A stretch of 64,000 nucleotides of DNA from Brevundimonas abyssalis TAR-001. Its GTDB lineage: Bacteria; Pseudomonadota; Alphaproteobacteria; Caulobacterales; Caulobacteraceae. Both the position numbers and the translations under genes were made by a program. This document shows, in pieces, positions 1-64,000 of the stretch. Each line of letters opens with the position of its first letter. Positions within the stretch are counted from its first letter, which is position 1. The notes below the pieces were generated by a model that was not told the origin of the DNA, did no database searches, and saw nothing but the letters and a program-made list of their open reading frames with translations. The stretch is from NCBI RefSeq assembly GCF_000466985.1, contig NZ_BATC01000005.1, forward strand, positions 1-64,000, in the 5' to 3' direction.

Positions 1-47
1 GGCGCCGTGAAGATTTCATCCAGCCGCCGCTGCGTCGCCGCCGTCAC
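1..47 (-). CDS. 5' end of an unidentified gene (partial)
   Basis: A reading frame opens with GTG on the minus strand. Its first bases overlap the TGA of the upstream Nudix gene as GTGA, a common form of translational coupling. Only 15 codons remain before the window edge, starting MTAATQRRLDEIF. They are too few to identify a family. The call rests on the 4-base overlap and the absence of a stop, so it may not be a gene. Confidence 0.3.
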   Translation of the reverse strand, partial: MTAATQRRLDEIFTA

Positions 48-448
48 GCCTCGGGCAGGGCGTCGGGCGCGAACCACTCGGCGTTCGAGATCTCCCCATG
101 GGAGGTCCGCGCGCCGACCGCGAAGGCGTCCACCGCGAACACCAGCACATGGTCATTGGGAAAGAACCGGTGGTTGGAATGCACCGACAGCAGGCGCGGC
201 GGTCCTGACGCGATCAGCCCGGTCTCCTCGCGCAGTTCGCGCACCGCCGCGTCCTGCACCGTCTCGCCCCGGTCCACCCCGCCGCCCGGCAGCCACCAGC
301 CCTCCAGATAGGTGTGCCGCACCAGCATGATCCGCCCCGCCTGATCCCGCGCCACCACCCGCACGCCCAGCGTCATCCCGCGCGTCAGCCGCGAGACGGC
401 GAAGAACAGCGGCCGGGTGAAGGGCTCGATGTGAACTCGCCAGTTCAT
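44..448 (-). CDS. NUDIX hydrolase
   Basis: This 134-residue protein is a Nudix pyrophosphohydrolase, which hydrolyses a nucleoside diphosphate linked to another moiety. The Nudix box runs from about residue 55 to 78 (GGGVDRGET, then RELREETGL) with the metal-binding Glu residues present. The strand before it (VRHTYLEGWWLPGG) resembles the ADP-ribose or general nucleotide pyrophosphatase branch, but the substrate cannot be read from sequence. The size is near the family norm. It lies 221 bases downstream of the RNase gene on the same strand, so it probably has its own promoter. Its stop overlaps a possible next gene at the window edge. Confidence 0.85.
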   Translation of the reverse strand: MNWRVHIEPFTRPLFFAVSRLTRGMTLGVRVVARDQAGRIMLVRHTYLEGWWLPGGGVDRGETVQDAAVRELREETGLIASGPPRLLSVHSNHRFFPNDHVLVFAVDAFAVGARTSHGEISNAEWFAPDALPEA

Positions 449-669
449 GGATCCGTGTCTGCCTTCAAACGCGCTGCTGAACCGATTGCTCAGCTTCGTG
501 GCGTGAGGAATGCCGCCTCGGCAGCCCCTCGCGCAAGAGCGGACGGTTTTGATGGCGGGTCAGGGCTCAACGTGGCTGTTCGGGCGCCGTTCACGGCATG
601 GGGCGGGATAGTGCGATATTCTCTCGCTGCTGTTCCAGTTCACCTCTGGTCAGAGGCCAGGATTCCCCG
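449..669. other. intergenic region, no gene seen
   Basis: These 221 bases separate two minus-strand genes. Short frames on both strands show no recognisable protein. No convincing terminator hairpin was found. The region presumably carries the promoter of the downstream Nudix gene. Confidence 0.5.
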
Positions 670-2340
670 TCAGACCGAGGTGTCGGTCGTCGCTTCGGCT
701 CCCTCGACGGCGCCCTGGCGACGCGCCGCCTTGACCTGACGGGTCAACTCGGACAGCAGCCGCGCGCGCACCTCGTCGTCGCTGATCTCCTGCAGCACCT
801 CGTTGAGAAGACCCAGGAAGCCTGCACGCCTGTTGTGCCAGTCCTGACGACCGGCGGCCCCCGGCGGCAAACGGGGTCGGGACGCAGCCTCGGCCTGAAT
901 CTCGCGGGCGCCGAGATCATAGGTCTGGTCAAGGATGGGCGTGATGATGCGGTCCGGCGGTATGGACGCCGCCTCGAGCCGACGCGCCAGACCTGCAAGA
1001 CCATCGGGCTCGCCATGGTTGAGGAAAATCGCGCCCGTGGGCGTCCTGTCCAGAAGCCACTGGACCAGACCGGTCGCGTCCGCGTGACCCGAGTAGGTGT
1101 CGATGGAGCGAATATTCGCCCGCACCCGAACATCCTGCCCCTGAATTCGAACCAGGTTCTGACCCTCTACAAGCACTCGGCCCAGGGTGCCGACAGCCTG
1201 ATATCCGGTCATCAGGACCGTGGTCTCCTTGCGCCAGAGAAGGCGTTTCAGGTGACGCCGGACCCGGCCGCCGTCGCACATCCCGCTGCCGGCGAGGATG
1301 ACATGCCATCCACGCAGCCGGTCCAGGGTGTCGCTCTCATTGGGACGCAGAAGCTCATGGATCCGTTCGGCGTGCTGTAGCGGCAGATAAGGGTTGGACT
1401 GGCTGTCGGAGTTCCACCCGCGCTTCAGGAAAACATCGGTGGCCTCGATGGCCAACGGGGAGTCGAGGAATATCTCACCCGCCAGATCGGGATGAGCGTC
1501 CATGATCGTGAGGAGATCCAGGAGCAGTTCCTGCGATCTGCCGATGGCGAAGACGGGCAGCAGGAGCGGACCGCCCGCCGCGCGGGCCCGCCGCAGCTCC
1601 TCGGTGAGGATATCGCGCCGCCGTCCTGGCTCCAGCACAGGTCGTTCTCGATCCCCATAGGTGGACTCCAGCACCACATGCTGCGCGCCGGATGGACCGT
1701 CTGGCGTCGGCAGCAGGTACTGGCCCAGTGCGCCCACGTCTCCTGAGAACAGGACCCTGACCGGCGAGCCTCCGGATTTGAGACTGAGCTCCACGGAAGC
1801 CGCGCCGAGCAGGTGGCCCGCCGGCCAGAAGCCGGCCTCGACACCCGGCGCTGCGACCACGGTCTGGCGCATCTTCACCGTCTGGAACAGCCGCATGGTC
1901 GGAGCCACATCGGCGGGGCCATAGATCGGCGTGACCAGGGGCAGGCCGCGGCGCTCGTTGCGCCGGTTGAGATTGTCCACGTCCATGGCCTGCAGCTCCG
2001 CCGCGTCGGCGAGCATCACGGCGCAAAGGTCCCGCGTCGCGGCCGTGGCGAAAATCGGTCCGCGGAAGCCTCCGCGGACCAGTTTGGGCAGCAGTCCGGA
2101 ATGGTCGATGTGGGCGTGGGTCAGAACGACGGCGTCAATCTTCGCCGGATCGAAGGGAAACGGTTCGTAGTTGAGGGCCTTGAGCGTCTTGGGACCCTGG
2201 AACATGCCGCAGTCCACCAGCACCTGGGTCGGTCCGCAGGTGACTCGCGTACAGGAACCGGTGACACACTCGGCCGCGCCGAAGAACTGGAGAGCGGGGC
2301 CGCTCGATCCCTTCGACGGGGAAGGGGCGGGCGCGGTCAA
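670..2340 (-). CDS. MBL-fold beta-CASP ribonuclease (CPSF73-like)
   Basis: This 556-residue protein belongs to the metallo-beta-lactamase exonuclease group related to eukaryotic CPSF73. The zinc-binding signature HAHIDH is at residues 75-80, followed by a GDVG loop near residue 200 and the LESTYGDR segment typical of this family. The beta-CASP domain occupies the middle, and an RMMBL-type segment with SGHAD lies near residue 415. Established knowledge suggests a zinc-dependent RNA-processing nuclease in the cytoplasm. The bacterial role of this subgroup is not well defined. The start overlaps the stop of the upstream universal stress gene by 4 bases, so the two are probably co-transcribed. 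Confidence 0.9.
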   Translation of the reverse strand: MTAPAPSPSKGSSGPALQFFGAAECVTGSCTRVTCGPTQVLVDCGMFQGPKTLKALNYEPFPFDPAKIDAVVLTHAHIDHSGLLPKLVRGGFRGPIFATAATRDLCAVMLADAAELQAMDVDNLNRRNERRGLPLVTPIYGPADVAPTMRLFQTVKMRQTVVAAPGVEAGFWPAGHLLGAASVELSLKSGGSPVRVLFSGDVGALGQYLLPTPDGPSGAQHVVLESTYGDRERPVLEPGRRRDILTEELRRARAAGGPLLLPVFAIGRSQELLLDLLTIMDAHPDLAGEIFLDSPLAIEATDVFLKRGWNSDSQSNPYLPLQHAERIHELLRPNESDTLDRLRGWHVILAGSGMCDGGRVRRHLKRLLWRKETTVLMTGYQAVGTLGRVLVEGQNLVRIQGQDVRVRANIRSIDTYSGHADATGLVQWLLDRTPTGAIFLNHGEPDGLAGLARRLEAASIPPDRIITPILDQTYDLGAREIQAEAASRPRLPPGAAGRQDWHNRRAGFLGLLNEVLQEISDDEVRARLLSELTRQVKAARRQGAVEGAEATTDTSV

Positions 2341-3191
2341 TGCATCAACAGCAGCGACGGGCCGTCCTTCGCCTTCATGAAGCTGCGGGTCGCCCCGCCG
2401 AACAGATACTCGGCCAGCTGCGGCCGCCCGAAGGCGCCGGCGATCAGCAGGTCCACGTCATTGGCCCTGGCCGTCCTGATCAGCGCTTCGCCTTCTGGCG
2501 ATCCTTCGGCAGAGACGCATCGGCCCTCGCCTAGATCATGGGCGCGCAGATAGGCGTTCAGCGTTTCCGGGTTTGCATCTGTGTCCAGCCGCCGGCCCTC
2601 CGGCGCCTGAAGAATAAGCAGCGCCTTCGACGCGCCGATCAGGGGCAGGGCCTGACGCACGGCCCGTCCTGCGTGAGCACTCCCATCCCAGGCGATGGCC
2701 GCGACGCCGGACAGGCTCTCGGGATCGCCGCGCGCGATCAGCAGCGGAGCGCGCTCGGCGAACAGGATCTGCCCGATGAGATGGCGGTCCGACCCTGTCA
2801 GCAGCCCTTGCGCCACCACCACCAGATCAGCCAGGGCCAGATGGCGGGCCACAGCGAAGGTGGGCGGCCGGTCATAGTCGGCCAGGACCAGACGTGGCTC
2901 CCCGCCGCCGGGCCCGAAGGTGAGACCGGTCTCCTCGCACACGTCCCGGCAGACCTGTTCGATCTCGGCCTGGGTCGTTTTCATGGCTTCTGACAGCGCT
3001 TCAAAGACTTCTTGCGGATAGGCGCCCCCGGCGGAGATCCCGAAGGCCGCCACACTCGCGGCGGCATCCGGATAGGCGGGAACCACCGTGACCCTGGCTC
3101 CATGCTCCAGCGCCAGCCAGGCGGAGAACGCCAGCGTTTGGCGGTCGAAGGGCTCCCCTACGGCCAGGGCGACAATGTGCTTGTAGCTCAT
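2337..3191 (-). CDS. tandem universal stress protein (UspA family)
   Basis: The 284-residue protein contains two Usp folds. The first spans about residues 1-150. The second ends with the ATP-binding signature GAFGRPQLAEYLFGG, which fits the G-2X-G-9X-G pattern. Tandem Usp proteins are usually cytoplasmic and induced by stress or low oxygen; the exact role is unknown. Its ATGA overlap with the RNase gene indicates one transcript. It is divergent from the DUF883 gene, with 170 bases between the two starts for promoters. Confidence 0.88.
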   Translation of the reverse strand: MSYKHIVALAVGEPFDRQTLAFSAWLALEHGARVTVVPAYPDAAASVAAFGISAGGAYPQEVFEALSEAMKTTQAEIEQVCRDVCEETGLTFGPGGGEPRLVLADYDRPPTFAVARHLALADLVVVAQGLLTGSDRHLIGQILFAERAPLLIARGDPESLSGVAAIAWDGSAHAGRAVRQALPLIGASKALLILQAPEGRRLDTDANPETLNAYLRAHDLGEGRCVSAEGSPEGEALIRTARANDVDLLIAGAFGRPQLAEYLFGGATRSFMKAKDGPSLLLMH

Positions 3192-3361
3192 GGGCTGATC
3201 CTCAAGGCCGGCTCGCCCCGCGTCCGTTCAGGCGACCGCGATGCGGTCCGATGGCGGGACCGGGCAAAGGATGCCATGTCGGCGTGGCGCGGACATTGAT
3301 CCAGATCACGGCGGGGCGGGGGCCGCAGGAGCATGGATGCGGCCCCGAACAGGAGGCTGAC

Positions 3362-3682
3362 ATGCCGAAGACCTCTATCCAGAAGCTGAACAAGACCATC
3401 CAGGACCTGGTCGCTGAGGTTGCCGACAATCTCAGAGACGCGACCGACAAGACCGGTGAAGAAGCGCAGGAAGCCCTGCAAAACGCCTCGGCCGCCCTCA
3501 GCCGGGCGGCGCACCATCTGGCCGAGCAGGCTCGTGAGACCGGCGCCGGCTTGGCGCAACGCACCAGGGAGGAAGTTCAGGAGCATCCTTGGGCGACCGC
3601 CGCCCTGATCGCTTCGGCGGCGGCGCTGATCGGCCTGGTCGCCGCCCGGCGTCTGGGAATTCCGCCCGCCGCCGGCGAGTAG
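3362..3682 (+). CDS. DUF883 (ElaB/YqjD-like) membrane-anchored helical protein
   Basis: The start is the ATG preceded by an AGGAGG-type ribosome site near 3350; the longer frame upstream is unlikely. The 106-residue product has a long charged helical segment (about residues 5-75, many Ala/Glu/Lys) and a single C-terminal transmembrane helix followed by ARR. That is the layout of ElaB/YqjD proteins, inner-membrane proteins which in E. coli bind ribosomes in stationary phase. No partner gene is adjacent apart from the divergent stress operon. Confidence 0.82.
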   Translation: MPKTSIQKLNKTIQDLVAEVADNLRDATDKTGEEAQEALQNASAALSRAAHHLAEQARETGAGLAQRTREEVQEHPWATAALIASAAALIGLVAARRLGIPPAAGE

Positions 3683-3911
3683 GATCTCCACCTTCATCGC
3701 CCACGCGATATCCGTCCATGAAAACCGTCGGCGCCGGCTGGCGGCGCTGGAACGACCTTCGACATCAGTCTGAATGTGAGGCGCTGGGCGGCCGGGTGAA
3801 GGCTTGATGTGACGGCGCCAGGTGGTCATGGTCGCCTCACAGGCCATCGGCGGCGCTTGAACCATCGCCCGCCGCCCTATATGCGGTGCGCAAGTTTTCA
3901 GGAGCTTTTCC
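3683..3911. other. intergenic region, no convincing gene
   Basis: A 29-codon frame starting near 3718 has no ribosome site or recognisable sequence. No terminator with a T-run was found. Promoter elements for the following small ORF and SDR gene probably lie at the right end. Confidence 0.4.
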
Positions 3912-3992
3912 ATGGTCGTCGTCGCCGCCATTCTGGGTCTCGCCATCGTCCTCGCCGCCTTCAACTGGTTCGAGTTCGGCCGGATTGACTGA
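3912..3992 (+). CDS. 26-residue single-pass membrane peptide
   Basis: A small ORF encodes MVVVAAILGLAIVLAAFNW followed by FEFGRID. It is nearly all one hydrophobic helix with a short acidic/basic tail. An AGGAG ribosome site precedes the ATG at a normal distance. Its stop overlaps the TTG start of the SDR gene by 8 bases, suggesting translational coupling. Function is unknown. It could act as a leader that passes ribosomes to the SDR gene, or as a real membrane microprotein. The evidence is the ribosome site, overlap and hydrophobicity only. Confidence 0.5.
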   Translation: MVVVAAILGLAIVLAAFNWFEFGRID

Positions 3993-4743
3993 CACGGGCG
4001 CCCCACGCGGCGCGGCGCTGGTCACCGGCGCTGCACGCCGCATCGGCCGGGCCATCGCGCTTGAGCTGGCGCGGGCCGGGTTCGACGTCGCGGTCCACCA
4101 CAACAACTCCGAGGCGGACGCCGCCGACACGGTGCGCGAGATCGAATCGCTGGGCCGTCGCGCGGTCGCGCTTCAGGCCGATCTGACCGACGAGGCCGCC
4201 GCGCGCCGCCTGATCCCCGACGCCGCCGCCGCGCTCGGGCCCCTGACCGTGCTGGTCAACAACGCCTCGGTGTTCGAGGACGACCGGGTGGGCGGGCTGA
4301 GCCGCGACAGCTGGGACCGGCACATCGAGACCAATCTGCGCGCGCCCATCGTGCTGGCGGAGGAATTCGCCGCCCAGGCGCCGGACGGGGCGTGCATCGT
4401 CAACCTGCTGGACCAGCGGGTGCGAAAGCCGGACCCGCGCTTCTTCTCCTACAGCCTGTCGCGCGCCGGCCTGTGGTGGGCGACCCGCACCCTGGCCCAG
4501 GCCCTGGCCCCGCGCATTCGCGTCAACGGCGTCGGTCCCGGCCCGACCCTGCCGTCCATCCACCAGACGCCCGGGGAATTCGCGGCGGAGGCGGAGAACA
4601 CCTTGCTTCAGCGCGCCGGCGACCCGGCCGAGGTGGCGCGGGCGGTGCTCTATCTCGTTGACGCGTCCCTGGTCACGGGCCAGATGATCGCCGTGGACGG
4701 CGGCCAGCACCTGGCCTGGCTGACCCCCGACATCGTGGAGTAG
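3985..4743 (+). CDS. SDR oxidoreductase, pteridine-reductase (FolM/PTR1)-like
   Basis: The start is a TTG at 3985 overlapping the preceding small ORF; it gives 252 residues, normal for the family. The cofactor motif TGAARRIG at residues 14-21 is the pteridine-reductase form, which often prefers NADPH. NNAS is at 92-95. Instead of the usual SDR serine the protein has LLDQR (residues 141-145), as in PTR1 and FolM. The catalytic motif reads YSLSR (156-160), so the expected lysine is arginine. The folB gene follows 5 bases after the stop, supporting a role in reduced pterin or folate metabolism. Confidence 0.82.
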   Translation: MTDTGAPRGAALVTGAARRIGRAIALELARAGFDVAVHHNNSEADAADTVREIESLGRRAVALQADLTDEAAARRLIPDAAAALGPLTVLVNNASVFEDDRVGGLSRDSWDRHIETNLRAPIVLAEEFAAQAPDGACIVNLLDQRVRKPDPRFFSYSLSRAGLWWATRTLAQALAPRIRVNGVGPGPTLPSIHQTPGEFAAEAENTLLQRAGDPAEVARAVLYLVDASLVTGQMIAVDGGQHLAWLTPDIVE

Positions 4744-4748
4744 CCGAC

Positions 4749-5143
4749 TTGTCCCTGGCCCCCAGCCCTTTGCCCTTCCAGGCGCCCGAACCGCGGCGCG
4801 AGGCCCTGACCGTGTTCGTGCGCGGGCTCGAGGTTCAGGCCGGCATCGGCGTCCACGACCACGAGCAGGGCCGCCTGCAGACCCTGATGATCGATGTGTC
4901 GCTCGAACTGGGCGCCGGCGACGTGGACGGTCTGTCGGATACGGTGAACTACGAAACCGTGGCCGAGGCCGCGCGCGCGATCGTCGCGTCGGGCCATGTG
5001 GGTCTGGTCGAGACCTTCGCGGACCGGCTGGCGCTGGCCTGCCTGGACAATCCCCGGGTTCTGGCCGCGCGGGTGCGGGTTGAAAAGCCCGGCGCCTGGC
5101 CGGGACCATCGCCCCGGGATGCGAAGTGGTCTGGCGGCGTTAG
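4749..5143 (+). pseudogene. folB: dihydroneopterin aldolase, frameshifted near the C-terminus
   Basis: FolB converts 7,8-dihydroneopterin to 6-hydroxymethyl-dihydropterin and glycolaldehyde in folate synthesis. A TTG start follows a GGAG site at good spacing. Residues 20-115 match the family: GIGVHDHEQ with the substrate-binding region, VNYETV, and ETFADRLA. After VEKPGAW the frame runs on into unrelated sequence to 5264. A +1 shift near 5101-5118 restores the typical FolB ending GCEVVWRR and a TAG at 5141. One base therefore appears to be missing. The restored protein of about 131 residues would be normal. Confidence 0.85.
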
Positions 5144-5232
5144 GCCCGGCCGAACCGGCTCAAGCCGGTTGTCATGGGCGGCCGACGCCGCCATTGTCTG
5201 GACAAGCGCGCAAAGGCGCATCGAGGAGCGAC

Positions 5233-5829
5233 ATGGCCGAACCGGGCGAGCCCAGGACCCCTGAGGACGATTTCGACGATCAGGTCGGCTTCTGCTCGCC
5301 CCAATCCGTGGCCGGGCGCCCGGTGGAGCCCGAGCCCGCTCCCGAGCCCGTCGCCCATCCCGCGCCGGAGCCGGAGCCGGAGCCCCGGATGGAGGACGCC
5401 GTGCGCGAACCCGAACCGCCGACACCCGAGCCTGAACCTGAGCCCGCGCCGGTGTTCGTCTCGCGCGCCGAGCGTCGCCGGGCGCTGGACGAGGAGCCGA
5501 AGGACCGGCTCACCTGGGCCCTGACCATCTACGCCCTGATCCTTTTCGCGGTGCCGACCCTGGGCTTTTCCGCCGTCCTGGGCCTGCTGGCGGTGACGGG
5601 GCGCACGGTGAACGCCTCACCGTTCCTGCTCAGCCACTATGTCTATCAGCAGCGCACCCTGTGGACCGCCGCCATCGCCGCGCTGGTGGGGCTGATCCTG
5701 ATCGTGGTGAACCTGGGCATCTTCGTCCTGTTCCTGCTGGCGGTGTGGACCATCGCGCGCGGCGCGGCGGGCATCTGGCGCCTGAAGAACGCCCAGCCCA
5801 TATCCAATCCCCGGACATGGTTTTTCTAG
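5233..5829 (+). CDS. Pro/Glu-rich membrane protein (DUF4870-like)
   Basis: The start is the ATG after GAGGAGCG; it gives 198 residues. The N-terminal third is a Pro-Glu repeat region (PEPEPEP stretches, about residues 30-75). A charged segment (RAERRRALDEEPKDR) follows, then three hydrophobic helices. The membrane half resembles the next gene product, so both may be DUF4870/Tic20-like membrane proteins of unknown function. The spacing to the next ORF is 10 bases, and the two are probably one operon. The acidic, proline-rich arm may act as a spacer; this is inference. Confidence 0.65.
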   Translation: MAEPGEPRTPEDDFDDQVGFCSPQSVAGRPVEPEPAPEPVAHPAPEPEPEPRMEDAVREPEPPTPEPEPEPAPVFVSRAERRRALDEEPKDRLTWALTIYALILFAVPTLGFSAVLGLLAVTGRTVNASPFLLSHYVYQQRTLWTAAIAALVGLILIVVNLGIFVLFLLAVWTIARGAAGIWRLKNAQPISNPRTWFF

Positions 5830-5839
5830 GAGACATCTG

Positions 5840-6232
5840 ATGGCCGACGCCGCCCCCGAGCCCCGCTACGGCTCATCCGATCCCGAGGAAGGCCGCGCCG
5901 CCGCAGGCGTCGTGTGGCTGCTGTATCTGCTGGCCATTCCCAGCGCCAATCTGCTGGCGGTGGTCGGGGTCGTGGTGGCCTACGCCATGCGCGGCAACGC
6001 CACGGGCTGGGTCCGCGCCCATTTTGACGATCAGATCCGCCTGTTCTGGTCGGTCATCGTCTGGTTCATCCTGCTGGGCATCGTGATGTTCGTGTCGGCG
6101 GTGCTGTCGGTGATCCTGATCGGGATACCGTTCCTGATCGCTGCGGGCATCGCGATGCTGGTGCTGTTCATCTGGTTCACGGTGAAGAGCGTCCTGGGCC
6201 TGATCGGCGTGGTCCAGGGCCGCACGCCTTAA
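5840..6232 (+). CDS. DUF4870 family membrane protein
   Basis: This 130-residue protein has three predicted membrane helices (about residues 22-50, 66-90 and 95-125) and the short hydrophilic loop HFDDQIRLFW, which matches the conserved HxxxQ-type loop of DUF4870/Tic20-like proteins. A ribosome site (AGGAGACATCTG) precedes the ATG. It is the second gene of a pair of related small membrane proteins. No biochemical function is established for this branch. It converges with the following lipoprotein gene. Confidence 0.72.
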   Translation: MADAAPEPRYGSSDPEEGRAAAGVVWLLYLLAIPSANLLAVVGVVVAYAMRGNATGWVRAHFDDQIRLFWSVIVWFILLGIVMFVSAVLSVILIGIPFLIAAGIAMLVLFIWFTVKSVLGLIGVVQGRTP

Positions 6233-6234
6233 GG

Positions 6235-6835
6235 CTACGGAGCCCCGGCGCGGCCGGCCATCTCGGCCATCTCCAGCATGTTGAAGCGAATGCCGCCGGG
6301 GGCCTCAAGGTCTCCCGGCGCCATGCCCTCTGGACAGGCGCCTGGTGCTCACCCTCGACCACCTGGGCCACGGTGCGGTTCATGTGCGGCACGGCCGCGC
6401 CCGTGGTGGTGGAGGTCATCTCGGTGCGATAGGCGCTGTTCAGGTCGCCGGTGGTGACGCCCTCGCTGACCACGCGCCCGCCCGATCCCATGTCGCAGAC
6501 CGATCGGACGGTCCAGCCCCCGCCGGCCGCGGCGTCACCGTGGATTCCTCGCAGGCGCCGCCCGACATCTGGCTGCCCAGCACGCCCATGCGCGCCTGCA
6601 CCTCGGCGTCCACGCACATGCGCATGGCCGACCGCATGCCGTCGGTCTCGCTGGCCACAACCCAGAGTCCGTCCCGCAGAACCGGCTGCGCCTGGGGCGC
6701 GGCTTCGGCTGTTTCGGGCGCATCGGCGGGCTCGCCGCCCGCGGGTTCGGATACGGCAGGATCCTCGCGTCCGCAGGCCGACAGCCCCAGAACGGCGACG
6801 CCCACAACGACGCCCAGCTTCACCTTCATGCCCAT
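6235..6835 (-). pseudogene. DUF3617-type lipoprotein with two frameshifts
   Basis: The frame begins with a lipoprotein signal (MGMKVKLGVVVGVAVLGLSAC) after a GGAGG site. It continues with an acidic linker and a domain like DUF3617 (GLWVVASETDG, MCVD, ACEES). The frame breaks at a run of five C (6517-6521) and again near 6338-6342. Adding one base at each restores WTVRSVCDMGSGG, TTTGAAVPHMNRT and a tail ending GRAGAP with a stop at 6235, about 200 residues in all. Family members are exported proteins of unknown role. Both breaks look like single-base losses. Confidence 0.72.
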
Positions 6836-6928
6836 GACCGGCCCCTCCACACATGATCGTCAGATGTGGTGGGGAACGTCATCGCCCCGCCACGATTGAT
6901 CCACTATAGCCTGACCGAGGAGCCGCCC

Positions 6929-7222
6929 ATGACTGATTTTCGAGATGTGCCCGCCGAGAACCGCTTCGAGCAGGGGTTCACGGACGCCGAGGGCGAACTG
7001 CGCCGCGTCTGGGCCGACTACGCCAGACAGGGTGACCGGCGGGTCATTTTGCACGTGGAGGCCGAGCCGGAATTGCGCGGCTCCGGGGCGGCGGGAGACT
7101 TCATGACGCGCCTGGCCGATCACGCCCGCACCCATGACCTCAAGCTGATCCCGCGCTGCGCCTACGCCGTCGCCTGGTTCCGCCGCCATCCGGACGCGGC
7201 GGACGTGGTCAGCGATCTCTGA
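6929..7222 (+). CDS. small GNAT N-acetyltransferase (NATD1/YjdJ-like)
   Basis: The chosen ATG follows GAGGAGCCGCC and gives 97 residues. The core HVEAEPELRGSGAAGDFM is the acetyl-CoA binding loop of the very small GNAT family, with LIPRCAYAVAWFRRHP as the conserved end. These proteins are typically 90-100 residues, matching this length. Substrate is unknown. It is divergent from the DUF3617 gene, with about 90 bases between the starts. Confidence 0.82.
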   Translation: MTDFRDVPAENRFEQGFTDAEGELRRVWADYARQGDRRVILHVEAEPELRGSGAAGDFMTRLADHARTHDLKLIPRCAYAVAWFRRHPDAADVVSDL

Positions 7223-7275
7223 GCCTTGACCCCGACCCGCTCCCGGCGCTCTGCTGAGCGCAGGGAGGATGGGGC

Positions 7276-7923
7276 ATGATCGAACAGGTGATAGACGCGC
7301 TGGGCGGCATGACGACGGCCGTCCAGGGATGGGGGGAGCCTTTCGCCGTCTGGATCGTGCCCGCCTTGCTGGGGCTGGGCCTCGCCGCGTCGACGGGCCT
7401 GCGCACTTTCCTGCCGTTGCTGATGCTGGCGCTTGCGGCGCGGTTCGGTTGGTTCGGAATCCAGCTGAACGAGCAGATGCAGTGGTTGCATTCCGACGCC
7501 GCCGTGGCGGCGCTGGGGGTGGCGGCGGTGGCGGAGTTCACGGCCGACAAGGTTCCGGTCGTGGACAACGCGCTCAGCGGCGTCGGACTCATTGTGCGGC
7601 CCCTCGCGGCGGCGCTGGCCGCCGGGTCGCTGTTCGTCGGCGTGGATCCGCTGCTGGCGGCGGTGGCGGGAATCATCGTCGGGGCGCCGACGGCCCTGGC
7701 CTTCAACGCGGCGCAGGGCGGCCTGAGGTTGGCGTCGACCGCCACCACGGGCGGTCTGGGCAATCCGGTGCTGTCGTTGTTCGAGGACGTGCTGGCTTTC
7801 TTCACAGCCCTGCTGGCCCTGCTGGCGCCGGTGCTGGTCCCGGTGTTCCTCGTCGTCCTCGCCCTGATCGTGGGACGCGTGGCGCGTCGCGCGCGCCGGA
7901 GGCTTGAGCGTCAGTCCGTCTGA
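7276..7923 (+). CDS. DUF4126 integral membrane protein
   Basis: A strong GGAGG site precedes the ATG. The 215-residue protein has about five hydrophobic segments rich in Ala/Val/Leu/Gly. The motif ASTGLRTFLPLL near residue 40 and AEFTADKVPVVDNALS near residue 90 are typical of DUF4126. The function of the family is not known; it is probably an inner-membrane protein. Its 3' end overlaps the convergent gene by 13 bases, so neither has room for its own terminator. Confidence 0.8.
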   Translation: MIEQVIDALGGMTTAVQGWGEPFAVWIVPALLGLGLAASTGLRTFLPLLMLALAARFGWFGIQLNEQMQWLHSDAAVAALGVAAVAEFTADKVPVVDNALSGVGLIVRPLAAALAAGSLFVGVDPLLAAVAGIIVGAPTALAFNAAQGGLRLASTATTGGLGNPVLSLFEDVLAFFTALLALLAPVLVPVFLVVLALIVGRVARRARRRLERQSV

Positions 7924-8615
7924 ACCCAGCCGCCGGCCGATGCCTCGCGCGCCTGTTCATTGACGGGGCGGGCGATCAGGCCCGACTGGGTGATCCAGAC
8001 CTCGTACTGGGCCCCGTCGGCCATGGGCATGTAGGCGGCTGAGCCATACAGCGTGTCCACGGCGTCCACATAGTCCCGGTAACGCCGCGACACGTCCCAG
8101 ACATCCAGGGTCCAGCGCCGCTCGGACGCCACGTCGCCGCCGCGCAGGTCGTGCACGCTGCGCACGGCCGTCAGTTCCTGCTGGGTGTCCTGATAGCGGC
8201 CAGACAGACGGTCCAGCCGGTATTGCGCGTCCAGGCCCAGAATGTTGGCCCAGGGCTTCCAGCGCAGGACATGGGCCTCGATGCGCCATTCGTCGCCGTG
8301 AACCGGATAGACCGCCGTCGAGGCCGGGGTCGCATCCGTTTCAGGCTGGGTCAGGGTCGCTTCGAAGAACTGCGTCTCGATCTGGCTGAGTGTAATGGTG
8401 GCGACCGGTCGTTCGTGGGTCAGGCGTGCGTAGCTCTGGACATTGAGGCCCAGAAGGATGGCGGCGACCCCGGCGGCGAGGATCCCGCCGCCGAAAAGCA
8501 CGCCGCTGAACGCCCCCAGGAACCGGCCCCGAAACAGGGCCCCCAGCCCCGAAAGCAACAACAGCGCGCCGGCCAAGGCAGCCGCGCCGGGAAGAATCCA
8601 CCACCACCAGACCAT
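7911..8615 (-). CDS. uncharacterised membrane-anchored protein
   Basis: The 234-residue product starts MVWWWWILPG and has two N-terminal transmembrane helices (about residues 5-25 and 35-60). A soluble domain of about 170 residues follows, rich in Trp, Tyr and Arg (EWRIEAHVLRWKPWANILG, SRRYRDYVDAVDTLYG). I do not recognise a known enzyme motif. The soluble part would face the periplasm if both helices span. It is divergent from the histidine kinase gene and converges with the DUF4126 gene. Confidence 0.65.
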   Translation of the reverse strand: MVWWWWILPGAAALAGALLLLSGLGALFRGRFLGAFSGVLFGGGILAAGVAAILLGLNVQSYARLTHERPVATITLSQIETQFFEATLTQPETDATPASTAVYPVHGDEWRIEAHVLRWKPWANILGLDAQYRLDRLSGRYQDTQQELTAVRSVHDLRGGDVASERRWTLDVWDVSRRYRDYVDAVDTLYGSAAYMPMADGAQYEVWITQSGLIARPVNEQAREASAGGWVQTD

Positions 8616-8718
8616 TGCACACGCTCCCCCAAAGCTTTGCCACGTTAACCAAGGAAAGGACGCGCGTCACCCTCTGGTTCCGAGGCGGGGTGGACAGGGA
8701 GCGCGGGGCCGCTAAACC

Positions 8719-10254
8719 ATGCGTCCCATGGCGCCAGATTTCCGTTCGACAATTCAGGGCCTTCGGCTGTTCCTGAGGACCCCGACCATCAGCCGGACCA
8801 TCGTGGGCCTGCTGAGCCTGGCGATCCTGCTGCTGCTGGTCATCAACATCGCCACCTTCGTGATGGTGCAGCGCATCTCCGACCATACCGAGGCGTCGGA
8901 GCGCAGCCAGCAGATGCAACTGGCCGCCCGGGAATTCATGCTGCTGATGGTGGACGCCGAAACGGGGCAACGCGGCTTTCTGCTGACGGGGCGCGCCGAC
9001 TATCTGGCCATTCACGACGCGGCGCAGCACCAGCTCCCCGCGGCCGGAGATCGCCTGTCCCGGCTGGCCGAGACGCCCGACGAGACCCTTCGCATCGACA
9101 CCCTGCGGGAGCTCAAGCGCCAGAGGCTCGAGGTCATGCAGCAGACCATCGTCCTGGCCAGGCAGGGCCGGATCGGCGAGGCGGTTCAGATTCTGCGTGG
9201 CGGCGAGGGCAAGGCCCTCATGGACGAGATGCGGGAGCAGGTGGCCGCTCTTGATGCGATCGAGGAAGCGCGTGTCGCCCAACGCGTCCGCGCCGCCCGC
9301 AACGCCACCTGGGCGGCGATCGGCGTGAACGGCGTGTCGGCCGTCCTCATCATCGCCCTGGCCATCATCAGCCTGATGTTGATCCGCCGCTATGTGGCCG
9401 AGGTCCAGTCCGCCCGCGACAGCCTGGATGCGCTCAACAGGGGGCTGGAGGCCACGGTGGCCGACCGCACCGCTGATCTGACCCGCGCCAACGAGGAGAT
9501 CCAGCGCTTCGCCTATATCGTCAGCCACGACCTGCGCGCGCCGCTCGTCAACGTCATGGGCTACACCTCCGAGCTGGAGCAGGCGGGCAAGGCCCTGTCC
9601 GCCCACATGGAGCGCACACGCTCGGATGATCCCGATCCCATCGAGCAGGACGCGGTTCAGGCCGTGACCGAGGATGTGCCCGAGGCCATCGGCTTCATCC
9701 GCGCCTCCACCGCCAAAATGGACCGCCTGATCAACGCCATCCTCAAACTGTCCCGGGAAGGACGCCGCGGGCTTGTCTCCGAGCCCTTGGACATGACCGC
9801 CATGGCCCGGCAGATCGCCGACAGCGTGCGCCACCAGACCGAGGAGGCGGACGCCGAAATCGTCGTCCACGACCTGCCAGTGGTGGAGAGCGACCGCCTG
9901 TCCATGGAGCAGATCTTCGGCAACCTGATCGACAACGCGGTCAAGTATCTGGACACCGGACGCCCGGGCCGCATTGAGATCCGCGGGCGGGACCTGCTGG
10001 GCGGATGGGTCGAATACGAGATCGTGGACAACGGGCGGGGCATCTCTGACCGGGACCACGAACGCATCTTCGAACTGTTCCGTCGATCCGGCCGTCAGGA
10101 CCGGACGGGCGAAGGGCTGGGGCTGGCCTTTGTGCGCAACAGCGCGCGGCGCCTGGGCGGAACCATCGACATTGAGTCAGAGCTTGGAAAAGGCTCGACA
10201 TTCCGTTTGAAATTTCCGAAACGTCTGATCGCAGGGGCGGGAGACACAGTATGA
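8719..10254 (+). CDS. CHASE3-domain sensor histidine kinase
   Basis: A membrane helix lies at about residues 28-50, followed by an extracytoplasmic CHASE3 sensor (ETGQRGFLLTG is the signature) and a second helix at about 203-225. A coiled linker precedes the HisKA region with the phospho-accepting His in SHDLRAP near residue 270. The HATPase domain has N (NLIDNAVKYLD), G1 (DNGRGIS) and G2 (GEGLGLAFV) boxes. Length is 511 residues. Its stop overlaps the next ATG (ATGA), so it is coupled to the response regulator, its likely partner. A second in-frame ATG at 8728 is an alternative start. Confidence 0.9.
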   Translation: MRPMAPDFRSTIQGLRLFLRTPTISRTIVGLLSLAILLLLVINIATFVMVQRISDHTEASERSQQMQLAAREFMLLMVDAETGQRGFLLTGRADYLAIHDAAQHQLPAAGDRLSRLAETPDETLRIDTLRELKRQRLEVMQQTIVLARQGRIGEAVQILRGGEGKALMDEMREQVAALDAIEEARVAQRVRAARNATWAAIGVNGVSAVLIIALAIISLMLIRRYVAEVQSARDSLDALNRGLEATVADRTADLTRANEEIQRFAYIVSHDLRAPLVNVMGYTSELEQAGKALSAHMERTRSDDPDPIEQDAVQAVTEDVPEAIGFIRASTAKMDRLINAILKLSREGRRGLVSEPLDMTAMARQIADSVRHQTEEADAEIVVHDLPVVESDRLSMEQIFGNLIDNAVKYLDTGRPGRIEIRGRDLLGGWVEYEIVDNGRGISDRDHERIFELFRRSGRQDRTGEGLGLAFVRNSARRLGGTIDIESELGKGSTFRLKFPKRLIAGAGDTV

Positions 10255-10673
10255 GTACAGCCGTAACCATCGTCATGGTCGAGGACGACCATGGCCACGC
10301 CAAGTTGATCGAAAAGAACATCCGCCGCGCCAACATCTCTAACGAGATCAAGCATTTCGACGACGGGTCTTCAGCCCTCGATTATCTGTTCAGCGAAGAG
10401 GTGAAGGCCAATGGCCCCATGCTGGTGCTGCTGGACCTCAACCTGCCCGATATGCAGGGCACGGACATTCTGGCGAAGATCAAGGCGGACGAACGCCTGA
10501 AGCGCGCGCCTGTGGTGGTTCTGACCACCACCGACGACAAGGTCGAGATCCAGCGTTGCTACGACCTGGGCTGCAATGTCTACATCACCAAGCCGGTGGA
10601 CTATGAAGCCTTTGCCGGAGCGATCCGCCAACTGGGCCTGTTCCTGTCGGTGATGCAGGCGCCGGACATCTGA
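10251..10673 (+). CDS. single-domain response regulator (Rcp1-like)
   Basis: The 140-residue protein is a stand-alone receiver. It has the acidic pair EDD near residue 9, the phospho-acceptor Asp in LLDLNLPDMQG, the Thr of VVVLTTTDD and the Lys of ITKPVDY. The sequence VEDDHGHAKLIEKNIRRA and the SALDYLF segment match the Rcp1-type regulators usually paired with bacteriophytochrome or CHASE3 kinases. There is no output domain, so it probably relays phosphate to another protein. It overlaps the genes on both sides. Confidence 0.9.
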   Translation: MSTAVTIVMVEDDHGHAKLIEKNIRRANISNEIKHFDDGSSALDYLFSEEVKANGPMLVLLDLNLPDMQGTDILAKIKADERLKRAPVVVLTTTDDKVEIQRCYDLGCNVYITKPVDYEAFAGAIRQLGLFLSVMQAPDI

Positions 10674-11713
10674 TGAGCGCGGCCGGGAACGGAGTTCGGC
10701 TGCTCTATATCGACGACGACCGGGGGCTGTCCCGGCTGGTCGAGAAGGAATTGACCCGACACGGCTATGTCGTCACCTGCGCGCTCGACGGGGACGCGGG
10801 GCTGGAGCAACTGCGCGAAGGCGCCTTCGACGTCATCGCCCTGGATCACTACATGCCCACGCGCGACGGGCTGGACGTTCTCCCGGACATCCTGGCGGTG
10901 CCCGCTGCGCCGCCTGTTGTCTATGTGACCGGGGCCCAGGACGGACGCATCGCCGTGGCGGCCCTGCGCACCGGCGCGGCCGATTACGTCATCAAGGACG
11001 TGTCCGAGGACTTCACCGCGCTGCTGCGCGCCGCCCTTGAGGACGCTCTCGAGCGCCGCCGCCTCAGCCGGGCCAACGAGGAGGCCCAGGAAGAGGTTCG
11101 TCTGGCCCGCGACCGGGCCGAGGCCATGCTTCGTGAGGTCAATCACCGCGTCGGCAACAGCCTGCAACTGGTCTCCAGCTTCATCTCCCTGCAACTGCGC
11201 CAGATGAAGAACGACGCGGGGCGTCTGGCCCTGCAGGACGCCCAGGTGCGCATCGAGGCGGTGGCCCAGGTCCACCGGCGGCTCTACACCTCGGCCGACA
11301 TGGCCAGCGTGGCGCTGGATGAATACCTGGAAGGGCTGGTGGACGAACTGGTCCAGTCCCTGTGCCCGGAAGAGGGCGCGCCATGCATCACCCTGAAAGC
11401 CGAGCCCCTGCGGGTGGACACGGACCAGGCCGTGTCGCTTGGCGTGGTGGTGACGGAACTGGTCACCAACGCGGTCAAATACGCCTACCTGCCCGGAAAT
11501 GGCGGCGACATCCGCGTCCTGCTGGAACGCCAGGATGAGACGCGCGCCGTGCTGACGGTGGAGGACGACGGCCCCGGCATGGGCGACGGCAAGCCCAAAG
11601 GCACGGGCCTCGGCGGCAAGATCATCTCGGCCATGGCCCATGGCCTGAAGTCTCAGCTCGAGATCGATCCGGAACACACCGGCGTGCGGGCGCGTATGGT
11701 CTTTGACCTGTAA
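10673..11713 (+). CDS. receiver plus HisKA_2-type histidine kinase
   Basis: The start shares a base with the stop of the preceding regulator (TGATG). Residues 8-122 form a receiver domain (IDDD, ALDHYMPTRDG with the acceptor Asp, VTGAQD, IKDVS). A coiled segment leads to a HisKA_2 dimerisation domain with the His in REVNHRVGNSLQL near residue 158. An HATPase domain follows (TELVTNAVKYA, EDDGPGM, GTGLGGKII). Such soluble hybrids usually accept signal from a partner kinase and control their own kinase activity. Together the three genes form a self-contained phosphorelay. The final target is not in the operon. Confidence 0.9.
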   Translation: MSAAGNGVRLLYIDDDRGLSRLVEKELTRHGYVVTCALDGDAGLEQLREGAFDVIALDHYMPTRDGLDVLPDILAVPAAPPVVYVTGAQDGRIAVAALRTGAADYVIKDVSEDFTALLRAALEDALERRRLSRANEEAQEEVRLARDRAEAMLREVNHRVGNSLQLVSSFISLQLRQMKNDAGRLALQDAQVRIEAVAQVHRRLYTSADMASVALDEYLEGLVDELVQSLCPEEGAPCITLKAEPLRVDTDQAVSLGVVVTELVTNAVKYAYLPGNGGDIRVLLERQDETRAVLTVEDDGPGMGDGKPKGTGLGGKIISAMAHGLKSQLEIDPEHTGVRARMVFDL

Positions 11714-11721
11714 GGCGCGCG

Positions 11722-12165
11722 ATGAACCTGCAATTCGGCCAGCCGGAACCCGGCCATAACTATGAAGACCGTCCGACGGCCTTCGGCCTCGTCCTTCGCG
11801 ACGGCTTGATCGCCTGCGTGCGCGTCGATCGCGGGGAGGGGAGCTATTACGACCTGCCCGGCGGCGCCATCGACGGGGATGAAACCGAAGAAGACGCCCT
11901 GGTCCGCGAGTTCGTGGAGGAGACCGGCCTGACCGTGCGGGCGGGTGATCGTCTGGGCGAGGCGGGTCAGTATTTCCTGAAATCGGATGGCCGGGCCGTG
12001 AACAATCTGGCCGGCTTCTGGACCGCCGAGGTTGAGCGGGAGGATCCCGACGCGAAGGTCGAGGATGATCACGAATTGCATTGGCTGGACCCGCACCGGG
12101 CGCTGGCCGAGCTCCGCCACGACGCCCACGCCTGGGCCGTCGCCATATGGTTGCGTCGGCGCTGA
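11722..12165 (+). CDS. NUDIX hydrolase
   Basis: The 147-residue protein carries a complete Nudix box at about residues 47-70 (GGAIDGDETEEDALVREFVEETGL). The upstream part (AFGLVLRDGLIACVRVDRG) fits the general Nudix family, with no clear subfamily marker. It begins 8 bases after the hybrid kinase gene, so it may be the last gene of that operon. A link to signalling is not evident, and it may be a simple housekeeping pyrophosphohydrolase. Confidence 0.85.
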   Translation: MNLQFGQPEPGHNYEDRPTAFGLVLRDGLIACVRVDRGEGSYYDLPGGAIDGDETEEDALVREFVEETGLTVRAGDRLGEAGQYFLKSDGRAVNNLAGFWTAEVEREDPDAKVEDDHELHWLDPHRALAELRHDAHAWAVAIWLRRR

Positions 12166-12257
12166 TCCCAAAAGCGTGACGGAACAATCGGATGGCCCGC
12201 CTGTTTCCTTATTGAAGCGCCGCCGCAAACGGCTGGCGTCAACCGAAGGGATACACC

Positions 12258-12431
12258 ATGGCTGATCATGATCGTGTTGAAGGCTCCGCCAAGCAGGCTG
12301 AAGGCAAGATGAAAGAGGGCGTCGGCAAAATGACCGGCGACCAGAAGCTGGAAGCCGAGGGCAAGGCCAAGCATGCCGAGGGCAAGGTTCAGAACGCCGT
12401 CGGCGGCATGAAGGACAGCCTGAAGGACTGA
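12258..12431 (+). CDS. CsbD family stress protein
   Basis: A 57-codon ORF begins MADHDRVEGSAKQAEG and continues with the repeated KxxEGKxK pattern (GKMKEGVGKMTGD, GKAKHAEGKVQNA). This is the hydrophilic, helical CsbD signature and the size is normal. CsbD proteins are small stress-responsive cytoplasmic proteins of unknown mechanism. An AAGGGA-like site precedes the ATG. A strong terminator follows 22 bases after the stop, so it is probably a single-gene transcript. Confidence 0.85.
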   Translation: MADHDRVEGSAKQAEGKMKEGVGKMTGDQKLEAEGKAKHAEGKVQNAVGGMKDSLKD

Positions 12432-12453
12432 GTGTTCTCCAGGAACGTGGATG

Positions 12454-12477
12454 GGCCCGCCGAAAGGCGGGCCTTTT
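12454..12477 (+). terminator. rho-independent terminator of the CsbD gene
   Basis: An 8-base perfect stem (GGCCCGCC with GGCGGGCC) and a GAAA tetraloop is followed directly by TTTT. It sits 22 bases after the CsbD stop codon. Confidence 0.88.
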
Positions 12478-12505
12478 CAATTTCAGTCGCCATTGAGAAG
12501 GCGGT

Positions 12506-13000
12506 TCAGAGCCTCGGCGCAGGGCCGTCCTGCTCGCCGCAGCGGATGGACCAGGAGGCGGTGTCCCCGTCCTGGCTGCGCTGGGAGGACTGCCGGCAGT
12601 TTCGCAGGCGGTCGGCCGGGTTCGTGGCGGGCGCCTGAACCCACTCGCGTTCCTCCGCTTCCGTCCAGTCGGTGGTGCGGTTCATGGCGCCGCCCCGGGC
12701 CAGCGATTCCTGAATGACGGCTTCGGTGACCCGCTCCCGGCATGCGGCCTCGGATTCATCCGGACCCCGGGCGTCTTCGGCGCAGGCGATCTCGAAACGC
12801 TGGGCGAGGGAAAGCCGGGGGCGCTCCGCATCCAGGTCAAAACCCCGGTCATCAATCTCGTCTGCGGCCGCGGACCGCCGCTCCCTTTCCGCCTCCACCG
12901 CCGCACGCAGATGGCCGTATCGCGCGCCGACCTCCGGCCGGCCGGGCGGCTCCTGGCCCGCCAGCGCCGCCGCGATCATCAAAGCCCCCGATATCCACAT
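12506..13000 (-). CDS. exported protein of unknown function
   Basis: The likely start is the ATG of MWISGALMIAAALAGQ, a short signal-peptide-like leader, giving 164 residues. The mature part is rich in Glu/Arg/Ala with several Cys (IACAEDA, EAACRER, RNCRQS, SIRCGEQ), which could form disulfides in the periplasm. No known domain was recognised. It lies 67 bases downstream of the VWA gene on the same strand and may share its transcript. Confidence 0.6.
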   Translation of the reverse strand: MWISGALMIAAALAGQEPPGRPEVGARYGHLRAAVEAERERRSAAADEIDDRGFDLDAERPRLSLAQRFEIACAEDARGPDESEAACRERVTEAVIQESLARGGAMNRTTDWTEAEEREWVQAPATNPADRLRNCRQSSQRSQDGDTASWSIRCGEQDGPAPRL

Positions 13001-13067
13001 GGCCGCCTCCGGGATTTCCGGCAGACTGTCCCGAAATCCGCCGTCGGGCGACTGACAGCCCCTGACG

Positions 13068-14245
13068 TCAGCGCGCCAAGGTCCGCATGGCCCGCTCCAG
13101 CCCATCCAGGGTCAGCGGGAACATGCGCTCCTCCATGACCTCGCGGATCAGGCCGACCGACGGCGTATAGCCCCAGAACCGCTCGGGCACGGGGTTCAGC
13201 CAGACCGACTTCTCCCACTGCTCTCGCGCCCGCTTCAGCCAGACCGCGCCGGCTTCCTCATTCCAGTGCTCCACCGACCCGCCGGGGACGGTGACCTCAT
13301 AGGGGCTCATGGTGGCGTCGCCCACGAACACCGCGCGCCAGTCGCCCGGATACTTGTTCAGCAGGTCCCAGGTGGCCGTCTGTTCCGACTGCCGCCGCCG
13401 GTTGTCCTTCCAGACACCTTCGTAAAGGCAGTTGTGGAAGTAGAAGAACTCCAGGTTCCGGAACTCGGTCTTCGCGGCCGAGAACAGCTCCTCGCACAGC
13501 TTCACGTGCGCATCCATCGAGCCGCCCACGTCCAGGAACAGCAGCACCTTGATGGTGTTGCGCCGCTCGGGCCGCATGTGGATGTCCAGCCACCCCTGGC
13601 GCGCCGTGCCATCGATGGTGGCGTCCATGTCCAGCTCGTCCGGCGCGCCCTCGCGGGCGAAGCGGCGCAGGCGGCGCAGGGCGACCTTGATGTTGCGGGT
13701 GCCCAGCTCGACCGTGTCGTCCAGGTTTTTGTACTCGCGTTTCTCCCAGACCTTCACCGCCCGCCCCTGGCGGCCCTCGCCGCCGATGCGCACGCCTTCG
13801 GGATTGTAGCCGCCGTGGCCGAAGGGGCTGGTCCCGCCCGTGCCGATCCAGCGGTTGCCGCCCTCATGCCTTTCGGTCTGCTCCTCAAGCCGCTGCTTCA
13901 GCGTCTCCATCAGCTTGTCGAAGCCGCCGAGAGCCTCGATCTGCGCCTTCTCCTCGTCGGTCAGGTATTTCTCGTTCAGCAGCTTGAGCCAGTCCGCCGG
14001 GACATCGGCGGTGATCGCTTCGCCCGCGCCGACGGTCTCCACGCCCTTGAACACCTTGCCGAACACCTGGTCGAAGCGGTCGTAGTGCTTCTCGTCCTTC
14101 ACCAGCACCGCCCGCGACAGGTGGTAGAAGTCCTCCACCTTCCCGTCGGCCACGCCCGCGTCCATGGCCTGCATCAGATGCAGCCATTCCTTCAGGGACA
14201 CGGGCACCCGCGCCTCGCGCAGGGCGGTGAAGAAGGGCAGCAGCA

Positions 14246-14246
<1 letters not shown>
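13068..14246 (-). CDS. VWA domain protein (CoxE/YehP-like)
   Basis: This 392-residue protein has a helical N-terminal half and a VWA-like domain in the C-terminal half. The metal site motif reads FLDVGGSMD (near residue 240), a relaxed form of DxSxS, and GDATMSPYE matches the second conserved loop. VWA proteins of this type normally work with a MoxR-type AAA ATPase as a metal-insertion or remodelling chaperone pair. Here the upstream neighbour is adenosine deaminase, whose restored stop shares a base with this start (TGATG). No MoxR gene is seen in the window. Confidence 0.85.
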
Positions 14247-17063
<2,817 letters not shown>

Positions 17064-17067
<4 letters not shown>

Positions 17068-17726
17068 TGTTGCGTTTGGGCCGTGCCGGCGTTGATGCGG
17101 AAGCGGCTGCCCGTGCGGTTGAATTCGGCCATTTCAGGCGTCACTTCAAAACCGACGAGGATCTCGAAGTTCGACCCGCTGGTGGTCTCTTCAGCGCGGG
17201 GAATCACGATGCCGCGAATCTCTTCCTCGACGCTGGTCTCCGACTGCCCCCGGAAATTCACCGGCAGGTCGAAATATTCCTTGGCCAGCACTGCGGTGTT
17301 TCGGTCCGTCACCGCGATCCAGTACCGATAGGTCCGGCTGTCGTTGGTCGCCTGCGGACCTCGTCCCAGTTCGAACAGGATGTTCATATTGACGGTGATG
17401 GGGTCGTCGCCGCGATACGAGCAGTTCGCCGTCACGCCCTGGATCTCGCCGGTGTAGCCCACATTGGCGGTGCTGGGCTGGTCGAACGGCATCTCCACAT
17501 AGCGCGCGGCGTCATAGAGGATTTTCACGAAGGGGCAGGGCCCCGCGTTGACCTGCTCGTTCAGGCGCAGCCGAGGCATGTTCCAGGCGTCATTCTGCGG
17601 GCGGGTTTCTTCCTGACCGCTGGTCTCGCCCGGACGGGTCTGTCCCGGACGGGTCTGGGCTTCGCCGACGACGGGGGTGACGGCCAGGGCGGTCGTGGCG
17701 AGGAGGGGCAGGGCGATACGGCGCAT
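17064..17726 (-). CDS. exported protein of unknown function upstream of argS
   Basis: The preferred start is the ATG of [16 protein letters not shown], a clear Sec signal peptide ending near VGEAQT, giving 220 residues. A Gln/Thr/Pro-rich stretch follows, then a domain with [37 protein letters not shown] and [10 protein letters not shown]. The Cys residues could pair in the periplasm. I recognise it as a recurring conserved exported protein of this lineage but cannot name a function. Its stop overlaps the argS start, so they are one operon. Confidence 0.7.
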
Positions 17727-17874
17727 GAAGAAATCCCGGCGAGCAGGTGAAGCCCCGCGCCGGTCGTGGCGCGAACTGAGGCTAAGGCTCATCGCTGATA
17801 GCGGCTAAAGCGAGGCGCCGCAACGCGCGCACCCCCCGCTGGCGTCCGACGCCGTGAGCGCCTAGTTAGGCTGC

Positions 17875-18843
17875 ATGACCGCCGCCGCCGTGACCCTTCC
17901 CCATCGCCGCTCCCTGACCGTGCGCCTGGCCACGCCGCGGGGTTTCTGCGCGGGCGTTGACCGCGCCATCCAGATCGTGGAGCGGGCCCTCGAGAAATAC
18001 GGCGCCCCCGTCTATGTGCGGCACGAGATCGTTCACAACCGCCATGTGGTTGAGCGCCTGCGCGACCTGGGCGCCGTGTTCGTCAAGGATCTGGATGAGT
18101 GTCCGGACGACCGGCCCGTGGTCTTTTCAGCCCACGGCGTGCCCAAGGCGGTGCCCGAGGCGGCGCGCTCCCGACAGATGTTCTTCCTGGACGCCACCTG
18201 TCCGCTGGTCTCCAAGGTGCATGTGGAAGCCGAGCGGCATTACGCGGCCGGCCGCCACATCATCCTGATCGGTCATGAGGGCCACCCCGAGGTGGTCGGC
18301 ACCATGGGACAGCTGCCCCCGGGCGCCATCACCCTGGTGGAGACCGTCGAGGATGCGCGGGTCTTCTCTCCGCCGGGTGACGCGCCCCTCGCCTATGTGA
18401 CCCAGACCACCCTGTCGCTGGATGACACGGCCGAGATCGTGCGCACCCTGAAGGAGCGCTTTTCCGGCCTGCCGGATCCGCACAAGGAAGACATCTGCTA
18501 CGCCACCACCAACCGGCAGGAGGCGGTCAAGCGTCTGGCCGAGGGGTCGGATCTGGTTCTGGTGGTGGGGTCGGCCAATTCCTCCAACTCGGTGCGGCTG
18601 GTGGAGGTGGCGTTGCGCGCCGGCGCCCGTGACGCCAGGCTGGTGGACGACGCCTCGCGCATCGACTGGGCCTGGCTCGAGGGTGTCGAAACCGTGGGCG
18701 TGACGGCCGGAGCCTCGGCGCCCGAGGAATTGATCCAGGGCCTGATCTCGGCGCTTTCCGCCAACTTCGATGTGACCCTTCGCGAGGATGACGGAGCCCG
18801 CGAGACCGTCACCTTCAAGCTGCCCCGGGCCCTGACCGCCTAG
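17875..18843 (+). CDS. ispH: 4-hydroxy-3-methylbut-2-enyl diphosphate reductase
   Basis: IspH carries out the last step of the MEP isoprenoid pathway with a 4Fe-4S cluster. The three cluster cysteines are visible: GFCAGVDRA near residue 25, DATCPLV near residue 109, and [11 protein letters not shown] near residue 205. The substrate residues GHEGHPE and SSNS are present, and the length of 322 is normal. It is divergent from the exported protein-argS operon. Its stop overlaps the convergent lipoprotein gene by 4 bases. Confidence 0.96.
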
Positions 18844-19265
18844 AGCGTGTCCAGATAGGGGTTGTTGACCCGCACCCGCTGACCGGGCTGCAGCCCCAGC
18901 TCCTCGAAGGTCCAGATCAGCTCGAGGCCGTCTTCCGCATAGGCCTGGCAATAGTCATTGTGCATCCGCCGCAAGGTCACCACCGCCTCGTCGTCGACCA
19001 GGGTGATGATCGGCTGAATGTCGTCCCGTTCGGTGCAGCCGCCCGAAGTGACGCGGAAAACGGCATGGTCCGCGATGATCGCCGCGGCGTGGATCGGCTC
19101 CAGCACGCCGGGCATGTCTTCGGTGTTCACCACGATCTCACGGTGCGCGGCCGCGTCGGCGCGATCGGGCAGGATCCGGTCCAGCATCGCGCAACCGCCC
19201 ATGAGGACGCAGAGGGTCAGGGTGGCTGCGATGGTGCGGAGCAAGACGCTCTCCCCCGTAGACAT
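18840..19265 (-). CDS. putative lipoprotein
   Basis: The hydrophobic leader [18 protein letters not shown] ends in a lipobox-like LMGGC, so the product is probably a lipoprotein. The mature 115 residues contain one region of interest ([26 protein letters not shown]), with two Cys that may pair. No family was recognised. The ATG gives 141 residues, but a TTG at about 19244, preceded by GGGGGAG, is a better-placed start and would give 134 residues. It is convergent with ispH. Confidence 0.65.
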
Positions 19266-19299
19266 GGCCCATAATCGCCTGATTGGGCCAAATGCGAAA

Positions 19300-19328
19300 G
19301 GCCCCGGATTGCTCCGGGGCCTTGTTGT
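19300..19328 (-). terminator. rho-independent terminator downstream of rpsD
   Basis: An 8-base perfect stem GGCCCCGG/CCGGGGCC spans 19300-19321 with a 6-base loop. On the minus strand it is followed by TTTCGC, and it lies about 40 bases after the rpsD stop. On the plus strand it is followed by TTGTTGTT, so it may work in both directions. Confidence 0.8.
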
Positions 19329-19363
19329 TCACAACCGGGCGCTCGAAAGCGGCCGATAAAGCC

Positions 19364-19981
19364 TTAGGACGAGTAGAACTCGACCACCAGGTTCGGCTCC
19401 ATCTTCACGGCGTAGGGCACGTCGGCCAGCTCGGGGATCCGCACGTAGCGGGCCGAGAAGCCGCGGTCGCCCAGCTCCAGATAGTCCGGCACGTCGCGCT
19501 CGGACGACTGCTGGGCTTCCAGCACCAGCGCCATGGAGCGGGACTTTTCCTTGACCTCGACCACATCGCCGGCCTTCACGCGGTAGGAGGCGATGTCGAC
19601 CTTCTTGCCGTTGACGGTCACGTGGCCGTGGCTGACGAACTGACGGGCGGCCCAGACGGTGGGCACGAACTTGGCGCGGTAGACGATGGCGTCCAGACGC
19701 GACTCCAGCAGGCCGATCAGGTTTTCCGAGGTGTTGCCCTTGCGGCGGGCGGCCTCGTCATAGGTCTTGGCGAACTGCTTCTCGGTGATGTTGCCGTAGT
19801 AGCCCTTCAGCTTCTGCTTGGCCTTCAGCTGGATGCCGAAGTCAGAAACCTTGTTCTTGCGGCGCTGGCCGTGCTGGCCGGGACCGTAGGAGCGCTTGTT
19901 GACCGGAGACTTGGCGCGACCCCACAGGTTTTCACCCATGGCGCGGTCGATCTTGTACTTGGCGCTGTGGCGCTTGGACAT
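19364..19981 (-). CDS. rpsD: 30S ribosomal protein S4
   Basis: S4 is a primary 16S rRNA-binding protein that starts assembly of the 30S body. The 205-residue sequence begins [21 protein letters not shown] and contains the S4 RNA-binding domain ([30 protein letters not shown]). The PGQHGQRR segment is typical of alphaproteobacterial S4. Here rpsD stands alone rather than in the alpha operon with rpsK and rpoA, which is usual in this class. A terminator follows. Confidence 0.97.
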
Positions 19982-20130
19982 ATGTCACTCTCTATGCTGA
20001 TGCGGCCCGGCATCCCCCCGAATGGGAATGCGATCTCAACGGCGGTCCACGCATCGTCCGTCATGGAACACACCCCGGCCTTGCGGGCGGGGCGTGAAGG
20101 CGGGGCTTATGACCGCACCGGGCTCAAACG

Positions 20131-21678
20131 TCAAGGCGCAGAGGACTCCAGAGTGATCACCACCAGCGAATGGGCGGGCAGATCGAGCGCCAGCCGCCCG
20201 TTCGAAAGGCGCGCGCCCTCGAACGGGCGAGGCGCGACCCGGTCGGGATCCGCGACGGTGTTGTGGGCGTCCATGGTCCCGGCGGTCAGGATGAGGGCCT
20301 GCACGATGCGGGCGGCGCCCTCCATCTCCAGCCCTATGGCCGCCCCGGCGGCGGGGTCCAGATTGATCAGCGCCAGGTGCACGCGTCCGTCCGCGCCGCG
20401 CGCCGCCGTCGCGTCCACCATGGGCCTGTCGCCCGCGTCGCCGTCGTCCAGCGTCAGCGGCAGCACGCCGGCGTTCTGGAACGGCTTGTAGAGCATGAAG
20501 GCGTGATAGGTGGGCGTCAGCACCATGTCCGGACCGTCGGTCAGGATCAGCGCCTGCAGCACATTCACCATCTGGGCGATATTGCTCATGCGCACCCGCC
20601 CGGCGTGACGATGGAAGATGTTGAAATGGGCGGCGGCCACCAGGGCGTCGCGCACGCTGTTCTGCTGCTGCAGGTGTCCATCGGGCGAGCCGGGGGTGGG
20701 GTCGTACCAGGCGCCCCATTCGTCCACCGCGATGCCGAGCGCGCCTTCCGCATCGTACTCGTCCATGACCGCCGAATGCCCCGCGATGATGGTCTCGATG
20801 CGGTAGGCGTTGTCGAAGGTGGAGACCCATTCCTCGACCGGAAAGCCGATCGCGGCGCCCTTGGCCGACCAGTCTCCCGTGGGCAGGGTGTAGTTGTGCA
20901 CCGACAGCTGGTCGAAATTGGTCCTGCCGTCCCGCATCAGGGTGCGGGTCCAGTCATAGTCGTCCCCGCTGGGGCCCGCCGCGATGATGACGGACTCCTG
21001 TCCGAAGGGGGCGATGAAGCCCGCATAGTGCCTCAGAAGATCCGTGTAGTAGGCGGCGCGCATGCGGCCTCCGCAGCCCCAGGGCTCGTTGCCGACGCCG
21101 ATGTAATCCAGACGCCAGGGCTGCTCCCGTCCGTTGGCGCGCCGTTCGCGGGCCAGCGAGGACTGGCTGTCCGAGGTGACGTATTCGATCCAGTCCGCCG
21201 CCTGCTGCGGCGTGCCCGTGCCCACATTGATGCTGAGATAGGTCTTCGCCCCGATCAGTTCGGCGAAGTCGAAGAATTCGTGGGTTCCGAAGGCGTTGTC
21301 CTCCTCCGTGCCGCCCCACCAGCGGTTCAGGGTGACGGGTCGCTCGCCGCGCGGTCCGATCCCGCTACGCCAGTCATAGATGTCGGCGTAGCAGCCGCCC
21401 GGCCAGCGCACGACCGGAACCTCCAGCGCCCGCAGGGCCGCGACCACATCATTGCGGAAGCCGCGCGTGTTCGGAATGTCGGAGTCCGGTCCCACCCAGA
21501 TCCCGCCGGTGATGCCGCTGCCCAGTTGCTCCATGAAGTGGCCGTACACCTCCGGTTGGATCACCGCGCCGGGGCTGTTCAGATCGACCGTTCCGGAGAC
21601 CGTTCGGGGCTGCGCGAACGCCGCTCCGGCGAACGCGGTCAGGGCGACGGCCAGTGTGGCCAGGGTGCGGCGGGTCAT
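20131..21678 (-). CDS. secreted GH51 alpha-L-arabinofuranosidase
   Basis: A signal peptide (MTRRTLATLAVALTAFAGAAFA) precedes a 490-residue mature enzyme. The GH51 acid/base Glu is in GVGNEPWGCGG near residue 200 and the nucleophile is probably the Glu of AVDEWGAWYD near residue 317. The NxxGGIWVG substrate region near the start and the C-terminal beta-sandwich also fit. The enzyme removes arabinofuranose side chains from arabinoxylan or arabinan oligosaccharides, here outside the cytoplasm. Its ATG overlaps the GH39 stop by 4 bases, so both are co-translated. Confidence 0.9.
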   Translation of the reverse strand: MTRRTLATLAVALTAFAGAAFAQPRTVSGTVDLNSPGAVIQPEVYGHFMEQLGSGITGGIWVGPDSDIPNTRGFRNDVVAALRALEVPVVRWPGGCYADIYDWRSGIGPRGERPVTLNRWWGGTEEDNAFGTHEFFDFAELIGAKTYLSINVGTGTPQQAADWIEYVTSDSQSSLARERRANGREQPWRLDYIGVGNEPWGCGGRMRAAYYTDLLRHYAGFIAPFGQESVIIAAGPSGDDYDWTRTLMRDGRTNFDQLSVHNYTLPTGDWSAKGAAIGFPVEEWVSTFDNAYRIETIIAGHSAVMDEYDAEGALGIAVDEWGAWYDPTPGSPDGHLQQQNSVRDALVAAAHFNIFHRHAGRVRMSNIAQMVNVLQALILTDGPDMVLTPTYHAFMLYKPFQNAGVLPLTLDDGDAGDRPMVDATAARGADGRVHLALINLDPAAGAAIGLEMEGAARIVQALILTAGTMDAHNTVADPDRVAPRPFEGARLSNGRLALDLPAHSLVVITLESSAP

Positions 21679-23261
21679 CGTGCGGTCTCCAGTTCCACCA
21701 GGATCACGTCATGCACGGCCATGGGCAGGGTCAGGACGGCGCGGCCGCTCGCGTCGGCGCGCACCGTCATCTGTTCGGGCTCATCACGGGTTTCGGCGTG
21801 CAGTTCGGACAGCCGGCTTTCGTCCAGGATCTCGGGCGAGCCCATCTCCAGCCAGGCGGTGTAGGCGTCGTTGTGGCGGAAGCCGACCCGGCGGACCGAT
21901 GCGGCATGGTCGCCGGGCGCCAGACCCTCGAACCTCAACACCAGCGGCGCGGCGGGCGGGGAAGGCCGCACCTGGCGGAAATAGGGCCGGTTGCTGACGT
22001 CCTGGTCCCGGGGCGGCTCATAGGCCCAGGCCAGCACCTGAACGCCCGTCGCGCCGCGGGTGATGATGGTCTGGTCATCGCCGCCCTCAAGTTCCTGCTC
22101 GCCCAGGGCGTTGAGGTATTTGTAGGCGAACCAGGCGGGCTTGCGCACGCCCTGGGGGTTCATCAGGCCGAACCCGCCCTGGAACGGCAGGGTCTGCGGT
22201 CCTGGCTCCTCGAACAGGTCGGAGAAGGCCCAGTAGCTCATGTTCTGGGCCAGGCCCTCGGCCTGACGCGTCTTGGTCAGGATGAAGGACGCGCTGATGT
22301 GGCTGTCGTGGACCGGGTCGCGCGGATTGTAGCTGGCGCTCCATTCCGTGAAGTACAGCGGCAGGCCGGGCTGGTGCGACGCCTCGATCTGGGCCCTCAC
22401 GTTGCGGATGTCGCCGATGACGGAGTCCGGCGACCGGGACAGCATGTTGTCGTCCTGGCCGAACTCATCGAGGAAGCCGCCCTCCACCCCGTAGGTGTGG
22501 GTGGTGATGAAATCGACCGGCACCTCGTTGGCCTCGGCGTGGGCGAGGAATTCCGGAACCCAGGCCGCCCCCGCCGTGGACGGCCCGCCGACCCGCAGCG
22601 CCGGATCAATGGCCTTTATGGTGCGGGCCGTGCGGGCGTAGTGGTCGAAATAGGCCGCCTGGTCGGCATTCTCCCAGAAGCCGTCCAGATTGGGCTCGTT
22701 CCAGAACTCGAAATACCAGGTCCTGACCTCCTCGGCGCCGTAACGGTCGATCAGGTGGCGCACGAAGGCGTCGATGAGCCCTTCCCATTTCCCGGGATCG
22801 GGATGGGAGGTGTTGCCCTGCCAGTAGAAGATGGTCTGGTCCGAGGTCCGCATGTCGTGCGGCGTGAAGCCCAGCTCGATGAAGGGCCGGATGCCCATCT
22901 CCAGAAACTGGTCGTACAGCCGGTCGATGCGGCTGAAGTCATAGACCGGCCGACCGTCCACCTCGCGATAGACGCCCATGTCGTCGTGGAAGATGGCGTG
23001 GAAGCGGATGTAGTCGAAGCCGAGCTCGTCGCGCACGATCCAAAGCTGGCCCAGGGCGTCGTCCCGTCCCGTCACGCCGGGATAGTCCGCCCCGACGGAG
23101 TGCAGCGCCATGCGGTCGCGGGGGCGGGCAGGGGCGTTCAGATCAACGGTGACTTCGCGGACGCTTGCGAGGCCCGTATCCTGACCTGCGGCTGCACACG
23201 GGGTCTGCGCCAGCATCAAGCCGGCGACGGCCAAAATAGCCAGCGCACCACACCACTTCAC
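21675..23261 (-). CDS. secreted GH39 beta-xylosidase
   Basis: The 528-residue protein has a signal peptide (MKWCGALAILAVAGLMLA). The GH39 acid/base site is FEFWNEPNLDGFW near residue 190 and the nucleophile lies in YFTEWSASYN near residue 295. The N-terminal strand VDLNAPARPRDRMALHSVGAD and a C-terminal beta domain fit the family. It cleaves xylose from the non-reducing end of xylo-oligosaccharides. Together with the GH51 gene this suggests use of arabinoxylan fragments in the periplasm or outside. A LacI-type operator sits just upstream. Confidence 0.88.
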   Translation of the reverse strand: MKWCGALAILAVAGLMLAQTPCAAAGQDTGLASVREVTVDLNAPARPRDRMALHSVGADYPGVTGRDDALGQLWIVRDELGFDYIRFHAIFHDDMGVYREVDGRPVYDFSRIDRLYDQFLEMGIRPFIELGFTPHDMRTSDQTIFYWQGNTSHPDPGKWEGLIDAFVRHLIDRYGAEEVRTWYFEFWNEPNLDGFWENADQAAYFDHYARTARTIKAIDPALRVGGPSTAGAAWVPEFLAHAEANEVPVDFITTHTYGVEGGFLDEFGQDDNMLSRSPDSVIGDIRNVRAQIEASHQPGLPLYFTEWSASYNPRDPVHDSHISASFILTKTRQAEGLAQNMSYWAFSDLFEEPGPQTLPFQGGFGLMNPQGVRKPAWFAYKYLNALGEQELEGGDDQTIITRGATGVQVLAWAYEPPRDQDVSNRPYFRQVRPSPPAAPLVLRFEGLAPGDHAASVRRVGFRHNDAYTAWLEMGSPEILDESRLSELHAETRDEPEQMTVRADASGRAVLTLPMAVHDVILVELETAR

Positions 23262-23298
23262 GGCATCCTCCCTCGGTCCTTCGGACTCTCAGGAAGAC

Positions 23299-23310
23299 GG
23301 TAGCGTTACC
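23299..23310. promoter_or_regulatory. LacI-family-type operator before GH39-GH51
   Basis: The near-palindrome GGTAGCGTTACC lies about 38 bases upstream of the GH39 start. It matches the usual LacI-family operator shape with a central CG-like step. On the minus strand a possible -35 (TTGCAC, about 23318-23323) is followed 17 bases later by TACCGT, which the palindrome covers. A repressor bound here would block the promoter. No LacI-type gene is in the window. Confidence 0.55.
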
Positions 23311-23355
23311 ATTCCAGATGTGCAAACCAGTTTCACCAGCGCGATGGCGGTCGTG

Positions 23356-24288
23356 TCAGGGCTCGGGCGTCCAGACGAAACCGCCGTCCCGTTGCTCGAT
23401 GCGGCCCAGACCCGGATAGGGGAAGTGCACGCCGTAATAACGTTGTCCCTCGCCGGCGCCGCGCTCAAGCAGGCTCCGCCGGGTGGCGATGGCGGTGTCG
23501 CTGTCGTTGTCCCAGGCGTTCACGAGCTCCGGACGCCGCACCGATATCACCGCGCTGTGCAGGGCGTCGCCGATGTAGAGCAGGCGCTCGTCGCCCGAGG
23601 TGATCGCGAAGCCGGAATGGCCCGGGGTATGGCCGTCCAGCGGCACGGCGGTGAGGAACGGCGTGATGGCGGCGCCGGGTTCGAACGTCTGGACCTGCGG
23701 GGTGATGGCGGCCACGAACCCGGCGAGGCCCTGCGCTTCGGCGCCGGCCTGCATGGCGCGCCATTCCGGGGCGCTCATGCGGATCAGGGCGTTGGGGAAG
23801 GCCAGGGCGCCCTCGGCGTTCAGCAGGCCGCCGATGTGGTCGCCGTGGGCGTGGGAAATCAGGATGTCGGTCACTTCGGCCGCCTCGACGCCCGCGGCGG
23901 AGAGCGCGCCGGGCAGGCCGTTCTGGGTGCCCATCTGGCCGCCGGCGCCGGTGTCGATCAGCACCACCCGGTCGCCCTGGCGCACCAGCAGCGGCTGGAC
24001 CGACAGGTGCACGGCGTCGCCCTCTTCACCGGCTTCGGCGAGAACGGCGGCCACAACAGCGGGATCGCCCCAGGGGCTCTGGTCCACCGGCAGGCTGATG
24101 GTCCCGTCCCTCAGCGCCGCCAGTTGCAGCGCTCCGAGAGTGAAGGGATGCACGTCCGTGCTGGCGGGAATGGCGTCGGCGGCGGCCTCGCTCTCTGCGG
24201 GCGCTTCGCCCGGCTGGCTGCAGGCGGCGGCGCCCAGAAGGGCGGCGAGGGTCAGCGCGGCCGAAGCCAGCTTGATGGAAGGTGTCAT
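23356..24288 (-). CDS. MBL-fold hydrolase lipoprotein
   Basis: The start is the ATG of MTPSIKLASAALTLAALLGAAAC, a lipoprotein signal with the Cys in LGAAAC, giving 310 residues. The metallo-beta-lactamase zinc motif SHAHGDHIGG and the later PLDGHTPGHSG and YIGDALH sites are complete. The family includes lactonases and quorum-quenching enzymes (AttM-like), which are usually cytoplasmic, and exported hydrolases such as this one; the substrate is unknown. It stands after sodB on the same strand but behind a strong terminator, so it likely has its own promoter. Confidence 0.83.
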   Translation of the reverse strand: MTPSIKLASAALTLAALLGAAACSQPGEAPAESEAAADAIPASTDVHPFTLGALQLAALRDGTISLPVDQSPWGDPAVVAAVLAEAGEEGDAVHLSVQPLLVRQGDRVVLIDTGAGGQMGTQNGLPGALSAAGVEAAEVTDILISHAHGDHIGGLLNAEGALAFPNALIRMSAPEWRAMQAGAEAQGLAGFVAAITPQVQTFEPGAAITPFLTAVPLDGHTPGHSGFAITSGDERLLYIGDALHSAVISVRRPELVNAWDNDSDTAIATRRSLLERGAGEGQRYYGVHFPYPGLGRIEQRDGGFVWTPEP

Positions 24289-24307
24289 GGATCGTGTCCC
24301 CGAAATG

Positions 24308-24335
24308 AAAAACGCCCCGCCGATCCGGCGGGGCG
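24308..24335 (-). terminator. rho-independent terminator of sodB
   Basis: A 10-base perfect GC stem (CGCCCCGCCG/CGGCGGGGCG) with an ATC loop is followed on the minus strand by TTTTT. It begins about 10 bases after the sodB stop. Confidence 0.92.
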
Positions 24336-24344
24336 CTTTGGTCA

Positions 24345-24959
<615 letters not shown>

Positions 24960-24997
24960 GGTGTGACTCCTTTTCGTCGGCGATCGTTCTGTCTCAA

Positions 24998-25017
24998 CGC
25001 TTCATGTAGGTGAAGCG
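24998..25017. promoter_or_regulatory. inverted repeat between ispA and sodB
   Basis: The 7-base arms CGCTTCA and TGAAGCG are separated by 6 bases. The repeat lies 39 bases upstream of the sodB ATG and 46 bases after the ispA stop. It could be an operator for sodB or a weak terminator for ispA, since a TTGAG follows on the minus strand. The sequence alone does not decide. Confidence 0.35.
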
Positions 25018-25062
25018 ATGCCGGACCCAAGCCATGCGGGCCGGATTTCTGGGGATTACGGC

Positions 25063-25986
25063 TCAGCTTCGACGGTGCAGGACGTGGTCGACGCTGGCCT
25101 TCAGCATCTCGGCGTCATGGCCGAAGGGCGCCAGGTGGTCCCGCGCCTGCTGGGCCAGGTGGGACACCCGCTCGCGCGCGGCGTCGACGCCCAGCAGGGT
25201 GACGAAATTGGTCTTGCCCCTGGCCGCGTCCTTGCCGCCCGCCGCCTTGCCCAACAGATCCTCGTCCCCCTCGGCGTCCAGCAGGTCGTCCACGATCTGA
25301 TAGGCCAGCCCCAGGTCGTGGGCGAAGGCGAGCAGGGCGTTGCGGTGCTCCTCGCGGGCATGGGCGATGATCAGGGGAATCTCGAAGGCGTAGGTGATCA
25401 GGGCCCCGGTCTTGAGCCGCTGCATGCGCGCCACCCCGCCCAGGTCATCGCGCACCCCCATCAGATCGATCATCTGGCCGCCCGCCATGCCCCGCGCACC
25501 CGACGCGAAGGACAGGCGCATGGCCAGCTCGCAGCGCACGCCGGGGTCGTCGTGGGTGTCCTCGTCGAGGATGATGTCGAACGCCGCGGTCTGCAGCGCG
25601 TCCCCGGCCAGCACGGCTGTGGCCTCATCATAGGCCCGGTGCAGGGTAGGCCGGCCCCGGCGCATGTCGTCGTCATCCATGCACGGCAGGTCATCGTGGA
25701 TCAGGGAATAGGCGTGCACGCACTCCAGCGCGCATGCCGCGCGCAGCACCGGCCGCTCCTCGATGTCGAACAGCCGGGCCGCCTCCAGGGCGAAGAACGG
25801 CCGCAGCCGCTTGCCGGGCCCCAGGGCCGCGTAGCGCATGGCCTCGGTGAGGCGCGCCTCGGGGCCGTCAGCGCGCGGCAGCAGTTCGTCCAGCGCCACT
25901 GTGACCAGATCGGCCACCTCCGCCACGCGGTCGGCCATGGCCTGTTCCGGCGAATTGGCGGCGGGGTAGGGATCGGATTGGTTCAA
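25063..25986 (-). CDS. ispA: polyprenyl synthetase, farnesyl diphosphate synthase
   Basis: The product joins isopentenyl diphosphate units to make farnesyl diphosphate. The first Asp-rich motif ([17 protein letters not shown]) and the second ([15 protein letters not shown]) are intact, and GKRLRPFF matches the family start. The likely start is a TTG at 25986 that overlaps the csaA stop (TTGA), giving 307 residues. The ATG at 25938 would give 291. It is the last gene of an xseB-csaA-ispA operon; xseB next to ispA is a very common bacterial arrangement. The dxs gene often found next to it is absent here. Confidence 0.92.
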
Positions 25987-26336
25987 AACAGACGCCCCCC
26001 CACCGGAACCTCGCGGTCCACGCACACCAACACCACCTCGCCGTCGGCGTCGGGAAAGCCCAGGGTCAGCACCTCGGACATCATCGGTCCGATCTGGCGG
26101 GGCGGGAAGTTGACGACGGCGGCGACCTTGCGGCCGTGCAGCTCGTCCAAAGCATAGTGTTTCGTGATCTGGGCCGAGGAGCGCTTCACCCCGATGTCGG
26201 GGCCGAAATCGATGGTCAGGCGATAGGCGGGCTTGCGCGCTTCGGGAAAGGGCTCGGCCTTGAGGACCTGGCCGACGCGAACGTCCACCTTCATGAAGTC
26301 GTCGAAGGTGATCTGATCGGCCGCCGGGCCGCTCAT
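25983..26336 (-). CDS. csaA: tRNA-binding protein (CsaA family)
   Basis: The 117-residue protein consists of one OB-fold tRNA_bind domain. [22 protein letters not shown] at about residues 15-36 and [12 protein letters not shown] are typical of CsaA. The family also carries chaperone-like or export-related activity in Bacillus; its role in Proteobacteria is uncertain. The ATG shares a base with the xseB stop (TGATG), and an upstream GTG at 26339 is an alternative. It is flanked by xseB and ispA in a tight operon. Confidence 0.85.
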
Positions 26337-26587
26337 CACGAGAACTCGGCGGGCTCGACGCCCCTGGCCTGGCCGTCGGCGCCGACCACGATCTTCTCCA
26401 CCCGCAGCTGGGCGGCCTTCAGCCTGGCCTCGCAGTGAGCCTTGAGCGCGGCTCCCCGCTCATAGATGGCGATGGACCGCTCCAGCGGGGCCTGGCCCGA
26501 CTCGAGCTCGGAGACGATCTGCTCAAGTTGAGCCAGGGCGTCCTCGAAGCTGAGATCGGCGGGAATGGTCTTGGGGTCGTCGGCCAT
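26336..26587 (-). CDS. xseB: exodeoxyribonuclease VII small subunit
   Basis: The 83-residue protein is the small subunit of ExoVII, which degrades single-stranded DNA into oligonucleotides together with XseA. The sequence [19 protein letters not shown] and [11 protein letters not shown] is the conserved helical hairpin. The start chosen is MADDPKTIP. The large subunit xseA is not in the window, which is common since the two genes are often unlinked. It heads the xseB-csaA-ispA operon. Confidence 0.93.
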
Positions 26588-26668
26588 GGTGTTTTCGCGC
26601 ATCCGGAGAGTCGGGCGACCCTAGACCATATCCGCCCCATGCCGGAACGGCCTGAATCCAAAAAATGG

Positions 26669-27292
26669 TCAGGCGGCCGGCGGCGGTGTCAGGGCGTCGT
26701 CCTTCTCGGTGGCGCGGCGCCATGCGTCGCGGTCCATCACCCGGTGGGCGTAGTCGGCGAACTCGGGACGTTTCTCGATGGTGCCGAACTGCAGACCCCA
26801 GCCGACCTGGGCCCCCACATAGACGTCCGCCGCGCTGAACCGGTCGCCGGCGATGTAGGGTCCGGCCTTCACCGCCCCCGACAGGGCGTCAAGCACCGCC
26901 GCCATGGAGCCGTAGCCCACGAAGCCCTGCTTGTCGGCCGGCACCTGCACCTGCAGCGCCTGATTGGTGACCGCGGCCTCCAGCGGACCGGCGGCGAAGA
27001 ACATCCAGCGGTAATAGGCCCCGCGCCTGTCCAGCGCGGGCGCCAGGCCCGCCTCGGGAAAGGCGTCGGCCAGATAGGCGCAGATGGCCGCGCACTCGGT
27101 GATCACCTGATCGCCGTGGCGAATGGCCGGCACCTTGCCCATGGGATTGATCGCCAGATAGTCGGCGCCCTTCATGGTCGTGCCGTAATCGAGCACCGTC
27201 TCGGCGTAGTCGGCGCCCGTCTCCTCCAGCATCCAGCGGACGATGCGGCCCCGCGACATGGGGTTGGTGTAGAACATCAGATTCTGAGCCAT
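26669..27292 (-). CDS. glutathione S-transferase family protein
   Basis: Starting at MAQNLMFYTNPMSRG, the protein has 207 residues. The thioredoxin-like N-terminal domain contains NPMGKVPAI, the cis-Pro loop, and ITECAAICAYLAD, the Glu-Ser-type glutathione site with Cys in place of Ser. The C-terminal helical domain includes AGDRFSAADVYVGAQ. It is a cytoplasmic conjugating or thiol-exchange enzyme of unknown substrate. It stands alone, 82 bases before xseB on the same strand. Confidence 0.88.
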   Translation of the reverse strand: MAQNLMFYTNPMSRGRIVRWMLEETGADYAETVLDYGTTMKGADYLAINPMGKVPAIRHGDQVITECAAICAYLADAFPEAGLAPALDRRGAYYRWMFFAAGPLEAAVTNQALQVQVPADKQGFVGYGSMAAVLDALSGAVKAGPYIAGDRFSAADVYVGAQVGWGLQFGTIEKRPEFADYAHRVMDRDAWRRATEKDDALTPPPAA

Positions 27293-27378
27293 CTGCGGTC
27301 TCCCTTTACGGTCACGCTCGAACATAAGCAGAACATCAACGCCGCGTCATGTGAAACCTCGGCGACAGAGGCTCGTCG

Positions 27379-28023
27379 TCAGCGCTTCTCGAAGCGGCGG
27401 CTGGACCAGTATTTGAACCCCTGATCCAGGGTGCAGCGCCAGCCCAGCGACTTGAGCCGATGGCCGATCATGGCGTTGAAGAAGCCGTGGGCCAGGACCA
27501 GCACCTCCTCGCCCTGTTCGGCGCGGGTGATCAGGATGTTGGCGGCCTTCACCGCCCGGGCGCGGGCCAGGTCGCGGCTTTCCTCGCCCTCGTCATGCAG
27601 GTCGAAGGCCCACCACCAGATGCGCGAGACCACGCCCCACCAGCGGGGCGACAGCTTCACCCAGGCTGGAAAGGCGGGCGGGGGCAGGGGGGCTTCGATG
27701 AAAACCGGGTCTATGGACAGTTCGCGCTCGCCCGCCACATGGCCCGCCGTCTCGATGGCGCGGGGCCGCGTCGAGACGAAGATGGCGTCGGCGCGGGCGG
27801 CGGTTTGCAAAAGGCCCGGCGGCGGCGTCTGCTTCTTGCAAAGGCCGCCCACCTCATAGGTCGCCCACCAGTCGCGGTAGCCCTGGGACGTCAGCAGCAC
27901 CTTGCGGGACAGGGCCGGTCGGCCGTGGCGAGCAAGCGTGATGGCGCCCGGTGCGCGCACGGCGGCGGGCGCCGCCGGGGGGCGGACGGGAATCGACTCA
28001 GCGGGGAGATTCTGGATCGTCAT
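27379..28023 (-). CDS. histidine phosphatase family protein
   Basis: The 214-residue protein has the RHG signature in ITLARHGRPALSRK near residue 32, the second Arg in VSTRPRAIETA near residue 85, and the second catalytic His in VLVLAHGFFNAMIG near residue 178. This is the phosphoglycerate-mutase-like fold. Several tryptophans (SPRWWGVVSRIWWWAFD) form an unusual insert. Substrate is not evident; no signal peptide is present, so it should be cytoplasmic. Confidence 0.8.
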   Translation of the reverse strand: MTIQNLPAESIPVRPPAAPAAVRAPGAITLARHGRPALSRKVLLTSQGYRDWWATYEVGGLCKKQTPPPGLLQTAARADAIFVSTRPRAIETAGHVAGERELSIDPVFIEAPLPPPAFPAWVKLSPRWWGVVSRIWWWAFDLHDEGEESRDLARARAVKAANILITRAEQGEEVLVLAHGFFNAMIGHRLKSLGWRCTLDQGFKYWSSRRFEKR

Positions 28024-28064
28024 GGCCGGACACGGACGCCTTTGGCATCAAAGGTTTCGCGCGT

Positions 28065-28982
28065 CTATCCCTCCCCTAGCGCCCGCAGATGGGCGACGGC
28101 CGACAGGCCCAGTCCGTTCAGGTCGTAGCCGCCCTCCAGCGACGAGACAACCTTGCCGCCGCAGCGGGCGCGGGCGACTTCGATCACCGCCCGGGTGGCC
28201 CAGGCGAAATCCTCGGCCTCCAGAGACTGGTGCGCCAACGGATCGCGGCGGTGGGCGTCGAAGCCCGCCGAGATGATCACAAGGTCGGGATCAAAGGCGT
28301 CCAGCGCCGGCATCAGACCGCCGGAGAAGGTGGCCCGCCACGCCTCGCGCGCCGCGTGGGGCGGGACCGGGGCGTTGACGATGTTGCCCACGCCGGTCTC
28401 GTCCGCCGCGCCCGTGCCAGGATAGAGCGGCATCTGGTGGATGGAGCCGAGGAACAGGCTGGCGTCGTTCTCGAACGCCGCCTGGGTGCCATTGCCGTGG
28501 TGCACGTCGAAGTCGATCACCGCGACCCTCGCCATGCCCAGCGTCTGGGCTTCGCGCGCGGCGACGGCCACATTGGAGAACAGGCAGAACCCCATGGCCT
28601 TGTCCGGCTCCGCGTGGTGGCCCGGGGGACGCACGGCGGCGAAGGCGCGATCAGCCTCGCCGCGCGCCACGGCCCGCACCGCCTGGACCGCCGCCCCCGC
28701 CGCCAGTCGCCCGGCCCGCACGCTTCCCGGCGACAGCACCGTGTCAGCGTCCAGCGCTACGACGCCGGCGGCGGGCGAGGCGTCCAGAATCCTCTGAACG
28801 TGGGCCTCGGGGTGGACGCGGATCAGGGCCTGAATCTCGGCCTCCGTCGCCTCGCGACGGTCCAGCGACAGGCCCGCGTCGTCCACGGCGTCCAGCACGG
28901 CCGCCAGCCGGGCCGAGCGCTCGGGGTGCCCCTGGCCGGTGTCGTGGGCGAGCATGTCGGGGTGGGTGATGAACAGGGTCAT
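28065..28982 (-). CDS. histone deacetylase family protein (acetylpolyamine/acetoin-type)
   Basis: This 305-residue zinc hydrolase has the class II HDAC-like core: [11 protein letters not shown] at the start, [18 protein letters not shown] with the catalytic His pair, [13 protein letters not shown] with the zinc Asp and His, and [14 protein letters not shown] with the second zinc Asp. Bacterial members deacetylate acetylpolyamines or other small acetylated compounds, or act on acetyl-lysine. Which applies here is not clear. The gene stands alone and is divergent from a GNAT acetyltransferase 62 bases away, an opposing activity. Confidence 0.9.
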
Positions 28983-29044
28983 GAGTCGCAGTCTAGCGAG
29001 GCGGCGGGGTTTGCGTCACGCGCCGGGAAAGCTATGCCGCCATC

Positions 29045-29571
29045 ATGACCGCTTTCGCCATCCGCCCCGCCACGCCCGACGACGCCCCCGCCCTGGCGGT
29101 GCTCGGCCGCGCCACCTTCATCGAGACCTTCGTCACAGGCTTTGAGATTCCCTATCCGCCGGAGGACCTGGAGCCGTTTCTGGACGAGACCTTCAGCGAG
29201 GCGACCACGCGGGCGCGGCTGAGCGATCCGGACCACCATTACTGGGTGGCCGAGCAGGATGGGGAGGTTCTGGCTTCGCCAACACCGGCCGCTGCGGCCT
29301 GCCGCATCCTGACGCGCGGGCGAGCCATGCGGAACTGCACCGGCTTTATGTGTCGAAGGCGGCGCAGGGGCTGGGTGTCGGCACGGCCCTGCTGAAAGTG
29401 GCGCTGGACTGGATGGAGGCGAATTCGGACGGGCCGCTGTGGATCGGGGTCTGGAGCGGCAATGTGAAGGCGCAGAAGCTTTACGCCGCCTATGGCTTCG
29501 ACAAGGCGGGGGAGTATCAGTATCCGGTCGGGGCCTGGCGCGACGACGAGTTCATCCTGCGCCGGGGCTGA
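29045..29571 (+). pseudogene. GNAT N-acetyltransferase with one frameshift
   Basis: The first part (TAFAIRPATPDDAPALAVLG) and the second part (LHRLYVSKAAQGLGVGTALL, then GVWSGNVKAQKLYAAYGF) are in different frames. Together they make one complete acetyltransferase of about 175 residues with the acetyl-CoA loop QGLGVGTA. The break is near 29273-29275, where EVLA should run into FANTGRCGL; adding one base restores it. The gene is divergent from the deacetylase. Confidence 0.85.
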
Positions 29572-29640
29572 CGTCAGGGATCGTGGATGGACCTTGCGCC
29601 GGTCCTCTGCTGATGTTTGGGGCGAAACGGGAGACCGGCC

Positions 29641-30258
29641 ATGATCTGGATGATGCTGCTTGCCGGGCTGGCGGCCCAGGACGACCCGGCGGCCGCGGCG
29701 CATGCCGAAGCGGACGCCCTCATCGCCGCCGCCGGCGCCGAGGGCGTATTCGAGAACATCACAACCGACACCGTCCCGACCCTGCGTCACGTGCAGAGCG
29801 GCCTGACTTGTCACTTCACCTCCGGCGAGGCGACCAATTCCATATCCGTCTTTCCCGACGCCGGCGGCCTGAGCCGGGGCGACAACGTGGGCTGCAATAC
29901 CCGCGGCCAGGACATGGACGTGACGGTTTATGCGACGCGCTACGCCCGGGATTTTTCTGCGGCCGCCGTGCTGGATGACGCCGCCGCCGCGATTCGCCAT
30001 CGCTGGCCTGAAGCGCAGGCTTACGAAGGCGGCTTTCCCCTGTTCACGCCCCCGGACCGGGAAGAGCCCCCGTTGCACGCGGTCTTCAATGTCACCGTCC
30101 GGGATGCGCCCCACGTGACCTTCGTGCTCGTTCAGCACCAGGAGGAATGGAGCTACAAGCTTAGGGGAACACGGGAGGGCGACGACGTCATGATCGCCGG
30201 CATGACCGGCAGCATGATGTTCATGAACGCCCTCGGCGATATTGGCGGCGAGCCCTAG
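29641..30258 (+). CDS. exported protein of unknown function
   Basis: The start MIWMMLLAGLAAQDDP gives a short signal-like leader and 205 residues. The mature protein has two Cys (GLTCHFTSGEATN, NVGCNTRGQDMD), an Ala-rich helix and a C-terminal strand region with a QHQEEWSYKLRGTR segment. A ribosome site (GGGAGACC) precedes the ATG. No family was recognised. Its end overlaps the convergent DUF1028 gene by 4 bases. Confidence 0.6.
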   Translation: MIWMMLLAGLAAQDDPAAAAHAEADALIAAAGAEGVFENITTDTVPTLRHVQSGLTCHFTSGEATNSISVFPDAGGLSRGDNVGCNTRGQDMDVTVYATRYARDFSAAAVLDDAAAAIRHRWPEAQAYEGGFPLFTPPDREEPPLHAVFNVTVRDAPHVTFVLVQHQEEWSYKLRGTREGDDVMIAGMTGSMMFMNALGDIGGEP

Positions 30259-30929
30259 ATCGGAACCTCGCCTTCGGTCCCCGCCGGGTTCTCCCGGGTG
30301 GGCATGTCGCGGATCTCGGGAACCACCTTCTCCCGGAACACCTCGTGCAGGCGGCGCAGCTCGGTGAGGGGCTCGAGGTGGTGGTCCACGCGGATATCCC
30401 ATAGCGGGTAAGCCTCGGTGTCCATCACATAGACGGTGGCCGAGACCTCGCCCTTCACGTCGCCGCCCGCCGCCACGCCCTCGGCCAGGGCCTCCAGCAA
30501 ACGGTCGGCTAGGGGCTCGTCCGGCATGGCCTCGAACCGGTCGGCGGCGCGCGTCAGCACATGGGGTCCCGCCAGCCGGTTGCCCTGAACGCTGAAGCCG
30601 TCCCGCTGCAGCGATCCGCACCAGTCCAGACACGCCTCGCCGGTGAAGACCGCCGTGTGGCCCTCCCGGTCGATCACCGCGAATTGGCGAAAGTGGATGG
30701 CAGGGTCCGTGGTCAGCAGCGCCTCATGCACCGCCCCGGCCGACAGGCCCTGCCGCAGCAGGTCCAGCCCGTCGATGCCCAGATAGGGATTCACCCGGGC
30801 CTGGGTGGCCACCGCGCCCACGCCCGCCGCGGCGTGGGTCAGCAGCTTGCCCACAGCCGGAACCGCCGTCACCGCGGCGATGCCGAACTGTCCGGTGCGG
30901 GCGCAGCGCGCCACCAGGGAGAAGGTCAT
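30255..30929 (-). CDS. DUF1028 family protein
   Basis: The 224-residue protein begins MTFSLVARCARTGQFGIAA, followed by AVPAVGKLLTHAAAGVGAVATQA, the conserved start of DUF1028. This family has an Ntn-hydrolase-like fold, but no enzymatic activity is settled. FAVIDREGHTAVFTG and VQGNRLAG also match. No signal peptide is present. It is convergent with the exported protein gene. Confidence 0.85.
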   Translation of the reverse strand: MTFSLVARCARTGQFGIAAVTAVPAVGKLLTHAAAGVGAVATQARVNPYLGIDGLDLLRQGLSAGAVHEALLTTDPAIHFRQFAVIDREGHTAVFTGEACLDWCGSLQRDGFSVQGNRLAGPHVLTRAADRFEAMPDEPLADRLLEALAEGVAAGGDVKGEVSATVYVMDTEAYPLWDIRVDHHLEPLTELRRLHEVFREKVVPEIRDMPTRENPAGTEGEVPI

Positions 30930-31072
30930 GGGGCAGGAGGCTCCGGTTGCAAGGGGGTCCGGGCCAAACGACCGACGAGCGTGGCGGTTGCGCGGCGGCG
31001 CTTTGCGTATGGCGACGCTGGAACCTTCCGCACCCGGACCGGGTTGGCGTCTGGCGAAAACGGAGACGGACC

Positions 31073-31354
31073 ATGCTGGCAGGGGATTGGGAAAGTGCAG
31101 ATAACAAATCAGGCGCCGGCGCGATGACGCGCGCAGCCTTTTCCTCGACTCTGCGAAGCCAGGGCGGGGTGGTTCTGCACAAGGTGGCGGAAATCGACCT
31201 GGGCGGACGCGAGGTGACGGCCTACTACCGTCTGACCGGCCCGCGCGGCCCCCGCATCCTTCATGATCTGGCCGAGGCGGAGGACGCCTTTGATCGGGAA
31301 GCGGAGCGCCTGATTCCGCCGGCCCGCTGGAAACCGGCGGCGCAGGTCGCTTGA
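31073..31354 (+). CDS. small uncharacterised protein
   Basis: A 93-codon frame starts with ATG after CGGAGACGG. The C-terminal half, VAEIDLGGREVTAYYRLTGPRG followed by HDLAEAEDAFDREAERL, looks like a genuine compact protein. I do not recognise it. A second in-frame ATG at 31124 would give 76 residues. It lies 60 bases before a glutathione transferase gene on the same strand and could be co-transcribed. Confidence 0.5.
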   Translation: MLAGDWESADNKSGAGAMTRAAFSSTLRSQGGVVLHKVAEIDLGGREVTAYYRLTGPRGPRILHDLAEAEDAFDREAERLIPPARWKPAAQVA

Positions 31355-31414
31355 TTTCGGCTCGTGAGCTTCACACCTAGGCTGTTCCATTCCGCCTCAT
31401 CCAGGATGACGACC

Positions 31415-32035
31415 ATGCTGAAGCTCTATTACTCCCCCGGCGCCTGCGCCCTGGCTTCGCACATCGCCTTTGAAGAGGCGGGCGCGGACTATGAGTCCGT
31501 GAAGATCGACCTGAAGGCGGGCGAGCAGAAGGCTCCGGACTACCTGGCGATCAATCCAGCGGGCGTGACCCCGGCGCTGGTGACGGATGAGGGCGTCCTG
31601 ACCGAGAACGCCGTCATCATGTCCTGGATCGCGGACCTGCATCCCGACAGGAACCTCGTGCCGGCCGACGCCTTCCAGCGCGCCCGCATGGACGCCTTCA
31701 ACGGCTGGGCCGCCGCGTCCCTGCACCCGGCCCTGAGCCGCCTGATGTTTTCGCGCCCGCCGCTGGAAGGCGACGCCAGGGACGCCGCCCTGAAAGCCGT
31801 GAAAGACAAGCTGGCCCTGGCCGAACAGCACCTGCTGAAAGGCCCGTTCGTCATGGGCGATCAGCACACCGTCGCCGACGGCTACCTGTCCGTCTTCACC
31901 CGCTGGTGCCGCCTGGCGGGCATCCTGGACGGGGACGCCTATCCGAAGCTGAACACGCACCTGGATGCGGTCCAGGCCCGCCCCGCCGTGCAGCGCGCGC
32001 TGAAGGCCCAGGGAATAGAGCCGGTCGGCGGGTGA
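31415..32035 (+). CDS. glutathione S-transferase (beta-class-like)
   Basis: The ATG at 31415 has an AGGA at the right spacing and gives 206 residues. The start MLKLYYSPGACALASHIAF is typical of the bacterial beta class, with the conserved Cys in GACALA. NPAGVTPAL and ENAVIMSWIAD are glutathione-binding segments, and the C-terminal domain has GPFVMGDQHTVADGYL. It is likely a cytoplasmic detoxification or redox enzyme. It is the last gene before the rod-shape operon. Confidence 0.9.
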   Translation: MLKLYYSPGACALASHIAFEEAGADYESVKIDLKAGEQKAPDYLAINPAGVTPALVTDEGVLTENAVIMSWIADLHPDRNLVPADAFQRARMDAFNGWAAASLHPALSRLMFSRPPLEGDARDAALKAVKDKLALAEQHLLKGPFVMGDQHTVADGYLSVFTRWCRLAGILDGDAYPKLNTHLDAVQARPAVQRALKAQGIEPVGG

Positions 32036-32054
32036 CCGCCGGTCATCCACCGCA

Positions 32055-32086
32055 GGCTTGCCACAAGCCCTCGCATGAGGGCTTGT
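32055..32086 (+). terminator. overlapping hairpins after the GST gene
   Basis: A 10-base perfect stem (ACAAGCCCTC/GAGGGCTTGT, loop GCAT, 32063-32086) lies after the GST stop. Its left arm can instead pair with GGCTTG at 32055-32060. The two hairpins exclude each other. No T-run follows, so it is either a weak terminator or a leader structure ahead of mreB. Confidence 0.5.
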
Positions 32087-32153
32087 AATCCCTCCCGTTG
32101 AGGGGCAAACGGGCCATCAGGTCGGCCGAAGACGATCAGGGTGCGGTGCGTGA

Positions 32154-33284
<1,131 letters not shown>

Positions 33285-33425
33285 GGCGACCGGTGCGGCG
33301 CGGGGTCATTCCCGCGTGATCTCTGTTTTCAATCCGAGCGGTTTTTGCCATAGGCTGGCCCATCGGCGCGGGCGTCCCGCCGATTCCATCCCGATGAAGG
33401 GCCCGAAAGCCCAGGAAGGCGCGCC

Positions 33426-34505
33426 GTGGCGTTTCGCGACGGACCGTTTGATAATCTGAAGGCTCCGCTGACCTGGGTGTCAGCAGGGGTTGTCGTCGTC
33501 GCCATGATCGTGGCGGTGGTGCTTCTCATCGCCAACGGCCGTGATGTGGAGTCCGGCGAGTACGGCGCCGCGCGCGCCGGCGCCGACGCCGTGGCCGCGC
33601 CTGTGGGCGGCGTCCTCGCCGCCCCGGTGCGGTGGGCGGGGCAGGCCAGCGACTATGTGCGCGGCTATTTCTTCGCGGTGTCCGAGAACCGTCGTCTGCG
33701 CGCCGAGCTGGCTGAGCTGGAGCCCTGGCGTGACCAGGCCATCGCGCTCAAGAACGTCAACGCTCGCTACGAAGCCATGCTGGGTCTGCGGGTCGAGCCG
33801 CCAGTGGAGATGGTCACCGCCCGTTCGGTGTCGGAGTCCCGCGGCCCCTTCGTCAACGCCCGTCTGATCGACGTGGGCCAGGCCGCCGGCGTGCGCGTCG
33901 GCAATCCGGTCATCAACGAGCATGGTCTGGTGGGGCGTGTCGTGGGCGCCACCGGCGGGGTCAGCCGGGTCCTGCTCATCACCGACGTGTCCAGCCGGGT
34001 GCCGATCCTGGTGGACCGCACCGACGCCCGCGCCATGTTGTCGGGCGACGGCAGCGGCAATCCCCGGCTTGAATATGTGCGCGGCGAGGATTCCCTGCGT
34101 GAGGGCGACCGCATCCTGACCTCGGGCGACGGCGGCGGCATTCCGCGCGGTCTGCCCGTGGGCGTGGCCGCGCGCGGCATTGACGGCACCTGGCGGGTCA
34201 AGCTGTTCACCGATCGCGGCGCGGTCGACTATGTGCGGGTGCTGCTGTTCCAGGACTTCGCCCAGTTGGCCGATCCCGAGGCGCTCAACGCGCCGCCCCT
34301 GGCCGCGGCGGACACGGCGCCGCCGCCCGACGCCCAGACCGCCGCCCGCATCGCTGATCAGGAGGCCCGCCGCCGCGCCCGCGACGAGGAGGAAGTGCGG
34401 CGCGTGGCCGAGGCCGAGGCTCAACGCCGCCGCGAAGCCGCCGAGCAGGCGGCCGCCCGGACCGCCGCCGCCGCTCAGCCGGCGCCAGAGGAGGTTCAGG
34501 AGTGA
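33426..34505 (+). CDS. mreC: rod shape-determining protein MreC
   Basis: The start is GTG after AGGAAGG; the product has 359 residues. It has one N-terminal transmembrane helix (about residues 18-38), a coiled coil (ENRRLRAELAELEPWRDQ) and the beta-barrel MreC domain (AGVRVGNPVINEHGLVGRV, VDRTDARAML). The last 60 residues are an Arg/Glu/Ala-rich helical extension (ARRRARDEEEVRRVAEAEAQ). MreC links MreB to PBP2 in the periplasm. Its stop overlaps the mreD GTG start. Confidence 0.95.
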   Translation: MAFRDGPFDNLKAPLTWVSAGVVVVAMIVAVVLLIANGRDVESGEYGAARAGADAVAAPVGGVLAAPVRWAGQASDYVRGYFFAVSENRRLRAELAELEPWRDQAIALKNVNARYEAMLGLRVEPPVEMVTARSVSESRGPFVNARLIDVGQAAGVRVGNPVINEHGLVGRVVGATGGVSRVLLITDVSSRVPILVDRTDARAMLSGDGSGNPRLEYVRGEDSLREGDRILTSGDGGGIPRGLPVGVAARGIDGTWRVKLFTDRGAVDYVRVLLFQDFAQLADPEALNAPPLAAADTAPPPDAQTAARIADQEARRRARDEEEVRRVAEAEAQRRREAAEQAAARTAAAAQPAPEEVQE

Positions 34506-35020
34506 GACGGGCGATGGCCGTGCGGGTCGTGGGGCCGATGCAATGGATGGTCTGGCCGGCGCTGATCGCGGTGGCCGGCACGGTGATCCTGGCCACGCCG
34601 GCGCATCTGTTCGGCCTCAGCCTGCCCGAGCCGATCCTGCCGCTGGCCCTGGCTTTCGCCTGGCCCCTGATCCGGCCGTCGGTCCTGGCGCCGCTGATGC
34701 TGCTGGCTCTGGGCCTGTTCCTCGACGTCTTCTGGTTCGCGCCCCTGGGGCTGTGGCCCCTGTCGCTGCTGGCCGTCTATGGCGTGGTTCTGGCCGGGCG
34801 CAGTCTTCTGGCGGGGCAGGACACCCGGATGCTGTTCGCCTGGTACGCGGGGTGCACCATTCTGGCCTTCATTCTGGCCTACATGATCGTCAGCCTGATG
34901 GCGGGCAATGCGCCCAGCCTTCTCGCCCTGTTCTGGCAAGTGCTGCCGACCCTGGCCCTGTTCCCCGTCGCGGGCTGGATGATCGAGCGTTTTGACGACG
35001 GGGATGTGCGTTTCCGATGA
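34502..35020 (+). CDS. mreD: rod shape-determining membrane protein MreD
   Basis: This 172-residue integral membrane protein has five or six hydrophobic helices, as expected for MreD. The GTG start overlaps the mreC stop (GTGA), and its own stop overlaps the next start (ATGA). The segment GLFLDVFWFAPLGLWPLSLL matches the family. MreD is a partner of MreC in the elongasome. Confidence 0.92.
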   Translation: MRRAMAVRVVGPMQWMVWPALIAVAGTVILATPAHLFGLSLPEPILPLALAFAWPLIRPSVLAPLMLLALGLFLDVFWFAPLGLWPLSLLAVYGVVLAGRSLLAGQDTRMLFAWYAGCTILAFILAYMIVSLMAGNAPSLLALFWQVLPTLALFPVAGWMIERFDDGDVRFR

Positions 35021-37047
35021 GCAGCGAACCGTCGATCTTCTTTTCCGACGTCAATGAGCGGCAGGGCTCGTTCCTGCGGCGCACCTTCCTGCTGGGCGGA
35101 GCCACGGCCCTTGGTCTTCTGGCGCTGGGCGGGCGGCTGGGTCAGCTCCAGGTGGTCCAGGCGGGCGAATACGCGACGCTGGCGGTCAACAACCAGTTCA
35201 ACTTCCGTCTCATTCCTCCGCCGCGCGGACGCATCCTGGACCGGGACGGCCTGGTCATCGCGGGCAACCGGCCCAGCTTCCGCGTGATGGTGGTGCGGGA
35301 CGAGACGCGTGATCTGGACCAGACCCTGGATCTTCTGGGCCGGCTGCTGCCGGACACGCTGGAGCGGCGCCGCGCCATCGTGCGCGACGTCAACGCCGCG
35401 CCCCGTTTCGTTCCCGTGCCGGTCAAGAGCGACCTGACGTGGGACGAGTTCGCCCGGGTCAACCTCTACGCCAACGAACTTCCGGGCGTCATGGCCGATA
35501 TGAACGAGGCCCGCTACTACCCGCACGGCGGCGTCTTCTCCCACACGGTCGGCTATGTGGCCAAGGTGTCGGATCGGGACGTGGCCGCGGTCCGCGAGCG
35601 GGGCGAGGCGGTCTCGACCCTGATGTATCACCCCGGCTTCCGCATCGGCCGCCAGGGCATCGAACGGACCCTGGACCCGGATCTGCGTGGGACCGAGGGC
35701 GGCCAGAGGGTCGAGGTGGACGCTCGTGGCCGCATCGTCGGCGAAGACGTGGAGGGCTCCGTCGCGCCGACGCCCGGCAAGGACGTCGTGCTGACGCTCG
35801 ACACCGACGTTCAGTCCCGGGCGCTGGAGGTGTTCGGCGAGGAATCCGGCGGCTGCGTCGTCATGGACATCAGGAACGGCGACGTCCTGTGCATGATGTC
35901 GGCCCCGGCCTTTGACCCCAACCTGTTCGTCTCTGGCGTGCCCGGCAGCGTCTACCGGGCCTGGGCCGACTATGAGCGCCGGCCTCTGCTGGACAAGACC
36001 ATCTACGGCACCTTCCCGCCGGGCTCGACCTTCAAGATGACGACCGCCCTGGCGCTTCTGGACGCGGGCGTGGACCCCACCGAGCGGGTGACGTGCACCG
36101 GCGGGTATCGGTTCGGCAACCGCACGTTCCGCTGTCACAAGGCCAGCGGCCACGGCCCCCAGACCATGCACGACGCCATCAAGAACTCGTGCAACGTCTA
36201 TTTCTACAGCATGTGCAATCGCGCCGGCATCGACCGCATCGCGCGCACCGCCGAGGCCCTGGGCTTCCACCGCACCTACGATTTCGGACTGACGGGCCAG
36301 CGCGAGGGCACCATGCCCTCCACGGAATGGAAACGGCACGCCTTCCGCAACAATCCCAACCCCGACGCGCGCACCTGGTATCCCGGCGAAACCCTGTCGG
36401 TGGCGATCGGGCAGGGCGCGACCGAGGTCAGCGCCCTTCAGCTGGCCGTCATGACGGCCCGCATCGCCAACGGCCGCAAGGCGATCGAGCCTCGTCTCAT
36501 CAAGTCGGTGGGCGGGGTGGACCGTCCGTCCGGCGCCGCCGTTCCCGACCTGCCGTTCTCGGTTCAGCATCTGGACATCGTCCGCGCCGGCATGGCCGCC
36601 GTGGCCAATGACGTGACCGGCACGGCCTACCGGGTCAGCCAGCTGGGCCTCGGCGACATCCAGATGGCGGGCAAGACCGGCACCGCCCAGGCGCGCTCCG
36701 GCCTGCGTCGCGGCACCACCGTCGAGTGGGCCAGCCGCGACCACGGCCTGTTCGTCGCCTTCGCGCCTCATGATGCGCCCCGTTACGCCATCGCGGTCGT
36801 GGTCCAGCATGGCGGCGGCTCCCGCGTGGCCGCGGAAAAAGCGCGTGAGGTCATGCGCGTGACCCTGCTCAAGGACCCGGACATGCGCACGCGCATCGAA
36901 CGACCCCCGCCGCCCGAACCGGTCGGGCCGGTGGAGGAGGAGGATCCCGCCGCCATCGCGCCCCCGGCGCCGGCGCCCCCGCAGCCTCGACCAACGTCGG
37001 TTCCCACGGGACCCCAGCCCTATCTGCCTGAAGGCGGCGCCCAATGA
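35017..37047 (+). CDS. mrdA: penicillin-binding protein 2 (elongation transpeptidase)
   Basis: This 676-residue class B PBP crosslinks peptidoglycan during side-wall growth. A transmembrane helix lies at about residues 23-45. The dimerisation domain follows, with RGRILDRDGLVIAGN. In the transpeptidase domain the active site is PPGSTFKM (SxxK, near 330), with KNSCNVYF (SxN) and MAGKTGTAQ (KTG). The last 60 residues are proline-rich (PPPPEPVGPVEEED, PAPAPPQPRPT), longer than in many homologues. It overlaps both mreD and rodA. Confidence 0.96.
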   Translation: MSSEPSIFFSDVNERQGSFLRRTFLLGGATALGLLALGGRLGQLQVVQAGEYATLAVNNQFNFRLIPPPRGRILDRDGLVIAGNRPSFRVMVVRDETRDLDQTLDLLGRLLPDTLERRRAIVRDVNAAPRFVPVPVKSDLTWDEFARVNLYANELPGVMADMNEARYYPHGGVFSHTVGYVAKVSDRDVAAVRERGEAVSTLMYHPGFRIGRQGIERTLDPDLRGTEGGQRVEVDARGRIVGEDVEGSVAPTPGKDVVLTLDTDVQSRALEVFGEESGGCVVMDIRNGDVLCMMSAPAFDPNLFVSGVPGSVYRAWADYERRPLLDKTIYGTFPPGSTFKMTTALALLDAGVDPTERVTCTGGYRFGNRTFRCHKASGHGPQTMHDAIKNSCNVYFYSMCNRAGIDRIARTAEALGFHRTYDFGLTGQREGTMPSTEWKRHAFRNNPNPDARTWYPGETLSVAIGQGATEVSALQLAVMTARIANGRKAIEPRLIKSVGGVDRPSGAAVPDLPFSVQHLDIVRAGMAAVANDVTGTAYRVSQLGLGDIQMAGKTGTAQARSGLRRGTTVEWASRDHGLFVAFAPHDAPRYAIAVVVQHGGGSRVAAEKAREVMRVTLLKDPDMRTRIERPPPPEPVGPVEEEDPAAIAPPAPAPPQPRPTSVPTGPQPYLPEGGAQ

Positions 37048-38194
37048 CCGGCACAGCCCTGACGCGTCCCGGCCAGCGCGAACGCCTGCCCGTCAAGCTG
37101 GCCGAGATCGACTGGCGCCTTGTGGGCCTGCTGTGCCTCGTCGCCGGGGTCGGGGCCATGATGCTTTATTCCCTGGGCGGAACCTCGTGGGAGCCGTGGG
37201 CGGCCAACCACGTGCTCCGCGTCGGGGTTTGTGTCGTGATCATGCTGGTGCTGTCCCTGGTGAACCTCAGGATATGGTTCGCCACAGCCTATCCCATCTA
37301 TTTTGCGGCTCTGGTGCTGCTCGTGGCCGTGGAGCTGTTCGGCTACACCGTGAACAACGCCAAGAGCTGGCTGGACCTGGGCGTGACCCGCATCCAGCCC
37401 TCGGAGCTCATGAAGATCGGCGTCGTCCTGGCCCTGGCGCGCTGGTACCACGGCGCCTCCGCCCAGGACGCGCGTCTGTCGTGGAAGCTGATCATCCCCG
37501 CCGCCATCATCGGCGTGCCCGTGCTGCTGGTGGCGGACCAGCCGGACCTCGGCACCGCCATGCTGATCGCCATGACGGGCGGCGCCATGATGTTCATGGC
37601 GGGACTCAGCTGGAGACTGGTCGCCGCAGCGGCCGCGGCGGCGGCGGTCGCCATTCCGCTCTTCGTCCAGTTCGTGCTGCACGAGTACCAACGCCAGCGG
37701 GTGCTGACCTTCCTGACGCCGGAGGCCGATCCTCCGGGTCGGGCTATCACATCATGCAGTCCAAGATCGCCATGGGCTCGGGCGGTTTTCTGGGCAAGGG
37801 GTTCGGCCTGGGCAGCCAGAGCCAGCTGGAGTTCCTGCCCGAAAAGCAGACCGACTTCATCTTCGCCGCCCTGGCCGAGGAGTTCGGCTTCGTCGGGTCG
37901 TTCAGCGTGCTGCTGATCTACGCCGCCATCATCGTCATCGCCCTGCGCATCGCCACCCTGTCGCACAGCCATTTCGGGCGAATGGCGGCGGCCGGGGTGA
38001 CGGCGACCTTCGCCGTGTACATCCTGATCAACGGGGCCATGGTCATGGGGCTGGCGCCGGTGGTGGGGGTGCCCATGCCGCTGCTGTCCTACGGCGGCAC
38101 GGTGCTGCTGACCGTGATGGTGGGCTTCGGCCTGATCCAGGCCGTACGGGTGCACCGCTATCTGGAGCTGCCCAAGGGTCGCGGACTGTTCTAG
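37044..38194 (+). pseudogene. rodA: rod shape-determining glycosyltransferase RodA, frameshifted
   Basis: RodA is the SEDS glycosyltransferase that polymerises lipid II for elongation with PBP2. The first frame covers about 230 residues (LVAGVGAMMLYSLGG, NNAKSWLDLGVTRIQPSELMKIG, ADQPDLGTAM). The second frame starts at SGYHIMQSKIAMGSGGFLGKGFGLGSQSQLEFLPEKQTDFIF and runs to the end at 38194. The break lies near 37738, in DPPG-SGYH, where one base appears to be missing. The restored protein has 383 residues. RodA is normally essential in rod-shaped cells, so a sequence error is the likely cause. Confidence 0.93.
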
Positions 38195-38253
38195 AGCCTG
38201 ATCGGTTGAGGTGGAATCGTTTCGCGATTCCGCCGATGCCGTGAATCAGGCTC
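38194..38253. repeat. palindromic element 1
   Basis: The outer arms GAGCCTGAT (38194-38202) and ATCAGGCTC (38245-38253) are perfectly complementary. An inner hairpin GGAATCG/CGATTCC lies at 38213-38231. It follows the rodA stop at once. Its form resembles dispersed intergenic palindromes; copy number must be checked in the genome. Confidence 0.7.
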
Positions 38254-38265
38254 CAGATGAAAGCG

Positions 38266-38327
38266 AGAACATGATTCACGCTTCAGCCGGAACCGCGCTG
38301 CGGTTCCGCCCGAAACGATCATGTTCT
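38266..38327. repeat. palindromic element 2
   Basis: The perfect 10-base outer arms AGAACATGAT and ATCATGTTCT enclose an inner 8-base hairpin GGAACCGC/GCGGTTCC (38289-38307). It begins 12 bases after element 1 and has the same two-level layout, but a different sequence. It ends 11 bases before the next gene. Confidence 0.7.
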
Positions 38328-38338
38328 AGGTTGGGCGA

Positions 38339-38776
38339 ATGTCAAAGCCCGTAAAGGCCGATCCGGCCATGTTCGCCCCGTGCCCGCAGCCGGTCTCGTC
38401 TGAAAAGACCCCCGAGGAATCCGCCGCCCTGGCCGAGGGCCTGCACAAGACCGACAATCCCGCCGAATGGGCCTTCGTGCGCCTGTCGCGCCTGATCAAG
38501 GAGTTCGAGTCGCGCCTGGACCCTGATGACGAGGTCGGGGTGCGCGGCGTCGGCATGCCCGGCGACGGGGTGCTGATGATCCACGACCTGGGCTTCTGGG
38601 GCCCGGACCTGCTGATGTTCTTCGGACGTGACCCCGACGGCCAGCCGGTGACCCTGCTCCAGCACGTCAGCCGCCTGAACGTGGTCCTGTCCGCCAAGCC
38701 AAAGCCCGAACCGCAAAAGCCTGCCCGCCGCATCGGCTTCCGCCTCGACGAGATGGTGCGCGAGAAGGAAGGCTGA
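38339..38776 (+). CDS. DUF6173-like protein
   Basis: The 145-residue protein has a central conserved stretch, EWAFVRLSRLIKEFESRLDPDDEVG then GVLMIHDLGFWGPDLLMFFG and LLQHVSRLNVVL, that I associate with DUF6173. No catalytic residues are known. There is no signal peptide, so it is probably cytoplasmic. It begins right after the two palindromic elements, which may carry or affect its promoter. It is convergent with purS. Confidence 0.65.
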   Translation: MSKPVKADPAMFAPCPQPVSSEKTPEESAALAEGLHKTDNPAEWAFVRLSRLIKEFESRLDPDDEVGVRGVGMPGDGVLMIHDLGFWGPDLLMFFGRDPDGQPVTLLQHVSRLNVVLSAKPKPEPQKPARRIGFRLDEMVREKEG

Positions 38777-38797
38777 ACGGACCGAAATCCGGGCCCG

Positions 38798-38814
38798 GTT
38801 GGACGGCGTCCAAC
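38798..38814. terminator. possible bidirectional hairpin between DUF6173 gene and purS
   Basis: The arms GTTGGAC and GTCCAAC flank a GGC loop between two convergent genes. No clear T-run follows on either strand, so this is a weak candidate. Confidence 0.35.
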
Positions 38815-38829
38815 TGAACCGATTTCAGC

Positions 38830-39072
38830 CTAGGCCACCTCGACGCGGTAGCTCTCGATCACGGTGTTGGCGAGCAGTGTCTCGCACATGCGCTTCACCT
38901 CCGCCTCGGGGTCGGCGACGTCGTCGGCCAGATCGAACTCGATCATCTTGCCGACGCGGGCGTTGGCGACGCCGGGCCAGCCCAGGCTGTGCAGGGCGCC
39001 TTCGACGGCCTTGCCCTGAACGTCCAGGACGCCGGGCTTGAGATAGACGTGAACCTTAACCTTGCGGGCCAT
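38830..39072 (-). CDS. purS: phosphoribosylformylglycinamidine synthase subunit PurS
   Basis: PurS is the small structural subunit of the three-part FGAM synthase (PurS, PurQ, PurL) in purine synthesis. The 80-residue protein begins [20 protein letters not shown], then GWPGVANARVGKMIE, all typical. Its ATG shares a base with the purC stop (TGATG). The purQ and purL genes are not in the window. Confidence 0.95.
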   Translation of the reverse strand: MARKVKVHVYLKPGVLDVQGKAVEGALHSLGWPGVANARVGKMIEFDLADDVADPEAEVKRMCETLLANTVIESYRVEVA

Positions 39073-39827
39073 CAGTGCAGGCCTCCCTGAATCACGGTGG
39101 GCATGTCCTTCATGATGCCGAGACGGCGGGCGACCTCGGCATAGCTTTCGATCACATCGCCCAAATCGCGGCGGAAGCGGTCCTTGTCCAGCTTCTCGCC
39201 GCTGGTGGTGTCCCACAGGCGGCACGAATCCGGGCTGATCTCGTCGGCCAGGATGACGCGGGCGAAGTCGTTCTCCCACACCCGGCCGAACTCGATCTTG
39301 AAGTCCACCAGGGTGATGCCGACGGCGGCGAACATGCCCGACAGATAGTCGTTGATGCGCACGGTCATGGCCAGGATGTCGTCGATCTCCTGGGTTGAGG
39401 CCCAGTTGAAGGCGGTGATGTGCTCTTCGGTCACCATCGGATCGCCCAGCTCATCCTTCTTGTAATAGAATTCGATGATCGAGCGGGGCAGGGCGGTGCC
39501 TTCCTCCTGACCAAGGCGCTGGGCCAGCGAGCCGGCCACCACATTGCGGCAGACCACCTCGAGCGGAATGATCTCGACCTCGCGGATCAGCTGCTCGCGC
39601 AGGTTCAGGCGCTTGATGAAGTGATTGGCGATGCCCATGCCGCCCAGGCGGGTCATGATGAACTCGCTGATCTTGTTGTTCAGCACGCCCTTGCCTTCAA
39701 GGATGGCCTTCTTCTGGGCGTTGAAGGCGGTGGCGTCGTCCTTGAAGTACTGGATCAGGGTGCCGGGCTCGGGTCCTTCGTAGAGGATCTTGGCCTTGCC
39801 TTCGTAAATCTTCTTGCGGTTCTTCAT
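39072..39827 (-). CDS. purC: SAICAR synthase
   Basis: PurC joins aspartate to CAIR using ATP in purine synthesis. The 251-residue protein starts [18 protein letters not shown], with [23 protein letters not shown] and DFKIEFGR as conserved segments. A GTG 3 bases upstream is a possible alternative start. It is translationally coupled to purS, a common alphaproteobacterial order. Confidence 0.96.
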
Positions 39828-40130
39828 CACGGTTCCCGTAGGGGGAGGCGGCGGCGCGAGGGCCGAAAAAACGAAAACCGCGCCGCCTCGGACCGATGAG
39901 ACGGGCCAAAGGGCTGCGCGGGCGGAATCAGGCTGGCGCCACTATAGCGCCCGGCGGTAGACTGCGCGGCGCCTATATCGCATGGGCGTGAAACGCACAA
40001 ACGCCGCAGCCCGGATGCGTCGGATTCGCAAGTGCGCCGCCTGTCCCCGGTTCCTGTTGCGTTCGCGCCGGGGCGGGCTATAGACGGCGCCGCGACCCGC
40101 CCGGGGGCGCGTCAGGAGTTGATGCTGCGA
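39828..40130. other. divergent intergenic region, no gene seen
   Basis: About 300 bases lie between the purC start and the DUF1476 start. Frames on the minus strand here are antisense or random. The region must hold two divergent promoters, but no consensus element is clear enough to name. Confidence 0.5.
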
Positions 40131-40580
40131 ATGACCACCTTTGACGAACGTGAAAAGGGCTTCGAGAACAAGTACGCCCTGGACCAGGAACAGGAATTCA
40201 AGGCCGTCGCCCGCCGCAACAAGCTGCTGGGCCTGTGGGCGGCCGAGAAGATGGGCCTGTCGGCTGAAAGCGCCGAAACCTATGCCGCCGCCGTTGTACG
40301 CGCCGATTTCGAGCAGCCGGGCGACGACGATGTGGTGCGCAAGGTCGCCGGCGACCTGAAGGGCTCGGGCCTGACGGTCTCGGAAGGCGAACTGCGCTCC
40401 AAGATGGATGAGTTGATGTCTCACGCCCGTGAGCAGATCCGGGCCGCTAAGGCCTTCTCCGGAAAGGATAAGGGCCGCACCCGGGGGAAAGTGCGGCCCT
40501 TGGAGTTCGAGGCGCCTGGGGGGATAAGGGCGACTCGATCCTTCTTCGCGCTGTCAAAACTGTCCGCGCGAATTCAGTAA
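40131..40580 (+). CDS. DUF1476 zeta-type F1-ATPase inhibitor, 3' end suspect
   Basis: The sequence TTFDEREKGFENKYALDQEQEFKAVARRNKLLG is the conserved start of DUF1476, the zeta subunit that inhibits F1Fo-ATPase in alphaproteobacteria. Family members have about 105-107 residues. The open frame here continues to 149, running straight through a perfect 11-base hairpin (40470-40501) and looking random after EQIRAAKA. One missing base near 40440 would place a TAA at 40448-40450 and give 106 residues. The true end is therefore probably 40450. An ATG at 40122 is an alternative start. Confidence 0.85.
   Translation: MTTFDEREKGFENKYALDQEQEFKAVARRNKLLGLWAAEKMGLSAESAETYAAAVVRADFEQPGDDDVVRKVAGDLKGSGLTVSEGELRSKMDELMSHAREQIRAAKAFSGKDKGRTRGKVRPLEFEAPGGIRATRSFFALSKLSARIQ
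40470..40501. terminator. hairpin terminator between the DUF1476 and fasciclin genes
   Basis: An 11-base perfect stem AAGGGCCGCAC/GTGCGGCCCTT has a 10-base loop. It lies between convergent genes. On the minus strand ATCCTTT follows; on the plus strand there is no T-run. It may serve both genes. Confidence 0.6.
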
Positions 40581-40611
40581 CGCGGCTATGTCAGTTTGGT
40601 TCTGACGAAAA

Positions 40612-41189
40612 TCAGTTCGGCATCACCACAGTGTCGATGGCGTGGATCACGCCGTTGGACGCGGCCACATCGGCCATGGCGATGGTCGAGGTGCCGCCGT
40701 TCTCGTCGGTGATGACCCACTGGCCGTTGCTTTCGCGCAGGGTCAGGGTTCCGCCTTCGACGGTTTCCAGTTCGACCGAGCCGTTGTTGGCTTCGGCGCG
40801 GCTGGCGATGTCGGCGGCCGTCAGACGGCCCGGCACCACGTGATAGGTCAGGACGCCTTGCAAGGCTTCGCGCTGCTCGGGCTGCAGCAGGGCCTGCAGG
40901 TCGGCCTCGGGGATCTTGTCGAAGGCGCATTGGTCGGGGCGAAGACCGTGAAGGGCCCGGCGCCGTTCAGGGTGCCGGCCAGGTCGGCGGCGGTGACGGC
41001 TTCGACCAGGGTGCTGAACTCGGGGTTGCCCTGGGCGACCTCGACCACGGTGCCTTCCGCGGCGGGCGTGGCAGGCTGCTCGGCGGTGGTTTCGCCGGTC
41101 ATCGTGGTGTCAGCGGGTTCTTCGCTGTTGCAGGCGGACAGGGCCAGCAGGGCGGCGGCGGACACGCCGGCGATCATGAAGGTACGCAT
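40612..41189 (-). pseudogene. fasciclin-domain lipoprotein with one frameshift
   Basis: A lipoprotein leader (MRTFMIAGVSAAALLALSAC) is followed by a Thr/Ala-rich linker and a FAS1 domain: NPEFSTLVEAVTAADLAGTL, GPFTVFAPTN, then in the other frame QGVLTYHVVPGRL and GVIHAIDTVVMP. The break is near 40926-40928, in APTN-AFDKIPEADL; one added base joins them into 192 residues. FAS1 proteins act in adhesion or surface interactions. The protein would be anchored in a membrane facing the periplasm. Confidence 0.85.
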
Positions 41190-41355
41190 CAGGTTTCTCT
41201 CCCAGCATCACCGCGTCGAATGGCGGCTCACAGGAGTTACTGATCGGGACCCCGAAAGGATGCGCTCGCGATCAAATAAATGTGCGCGGCGCGTGATCAG
41301 CGTCCGTCGATGAGGCTGAAAATTTCTTTCGGCCGAGCGCCGGTTTCAGGCGCTT

Positions 41356-41717
41356 TCACCACGTGCCCTGGACCCGCAAGGTGGTTCGCACGGTCCGTCC
41401 TTCGGCAGATGTGCCATCCGCGTGGATCCAGCGAAGATGGGACGCCATGCACTGAAAGACGGCCTCGTGGCGCTGGGCCGCGGGCGTGGGGTTCAGCACC
41501 TCGCAGCGCTCTGGCGACCCATCTGCGCCCACGACGCATTCCAGCAGGACCGTCGCGCCATAGAGGCGCAGACTGGCGTCCGCCGTCTGGCCGCTCCGGG
41601 AGCAGCGCTGAACCTCACGCTGGTTCATGGTCTGTTGAATAGCCGGCAGCTCCACCTCGGGACCCGCACGGCCGATTGCCCCAGCGCCACGGCGAACATC
41701 CACAGCATCAAGGGCAT
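41356..41717 (-). pseudogene. exported TonB C-terminal-like protein with one frameshift
   Basis: An ATG after GGAG, 15 bases past the purB stop, opens a leader MPLMLWMFAVALGQSA that is clearly a signal peptide but soon hits a stop. The downstream frame reads GPEVELPAIQQTMNQREV and then LYGATVLLECVVGADGSPERCEVLN and VRTTLRVQGTW, which resembles a TonB C-terminal domain. The frames join near 41661-41667 with one base added, giving about 120 residues. There is no long proline arm, so it is not a classical TonB. It probably shares the purB transcript. Confidence 0.6.
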
Positions 41718-41731
41718 TCAAGGCTCCCTGC

Positions 41732-43030
41732 TCAGTCGCCGAACACGCGCTGAAACACCGTGTCCACGTGCTTGGTGTGGTAGCCCAGATCAAACAGGGC
41801 CTCCAGATCAGCGTCGGCCAGGGTCACGCGCTCGTCGGCCTTGAGGAATTCCAGGAACCGGCCCTCGCCGCGCCAGACCTTCATGGCGTTCTCCTGCACC
41901 GCCGCATAGGCGTCCTCGCGGCTGATGCCCGCCTGGGTCAGGGCCAGCATGACGCGCTGCGAGAACACCAGCCCGCCCAGACGGTCCAGGTTCTTCTGCA
42001 TGTTCTCGGGATAGACGTTCAGCCGCTCGATCACGCCCGCCATCCGGTGCAGGGCGAAGTCCAGATGCACGGTGGCGTCCGGGCCGATGCCCCGCTCCAC
42101 CGAGGAGTGGCTGATGTCCCGTTCGTGCCACAGCGCAACATTTTCCATTGCGGGGGTCACGGCGGAGCGGACCAGACGGGCCAGGCCGGTCAGGTTCTCG
42201 GTCAGGATCGGGTTGCGTTTGTGCGGCATGGCCGACGAGCCCTTCTGGCCCTTGTCGAAGAATTCCTCGGCCTCCAGCACCTCGGTGCGCTGCAGGTGGC
42301 GGATTTCGGTGGCCAGACGCTCGATGGACGAGGCCACCACGCCCAGGGCCGCGAAATAGGCGGCGTGGCGGTCGCGCGGGATGACCTGGGTCGAGACCGG
42401 CTCCACCGACAGACCCATCTGTTCGGCCACATAGACCTCAACCGCCGGGTCCACATTGGCGAAGGTGCCCACGGCGCCCGAGATGGCGCAGGTGGCGATC
42501 TCCTCGCGCGCCGTCACCAGACGGCGGCGCGCCCGCTGGAACTCGGCGTGATAGCCGGCCAGCTTCAGACCGAAGGTCACCGGCTCGGCGTGGATGCCGT
42601 GCGACCGACCCACGGTGACGGTGTATTTGTGCTCCTTGGCACGGGTCTCCAGCGCCGCCAGGACCCGGTCCACGCCCGCCAGCAGCAGGTCGGAGGCGCG
42701 GGCCAGCTGGACCGCGAAACAGGTGTCCAGCACGTCCGAGGAGGTCATGCCCTGGTGCAGGAAGCGGGCTTCCTCGCCCACCGTCTCCGACACATGGGTC
42801 AGGAAGGCGATCACGTCGTGCTTGGTGGTGCGCTCGATCTCGTCGATGCGGTCGGCGTCCCAGACCACGTCCTTGCCCTTGGCCCACAGGGCCTCGGCGG
42901 CCGCCTTCGGGATGACGCCCAGCTCGGCCATCTTGGTGGCGGCATGGGCCTCGATCTCGAACCAGATCGAATATTTGGTCTCCTGGGACCAGATGGCGAC
43001 GGCTTCGGGGCGGGAATAGCGGATGATCAT
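41732..43030 (-). CDS. purB: adenylosuccinate lyase
   Basis: PurB carries out two eliminations in purine synthesis (SAICAR to AICAR, and adenylosuccinate to AMP). The start is the ATG of MIIRYSRPEAVAIWS, giving 432 residues. The superfamily signature GSSAMPHKRNP is present near residue 262, along with the catalytic His region SHGIHAEP and MTSSDVLDT. A TonB-C-like gene follows after 15 bases. The GST gene is divergent. Confidence 0.96.
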   Translation of the reverse strand: MIIRYSRPEAVAIWSQETKYSIWFEIEAHAATKMAELGVIPKAAAEALWAKGKDVVWDADRIDEIERTTKHDVIAFLTHVSETVGEEARFLHQGMTSSDVLDTCFAVQLARASDLLLAGVDRVLAALETRAKEHKYTVTVGRSHGIHAEPVTFGLKLAGYHAEFQRARRRLVTAREEIATCAISGAVGTFANVDPAVEVYVAEQMGLSVEPVSTQVIPRDRHAAYFAALGVVASSIERLATEIRHLQRTEVLEAEEFFDKGQKGSSAMPHKRNPILTENLTGLARLVRSAVTPAMENVALWHERDISHSSVERGIGPDATVHLDFALHRMAGVIERLNVYPENMQKNLDRLGGLVFSQRVMLALTQAGISREDAYAAVQENAMKVWRGEGRFLEFLKADERVTLADADLEALFDLGYHTKHVDTVFQRVFGD

Positions 43031-43121
43031 GGGCGCCGTTTCGGTCGCCGGGGCCGGGGAGTCAAGGTTGCGGCGAATCCGGGCCGGGTCCATTCAGGCG
43101 CGGACAGCAAGGGAGCCCGTC

Positions 43122-43778
43122 ATGAAGCTGATCCTGGGAGACAAGGCCTATTCCACCTGGTCGCTGCGGCCGTGGCTGGTGCTGAGGCGGTGCGGGGCGG
43201 ATTTCAACGAGGTCATGGTGCCCCTGAACCGCCCCGACACGGCCGAGGCCATCGCCCGCCACGCCCCGGCGGGCAAGGTGCCCGCGCTTCAGGTGGACGG
43301 CGTCACCATCTGGGATTCCTTGGCCATCACCCTGTGGGCCGAGGAGCGGTTTCCCGACGTGGCCCTGTGGCCCGCCGATGCAAAAGCCCGCTGGGTGGCG
43401 CGGTCCACGGTGTGCGAGATGCACTCGGCCTTCGGGACCCTGCGGGGCGAGCTGGGCATGGCGCCGGACCATCCCATGTGCGTGGTGCAGGACCAGCCCC
43501 ACGTCCCGTCCGAGGCCCTGTCCGCCGACATCCGCCGCATGATCGCCATGTGGAAGGACGCGAAGGCCCGCTTCGGCCAGAACGGGCCGTTCCTGTTCGG
43601 CGACTGGTCCGTGGCCGACGCCTTCTTCACCCCCGTGGCCGCGCGCTTCCGCCATTTCCGCATCGACCTGAACGCCCACGGCGATGACGGCACGGCGAAG
43701 GCCTATATAGACGCCCTGCTGAGCCAGCCGGACTTTCTGGACTGGGAAGCGGCGGGCCGGGCGGAACTGGCCGCCTGA
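43122..43778 (+). CDS. glutathione S-transferase family protein
   Basis: The chosen start MKLILGDKAYSTWSLRPWLV has a nearby GGGAG site and gives 218 residues. SxWSLRP is the glutathione-activating Ser region of the zeta-like branch seen in many Proteobacteria. APAGKVPAL and IWDSLAITLWAEE are the binding loops. The C-terminal domain includes FGDWSVADAFFTPVAARF. The role is probably cytoplasmic thiol chemistry. Its end abuts the convergent GNAT gene. Confidence 0.87.
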   Translation: MKLILGDKAYSTWSLRPWLVLRRCGADFNEVMVPLNRPDTAEAIARHAPAGKVPALQVDGVTIWDSLAITLWAEERFPDVALWPADAKARWVARSTVCEMHSAFGTLRGELGMAPDHPMCVVQDQPHVPSEALSADIRRMIAMWKDAKARFGQNGPFLFGDWSVADAFFTPVAARFRHFRIDLNAHGDDGTAKAYIDALLSQPDFLDWEAAGRAELAA

Positions 43779-44333
43779 TCAACCACCCCCGCGCGGCCGC
43801 TCCAGCAGGATCACCTCGGACCCCTTGTACTGGGTCGCGGCGTAAGGGGCGTAGCCGAAGCGGTCGGCCAGCCGCAGGGACGGCTGGTTGTCCGGCGCGA
43901 TCATGCAGACGGTGCGGGGCGGATCCAGCACCGCCTCCACCCAGTCCAGCGCTGCGCCCACGGCCTCGGACGCCAGACCCTGCCGCTGGGTCCAGGGCGC
44001 CATGACCCAGCCGCCCTCGGGCGCGTCCCCGAACGACGGGCTCATCTCGCGCCGGAAATCAGCGAACCCCGCCACGCCCGCATAGGTGCCCGTGGCCTTC
44101 ATGCGCACGGTCCACAGGCCATAGCCCAGTGTGACCCAGTGGCCGACATCGCGCAGCAGCCGGTTCCAGCAGTCCTCCTCGCTGAACGGCCGCCCGCCGA
44201 TGTGGCGATAGACGTCCGGCTCGCGCCAGAGAGCCGCCACATCGGGCAGGTCGGTCAGGGAGACCGGCGTCATGACCAGCCGCGCCGTCTCCAGGGTGGT
44301 CGAGCGCACCGGCGGTCCCATGGATTCGATCAT
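43779..44333 (-). CDS. GNAT N-acetyltransferase (RimJ/RimL-like)
   Basis: The 184-residue protein begins with LETARLVMTPVSLTDLPDVAALW, the usual start of the RimJ/RimL group. The acetyl-CoA region WTQRQGLASEAVGAALDW and the end MIAPDNQPSLRLADRFGY are complete. Members acetylate protein N-termini, aminoglycosides or small amines; the substrate is not clear. Its ATG shares a base with the radC stop (TGATG), so it was once coupled to radC, now truncated. Confidence 0.88.
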   Translation of the reverse strand: MIESMGPPVRSTTLETARLVMTPVSLTDLPDVAALWREPDVYRHIGGRPFSEEDCWNRLLRDVGHWVTLGYGLWTVRMKATGTYAGVAGFADFRREMSPSFGDAPEGGWVMAPWTQRQGLASEAVGAALDWVEAVLDPPRTVCMIAPDNQPSLRLADRFGYAPYAATQYKGSEVILLERPRGGG

Positions 44334-44507
44334 CACATCAACCCCAGTTGCCGGAAGCTGGAGACGCCTTCGCGGCCCACGATCAGATGATCGTGCACCT
44401 CGACGCCGAGGGAGCGGGCGGCTTCGACGATCTGTTTCGTCATCTGAATGTCGGCGCGGCTGGGCGTCGGGTCGCCGGACGGATGGTTGTGCACAAGTAA
44501 TTCACAA
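44333..44507 (-). pseudogene. radC: 3' fragment of radC (JAB/MPN-domain protein)
   Basis: The C-terminal 58 residues of RadC remain: [17 protein letters not shown], which holds the HxH-type metal site, [22 protein letters not shown] and the end FRQLGLM. Full-length RadC has over 200 residues. Upstream of LLVHNHP the frame runs 33 codons into unrelated AT-richer sequence, so the 5' three quarters has been lost. The junction at about 44,505 marks the edge between core and accessory DNA. The metal site remains, but the protein is unlikely to be functional. Confidence 0.88.
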
Positions 44508-45250
44508 TCAACCTTCCCTCTATTTTTGAACGATAAAAGCAAGTTCGACAGCCTGGCGAGGCATGTGTTAAGGTCATGTCCGCAAAGAATGGCCGTGAAC
44601 CTCATGATTATTCACCGTCTATCATCATAATTCATAGCAAACTGCGACGGGCGGCGAAAGTGGGTTTCAAACATTTTTCTCTGTCTTAATTTTTGCCAAC
44701 GTGCATCAGAAATGCCGATTAACACGCTTCTGGTATGATGGAGCCGGCGCGAGCCTTCCTTAGCTTCGATCGCACGCCGTCGGGCAGGGGAGGGCGCCCG
44801 GAGTTAGGTTTCGCGCTCGGGGGTTCAGGGCTCATCGGACGCGAGGTCGCTAGGCTTTGCGGACGCATATCGACCTTTGCGCTTCCTTCCGAGTGCCGCG
44901 ATGGCGGTTTGGATATCCCAGCTTCGCAATCTTGGATTTGACCGGCACCTTAGGCGTGAAGCGGCGTGAGACCACCCGCGCCTGCGCGGGTTTTACCTTC
45001 CGGGGCTGGGAGGGATAAGGCGTGGCGGGGGGCTACGCCCCGGGACGTCGATGGGAAAAGCGAATGATTGGTCATATCGATTTTGCCGTGCGCGGCCTGG
45101 TGAGGCGCAGGTGCACCATCGTAATGATATACTATAAATGACTCGAGGATGATGGAAGTTCTCCCCGGTCTGATGACAGTAATTCTGCGGCGATGAACCC
45201 GTAACTTATAACACATTGCACAATGAGGCAGACCGGCCTATCTGACCGCC
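44508..45250. other. gene-poor junction region at the edge of the accessory segment
   Basis: Roughly 740 bases contain no convincing gene. The first 250 bases are visibly AT-richer than the neighbours. A 68-codon frame at 44735-44941 has no ribosome site or recognisable sequence. One terminator-like hairpin lies at 44974-44994. The AT-rich stretch near 45195-45225 (GTAACTTATAACACATTGCAC) is a candidate promoter area for the metal operon. No transposase or integrase fragment was seen. Confidence 0.6.
44974..44994 (+). terminator. terminator-like hairpin in the junction region
   Basis: The stem ACCCGCG/CGCGGGT with a CCTG loop is followed by TTT on the plus strand. No intact gene precedes it, so it may be left over from a deleted gene. 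Confidence 0.6.
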
Positions 45251-45604
45251 ATGGCCGCGAAGAGATCGTCCTGGTTGTCGCTCTACGCCGTGATCGCACT
45301 GTTGGTCGCGGTGTTTGTCGCGCCGACCGTGGATGCGGCCGCCTGCGCGCCGGAAGCGTCCTTCGCCGCAGCGCATATGGTCGATGATCACTCAAGCGAC
45401 GGCGCCAGCGAGGATGACGCTGGGGAGCGGGGCGGCGACCATGGCCTGTGCTCGCACGGCCATTGCCACCACGGCGGCGCGGCGCGTGTCGATACCGCTT
45501 CCGAGGCCGTCAGGATGACGCTGAGCGAGGAACGGCCGCCGTTCGTCGACGATTCCGCGCCGTCCGGCGCTATCGAAGGACTGAAGCGCCCTCCAAGGGC
45601 CTGA
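45251..45604 (+). CDS. His-rich exported metal-binding protein (CzcI-like)
   Basis: This 117-residue protein has an N-terminal hydrophobic leader (SLYAVIALLVAVFVAPTVDA) and a periplasmic part with a dense His/Cys cluster, HGLCSHGHCHHGG near residues 72-84. Small His-rich exported proteins of this kind (for example CzcI) precede czcCBA operons and are thought to affect metal sensing or buffering. Sequence similarity to CzcI itself is only in layout. It is the first gene of the efflux operon, with 56 bases before czcC. Confidence 0.6.
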   Translation: MAAKRSSWLSLYAVIALLVAVFVAPTVDAAACAPEASFAAAHMVDDHSSDGASEDDAGERGGDHGLCSHGHCHHGGAARVDTASEAVRMTLSEERPPFVDDSAPSGAIEGLKRPPRA

Positions 45605-45660
45605 CCGCGAGACCGCGCCGTCGCGGGCGCACTTGCTGTCAGACCTTTGGATAATGACCC

Positions 45661-46914
45661 ATGCCTGCATTCCATCGCCGGCGGCCGCCCATCGCGGCCA
45701 GCTGCGCCCTCGTCGCCCTTGTGACGGCGATCTCCAGCCCTGCCTGGGCTGATCCCGCTCCGTCCTACGCCCAGCTCCTGGCTCGGCTCGATCAAACCCC
45801 GGCCGCCACAGAGGCCTTGGCCCTGGAAGACGCCGCCGAGGCGCGTGTCCGTCAGGCGCGGGTGCGGCCCAATCCCACTGTCTCGCTCGAAGCGGAGAAT
45901 GTCCTCGGCTCGGGCCCCTTCTCGGGGTTCGGCGGCGCCGACACCACCCTGTCGGTCAGCCAGGACCTCGAACTGTTCGGCCGGCGCGGCGCACGCATCG
46001 ACGCCGCCCGCGCCGACGCGAGGACCGCTACCCTGCGGCGCGACCTTGCCGTGGTGGATGCGGCAGGCCGTCTGGCCTTGGCCTATGCCGAGGCCGAAGC
46101 GGCGGAACGCCGCGCCGCGCTCGCCGACGAGACCCTGACCCTCACCTTGGCCGATGCGCGTGCCGCGCTGGTTTTGGTCGAGGAAGGCCGTGAGCCGCTG
46201 TTGCGGGGCATCCAGGGCGAAAGCGAAGCCGCCGCCGCCCGCGCGACCGCCGACGAGGCCGCCGCCGAGCGCGACGCCGCCTTCGCCCGGCTCACCGCCG
46301 TCGCCCAGCTTGCCGCGCCGGTGACCTCCATCCCAGCCACGCTGCTGGATCAGACGCCCGCCTCGGCCGCTGCGGCGGCGGAAGGCCCGCCGACCGTGCG
46401 GGTCGCCGAAGCCGAGCGGCAAGCAGCCGAGCGGCGGATCGCGGTCGAACGCACCCGGGCCCGCCCCGACATCTCCGCCAGCGTCGGGGTCCGCCGCTTC
46501 GAGGCCGAGGACGCCAACGCCTTCGTCTTCGGCCTCAGCGTGCCGTTGCCGCTGTTCGACCGCAATCGGGGCAATATCGACGCGGCCAGGGCGGAGTTTC
46601 GCGCCGCCGACGCCCGGCTCGCAAGCGCCCGGCAAGACGCCCAGGCCGACCGGGCGGCGGCCGAGGCCCGCCTCGCCGCATCGGTCAGCCGGGTGCGCGC
46701 GGCCGACGCCGGGGTGACCTCGGCCGAGGAGGCCTATCGGCTATCGCGCATCGGCTTTGAGGCCGGGCGCATCTCCCAGCTCGAGCTGCGCGCCACCCGA
46801 ACCGCGCTCGTCAGCGCCAGAACCGCCGCCGTCGACGCTCGCCTCGCGCGCGTCAGGGCGGAGATTGACCTCGCGCGCCAGGACGGCCGCGCTCCCTTCG
46901 AAGGACCTCAATGA
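45661..46914 (+). CDS. czcC: CzcC-type outer membrane efflux protein (TolC family)
   Basis: The 417-residue protein has a signal peptide (ALVALVTAISSPAWA) and the TolC-type helical repeats (ARVRQARVRPNPTVSLEAENV, then GLSVPLPLFDRNRGNIDAARAE, a duplicated OEP signature). It forms the outer-membrane channel of a three-part cation efflux pump. The ATG overlap with czcB indicates coupling. Codon use and GC content are similar to the core, though the operon sits inside the accessory segment. Confidence 0.88.
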   Translation: MPAFHRRRPPIAASCALVALVTAISSPAWADPAPSYAQLLARLDQTPAATEALALEDAAEARVRQARVRPNPTVSLEAENVLGSGPFSGFGGADTTLSVSQDLELFGRRGARIDAARADARTATLRRDLAVVDAAGRLALAYAEAEAAERRAALADETLTLTLADARAALVLVEEGREPLLRGIQGESEAAAARATADEAAAERDAAFARLTAVAQLAAPVTSIPATLLDQTPASAAAAAEGPPTVRVAEAERQAAERRIAVERTRARPDISASVGVRRFEAEDANAFVFGLSVPLPLFDRNRGNIDAARAEFRAADARLASARQDAQADRAAAEARLAASVSRVRAADAGVTSAEEAYRLSRIGFEAGRISQLELRATRTALVSARTAAVDARLARVRAEIDLARQDGRAPFEGPQ

Positions 46915-48113
46915 TGCGCAAGCGCATGACCGACAAACCCGTACTGATCGGCGGCGCAGCCGCTCTCGCCCTCGTCGTCGCCGTCGGCGGCTATTTCGTC
47001 TTGACCCCGGACGATCGTGAGACCGCCCAGGTCGAGGCCGCCCACAGCGAAGGGGACGGCGATACCCACGAAGGCGAAGCCGGACATGAAGGCGAAGAGG
47101 CCCGCGAGGGGTTCGTCGCCCTCGACGCCGAACAGATCCAGGCCTCCAACATAACCGTCGTCGCCCTGGGACGCGGCGGTGGCACGGAGACCCAGCTCTC
47201 CGGCCGCGTCGAGCCCATGGTCGATTCCCGCGCGGCGGTCGCCGCCGCGGTCGGCGGGCGCGTCGAACGGGTTCTTGTCGCGCCGGGCCAGTCAGTCCGT
47301 GCCGGCCAGGCCCTGGCCAGCCTGGTCAGCGGCGACGCCGCGACTTTCCGCGCGGACGCCGATTCAGCCGCAGCCGGTGCCGAAGCCGCGCGCCTCGCCT
47401 ATCAGCGCAATCGCAATCTCGCCGACCAGGGTATCGTCGCGCGTCAGGAGGTAGAGGCGTCCCGGGCGCAGATGTTGAGCGCCGAGGCCGCGACCCGCGC
47501 CGCGCGCGCCCGATCCGCCGCCGCCGGCTCGCCCAACGCCTCCGGGCGGCTCAGCGTCTCCAGCCCGATCTCCGGAGTGGTGACTTCGGTCCAGGTGGGT
47601 CCCGGCGGCTTCGTCCCCCAGGGCGGCGTCGTTGCCGAGGTGACCAACCCGGCGCGAGTCGAGTTGGTGTTCAATGCGCCGCCTGCCCTTGCAGCCCAGG
47701 CGCGCGTCGGCTCGCCGCTCCGGGTCACCGGACCGACCGGCGAGTTCGACGCCGTCGTCAGCGGCGTCGCCGCCGGCGCGGGTGGAGATAGCGGAGCCAC
47801 GCTCATCCGCGCGCGTCCGACCGGCGGGGGCCTGCCCCCAACGGGCTCCGCCGTCACCGGCGCCATCGTCACCGGCGACGCCGCAGGCGCGCTGACCGTG
47901 CCGAGCGACGCCGTGCAGACGGTCGAGGGGCAGACCGTGGTGTTCGTGCACGTCGCGGGCGGCTTCCAGGCCACGCCGGTCCTCGCCGGACGGCAGGCGG
48001 GCGGGCGCACCGAAATCCTGCGTGGTCTCGACGGCGACGAGCGTATCGCCGGAACCGGCGCCTTCTTGCTCAAGGCCGAACTGGCCAAGGGCGAAGCCGA
48101 GCACGGTCACTGA
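46911..48113 (+). CDS. czcB: CzcB-type periplasmic adaptor protein
   Basis: The 400-residue membrane fusion protein has an N-terminal anchor or signal (VLIGGAAALALVVAVGGYFVL) and an acidic His-containing stretch (HSEGDGDTHEGEAGHEGEE) that may bind metal. A biotinyl-lipoyl-like hairpin follows with GGRVERVLVAPGQSVRAGQALASL, then a coiled hairpin and beta-barrel domains. It links CzcA to CzcC. The His/Glu region is typical of heavy-metal rather than drug adaptors. Its stop is 14 bases before czcA. Confidence 0.88.
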   Translation: MMRKRMTDKPVLIGGAAALALVVAVGGYFVLTPDDRETAQVEAAHSEGDGDTHEGEAGHEGEEAREGFVALDAEQIQASNITVVALGRGGGTETQLSGRVEPMVDSRAAVAAAVGGRVERVLVAPGQSVRAGQALASLVSGDAATFRADADSAAAGAEAARLAYQRNRNLADQGIVARQEVEASRAQMLSAEAATRAARARSAAAGSPNASGRLSVSSPISGVVTSVQVGPGGFVPQGGVVAEVTNPARVELVFNAPPALAAQARVGSPLRVTGPTGEFDAVVSGVAAGAGGDSGATLIRARPTGGGLPPTGSAVTGAIVTGDAAGALTVPSDAVQTVEGQTVVFVHVAGGFQATPVLAGRQAGGRTEILRGLDGDERIAGTGAFLLKAELAKGEAEHGH

Positions 48114-48127
48114 GGGAGGGCGGGATC

Positions 48128-51100
48128 ATGTTCAAACTTATCATCGAGACGTCCGTTCGCTTCCGCTGGGCCGTCGTCCTCATCACTGCTTTGGTCGCCG
48201 CCGTCGGCATCTACAACCTGACCCGATTGCCGATCGACGCCGTGCCCGACATCACCAACCGGCAGGTGCAGATCACGACGGTCGCTCCGGCGCTCGCGCC
48301 CGAGCAGATCGAGCGGCAGGTCACCTATCCGATCGAGACCGCCATGGCCGGGATACCCGGCCTGACCTCGACCCGCTCGCTGAGCCGTAACGGCTTCAGT
48401 CAGGTGACAGTGATCTTCACCGATCGCACCGACATCTACTTCGCGCGCCAGCAGGTCGCCGAGCGGCTCGCCGCTGCCCGCGAAACCATGCCCGAAGACG
48501 TGGAGCCGGCCATGGCTCCGATCACCACCGGCCTGGGTGAGGTGCTGATGTGGACGGTCGACTACGTCCCCTTCAACAGCGACAACCTGGCTGAGCCGGG
48601 CCAGCCCGGCTGGCAAGCCGGCGGCGCCTATCTCACGCCGGAGGGCGAGCTTCTGACCACACCGCAAGCGCGCGCCACCTATCTGCGCACGGTTCAGGAT
48701 TGGATCATTGCCCCGCAGATGCGCACGGCCGAGGGTCTGGCGGGGGTCGACGTCAACGGCGGCTACGTCAAGGAATACGCCGTTCGCCCCGATCCGGCGC
48801 GGCTTTCGGCCTATGGCCTGAGTTTGAATGACCTGACCCAGGCGTTGGAGCGGGCCAACACTCAGGCGGGAGCCGGCTATATCCGGCGCGCCGGCGAGGG
48901 GCTGACCGTGCGCACCGACGCCCTTGCCACAACCGTCGAAGACCTGGCCCAGGCGCCCGTGGTCAATCGGGGCGGGCTGGTGGTGCGTGTCGCCGATGTG
49001 GCGACGGTCGAGATCGGCCAGGCCCCGCGCCTGGGCGGCGCGACGCGCGACGGGCACGAGGCGGTCCTGGGCACGGCCCTGATGATCGCGGGCGGAAACA
49101 GCCGAACTGTGGCGCAGGCGGCCGGTGAAAGGCTGGAGCAGATCCGGTCGACGCTGCCGCCGGGCGTCGAGGCGGTGACCGTGCTGGACCGCAGCGCCTT
49201 GGTGAACGCCACCATCGGCACGGTGGCAAAGAACCTGACCGAAGGCGCGCTACTGGTCATCGCTGTGCTGTTTCTGCTGCTGGGCAACTTCCGCGCTGCG
49301 GCGATCACCGCCCTGATGATCCCCATCAGCTTCCTGTTCGCGGTCATCGGCATGAACCGCTTCGGCATCAGCGGCAACCTGATGAGCCTGGGCGCGCTCG
49401 ACTTCGGCCTGCTGGTCGATGGCGCGGTTATCGTCGTGGAAAGCACTCTGCTTATGCTATCGCAGAAGCGCATCGAGCTTGGCCGGGCGCTCTCGCGCAT
49501 CGAACGCTTGCAGGTGGCTGCCGCGGCGGCGCGGAAGATGGTGCGGCCAGCCGCCTTCGGCCAGCTCATCATTCTGCTGGTGTTCACGCCGCTGCTTCTG
49601 CTCGAAGGGGTCGAGGGCAAGACTTTCATCCCGATGGCGGCCACGGTGATGCTGGCGCTGGCGGGCGCTTTCCTCTTCTCCTTCACCTTCGTGCCCGCCA
49701 TGGTGGCGCTGCTGGTGCGCGAACCCAGGACGATCCATGTGGACGCCGAAGGGCGCGCCGAGGAGCATGAGACGCGCATCATCCGCTGGGTGCGCTTGCG
49801 GGTCGAACCCGTCATCCGCCGCGCTGTCGCCCGGCCACGCACGGTGATGATATCGGCTGTCGCCGCCTTCGCCATCGGCCTGCTTGCCTTCTCCACCCTG
49901 GGCCGGGAGTTCGTGCCCACGCTGGACGAAGGCGACATCGCCATGCAGGCGCTGCGTGTCCCTTCGGCCTCGCTGGAGCAGTCACTGGCGATGCAGATGG
50001 CGCTGGAACGGGCGATCACCGCCCAGCCGGAAGTGGAGACCGTGTTCTCGCGCACCGGCACTGCGGAGGCGGCGGTCGATCCGATGCCGCCGAACATCTC
50101 CGACGCTGTCATCGTCCTGAAGGACCGGTCCGACTGGCCCGATCCGAGCCTTTCCAAGGAGGCGCTGATCGAACGTATTGAAGGGCTGGCCTCGCGCCAG
50201 GTCGGCAATGCCTTCGAGTTCAGCCAGCCGATCGAGCTACGCTTCAACGAGCTGATCTCAGGTGTGCGCACGGACCTTGCCGTCATGGTCTACGGCGAGG
50301 ACTTCGAGCAATTGAACCGGGTCGCCGACCAGGTGGCGAACGCGCTGCGCCAGACCGAGGGCGCCGCCGACGTACGGGTCGAGCAGACAACGGGCCTGCC
50401 GACGCTGACCGTCAGCGTCGATCGCTTCGCGGCCGCCAATTACGGCCTTGCGGCCGCCGACGTCTCCGAAGCGGTCTCGGCCGCCATCGGCGGGGCCGAG
50501 GCCGGGCAGGTGTTCGAGGGCGACCGCCGCTTCGATGTGGTGGTGCGCCTGCCCGACGCCCTGCGTAACGACCCGGCCGCGCTCGCGGCCTTGCCCATCG
50601 TCTCAGCTACGGGGGTCACCGTGCCGCTTTCCTCGGTGGCGCGGATCAATGTCTCGGAAGGGCCCAACCAGATCAGCCGGAACGACGGCAGCCGCCGCGT
50701 GGTGGTGCAGTCCAACGTGCGTGGTCGGGACCTGGGCGGCTTCGTCGCCGAGGCGCAGGACCGCGTGGCGGAAATCGAGCTGCGACCGGTGTTCGGCTCG
50801 ACTGGGGCGGCCAGTTCGAGAACCTTCAGAGGGCCGAGCAGCGTCTGGCGCTCGTGGTGCCCATGGTCTTCCTGATGATCGGCGCTTTGCTGTTCATGGC
50901 GCTCGGCTCCTTCAGGGAAGCCGGGCTGGTGTTCGCCTGCGTGCCGCTTGCTTTGGTCGGCGGGGCGCTGTCGCTGGTCCTGAGGGGCATGCCCTTCTCG
51001 GTATCGGCGGCGGTTGGTTTCATCGCCGTCTCCGGCGTCGCGACCTTGAACGGCCTGGTCCTGATGCAGGCGATCCGCGAACGGATCGAAGGCGGGCTGC

Positions 51101-51345
51101 CGCCGCATGAGGCGGCGATCCAGGGCGCGGCGAGCCGCCTGCGCGCAGTGCTGACCACCGCGCTGGTGGCCATCGTCGGCTTCATCCCCATGGCGTTGGC
51201 ACACGGGGCCGGCGCAGAGGTGCAGAAGCCGCTCGCCACAGTGGTCATCGGAGGACTGATGACGGCCACGGCTCTCACTCTGCTGGTGGTGCCGACCTTT
51301 GCCGCCAGAGTCATGCGGCCGAGGACAGAGGTGGCGGAGGCATGA
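48128..51345 (+). pseudogene. czcA: CzcA-type heavy-metal RND permease, frameshifted
   Basis: This proton-driven inner-membrane pump exports divalent cations such as Co, Zn or Cd. The proton-relay motif of metal-type RND proteins is clear in LDFGLLVDGAVIVVE near residue 425. The porter domains and the second set of helices (MVPMVFLMIGALLFMALGS) are present. The frame breaks near 50788-50792 (AEIELRP to VRLDWGGQFENLQ); adding one base restores a normal 1072-residue protein. The CDF gene start overlaps the stop (ATGA). Exact metal specificity is not readable. Confidence 0.9.
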
Positions 51346-51944
51346 GCGGTTCGCACGGTTCCGCGCGGATCCAGAAGCGAACGCTTCTGATCGTCCTGGC
51401 CCTCAACGCAGGCCTGTTCGTCCTGCTCGGAATCGGCGGCCTCGCCGCCGATTCCAGCGCGCTGATCGCCAATGCGCTCGACAACGCCTCGGATGCGCTG
51501 GTCTATCTCGTAAGCTTTCTCGCCATCGGCCGAGCGATGATCTGGAAGCAGCGGGCCGCCCAGCTGTCGGGCGTCCTGCTGCTGATCTTCGCCGCCGCCG
51601 TCCTAATCGACGCCGGTCGGCGCTGGTGGTTCGGCACCGAGCCGATCGGCCCGACGATGATGGTCCTCGCGGTAATCGCGGCGGCGGTGAACCTGATCTG
51701 CCTCATGCTGATCCGACGCCAGCACAGCGAGGACGTCAACATGAGGGCGGCGGAGACCTTCAGCTTCAACGACTTCGCGGCCAATGGTGGCATCCTCGTC
51801 GCCGGCGGCCTGGTGATGTGGCTGGAACAGGCTTGGCCCGACCTCGTGGTCGGCGTCCTTGTCGCCGCCATCGCGCTCAAAGGCGGAATCGATATCCTGC
51901 GCAACGCCGCTCATCCGGAGCCGGCCGCGGACGAACCGACATGA
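51342..51944 (+). CDS. short cation diffusion facilitator-like transporter
   Basis: The 200-residue protein has six hydrophobic segments matching a CDF membrane domain (LNAGLFVLLGIGGLAADSSALIANALD at the start). The TM5 metal site reads FNDFAANGG and the TM2 site reads ALDNASDAL, so Asn/Asp replace the usual His pair. The C-terminal cytoplasmic domain of typical CDF proteins (about 300 residues) is absent. Such short forms exist beside Czc pumps. Its start overlaps the czcA stop. Confidence 0.78.
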   Translation: MSGSHGSARIQKRTLLIVLALNAGLFVLLGIGGLAADSSALIANALDNASDALVYLVSFLAIGRAMIWKQRAAQLSGVLLLIFAAAVLIDAGRRWWFGTEPIGPTMMVLAVIAAAVNLICLMLIRRQHSEDVNMRAAETFSFNDFAANGGILVAGGLVMWLEQAWPDLVVGVLVAAIALKGGIDILRNAAHPEPAADEPT

Positions 51945-52059
51945 GGCCGGGAGCCTCGCGGCGCACCCAAGGGGCGCGGGATCGCGCCTCGATGGCTATG
52001 ATGTCAGGAGGAGATTGCGCGATGACCGAAGTCCCTTCCCGCCGACCGGAGCCCCGGTC

Positions 52060-52212
52060 ATGAAGCGGAACCGGCTGGCGACCGTGATCGCGGGAATGAT
52101 CTTCGTCCTCGCCCTCCTGCTCGGCATAGCGGCGCGGGCGCTGTGGATAGAGTGGGACCATCACAAGAGCGCGCACGCCCCGCCAACGGCGTCCGAGCGA
52201 CCGCCGCCCTGA
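52060..52212 (+). CDS. 50-residue membrane protein with His tail
   Basis: A small ORF gives MKRNRLATVIAGMIFVLALL followed by a short hydrophilic tail with DHHKSAHA. A single transmembrane helix and a His-containing tail suggest a small accessory protein of the metal operon. It lies 115 bases after the CDF gene and 47 bases before the ATPase gene, all in one direction. The ribosome site is weak. Function is unknown. Confidence 0.45.
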   Translation: MKRNRLATVIAGMIFVLALLLGIAARALWIEWDHHKSAHAPPTASERPPP

Positions 52213-52259
52213 ACCAGCCGCGCCTCCGACCCGATACCTCCTTCGCCGGGAGCCCCGAC

Positions 52260-54769
52260 ATGTCCGACACGATGAAACTCGACCTTCCGATCCTCCTGCC
52301 CGGCGCGCCGGACGCCTCGGACGCCTGCGTCGGGCGGCTCATCTCCCTGCTCCGCGACGAACCGGGGGTTTCGGAGGCCCATGTGGTCGAGGAGGACGCC
52401 GCGCCGCGCCTGTGCATCCATTACGATCCCGGCCAGCTCACCCTGGCGGAGGTCCGCCGGCGGGCACGTCTCGCCGCGCCGAGATCACGGGGCGCTACGG
52501 CCACCTCGTCGGGTGGCTCGACGGCGTGCGCCATGCCCGGCACGCCCGGACGATCGAAGCCGCATTGGCCGCGCATCCGGGCGTGCTGGAGGCCGCAGTC
52601 GACCCTTCGGGCGCCGTGCGCCTGGAGTTCGAGCGCGACCGTCTGGACCGCGCTGGAATCGACCGCCTGCTCGCCGACCACAAGCTAGGCTTCTCCGACA
52701 CGCCGCTTGCGCGGACGGCGGCGGCGCCTAAGCGCAAGGAGGCCGACGATCATGCACACGGGGTTGGAGAGGACCACGACCACGCCCACGGTCCCGATGA
52801 CGGGCACGGCCATGCCCATGGCGGCTTCCTCGGGCCTAACACCGAGCTGATCTTCGCACTCGCCAGCGGCGCGGCGCTGGCCCTCGGTTTCCTCCTCGAA
52901 TGGCTCGCGCCCGATCTGCCCGGCTGGCTGCCGCTTGCCTTCTATCTCACGGCCTATGGATTCGGCGGCTTCTTCACCGTCGGCGAGGCGATCGAGAATC
53001 TGCGGCGCAAACGGTTCGAGATCGACACCTTGATGCTCGTCGCCGCCGCCGGCGCGGCCGCCCTCGGGGCCTGGGCGGAAGGCGCGCTGCTGCTGTTCCT
53101 GTTCAGCCTCGGCCATGCGCTGGAGCATTACGCCATGGGCCGCGCGAAGCGCGCCATCGAGGCGCTGGCCGAACTCGCGCCGCGCACCGCCCATGTCCGC
53201 CGCGACGGCCAAGTGGTCGAGCTTGCGGTCGAGGACCTGGTGGTCGGCGACATCGTGATCGTCAGGCCCAACGAGCGCCTGCCCGCCGACGGCTTCGTGT
53301 TCGCCGGGTCCACCAGCATCAACCAGGCGCCGGTCACCGGCGAAAGCATGCCGGTCGACAAGCAGCCGGTCGCCGATCCGGAGGAGGCGCGCGCCCGGCC
53401 CGCCTCGGTCGGCGCGGCGTCGCTCGTCTTCGCCGGCACCATCAACGGCTCCGGCGCGATCGAGATCGAGACCACCCGGAGATCCAGCGACACCACCCTG
53501 GCCAAGGTCGTGCGCATGGTCAGCGAAGCCGAGACCCAGAAGTCGCCGACCCAGCGGTTCACCGAGCGATTCGAGCGTATCTTCGTGCCGCTCGTGCTGG
53601 CGCTTGCGGTCGTCCTCCTGTTCGCCTGGGTGGTGGTGGACGAGCCGTTCCGCGACAGCTTCTATCGCGCCATGGCGGTGCTGGTCGCCGCCAGCCCCTG
53701 CGCCCTCGCCATCGCCACGCCGAGCGCGGTCCTGTCCGGCGTCGCGCGGGCGGCGCGGGCGGGCGTGCTCATCAAGGGCGGCGCGCCGCTGGAGAACCTG
53801 GGCTCGCTCGACGCCATCGCCTTCGACAAGACCGGCACCCTGACCGAAGGCCGACCGCGCATCACCGATGTTGCGCCCGTGGACCGCATTGAGGAGGCCG
53901 AGCTGCTGACGGTGGCCGTGGCCGTGGAGCGGCTGAGCGACCACCCGCTGGCCGAGGCCATCGCTCGTGACGGCGCCGAACGGTTGGGCGGAAAGACGCA
54001 AGCGAGCGCGTCCGGGCTGCGCAGCCTCACGGGCAGGGGCGTGACGGCACAGTTCGGCGGCGAGACGGTCTGGATCGGCAAGCCCGAGATGTTCGGCGCG
54101 GACGGCCTCGATCCGCTCGGCGAAGATGCTTCCGCCGCGGTGGAGCGCCTGCGCGAGCAGGGCCGCACCCTGATGGCGGTGCGCAAGGGGGACCGGGACC
54201 TCGGCGTCATCGGCCTGCTCGACACCCCGCGCGCTGCGGCCGGGCCCGCGCTCGACGCACTGCGCCGTCTCGGCGTGCAGCGCATGCTGATGATCTCCGG
54301 CGACCACCAGAAGGCGGCCGAGGCGATCGCCGGCCAGGTCGGTCTCACCGAGGCGTGGGGAGATCTGATGCCCGAAGACAAGGTCGAGGCGATCAGGAAA
54401 CTGCGCGCCCAGGCGAAGGTCGCCATGGTCGGCGACGGGGTTAATGACGCGCCCGCGATGGCGACCGCAACCGTCGGCGTCGCCATGGGCGCCGCCGGCT
54501 CCGATGTGGCGCTGGAAACGGCGGACGTGGCGCTGATGGGCGACGACCTGTCGCAGTTGCCCTTCACCGTCGGGCTCAGCCGCCAGACCCGGCGCATTAT
54601 CTTGCAGAACCTGGTCGTCAGCCTGGGCATCGTCGCCTTCCTCGTCCCTGCCACCATTCTCGGACTTGGGATCGGCCCCGCCGTCGCTCTGCACGAAGGT
54701 TCCACGCTGCTGGTGGTGTTCAACGCATTGCGCCTGCTCGGCTATCGCGATCCCTCGTCATCGCGGTAA
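52260..54769 (+). pseudogene. P1B-4-type metal-transporting ATPase, frameshifted near the N-terminus
   Basis: The restored protein of about 836 residues has two HMA-like N-terminal domains without clear CxxC sites, then a His/Asp-rich linker (DHAHGVGEDHDHAHG). The membrane and ATPase core has TGESMPVD, the transmembrane metal motif ASPCALAIATP (SPC instead of CPC), DKTGTLTEG, SDHPLAEAI, GDGVNDAPAM and HEGST in the last helices. SPC with HEGxT is the mark of P1B-4 pumps, which export Co, Zn, Cd or Fe. The frame breaks near 52478; one added base joins the two parts. Confidence 0.9.
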
Positions 54770-54864
54770 TCCGAAATCCAGTCGCTTTCGCACGACGAGG
54801 CGGTGGTGAGAGGTCGAGACGGTTCTTCTCAGCTTCTCGAACCGGAGAGGGTGATGAGCGACCG

Positions 54865-55245
54865 TCAGTTGGCGTCCCGCGACGCCCTGCGGAGAGCCAG
54901 TTCATCAAGATAGGCGTCCATGAGGTCTCGGCCTTTGTGTGTGAGGCGAGTGAGCTTTCGCCGCCCGTCGCTAGGATCGGGTGACCGTTCCACCAGCTTT
55001 TCCGCCTCCAAAGCGACAAGGTGCCGAAGCGCAGTCGACGCAGGTGTGGCTGAGCCAATGCATGTCGAGGAGACAGATGGACTCCGCACTGCATCGGACT
55101 GGATGCGCAGGTCGAGCAACATATCCCAGGCGGGTTCTCCGAAAAGCGAACCATCAAAGTAGCGCGCCCGGCGCCGCCGTTCTTCGTAGAGGGCGCGCGC
55201 CATCTCGCCAAATTCCGTTGACCAGGAGGGAGCGATGAAGGTCAT
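54865..55245 (-). CDS. MarR-like winged-helix regulator
   Basis: The start MTFIAPSWSTEFGEMARALY gives 126 residues. The sequence GEPAWDMLLDL followed by SVSSTCIGSATPASTALRHLVALE is a winged helix-turn-helix, and VERSPDPSDGRRKLTRLT is the wing with the conserved DxR of MarR proteins. It is the last gene of a four-gene minus-strand operon and is convergent with the ATPase gene. It may control the operon itself or the neighbouring metal genes; the sequence gives no proof. Confidence 0.8.
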   Translation of the reverse strand: MTFIAPSWSTEFGEMARALYEERRRRARYFDGSLFGEPAWDMLLDLRIQSDAVRSPSVSSTCIGSATPASTALRHLVALEAEKLVERSPDPSDGRRKLTRLTHKGRDLMDAYLDELALRRASRDAN

Positions 55246-55285
55246 AGGATAGCTTTCGAGGCGGCCGATCCCGCCGCGTGCTAAC

Positions 55286-55798
55286 TCAAGGTCCTGCCTC
55301 GGCCTCGGCTTGTGTTTCACCGGCGCCAATGGTCATTCCGGCGCGATATGACGGCGGCAGTTGGCGAGGCCATGCCGGATCTGATCCGAAGCGCCGCAGG
55401 CGGAACTGATGGCGCCAGGTCGCCGATGCCAAGATGGCGACAAGCACCCAGGCCCATAGCGCGACGGCGTTGCCATAGGCCCATGAGATGACGTCGGGCC
55501 TCAGTCCCGCCAGATGGGAGATCGCAACGACGCCCTGTATCGCGGCCATCCAGATCGGCCAGAACCGTGTGGAAGAGATCGACAGGGCATAGAGCGCCAG
55601 GAAAGCAACTCCATCGACGCAAAACATCGCCCATTCGACATCCGCATAGCGACTCTCCAGCGGCGCGATCAGCCAGTGGCTGAACTGGAAGTTGGCGATG
55701 AGGATCACCGCGCCGATACGCTCGGGGGCTCCGCCTCTGAGTAATGCGTAGCTGCAACTCAGAATGTAGAGCAGGTTGAAGATGACCACGCGGAGCAT
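55286..55798 (-). CDS. membrane protein of unknown function
   Basis: The 170-residue protein has four or five hydrophobic segments (LRVVIFNLLYILSCSYALL, WAMFCVDGVAFLALYAL, MAAIQGVVAISHLAG, VALWAWVLVAILASA). The C-terminal 40 residues are hydrophilic. An ATG at 55798 follows a TTG that opens the longer frame. No family was recognised. It lies between the MarR-like gene (40 bases) and another unknown gene (33 bases), so it is one operon. Confidence 0.6.
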   Translation of the reverse strand: MLRVVIFNLLYILSCSYALLRGGAPERIGAVILIANFQFSHWLIAPLESRYADVEWAMFCVDGVAFLALYALSISSTRFWPIWMAAIQGVVAISHLAGLRPDVISWAYGNAVALWAWVLVAILASATWRHQFRLRRFGSDPAWPRQLPPSYRAGMTIGAGETQAEAEAGP

Positions 55799-55831
55799 CA
55801 AGGGCGGTGATCGACATGCCGGTGGTTCCCG

Positions 55832-56215
55832 TCAAGGAAGTGCATTGACGGGGTCCGCCTGCGCCGAGCCGGACGTCCCACGAACCGGTCCTGGGATGAT
55901 GTCCTTGTCGCCGCCCGCGCTGACGTCGATCCGGAAATGCTGGCGCGTCTTGTCGAGGCTGTGATGCCCATCGACCGCGCTTTCCATCGCCTTCGAGATG
56001 AGGCCCAGTGAAATGACGAAGTGACCGATAGCGTCCTGGCCGACCGTCGCGGACAGGTCGGCGTCGGTCCGCGCGCCCGGCAGGAATCCGACGAGCCGCG
56101 AACCGCTTTCCAGGGCGCGGCCGAGGTCGCATTCGAAAGTCGTCAAGTGTGCCACGATCTCGTCGGCGATTTCGTGGCGACGATTATGGCTACGGCGCAA
56201 CTGGGCAACAGACAT
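55832..56215 (-). CDS. protein of unknown function in the regulatory operon
   Basis: The 127-residue soluble protein begins MSVAQLRRSHNRRHEIADEIV and contains FVISLGLISKAMESAVDGHHSLDKTRQHFRI. The N-terminal part is helical and Arg/His-rich. No known domain or signal peptide was found. A GAGAGGGA ribosome site lies before the ATG. It is flanked by the LuxR-type membrane protein gene and a membrane protein gene in one operon. Confidence 0.55.
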   Translation of the reverse strand: MSVAQLRRSHNRRHEIADEIVAHLTTFECDLGRALESGSRLVGFLPGARTDADLSATVGQDAIGHFVISLGLISKAMESAVDGHHSLDKTRQHFRIDVSAGGDKDIIPGPVRGTSGSAQADPVNALP

Positions 56216-56257
56216 GGCAATCCCTCTCCAAAATTTGGAAACGCAAGGTCGCCGAAG

Positions 56258-56713
56258 TCACTCCGAGAACGAGAGGGCGAGCTGGGACAAGGCAGCGATG
56301 CCGCCGACCAGTATGCCTACTCCCATGGCGAGGAACCCCATGAGTAGGAGCGGCCAGAGTATGCGCCAGCCCAGGCTCATGTCGTTCCACGGCCTGCCCC
56401 TCACGGGGAAGGGCAGGTTGTCCGCCCATCCATTCGAGCGTTCGGCGGGCTCCTGATGTCGCGCTTTCCCGCCGTCGCTCCATCCCGATTCCGTGGTCCC
56501 TACGCTTTCGGGGGGTCCTGTTTCATGCTCGCGAAGCATCATCGCTGCGGTCATGCTGTCGCCGACGCCGAGCTTGCGGCGCGCGGATTTGAGGTGGTCG
56601 TGCACGGTGTAAACCGATAGGTCGAGCGTGCGCGCGATCTCCTTCGCACGCATCGGGCGGGCGAGCAGGCGCAGGCATTCCCGCTCCCTTTCGCTCAGCA
56701 AATCGACTCTCAT
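56258..56713 (-). CDS. LuxR-type HTH protein with C-terminal membrane anchor
   Basis: The first 65 residues are a GerE/LuxR DNA-binding domain (LLSERERECLRLLARPMRAKEIA, then VYTVHDHLKSARRKLGV). It is placed at the N-terminus rather than the usual C-terminus. A hydrophilic linker of about 55 residues follows. The end is a transmembrane helix (ILWPLLLMGFLAMGVGILVGGI). It is the first gene of a four-gene operon. A DNA-binding domain tethered to the membrane suggests direct signal input from the membrane; this is inference. Confidence 0.75.
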   Translation of the reverse strand: MRVDLLSERERECLRLLARPMRAKEIARTLDLSVYTVHDHLKSARRKLGVGDSMTAAMMLREHETGPPESVGTTESGWSDGGKARHQEPAERSNGWADNLPFPVRGRPWNDMSLGWRILWPLLLMGFLAMGVGILVGGIAALSQLALSFSE

Positions 56714-57013
56714 GGTGCGAGGTTACAAACCAGCCGGGTAGCGGAAAAGCTGAAACCGAATCAATCCCAGCCAGTACCTTTGCCGAAAAAGAGAAACGGT
56801 TTCTGACTTGGTCTTATGCGTTAACTGTAAAGTCGAGCTGGAATCGTCCTGATCAACTCCGCAGATTTCACATCGGGCACAAGCGGCGACCGGCGCTGTT
56901 GCCGGTCGGGCGACGGTCCTCTGATAGCGGTCGCCTGAGTTAGGCGACGATCACGCGGGGGGTTTGCTGATCGCGCGATGCGCTGCATCATCTAATCTGA
57001 ATCGGGAGCGCGC
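56714..57013. other. divergent promoter region, no gene
   Basis: About 300 bases between divergent genes hold no ORF of note. It contains AT-richer sequence around 56815-56830 and no clear terminator. Promoters for the LuxR-type operon and the DUF1801 gene presumably lie here. Confidence 0.5.
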
Positions 57014-57403
57014 ATGACAGACGCCATCGGGACATTCGAGGATATTGTTGCTCTCGCGCCAGAGCACGGAGCGATCTTGCACGCCCTGCGCGCCCTGGCG
57101 GCCGAGGTTAATCCCGAGCATGTGGAAGTGGCCCGTCCGGGCGATCGGGCCGTGAGCTGGGGTTGGGGGCCGAAGAAGATGAGCGAGGCCTATGCCTATG
57201 CGCTTCCTTACAAGAGCCATGTGAATCTTGGTTTCTATCGGGGCGCCGACCTCCCCGATCCCCGTGGCAGGCTGAAGGGCACCGGCAAGGCGATGCGGCA
57301 TCTCTCTATCCAGCACGCCGATGAAATCTCTGACGCTGCCGTGAGGGATTTGCTCGTCGCCGCACGAGACGAGCGGCGTAGGGCCTTGGGCCTGGCGGAC
57401 TGA
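57014..57403 (+). CDS. DUF1801 (YdhG/YjhA-like) protein
   Basis: The 129-residue protein includes VEVARPGDRAVSWGWG, EAYAYALPYKSHVNLGF and GTGKAMRHLSIQHADE, all typical of the DUF1801 fold. The family is soluble and its activity is not established. It is convergent with the AraC-type regulator gene, with 10 bases between stops. No operon partner is visible. Confidence 0.78.
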   Translation: MTDAIGTFEDIVALAPEHGAILHALRALAAEVNPEHVEVARPGDRAVSWGWGPKKMSEAYAYALPYKSHVNLGFYRGADLPDPRGRLKGTGKAMRHLSIQHADEISDAAVRDLLVAARDERRRALGLAD

Positions 57404-57413
57404 CTCTCTCTGA

Positions 57414-58349
57414 TCAGCTCCGCGACGCGGAGTGCGTCCGCAGCTCCGAGCCATGCCGCCAATCGCTTCGGAACTGGGACGGCGGCGTGCCCATGTCCCG
57501 CTTGAAGTAGGTCGATAAATGGCTGTGGCTTGGAAACCCGAGGCCGTGAGCGATGTCGGAAATCGTGCGATCGGTCGTCGCGAGCGCGTCTCTCGCCCTC
57601 TCCAGCCGGCGGCGGTTCACAAACTTGATCGGCGGCAGCCCGGTCATCGCCTTGAACGCCCCGCTGAAATGGTGCGAGCTGAGTCCGGCGACGGCGGCAA
57701 GCCGATCCAGCGTGATCTTCTCCGACAGGTGCGCGTCGATATAGTCGAGAACGCGGGCGAGTTTGGCAGCCTCCAGCCCGCCCTTTACAGGAAGCGTCCC
57801 GCTCCGATCGTGCGTGTAGATCCTGAACAGGCGCACGAGCAGCGCCTTGGCGAAGGATTCGGCCAGGACGCGACCCGCTGACTCTCCCGTCACCAGTTCG
57901 CGCCGCAGCCTGGCGGCGATCGCCTCCACTTCCGCGTCCCGAGCGCCGATGTAGGTGCCGATGTCCGCGTCGGTCTTGCCGCCGAACGACGCCCCGACCT
58001 GTTCGACAAGCCCCCGGTCGAACGCGATGGCCATGATGCGCTGGTGGCCCTCCCATCGTTGATAGAACGGGTGATCGCCGGGGTTCACATGGACTGATCC
58101 CGGTCGGATCATTGCCTGTTGGATGCGCCCGGTCGAAGGTTCGCGCCACTCCATCTCGAACGCCTCGCCCTCATGGACGACGACGACGAGCTGTCGCGCC
58201 CCGATCCGTGCGCCTGGATTTGGCGACAAAGCGCCTCGGGTGATGTGTATGCCGCCGTGGCTCAGGCCATGGGTTTGCGTGAAGATCGGGGATTCGCCGG
58301 CGTCGGAGAAGTCGATGAGCCGATGCGGCTGGCGGAGGGGAAGCCGCAT
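57414..58349 (-). CDS. AraC family transcriptional regulator
   Basis: With the start MRLPLRQPHRLIDFSD, the protein has 311 residues. The N-terminal half is a cupin-like sensor domain (VHVNPGDHPFYQRWEG). The C-terminal 100 residues form the two helix-turn-helix motifs of AraC: LDRLAAVAGLSSHHFSGAFKAMTG and ISDIAHGLGFPSHSHLSTYFKRDMGTPPSQFR. Its ligand is not evident. It is divergent from the sigma factor operon, with a 541-base gap between. Confidence 0.9.
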   Translation of the reverse strand: MRLPLRQPHRLIDFSDAGESPIFTQTHGLSHGGIHITRGALSPNPGARIGARQLVVVVHEGEAFEMEWREPSTGRIQQAMIRPGSVHVNPGDHPFYQRWEGHQRIMAIAFDRGLVEQVGASFGGKTDADIGTYIGARDAEVEAIAARLRRELVTGESAGRVLAESFAKALLVRLFRIYTHDRSGTLPVKGGLEAAKLARVLDYIDAHLSEKITLDRLAAVAGLSSHHFSGAFKAMTGLPPIKFVNRRRLERARDALATTDRTISDIAHGLGFPSHSHLSTYFKRDMGTPPSQFRSDWRHGSELRTHSASRS

Positions 58350-58890
58350 CTCAAGTTCCCGCTGACAGCACAGGCGGCGCCTGCGCACGCCCGACCGGAC
58401 TGGGCGCGTCCCGCGCTCCCGCGCTCGGGACAGTAGCGGTCAGATGGCGGCCACGGGCCGCCACGCCGTTTCGCGTCATGAGATCGTGCATGAGTACCTT
58501 CCCGGTTGTTTGCCTCCCTACCTCGGCCTCGATCCGGCCGCGTCGGCCATGCCGAGGGCGCCAGACACAATTCTCTCCCGCCGGAATCCGGCCCTGCTCG
58601 CCGCATGGCGGCTGTCGCTTGTGATTGTCGCGGCCACTCGGCGCCGCTGGTTGGCGAGATCGCCTCATATTATGTTACTATATCTCTCACCAGTTGCAAT
58701 TGGCGTGGGCCGCGCAGCTGAGGAGATGTCACCGGAATGGTGGCAATTTCCCTGAAACGATGGGGCTTGGGACGCAGCGACGGCGGCGGGAGGGAATGGA
58801 CGAAATCGCCAAGGCGTGGCGCTGGACCCGATCCGCGATACACTCGGTGCAATCCGAGCCTTCGACCTCGGCCCTAGGGAGGGGCTGTCC
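58350..58890. other. intergenic region before the sigma-factor operon
   Basis: This gap of 541 bases separates the AraC gene from the FecI gene. Small frames on either strand show no ribosome site with a recognisable product. I looked specifically for a lasso peptide precursor (a leader ending in Thr-x, then a Gly-led core with Asp/Glu at position 7-9) and saw none. An AT-rich stretch at 58665-58688 (CATATTATGTTACTATATC) is a candidate promoter. Confidence 0.5.
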
Positions 58891-59436
58891 ATGACCGGCA
58901 CGGTCGCACCCAGGCTTGATCCGCTGGCCACACTTCTCGACCAGCGGTTCCGCAAGCCGCTCATGAGCTATTTCCTTCGCCGCGTCGGTTCGCGTGCGGA
59001 AGCCGAGGACCTGACTCAAGACGTGTTCGTGCGGCTGCTTGACGCTTCCGAGCGCCGACCGATCGAAGATGTCGAAGCGCTCGTATTCGTCACCGCCGCC
59101 AATCTGCTTAAGGATCGCGCGCGCAGGAGCCAGCGGCGCAGTCAGCATGGCGCGGCGCCGACGGACGCGGCTGACGTTTCCGCCGTCACGCACGAATTCG
59201 TTGAGGATCGGGACCCCGAGCGCGTCTTGCTGGGGAGAGAGTCGATCTCTGCAATGCTGGCCGCGCTCGATGAGCTGGGAGAGCGGACGCGGGACATCTA
59301 CATCCTGTTCCGCCTGGAAAACATGAAGCAAGCCGAGATCGCAGCCCTGTTCAATGTCAGCCGCAGCACGGTGGAGAAGGAAGTGGTGAAGGCCACGCTT
59401 CATCTGGCGCTTCGGCGCGGCCGCGAGGGCGCATGA
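58891..59436 (+). CDS. FecI-type ECF sigma factor
   Basis: The start ATG follows GGGAGGGG and gives 181 residues. Region 2 contains FLRRVGSRAEAEDLTQDVFVRLLDA, the core-binding and -10 recognition segment. Region 4 has ELGERTRDIYILFRLENMKQAEIAALFNVSRSTVEKEV, a helix-turn-helix for -35 recognition. FecI-type factors are activated by a FecR protein signalled from a TonB receptor in the outer membrane. The next gene overlaps it by 4 bases and encodes that FecR. Confidence 0.92.
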   Translation: MTGTVAPRLDPLATLLDQRFRKPLMSYFLRRVGSRAEAEDLTQDVFVRLLDASERRPIEDVEALVFVTAANLLKDRARRSQRRSQHGAAPTDAADVSAVTHEFVEDRDPERVLLGRESISAMLAALDELGERTRDIYILFRLENMKQAEIAALFNVSRSTVEKEVVKATLHLALRRGREGA

Positions 59437-60500
59437 CGTCGATCGACCAGAGATCGGCCGATGAGCTGCGCCGCCTTCAGGAGGCCGCAGTCTGGCGCGT
59501 GCGCCTCACGGAGGACGGCGTCGGGAGCAGTGAAGCCTTTGAAACCTGGCGCGCAGACGCCGGTAACGCCGCGGCCTTTGACGAAATAGACGAGCCCTGG
59601 CGGCGCATGGGCGAGGAGGGCGCGTCGCCGGAGGCGATATCGGCGCGTGTGGGCGCGCTCCAAAGGGCGCGTCGCAGCGGCCGGAGACGGTGGCGCGCAC
59701 GAAGCGGCATCTGGAAAGCCGTCGCCGCGATCGGTGTCATCGGCCTCCTCCTTGGCGCCTTCGTGGGCTGGCGGTGGACCGATGCGCGCCCCCTTGTCTA
59801 TGAAACCGGCATGGGCGAACGCCGCGTCGTCCAGCTCGCCGATGGGTCCACGGTGTCCCTGGATTCCTCTAGTGAGGTTCGGGTCCGGTACTCCGCCGAC
59901 GCGCGGCAGCTCAGCCTTGAGCGCGGACAGGCGCGGTTCGAGGTGGCGCACGATACTGGGCGTCCATTCACGGTCCGGGCCGGTGATCAGATCGTGGTCG
60001 CGACCGGGACAGCATTCAATATCGACATGCTGGGCCCCGAGGTTCTGGTGACCCTGCTGGATGGCCGGATCACCGTCATGAACGTCCCTGTCGATACGGC
60101 GGAAAGCGCGCCCAGGAGCGGTCGCGCCAGCGGCTCGGCCATCCCGGCCGAGCAGCCTTCGTCCGCGTCGGTTAATCTCACGCCGGGCCAACAGATCGTC
60201 ATCCGACCTGCGACGATCGCGGAGGTGAAGCCGGTCAGCGCCAGCCGGGCGACGGCTTGGGAAACTGGGCAGCTCGTGTTCGAGGATGAACCGCTTTCCG
60301 CCGCAGCGGCGCGGGTCAGCCGCTACAGCGGTCGTCGGATCGCCGTCGAAGGGCCCGCCGCCGACCTGCGCATCTCGGGGGTCTTCAAGGCCGGGGACGC
60401 CGGGGGCTTCGTGGACATCGTCAGCCGCTACCTGCCGGTGTCGGCCCGCTCGGAATCGTCCGGCGAAATCACCCTCCGCACCACCCCTGACGGTGTGTGA
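59433..60500 (+). CDS. FecR-type anti-sigma factor
   Basis: The 355-residue protein starts with a DUF4880-like cytoplasmic domain (AAVWRVRLTEDGVGSSEAFETWRAD) that binds the sigma factor. A transmembrane helix follows (IWKAVAAIGVIGLLLGAFVGW, about residues 90-112). The periplasmic FecR domain includes RRVVQLADGSTVSLDSSSEV and ARFEVAHDTGRPFTVRAGD. The C-terminal part (LVFEDEPLSAAAARVSRYSG) resembles the STN-interacting FecR tail. It carries the signal from the receptor to FecI. Confidence 0.9.
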   Translation: MTSIDQRSADELRRLQEAAVWRVRLTEDGVGSSEAFETWRADAGNAAAFDEIDEPWRRMGEEGASPEAISARVGALQRARRSGRRRWRARSGIWKAVAAIGVIGLLLGAFVGWRWTDARPLVYETGMGERRVVQLADGSTVSLDSSSEVRVRYSADARQLSLERGQARFEVAHDTGRPFTVRAGDQIVVATGTAFNIDMLGPEVLVTLLDGRITVMNVPVDTAESAPRSGRASGSAIPAEQPSSASVNLTPGQQIVIRPATIAEVKPVSASRATAWETGQLVFEDEPLSAAAARVSRYSGRRIAVEGPAADLRISGVFKAGDAGGFVDIVSRYLPVSARSESSGEITLRTTPDGV

Positions 60501-60582
60501 ATTATTTTTTGAGGAATTGCGTCGGCGCCGCGTCTTCCCCTCCCGAGCCCGAATACGGGCCGTTCCAAATCGGGGGCCTTCC

Positions 60583-63174
60583 ATGACTGCTGCCAGAAAA
60601 TTCACCGCCTCGGCGCGGCGCGCGCTTCTGTGTTCCACCGCCCTCGCGCTCGGCCTCGCCTTCGGGATACCGGCCCCCGCGGCAGCCGCGAGTCAGGAGC
60701 GCACGGCGAGCTACGACATTCAGAACCAGTCGCTGGGGGTGGCGCTGAGAGAGTTCGGTCGGCTTTCGGGCGTGCAGATCATCTTTTCGGAAGATCTCGT
60801 GCGAGGACGCACTGCGCCCGCCCTGCGAGGTGACTTCGCCGCGTCCGAGGCGCTTGATCGTCTTCTGGCCGGCTCGGGCCTGGTGGCCCAACGCACACCG
60901 ACGGGCGCGGTGATGATCGTTCGGGCGGGTGACCGGCTCCAGGTCGAAGGGGCCACCTTCCTCCCCGATCAGGCGACCACCGTGGACGAGATACTTGTGA
61001 CCGGCAGCCGGATCAGGGGAGCGCCACCGTCAGCACCGGTCATTAGGCTGACGCAAGATGAGATGCGCAACGCGGGCAATGCCAATCTCGGAGACGCTAT
61101 CCGCGATCTCCCGCAAAACTTCAGTGGAGGGCAAAATCCTGCGGTCGGCCCGGGGTCCGGTTCGGAAAGCGGAAACGCCAATTCTACGTCGCAGGTCAAT
61201 CTTCGCGGTCTAGGACCCGACGCGACGCTGACTCTCTTAAACGGCCGTCGACTAAGCTATAGCGGAGTTCGCCAAGGGGTCGACATAACTGCGATACCAC
61301 TTGCCGCAGTGGAGCGGGTTGAGATCGTCGCGGACGGCTCATCCGCCTTGTACGGTTCCGACGCTGTTGGAGGTGTCGTCAACGTTATTCTTCGCAGGGA
61401 TTTCGACGGCGTGAGCGCCAGCGCGAGATTTGGCGCGTCGACGGATGGCGGAAACGTCCAAGAGCAATATACACTCGCGGCAGGACGTATTTGGGACGGT
61501 GGTGGGCTTATCGCCACCGTCAACTATGAAGACGCAACTGCTATCACTGCCCGGCAGCGATCCTACACCGACAGGCTTCAGGAATCACAGATCATCTACC
61601 CCCCGATTGAGGCGTGGGGAGGGATACTGAGCGGGCACCAGCGTCTCGGATCATTCGCGGACTTTCGCGTCGACGCGCTGTACAATCGGCGAGACAGCTT
61701 CGCTGGCACGCCGTTAGGGCCGACAGAGGACTACGACTACTTCGGCTCGACTGTCGACATGAGCCTGACGTCCTACCTCCTTTCGCCCAGTGTCGCATTC
61801 GACTTGCCCTCCGGCTGGCGTGGCGAACTGAGCATCGTTCACGGGCGAGATACGACCGACCAGACTGCCGCCGTGTATATTGGCGGCGCACTGGCTCAGG
61901 GCATTGAGGGACGGTTTGACAACGCCACTCGAGTCTACGAGGCCACAGCCGAGGGGCCGATTTTCTCTGCACCCGGCGGCAACGTGCGACTGGCTGTCGG
62001 GGCCGGCTATCGCGAGATCGAGTTTGAATCCTTTTCGTCCTCTAATCCGGTCATCCAGGCCAACCAAAACGCGCGGTTCGCGTACGGTGAAATCCATTTC
62101 CCTATCGTTAGGCAGTTAGCACTCACTACCGCCGTTCGATATGAGGATTACGAGGACTTGGGCGACGTCGTCGTCCCTAAGATCGGGCTGACCTTCGCTC
62201 CCAACCCCGACTGGGATTTCAAGGCATCCTGGGGGGAATCGTTCAAGACACCCACACTCAATCGCCAGTACATGAATGAGGGCGCTACGCTTGTCCGGGC
62301 GTCCGCAGCCGGAGGACAGGGCTACGATCCAGACAATCTGGTTCTGGTGCGAAGCGGGGGAAATCCCGACCTAGACCCTGAACGCGCGACGACCTGGTCG
62401 GTAACAGCTGTGTGGCATCCACAGAGGCTTCCTGGCCTGGATATCGGAGTCAGCTACTTCGACGTCGAGTACAAAGATCGTGTCGTCGTTGCCGTCACCT
62501 CGACGCCCGGTGCTCTAAGCAATCCATTGTACGCCAGCTTTATCACGCTGAATCCGTCGGAAGCGCAGCTCCAAGAGATCATCGCAGGTCTTACGGGAAC
62601 ATTCACCAACAACACCGGTGTTCCCTATACTCCCGAAAACGTCGTCGCTGTTCTCGATCGTCGCTTTCAGAACGTCGCTGAACAGCGAGTTCAAGGTGTC
62701 GACGCGTCATTTGCGTACACCTTCGACGCCGGTCGATACGGTAGCGTAGCGACAGTTGCAGGTGGAACGTACCTTACCTCCGACCAGATCATCCTTCCCG
62801 GCCAACCCTCGGTCGATCTCAGCGGCACAGTTTTCAATCCCCCTCGCTTTCGTGGGAGAATTGGGTTGGCTTGGAGCAACGGAGACTTCGTCCTTTCGCC
62901 ACAACTCAACTATTCGGGCCGCTTGACGGACCGGAGGTTTGCGACCCCGGAGAAACTCTCCTCACAAGTTACGTACGATCTGACTGCACGATATAGACTC
63001 CGCACGCTTCTGCCAGGTGATGGGGACTTGGAGATCGCTGCTTCCGTTCTCAACATTACCAATGAAGCGCCTGAACCTATTCGGACGACGCTGGCCAATG
63101 ATGTGCCCTATGAATCGACGAATTACAGCCCCAGAGGGCGCTACGTGGGAATTACGCTGACAGGACGTTGGTGA
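60583..63174 (+). CDS. TonB-dependent receptor with STN signalling domain
   Basis: The start MTAARKFTASARRALL leads to a signal peptide and gives 863 residues. The STN domain (about residues 45-115) reads YDIQNQSLGVALREFGRLSG and QIIFSED, and is the part that contacts FecR. A TonB box region (TVDEILVTGSRIRG) follows. The plug has QVNLRGLGPDATLTLLNGRR and DGSSALYGSDAVGGVVNVILRR. The barrel ends in GITLTGRW with a terminal Trp. Base composition drops from very GC-rich to more moderate at about 61,030. Its likely ligand is a lasso peptide, inferred from the next gene. Confidence 0.92.
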   Translation: MTAARKFTASARRALLCSTALALGLAFGIPAPAAAASQERTASYDIQNQSLGVALREFGRLSGVQIIFSEDLVRGRTAPALRGDFAASEALDRLLAGSGLVAQRTPTGAVMIVRAGDRLQVEGATFLPDQATTVDEILVTGSRIRGAPPSAPVIRLTQDEMRNAGNANLGDAIRDLPQNFSGGQNPAVGPGSGSESGNANSTSQVNLRGLGPDATLTLLNGRRLSYSGVRQGVDITAIPLAAVERVEIVADGSSALYGSDAVGGVVNVILRRDFDGVSASARFGASTDGGNVQEQYTLAAGRIWDGGGLIATVNYEDATAITARQRSYTDRLQESQIIYPPIEAWGGILSGHQRLGSFADFRVDALYNRRDSFAGTPLGPTEDYDYFGSTVDMSLTSYLLSPSVAFDLPSGWRGELSIVHGRDTTDQTAAVYIGGALAQGIEGRFDNATRVYEATAEGPIFSAPGGNVRLAVGAGYREIEFESFSSSNPVIQANQNARFAYGEIHFPIVRQLALTTAVRYEDYEDLGDVVVPKIGLTFAPNPDWDFKASWGESFKTPTLNRQYMNEGATLVRASAAGGQGYDPDNLVLVRSGGNPDLDPERATTWSVTAVWHPQRLPGLDIGVSYFDVEYKDRVVVAVTSTPGALSNPLYASFITLNPSEAQLQEIIAGLTGTFTNNTGVPYTPENVVAVLDRRFQNVAEQRVQGVDASFAYTFDAGRYGSVATVAGGTYLTSDQIILPGQPSVDLSGTVFNPPRFRGRIGLAWSNGDFVLSPQLNYSGRLTDRRFATPEKLSSQVTYDLTARYRLRTLLPGDGDLEIAASVLNITNEAPEPIRTTLANDVPYESTNYSPRGRYVGITLTGRW

Positions 63175-64000
63175 TGAGTTTCCCATACTTCGCCAGAATT
63201 GTGCTTCTGGCATTCGTCACTGTTTTCGCTTCGGCGGCTCAGGCTCAGGCTCAGGCTCAGGAGCCGGAATGCGCGGATTTGCATCCAGACTGGTCCATCG
63301 AGGGGGAGACACCAACAACGGTTTCCGCCAAGGATCTCGTGCTGCTACGAGACTTCGGCGCCGTTTATCCACTGGCAGCTCAGAGTCCATTCGGCGTGTC
63401 CCCGGATGGGCAACGCATTGCGATCCAACTGCGGCAGGCAAGGCCGTCTTCAAATACCTATTGCCTCGGACTGTTTGTCATTGATCGTCACGCTGACGAA
63501 CCGCCCGCGCTTATCGATGACGGCGGCGATCTTGTGTTCCCAAGGCCGAATCATCAGGGGTTGGGGAGCTTTCCGGTAGGCCACCAGCAGGTCATTGTCC
63601 CGCGCTGGTCGCCAAACGGTCAGTCGGTCGCTTACCTGAAGCGAGAGGACGGCTCCACCCAAGTTTATGTCGTCTCGGGCGACGGTAGTGGCGGCCGTTT
63701 TGTGACCAGCTCCGAAACGGATGTTGAGGAATTCGTTTGGTCGCCTGATGGACAGGAAGTGATTTACGCTACCCCGGCTGAGCTAGTCGCGGCGGAAGCT
63801 GCGATCCTGGAAGAAGGGCGTCGAGGCTGGCGCTATGATGGTAGATTCCATCCACTGACCCAAAGCAGGCCATACCCCGCCCCGATAGCCAGTGAGTATC
63901 GCGCTGCCCATCTCAGGACCGGAGCAGAGCGTCCCGCTACCGAGGAAGAGGCTCGACGTCTGAATGCCGAAACACGATCCGGTCGGGTCGTGAACAGCAG
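63174..64000 (+). CDS. Atxe2-family lasso peptide isopeptidase (partial)
   Basis: The ATG shares a base with the receptor stop (TGATG). The frame stays open to the window end for 275 codons. A signal peptide (FARIVLLAFVTVFASAAQA) is followed by four AQ pairs, then ECADLHPDWSIEGETPTTVS, KDLVLLRDFGAVYPL and FGVSPDGQRIAIQ. Next come VPRWSPNGQSVAYLKREDG, SETDVEEFVWSPDGQEV and RRGWRYDGRFHPLTQS. This order is the N-terminal beta-propeller of AtxE-type isopeptidases, which open the lasso ring bond. The Ser-Asp-His hydrolase domain would lie beyond the window. A related prolyl oligopeptidase is the alternative. Confidence 0.8.
   Translation, partial: MSFPYFARIVLLAFVTVFASAAQAQAQAQEPECADLHPDWSIEGETPTTVSAKDLVLLRDFGAVYPLAAQSPFGVSPDGQRIAIQLRQARPSSNTYCLGLFVIDRHADEPPALIDDGGDLVFPRPNHQGLGSFPVGHQQVIVPRWSPNGQSVAYLKREDGSTQVYVVSGDGSGGRFVTSSETDVEEFVWSPDGQEVIYATPAELVAAEAAILEEGRRGWRYDGRFHPLTQSRPYPAPIASEYRAAHLRTGAERPATEEEARRLNAETRSGRVVNS

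Follow-up and report, generated by a model that had tools for sequence, protein, structure and literature searches.

The window, i.e., the whole stretch of DNA analysed, is the first 64,000 bases of the 96,202-base contig C124; the assembly totals 2.98 Mb in 128 contigs and is 86% complete. At its end four genes are arranged on the forward strand, and their families were assigned by using Pfam and NCBIfam models. The first gene, FecI1 (58891..59436), encodes an ECF sigma factor with matches, when scanned from 58816, to Sigma70_r2 (39.9 bits) and Sigma70_r4_2 (45 bits), both above the Pfam cut-off, and is followed by the genes for the anti-sigma regulator FecR1 (59433..60500; PF04773, 80.2 bits), the TonB-dependent receptor TBDR1 with an N-terminal STN domain (60583..63174; PF07660, 43.3 bits; PF07715, 66.2 bits; PF00593, 124.8 bits; scanned from 60286), and IsoP1 (63174..64000, continuing to 65300 on C124), which is matched by the model NF033523 and by the AtxE2 structure 5txc. 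FecI1 and FecR1 overlap by 4 bases, an 82-base gap is present before TBDR1, and the ATG of IsoP1 overlaps the stop codon of TBDR1 by 1 base. The order FecI-FecR-TonB receptor-isopeptidase in the initial annotation, together with the strands, the overlaps and the 82-base gap, was confirmed throughout by the coordinates and the family models.

The piece of IsoP1 inside the window (277 aa) is matched by NF033523 (lasso_peptidase) with 213 bits (E 9e-63), and the match of IsoP1 to this model is far above chance. On contig C124 the frame remains open past 64,000 up to 65300, yielding a protein of 708 aa from the ATG. Over model positions 1-638 of 638, IsoP1 scored 743 bits and IsoP2, the second isopeptidase of the locus (see below), 755.5 bits against the cut-off of 400; the next best family for IsoP1 was the dipeptidyl-peptidase Dpp5 with 68 bits against its cut-off of 900. 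The alignment of IsoP1 with AtxE2 (5txc) gave 472 bits with residues 48-707 aligned, and both AtxE2 structures, 5txc and 5txe, which differ from each other at Ser527, align near full length with IsoP1 and IsoP2. The residues at Ser527, Glu610 and His638 of AtxE2, which we take to be its catalytic triad, are present in both proteins as judged from the alignment. Both also carry the propeller (PF07676) and the hydrolase domain (PF00326), even though PF07676 of IsoP2 (20.6) falls just below the cut-off of 20.9; the signal peptide of IsoP1 was judged by eye only. The completed IsoP1 includes the prolyl-oligopeptidase-like hydrolase domain (Peptidase_S9), is best matched by Atxe2 and not by an ordinary dipeptidyl peptidase, and keeps its triad as Ser/Glu/His in place of the Ser-Asp-His named initially. 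These observations support the classification of IsoP1 and IsoP2 as Atxe2-family lasso peptide isopeptidases, with hydrolysis of the cognate peptide as the predicted activity. In a search of 5.8 billion proteins, 8000 candidates were scored, of which at least 437 were relatives of IsoP1 at E 1e-50; several of these are annotated as 'Atxe2 family lasso peptide isopeptidase'.

Directly downstream of IsoP1, on the opposite strand of C124, are located the cyclase C1 (65361-67115; PF00733, 88.6 bits), the protease B1 (67112 to about 67771; NF033537, 75.5 against a cut-off of 33) and the precursor A1 (67827-67967; PF24178 (Subterisin), 45.2 against 27), all within 3 kb of IsoP1 and less than 4 kb past the window end. 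A second set follows, in which FecI2 (68289-68861; sigma-70 matches), FecR2 (68858-69853; FecR match), the receptor TBDR2 with an STN domain (69935-72493) and IsoP2 (72487-74685) on the forward strand face C2 (74595-76382; PF00733, 63.4 bits), B2 (76379-77059; NF033537, 72.4 against 33) and A2 (77116-77256; PF24178, 32.6 against 27) on the reverse strand, and then, also on the reverse strand and both by family match, a GntR regulator (77613-78266) and an ABC exporter (78400-80142), the latter presumably a member of the cluster. Only one GntR gene was found for the two sets, and none of its own lies next to A1 in cluster 1. The C proteins stay below the cut-offs of the NCBIfam lasso-cyclase models (98.5 and 81.4 against 300; 45.7 and 53.3 against 525). 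The STN domain, through which FecA-type receptors communicate with FecR, was detected in both receptors (43.3 bits in TBDR1 and 30.3 bits in TBDR2; cut-off 28.4), and each set holds the complete FecI/FecR/FecA-type gene content, i.e., an STN-bearing TonB receptor, FecR and an ECF sigma factor.

In both sets the precursor, the leader peptidase B and the cyclase C adjoin the isopeptidase, the genes are open, and the catalytic residues are kept where checked. Gene content, families, catalytic residues and order are read from the sequence itself, and altogether they indicate, with high confidence, that the locus is a tandem of two complete lasso peptide clusters of the isopeptidase class (astexin/benenodin type). 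The assignment of the Atxe2-type isopeptidase with a TonB receptor and FecI/FecR to an astexin-type cluster was borne out by the family matches and the downstream A, B and C genes. The initial annotation had noted the absence of the precursor and the B and C genes from the window and had offered two alternatives, a position just past 64,000 or a scavenging system; the former held, since C, B and a short precursor are all found on C124, twice over, and the latter did not. The cluster type itself is known, being the canonical astexin/benenodin type, here present twice. The tandem arrangement is not unique, since another genome, from a different family of the order, also has an isopeptidase pair (L084 and L109 on G497:C3), with the matches about 12 kb apart.

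Decay of one of the two sets is suggested as a possibility by G144 and G168, two congeneric genomes (identical to each other in the short stretches compared). In these, all that is left of the cyclase of a related cluster (L053 in G144, remnant at about 7910-8122; L061 in G168) is a C-terminal remnant containing a stop, and A, B, the receptor and the isopeptidase are open. Such decay is improbable for the present locus, where every gene of either set has an open frame, catalytic residues are conserved wherever they were checked, and IsoP1 and IsoP2 are only 40% identical (281/695 positions), with different nearest relatives in the tree, albeit with a support of only 0.76 for their common node. 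Given this identity and the different nearest relatives, neither isopeptidase is a recent copy of the other, and a recent tandem duplication is not supported. More distant cyclase and B2 homologues are present elsewhere in the genomes of G144 and G168. Beside their related cluster, a C39-type peptide exporter and an HlyD-like gene were recognized by reading.

Scavenging or eavesdropping, in which the receptor and the isopeptidase import and linearise foreign lasso peptides and none is made, is very improbable here. The four genes at the window's end would be enough for such uptake and linearisation, and loci of this kind may exist in relatives; because maturation genes adjoin directly downstream, with A, B and C within 3 kb of the isopeptidase and in open frames, the locus is a canonical lasso peptide cluster, and the scavenger reading was rejected for it. 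The same system may in addition take up foreign lasso peptides. Receptor-isopeptidase loci, mostly with FecI/FecR and without B or C in the stretch examined, were observed in other genomes (L123 of G412, L117-L119 of G682, L023 of G032, and L011). Among nine genomes searched, a match to the B2 family was absent in four (G412, G682, G303 and G457); B2 matches were located 15 and 23 kb from the locus in G479, and elsewhere in the genome in G032 (one match) and likewise in that of L011. The isopeptidase of G412 (100% complete) scored 394.7 bits, just below the cut-off of 400, and has lost the GGTGDE motif; G682 (90% complete) has three isopeptidases above the cut-off, in a fragmented assembly with one locus at a contig end; and the isopeptidases of G303 and G457 are weak or partial. 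FecI/FecR are present in the G412 locus and in two of the three G682 loci. Judged from their genes, the G412 and G682 loci are candidate leads for the scavenging of, or eavesdropping on, lasso peptides. A further reading, a nutrient or siderophore operon under generic FecI/FecR control and with an ordinary dipeptidyl peptidase, is conceivable in view of the wide occurrence of FecI, FecR and TonB receptors and of the S9/propeller build that dipeptidyl peptidases have in common with isopeptidases; it can practically be dismissed, given the scores of IsoP1 for Dpp5 (68 against 900) and NF033523 (743 against 400) and the adjoining lasso A, B and C genes.

With the isopeptidase model at E 1e-60, matches were obtained in 36 of the 390 family genomes (35 above the cut-off) and in 37 of 388 genomes in an even sample of the order (34 above the cut-off); within the genus, only G144 and G168 were matched besides this genome. 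For 87 isopeptidase loci outside this genome, collected from the family and order searches, stretches of up to 20 kb were examined for C, which was matched in 74; nine are without C, two of them being the loci of G144 and G168, and for the remaining four the contig ends too close by for a decision. FecI-FecR-TBDR-IsoP facing C-B-A-GntR is a recurrent order in relatives, in agreement with the almost constant architecture ascribed to isopeptidase clusters in the accessible part of PMC9266682.

Both precursors are 46 aa in length, and their cores and rings were predicted. The A1 leader ends in ...IAETK, with Thr at position -2, and is followed by the core GTTVDDIQDQDNFLQRPEAGLSID with Asp at position 9; the A2 leader ends in ...SEQIK, with Ile at -2, and is followed by the core GQIVQRNEDSPLAGGYFEAVGLSDD, in which two residues, Glu8 and Asp9, could close the ring. 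The Thr at leader position -2 named in the initial annotation is thus present in A1, and A2 has Ile in its place. By the precursor model NF033522 (cut-off 33), A2 passes (35.1) and A1 fails (30.1). Thr at -2 is usual rather than universal, being found in 94% of leaders according to the accessible part of PMC11420955. Among 112 precursors (95 distinct cores) identified beside 79 of 88 B genes, Thr was found at -2 in 111 and Ile in one, A2; nine B genes yielded no precursor, and further non-Thr precursors were possibly missed because the filter gave weight to Thr. In the B proteins, one position of the RRE is Tyr in 87 of 88 (87 distinct sequences) and in 120 of 121 from a protein search, two sets that overlap in part, and the sole exception in both is the cluster-2 B protein with Phe. 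The fold predicted for this protein (mean pLDDT 92.6) places Phe28 on strand 3 of the RRE (27-30), and its four closest solved structures are lasso B1 RREs bound to leaders (5v1v, 5v1u twice, and 6jx3), with probabilities of 0.99-1.00 and E values of 0.008-0.08, none reaching 0.001 or better. When the B alignment was searched against the sequences of solved structures, no RRE relative emerged, the two matches at E 0.37-0.38 being due to chance; the RRE of B1 was located by alignment only.

The tyrosine counted here probably corresponds to the RRE tyrosine that is thought to engage Thr(-2) (PMC10368454, accessible part). According to the same part of that source, this tyrosine is not conserved in Bradymonadales, BsfB1 keeps it with an Ile(-2) leader, and the clusters with Ile or Val at -2 found there also have a kinase or phosphotransferase gene; no kinase is present among the genes identified in cluster 2. 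In McjB of microcin J25, Phe23 on the third strand lines the Thr(-2) pocket, as described in the accessible part of PMC11420955. The idea that Ile(-2) is strictly paired with Phe was toned down, since McjB has Phe with Thr(-2) and BsfB1 has tyrosine with Ile(-2), and a single natural case, cluster 2, cannot prove co-variation. Two separate peptide channels in one cell are plausible, since leader discrimination keeps co-resident RiPP pathways apart in the case described in the accessible part of PMC13381572.

Homologues of the ABC exporter at E 1e-100 were found in 14 of the 390 family genomes, in every case with an isopeptidase on the same contig, at distances (from the listed places) of within 10 kb in eight and of 17-60 kb in six. 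The hypergeometric chance of this co-occurrence is 2e-16 when genomes are counted as independent, i.e., with kinship uncorrected. One genome (G155) carries a second copy on a contig without a listed isopeptidase, the copy of another (G099) has an internal stop, and 22 of the 36 isopeptidase-bearing family genomes are without a homologue at E 1e-100. In the order sample, homologues at E 1e-90 were detected in five of 388 genomes, all with an isopeptidase; two of these (G000 and G014) were already counted in the family, and among the three new genomes only G447 has both genes on one contig. At E 1e-60, the ABC protein was matched in two of 31 genomes of the genus and in seven of 20 chosen isopeptidase-bearing genomes. 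The ABC gene lies upstream of FecI in the same direction at several loci, and in three genomes the FecI-FecR pair stays with the ABC gene, with the receptor and the isopeptidase 17-30 kb away. The close homologues of the exporter at C124 78400-80142 (also at L054, L057, L059, L053 and L083) were observed only in isopeptidase-bearing genomes.

More distant ABC proteins (28-34% identity) occur in further isopeptidase loci, and part of this linkage is due to chance, because any bacterial genome has several ABC exporters. Beside some of these distant genes, LuxR-, LuxI- and RovC/DUF2285-like proteins were recognized by reading, so that a shared mobile region could alternatively account for the linkage; the RovC family match is on contig C124. 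The best curated and solved relatives of the ABC protein are general exporters, and the gene linkage suggests that it may export the lasso product of set 2. Isopeptidase clusters have been described as being without an ABC transporter, rubrinodin excepted (PMC9266682, accessible part), and a search of mainly open-access literature listed no publication on a wider link. We tentatively consider, as a combined proposal with the balance somewhat against it, both that a dedicated ABC exporter belongs to a considerable share of isopeptidase-class clusters, so that the rule of either an isopeptidase or an ABC transporter with rubrinodin as the exception fails, and that the re-tuned leader recognition of set 2, with Ile at -2 and Phe at the RRE tyrosine position, keeps the two systems apart in this cell.

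Among known systems, the astexin-2/3 cluster of Asticcacaulis excentricus shares A, B, C, the isopeptidase and the TonB receptor with the present locus, and its AtxE2 aligns with IsoP1 and IsoP2; the difference is the two complete sets in tandem here. Cores in family relatives match what we take to be astexin-1, -2, -3 and benenodin-1, so that the family is probably Caulobacteraceae, with Brevundimonas as a conjecture for the genus. In two relatives with presumed astexin-2/3 cores (L031 of G099 and L033 of G109), distances of about 30 and 17 kb separate the cluster from the ABC gene and a FecI/FecR pair. The benenodin-1 cluster of Asticcacaulis benevestitus has the same architecture, but is a single cluster at its place with Thr at -2, whereas two clusters are present here and A2 has Ile; L054, the core of which is presumably that of benenodin-1, also has an ABC gene upstream of FecI. 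The rubrinodin cluster, as described in the accessible part of PMC9266682, combines the isopeptidase, TonB receptor, FecI/FecR and ABC transporter as here, the transporters being matched by description. In the sphingocin cluster of Sphingomonas BPH, A-B-C lie beside the isopeptidase and TonB receptor as here, and the precursor tail ...FAGLSDD resembles ...AVGLSDD of A2; its operon is described without an associated ABC transporter and with Thr at -2, in contrast to the ABC gene and the Ile of A2 here (PMC11006600, accessible part).

The gene set is best accounted for, in our inference, by a doubled loop of production, export, sensing, import and linearisation. B would remove the leader of the 46-aa precursor, C would join Gly1 to the ring Asp or Glu to give a threaded peptide, and export of the product may be the task of the ABC protein next to set 2. 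The FecA-type STN receptor would then bind its cognate lasso peptide, FecR and FecI would relay the signal to the operon, and FecI would transcribe the receptor and isopeptidase genes. Import would come first, before the isopeptidase opens the isopeptide bond of the returned peptide.

The locus bears on the question of why bacteria make and then open a lasso peptide. The known peptides of the isopeptidase class are without antimicrobial activity, astexin-1 excepted, according to the accessible part of PMC9266682. As each set of the tandem has its own receptor, sigma factor and isopeptidase, receptor-peptide specificity could be tested within one cell. The export step has a candidate in the linked ABC gene, set 2 offers a natural variant for probing the -2 recognition pocket, and the scavenging idea is testable at the receptor-isopeptidase loci of relatives without nearby maturation genes. 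The less usual features here are the Ile(-2) of A2 with the Phe of its B protein, the ABC linkage, and the maturation-free loci in some relatives.

The G+C content is 0.57-0.63 in the lasso genes, 0.68 in bases 1-44000 and 0.71 in the GntR-ABC stretch. The lower value of the lasso genes relative to bases 1-44000 suggests, but does not prove, their horizontal gain, and the difference between 0.71 and 0.57-0.63 implies that the GntR-ABC stretch may have a history other than that of the lasso genes. On both sides of the tandem clusters (55286-56713 and C124 80257-81944), a three-gene module was recognized by reading, consisting of a LuxR-type HTH protein, a protein of about 120 aa and a small membrane protein; of five module proteins scanned, the two HTH proteins have Pfam matches and the other three have none, and L054 has a similar module next to its ABC gene. 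A short distance ahead of the lasso region (45251-54769), a heavy-metal efflux-like set resembling CzcCBA was recognized by reading of the translations only.
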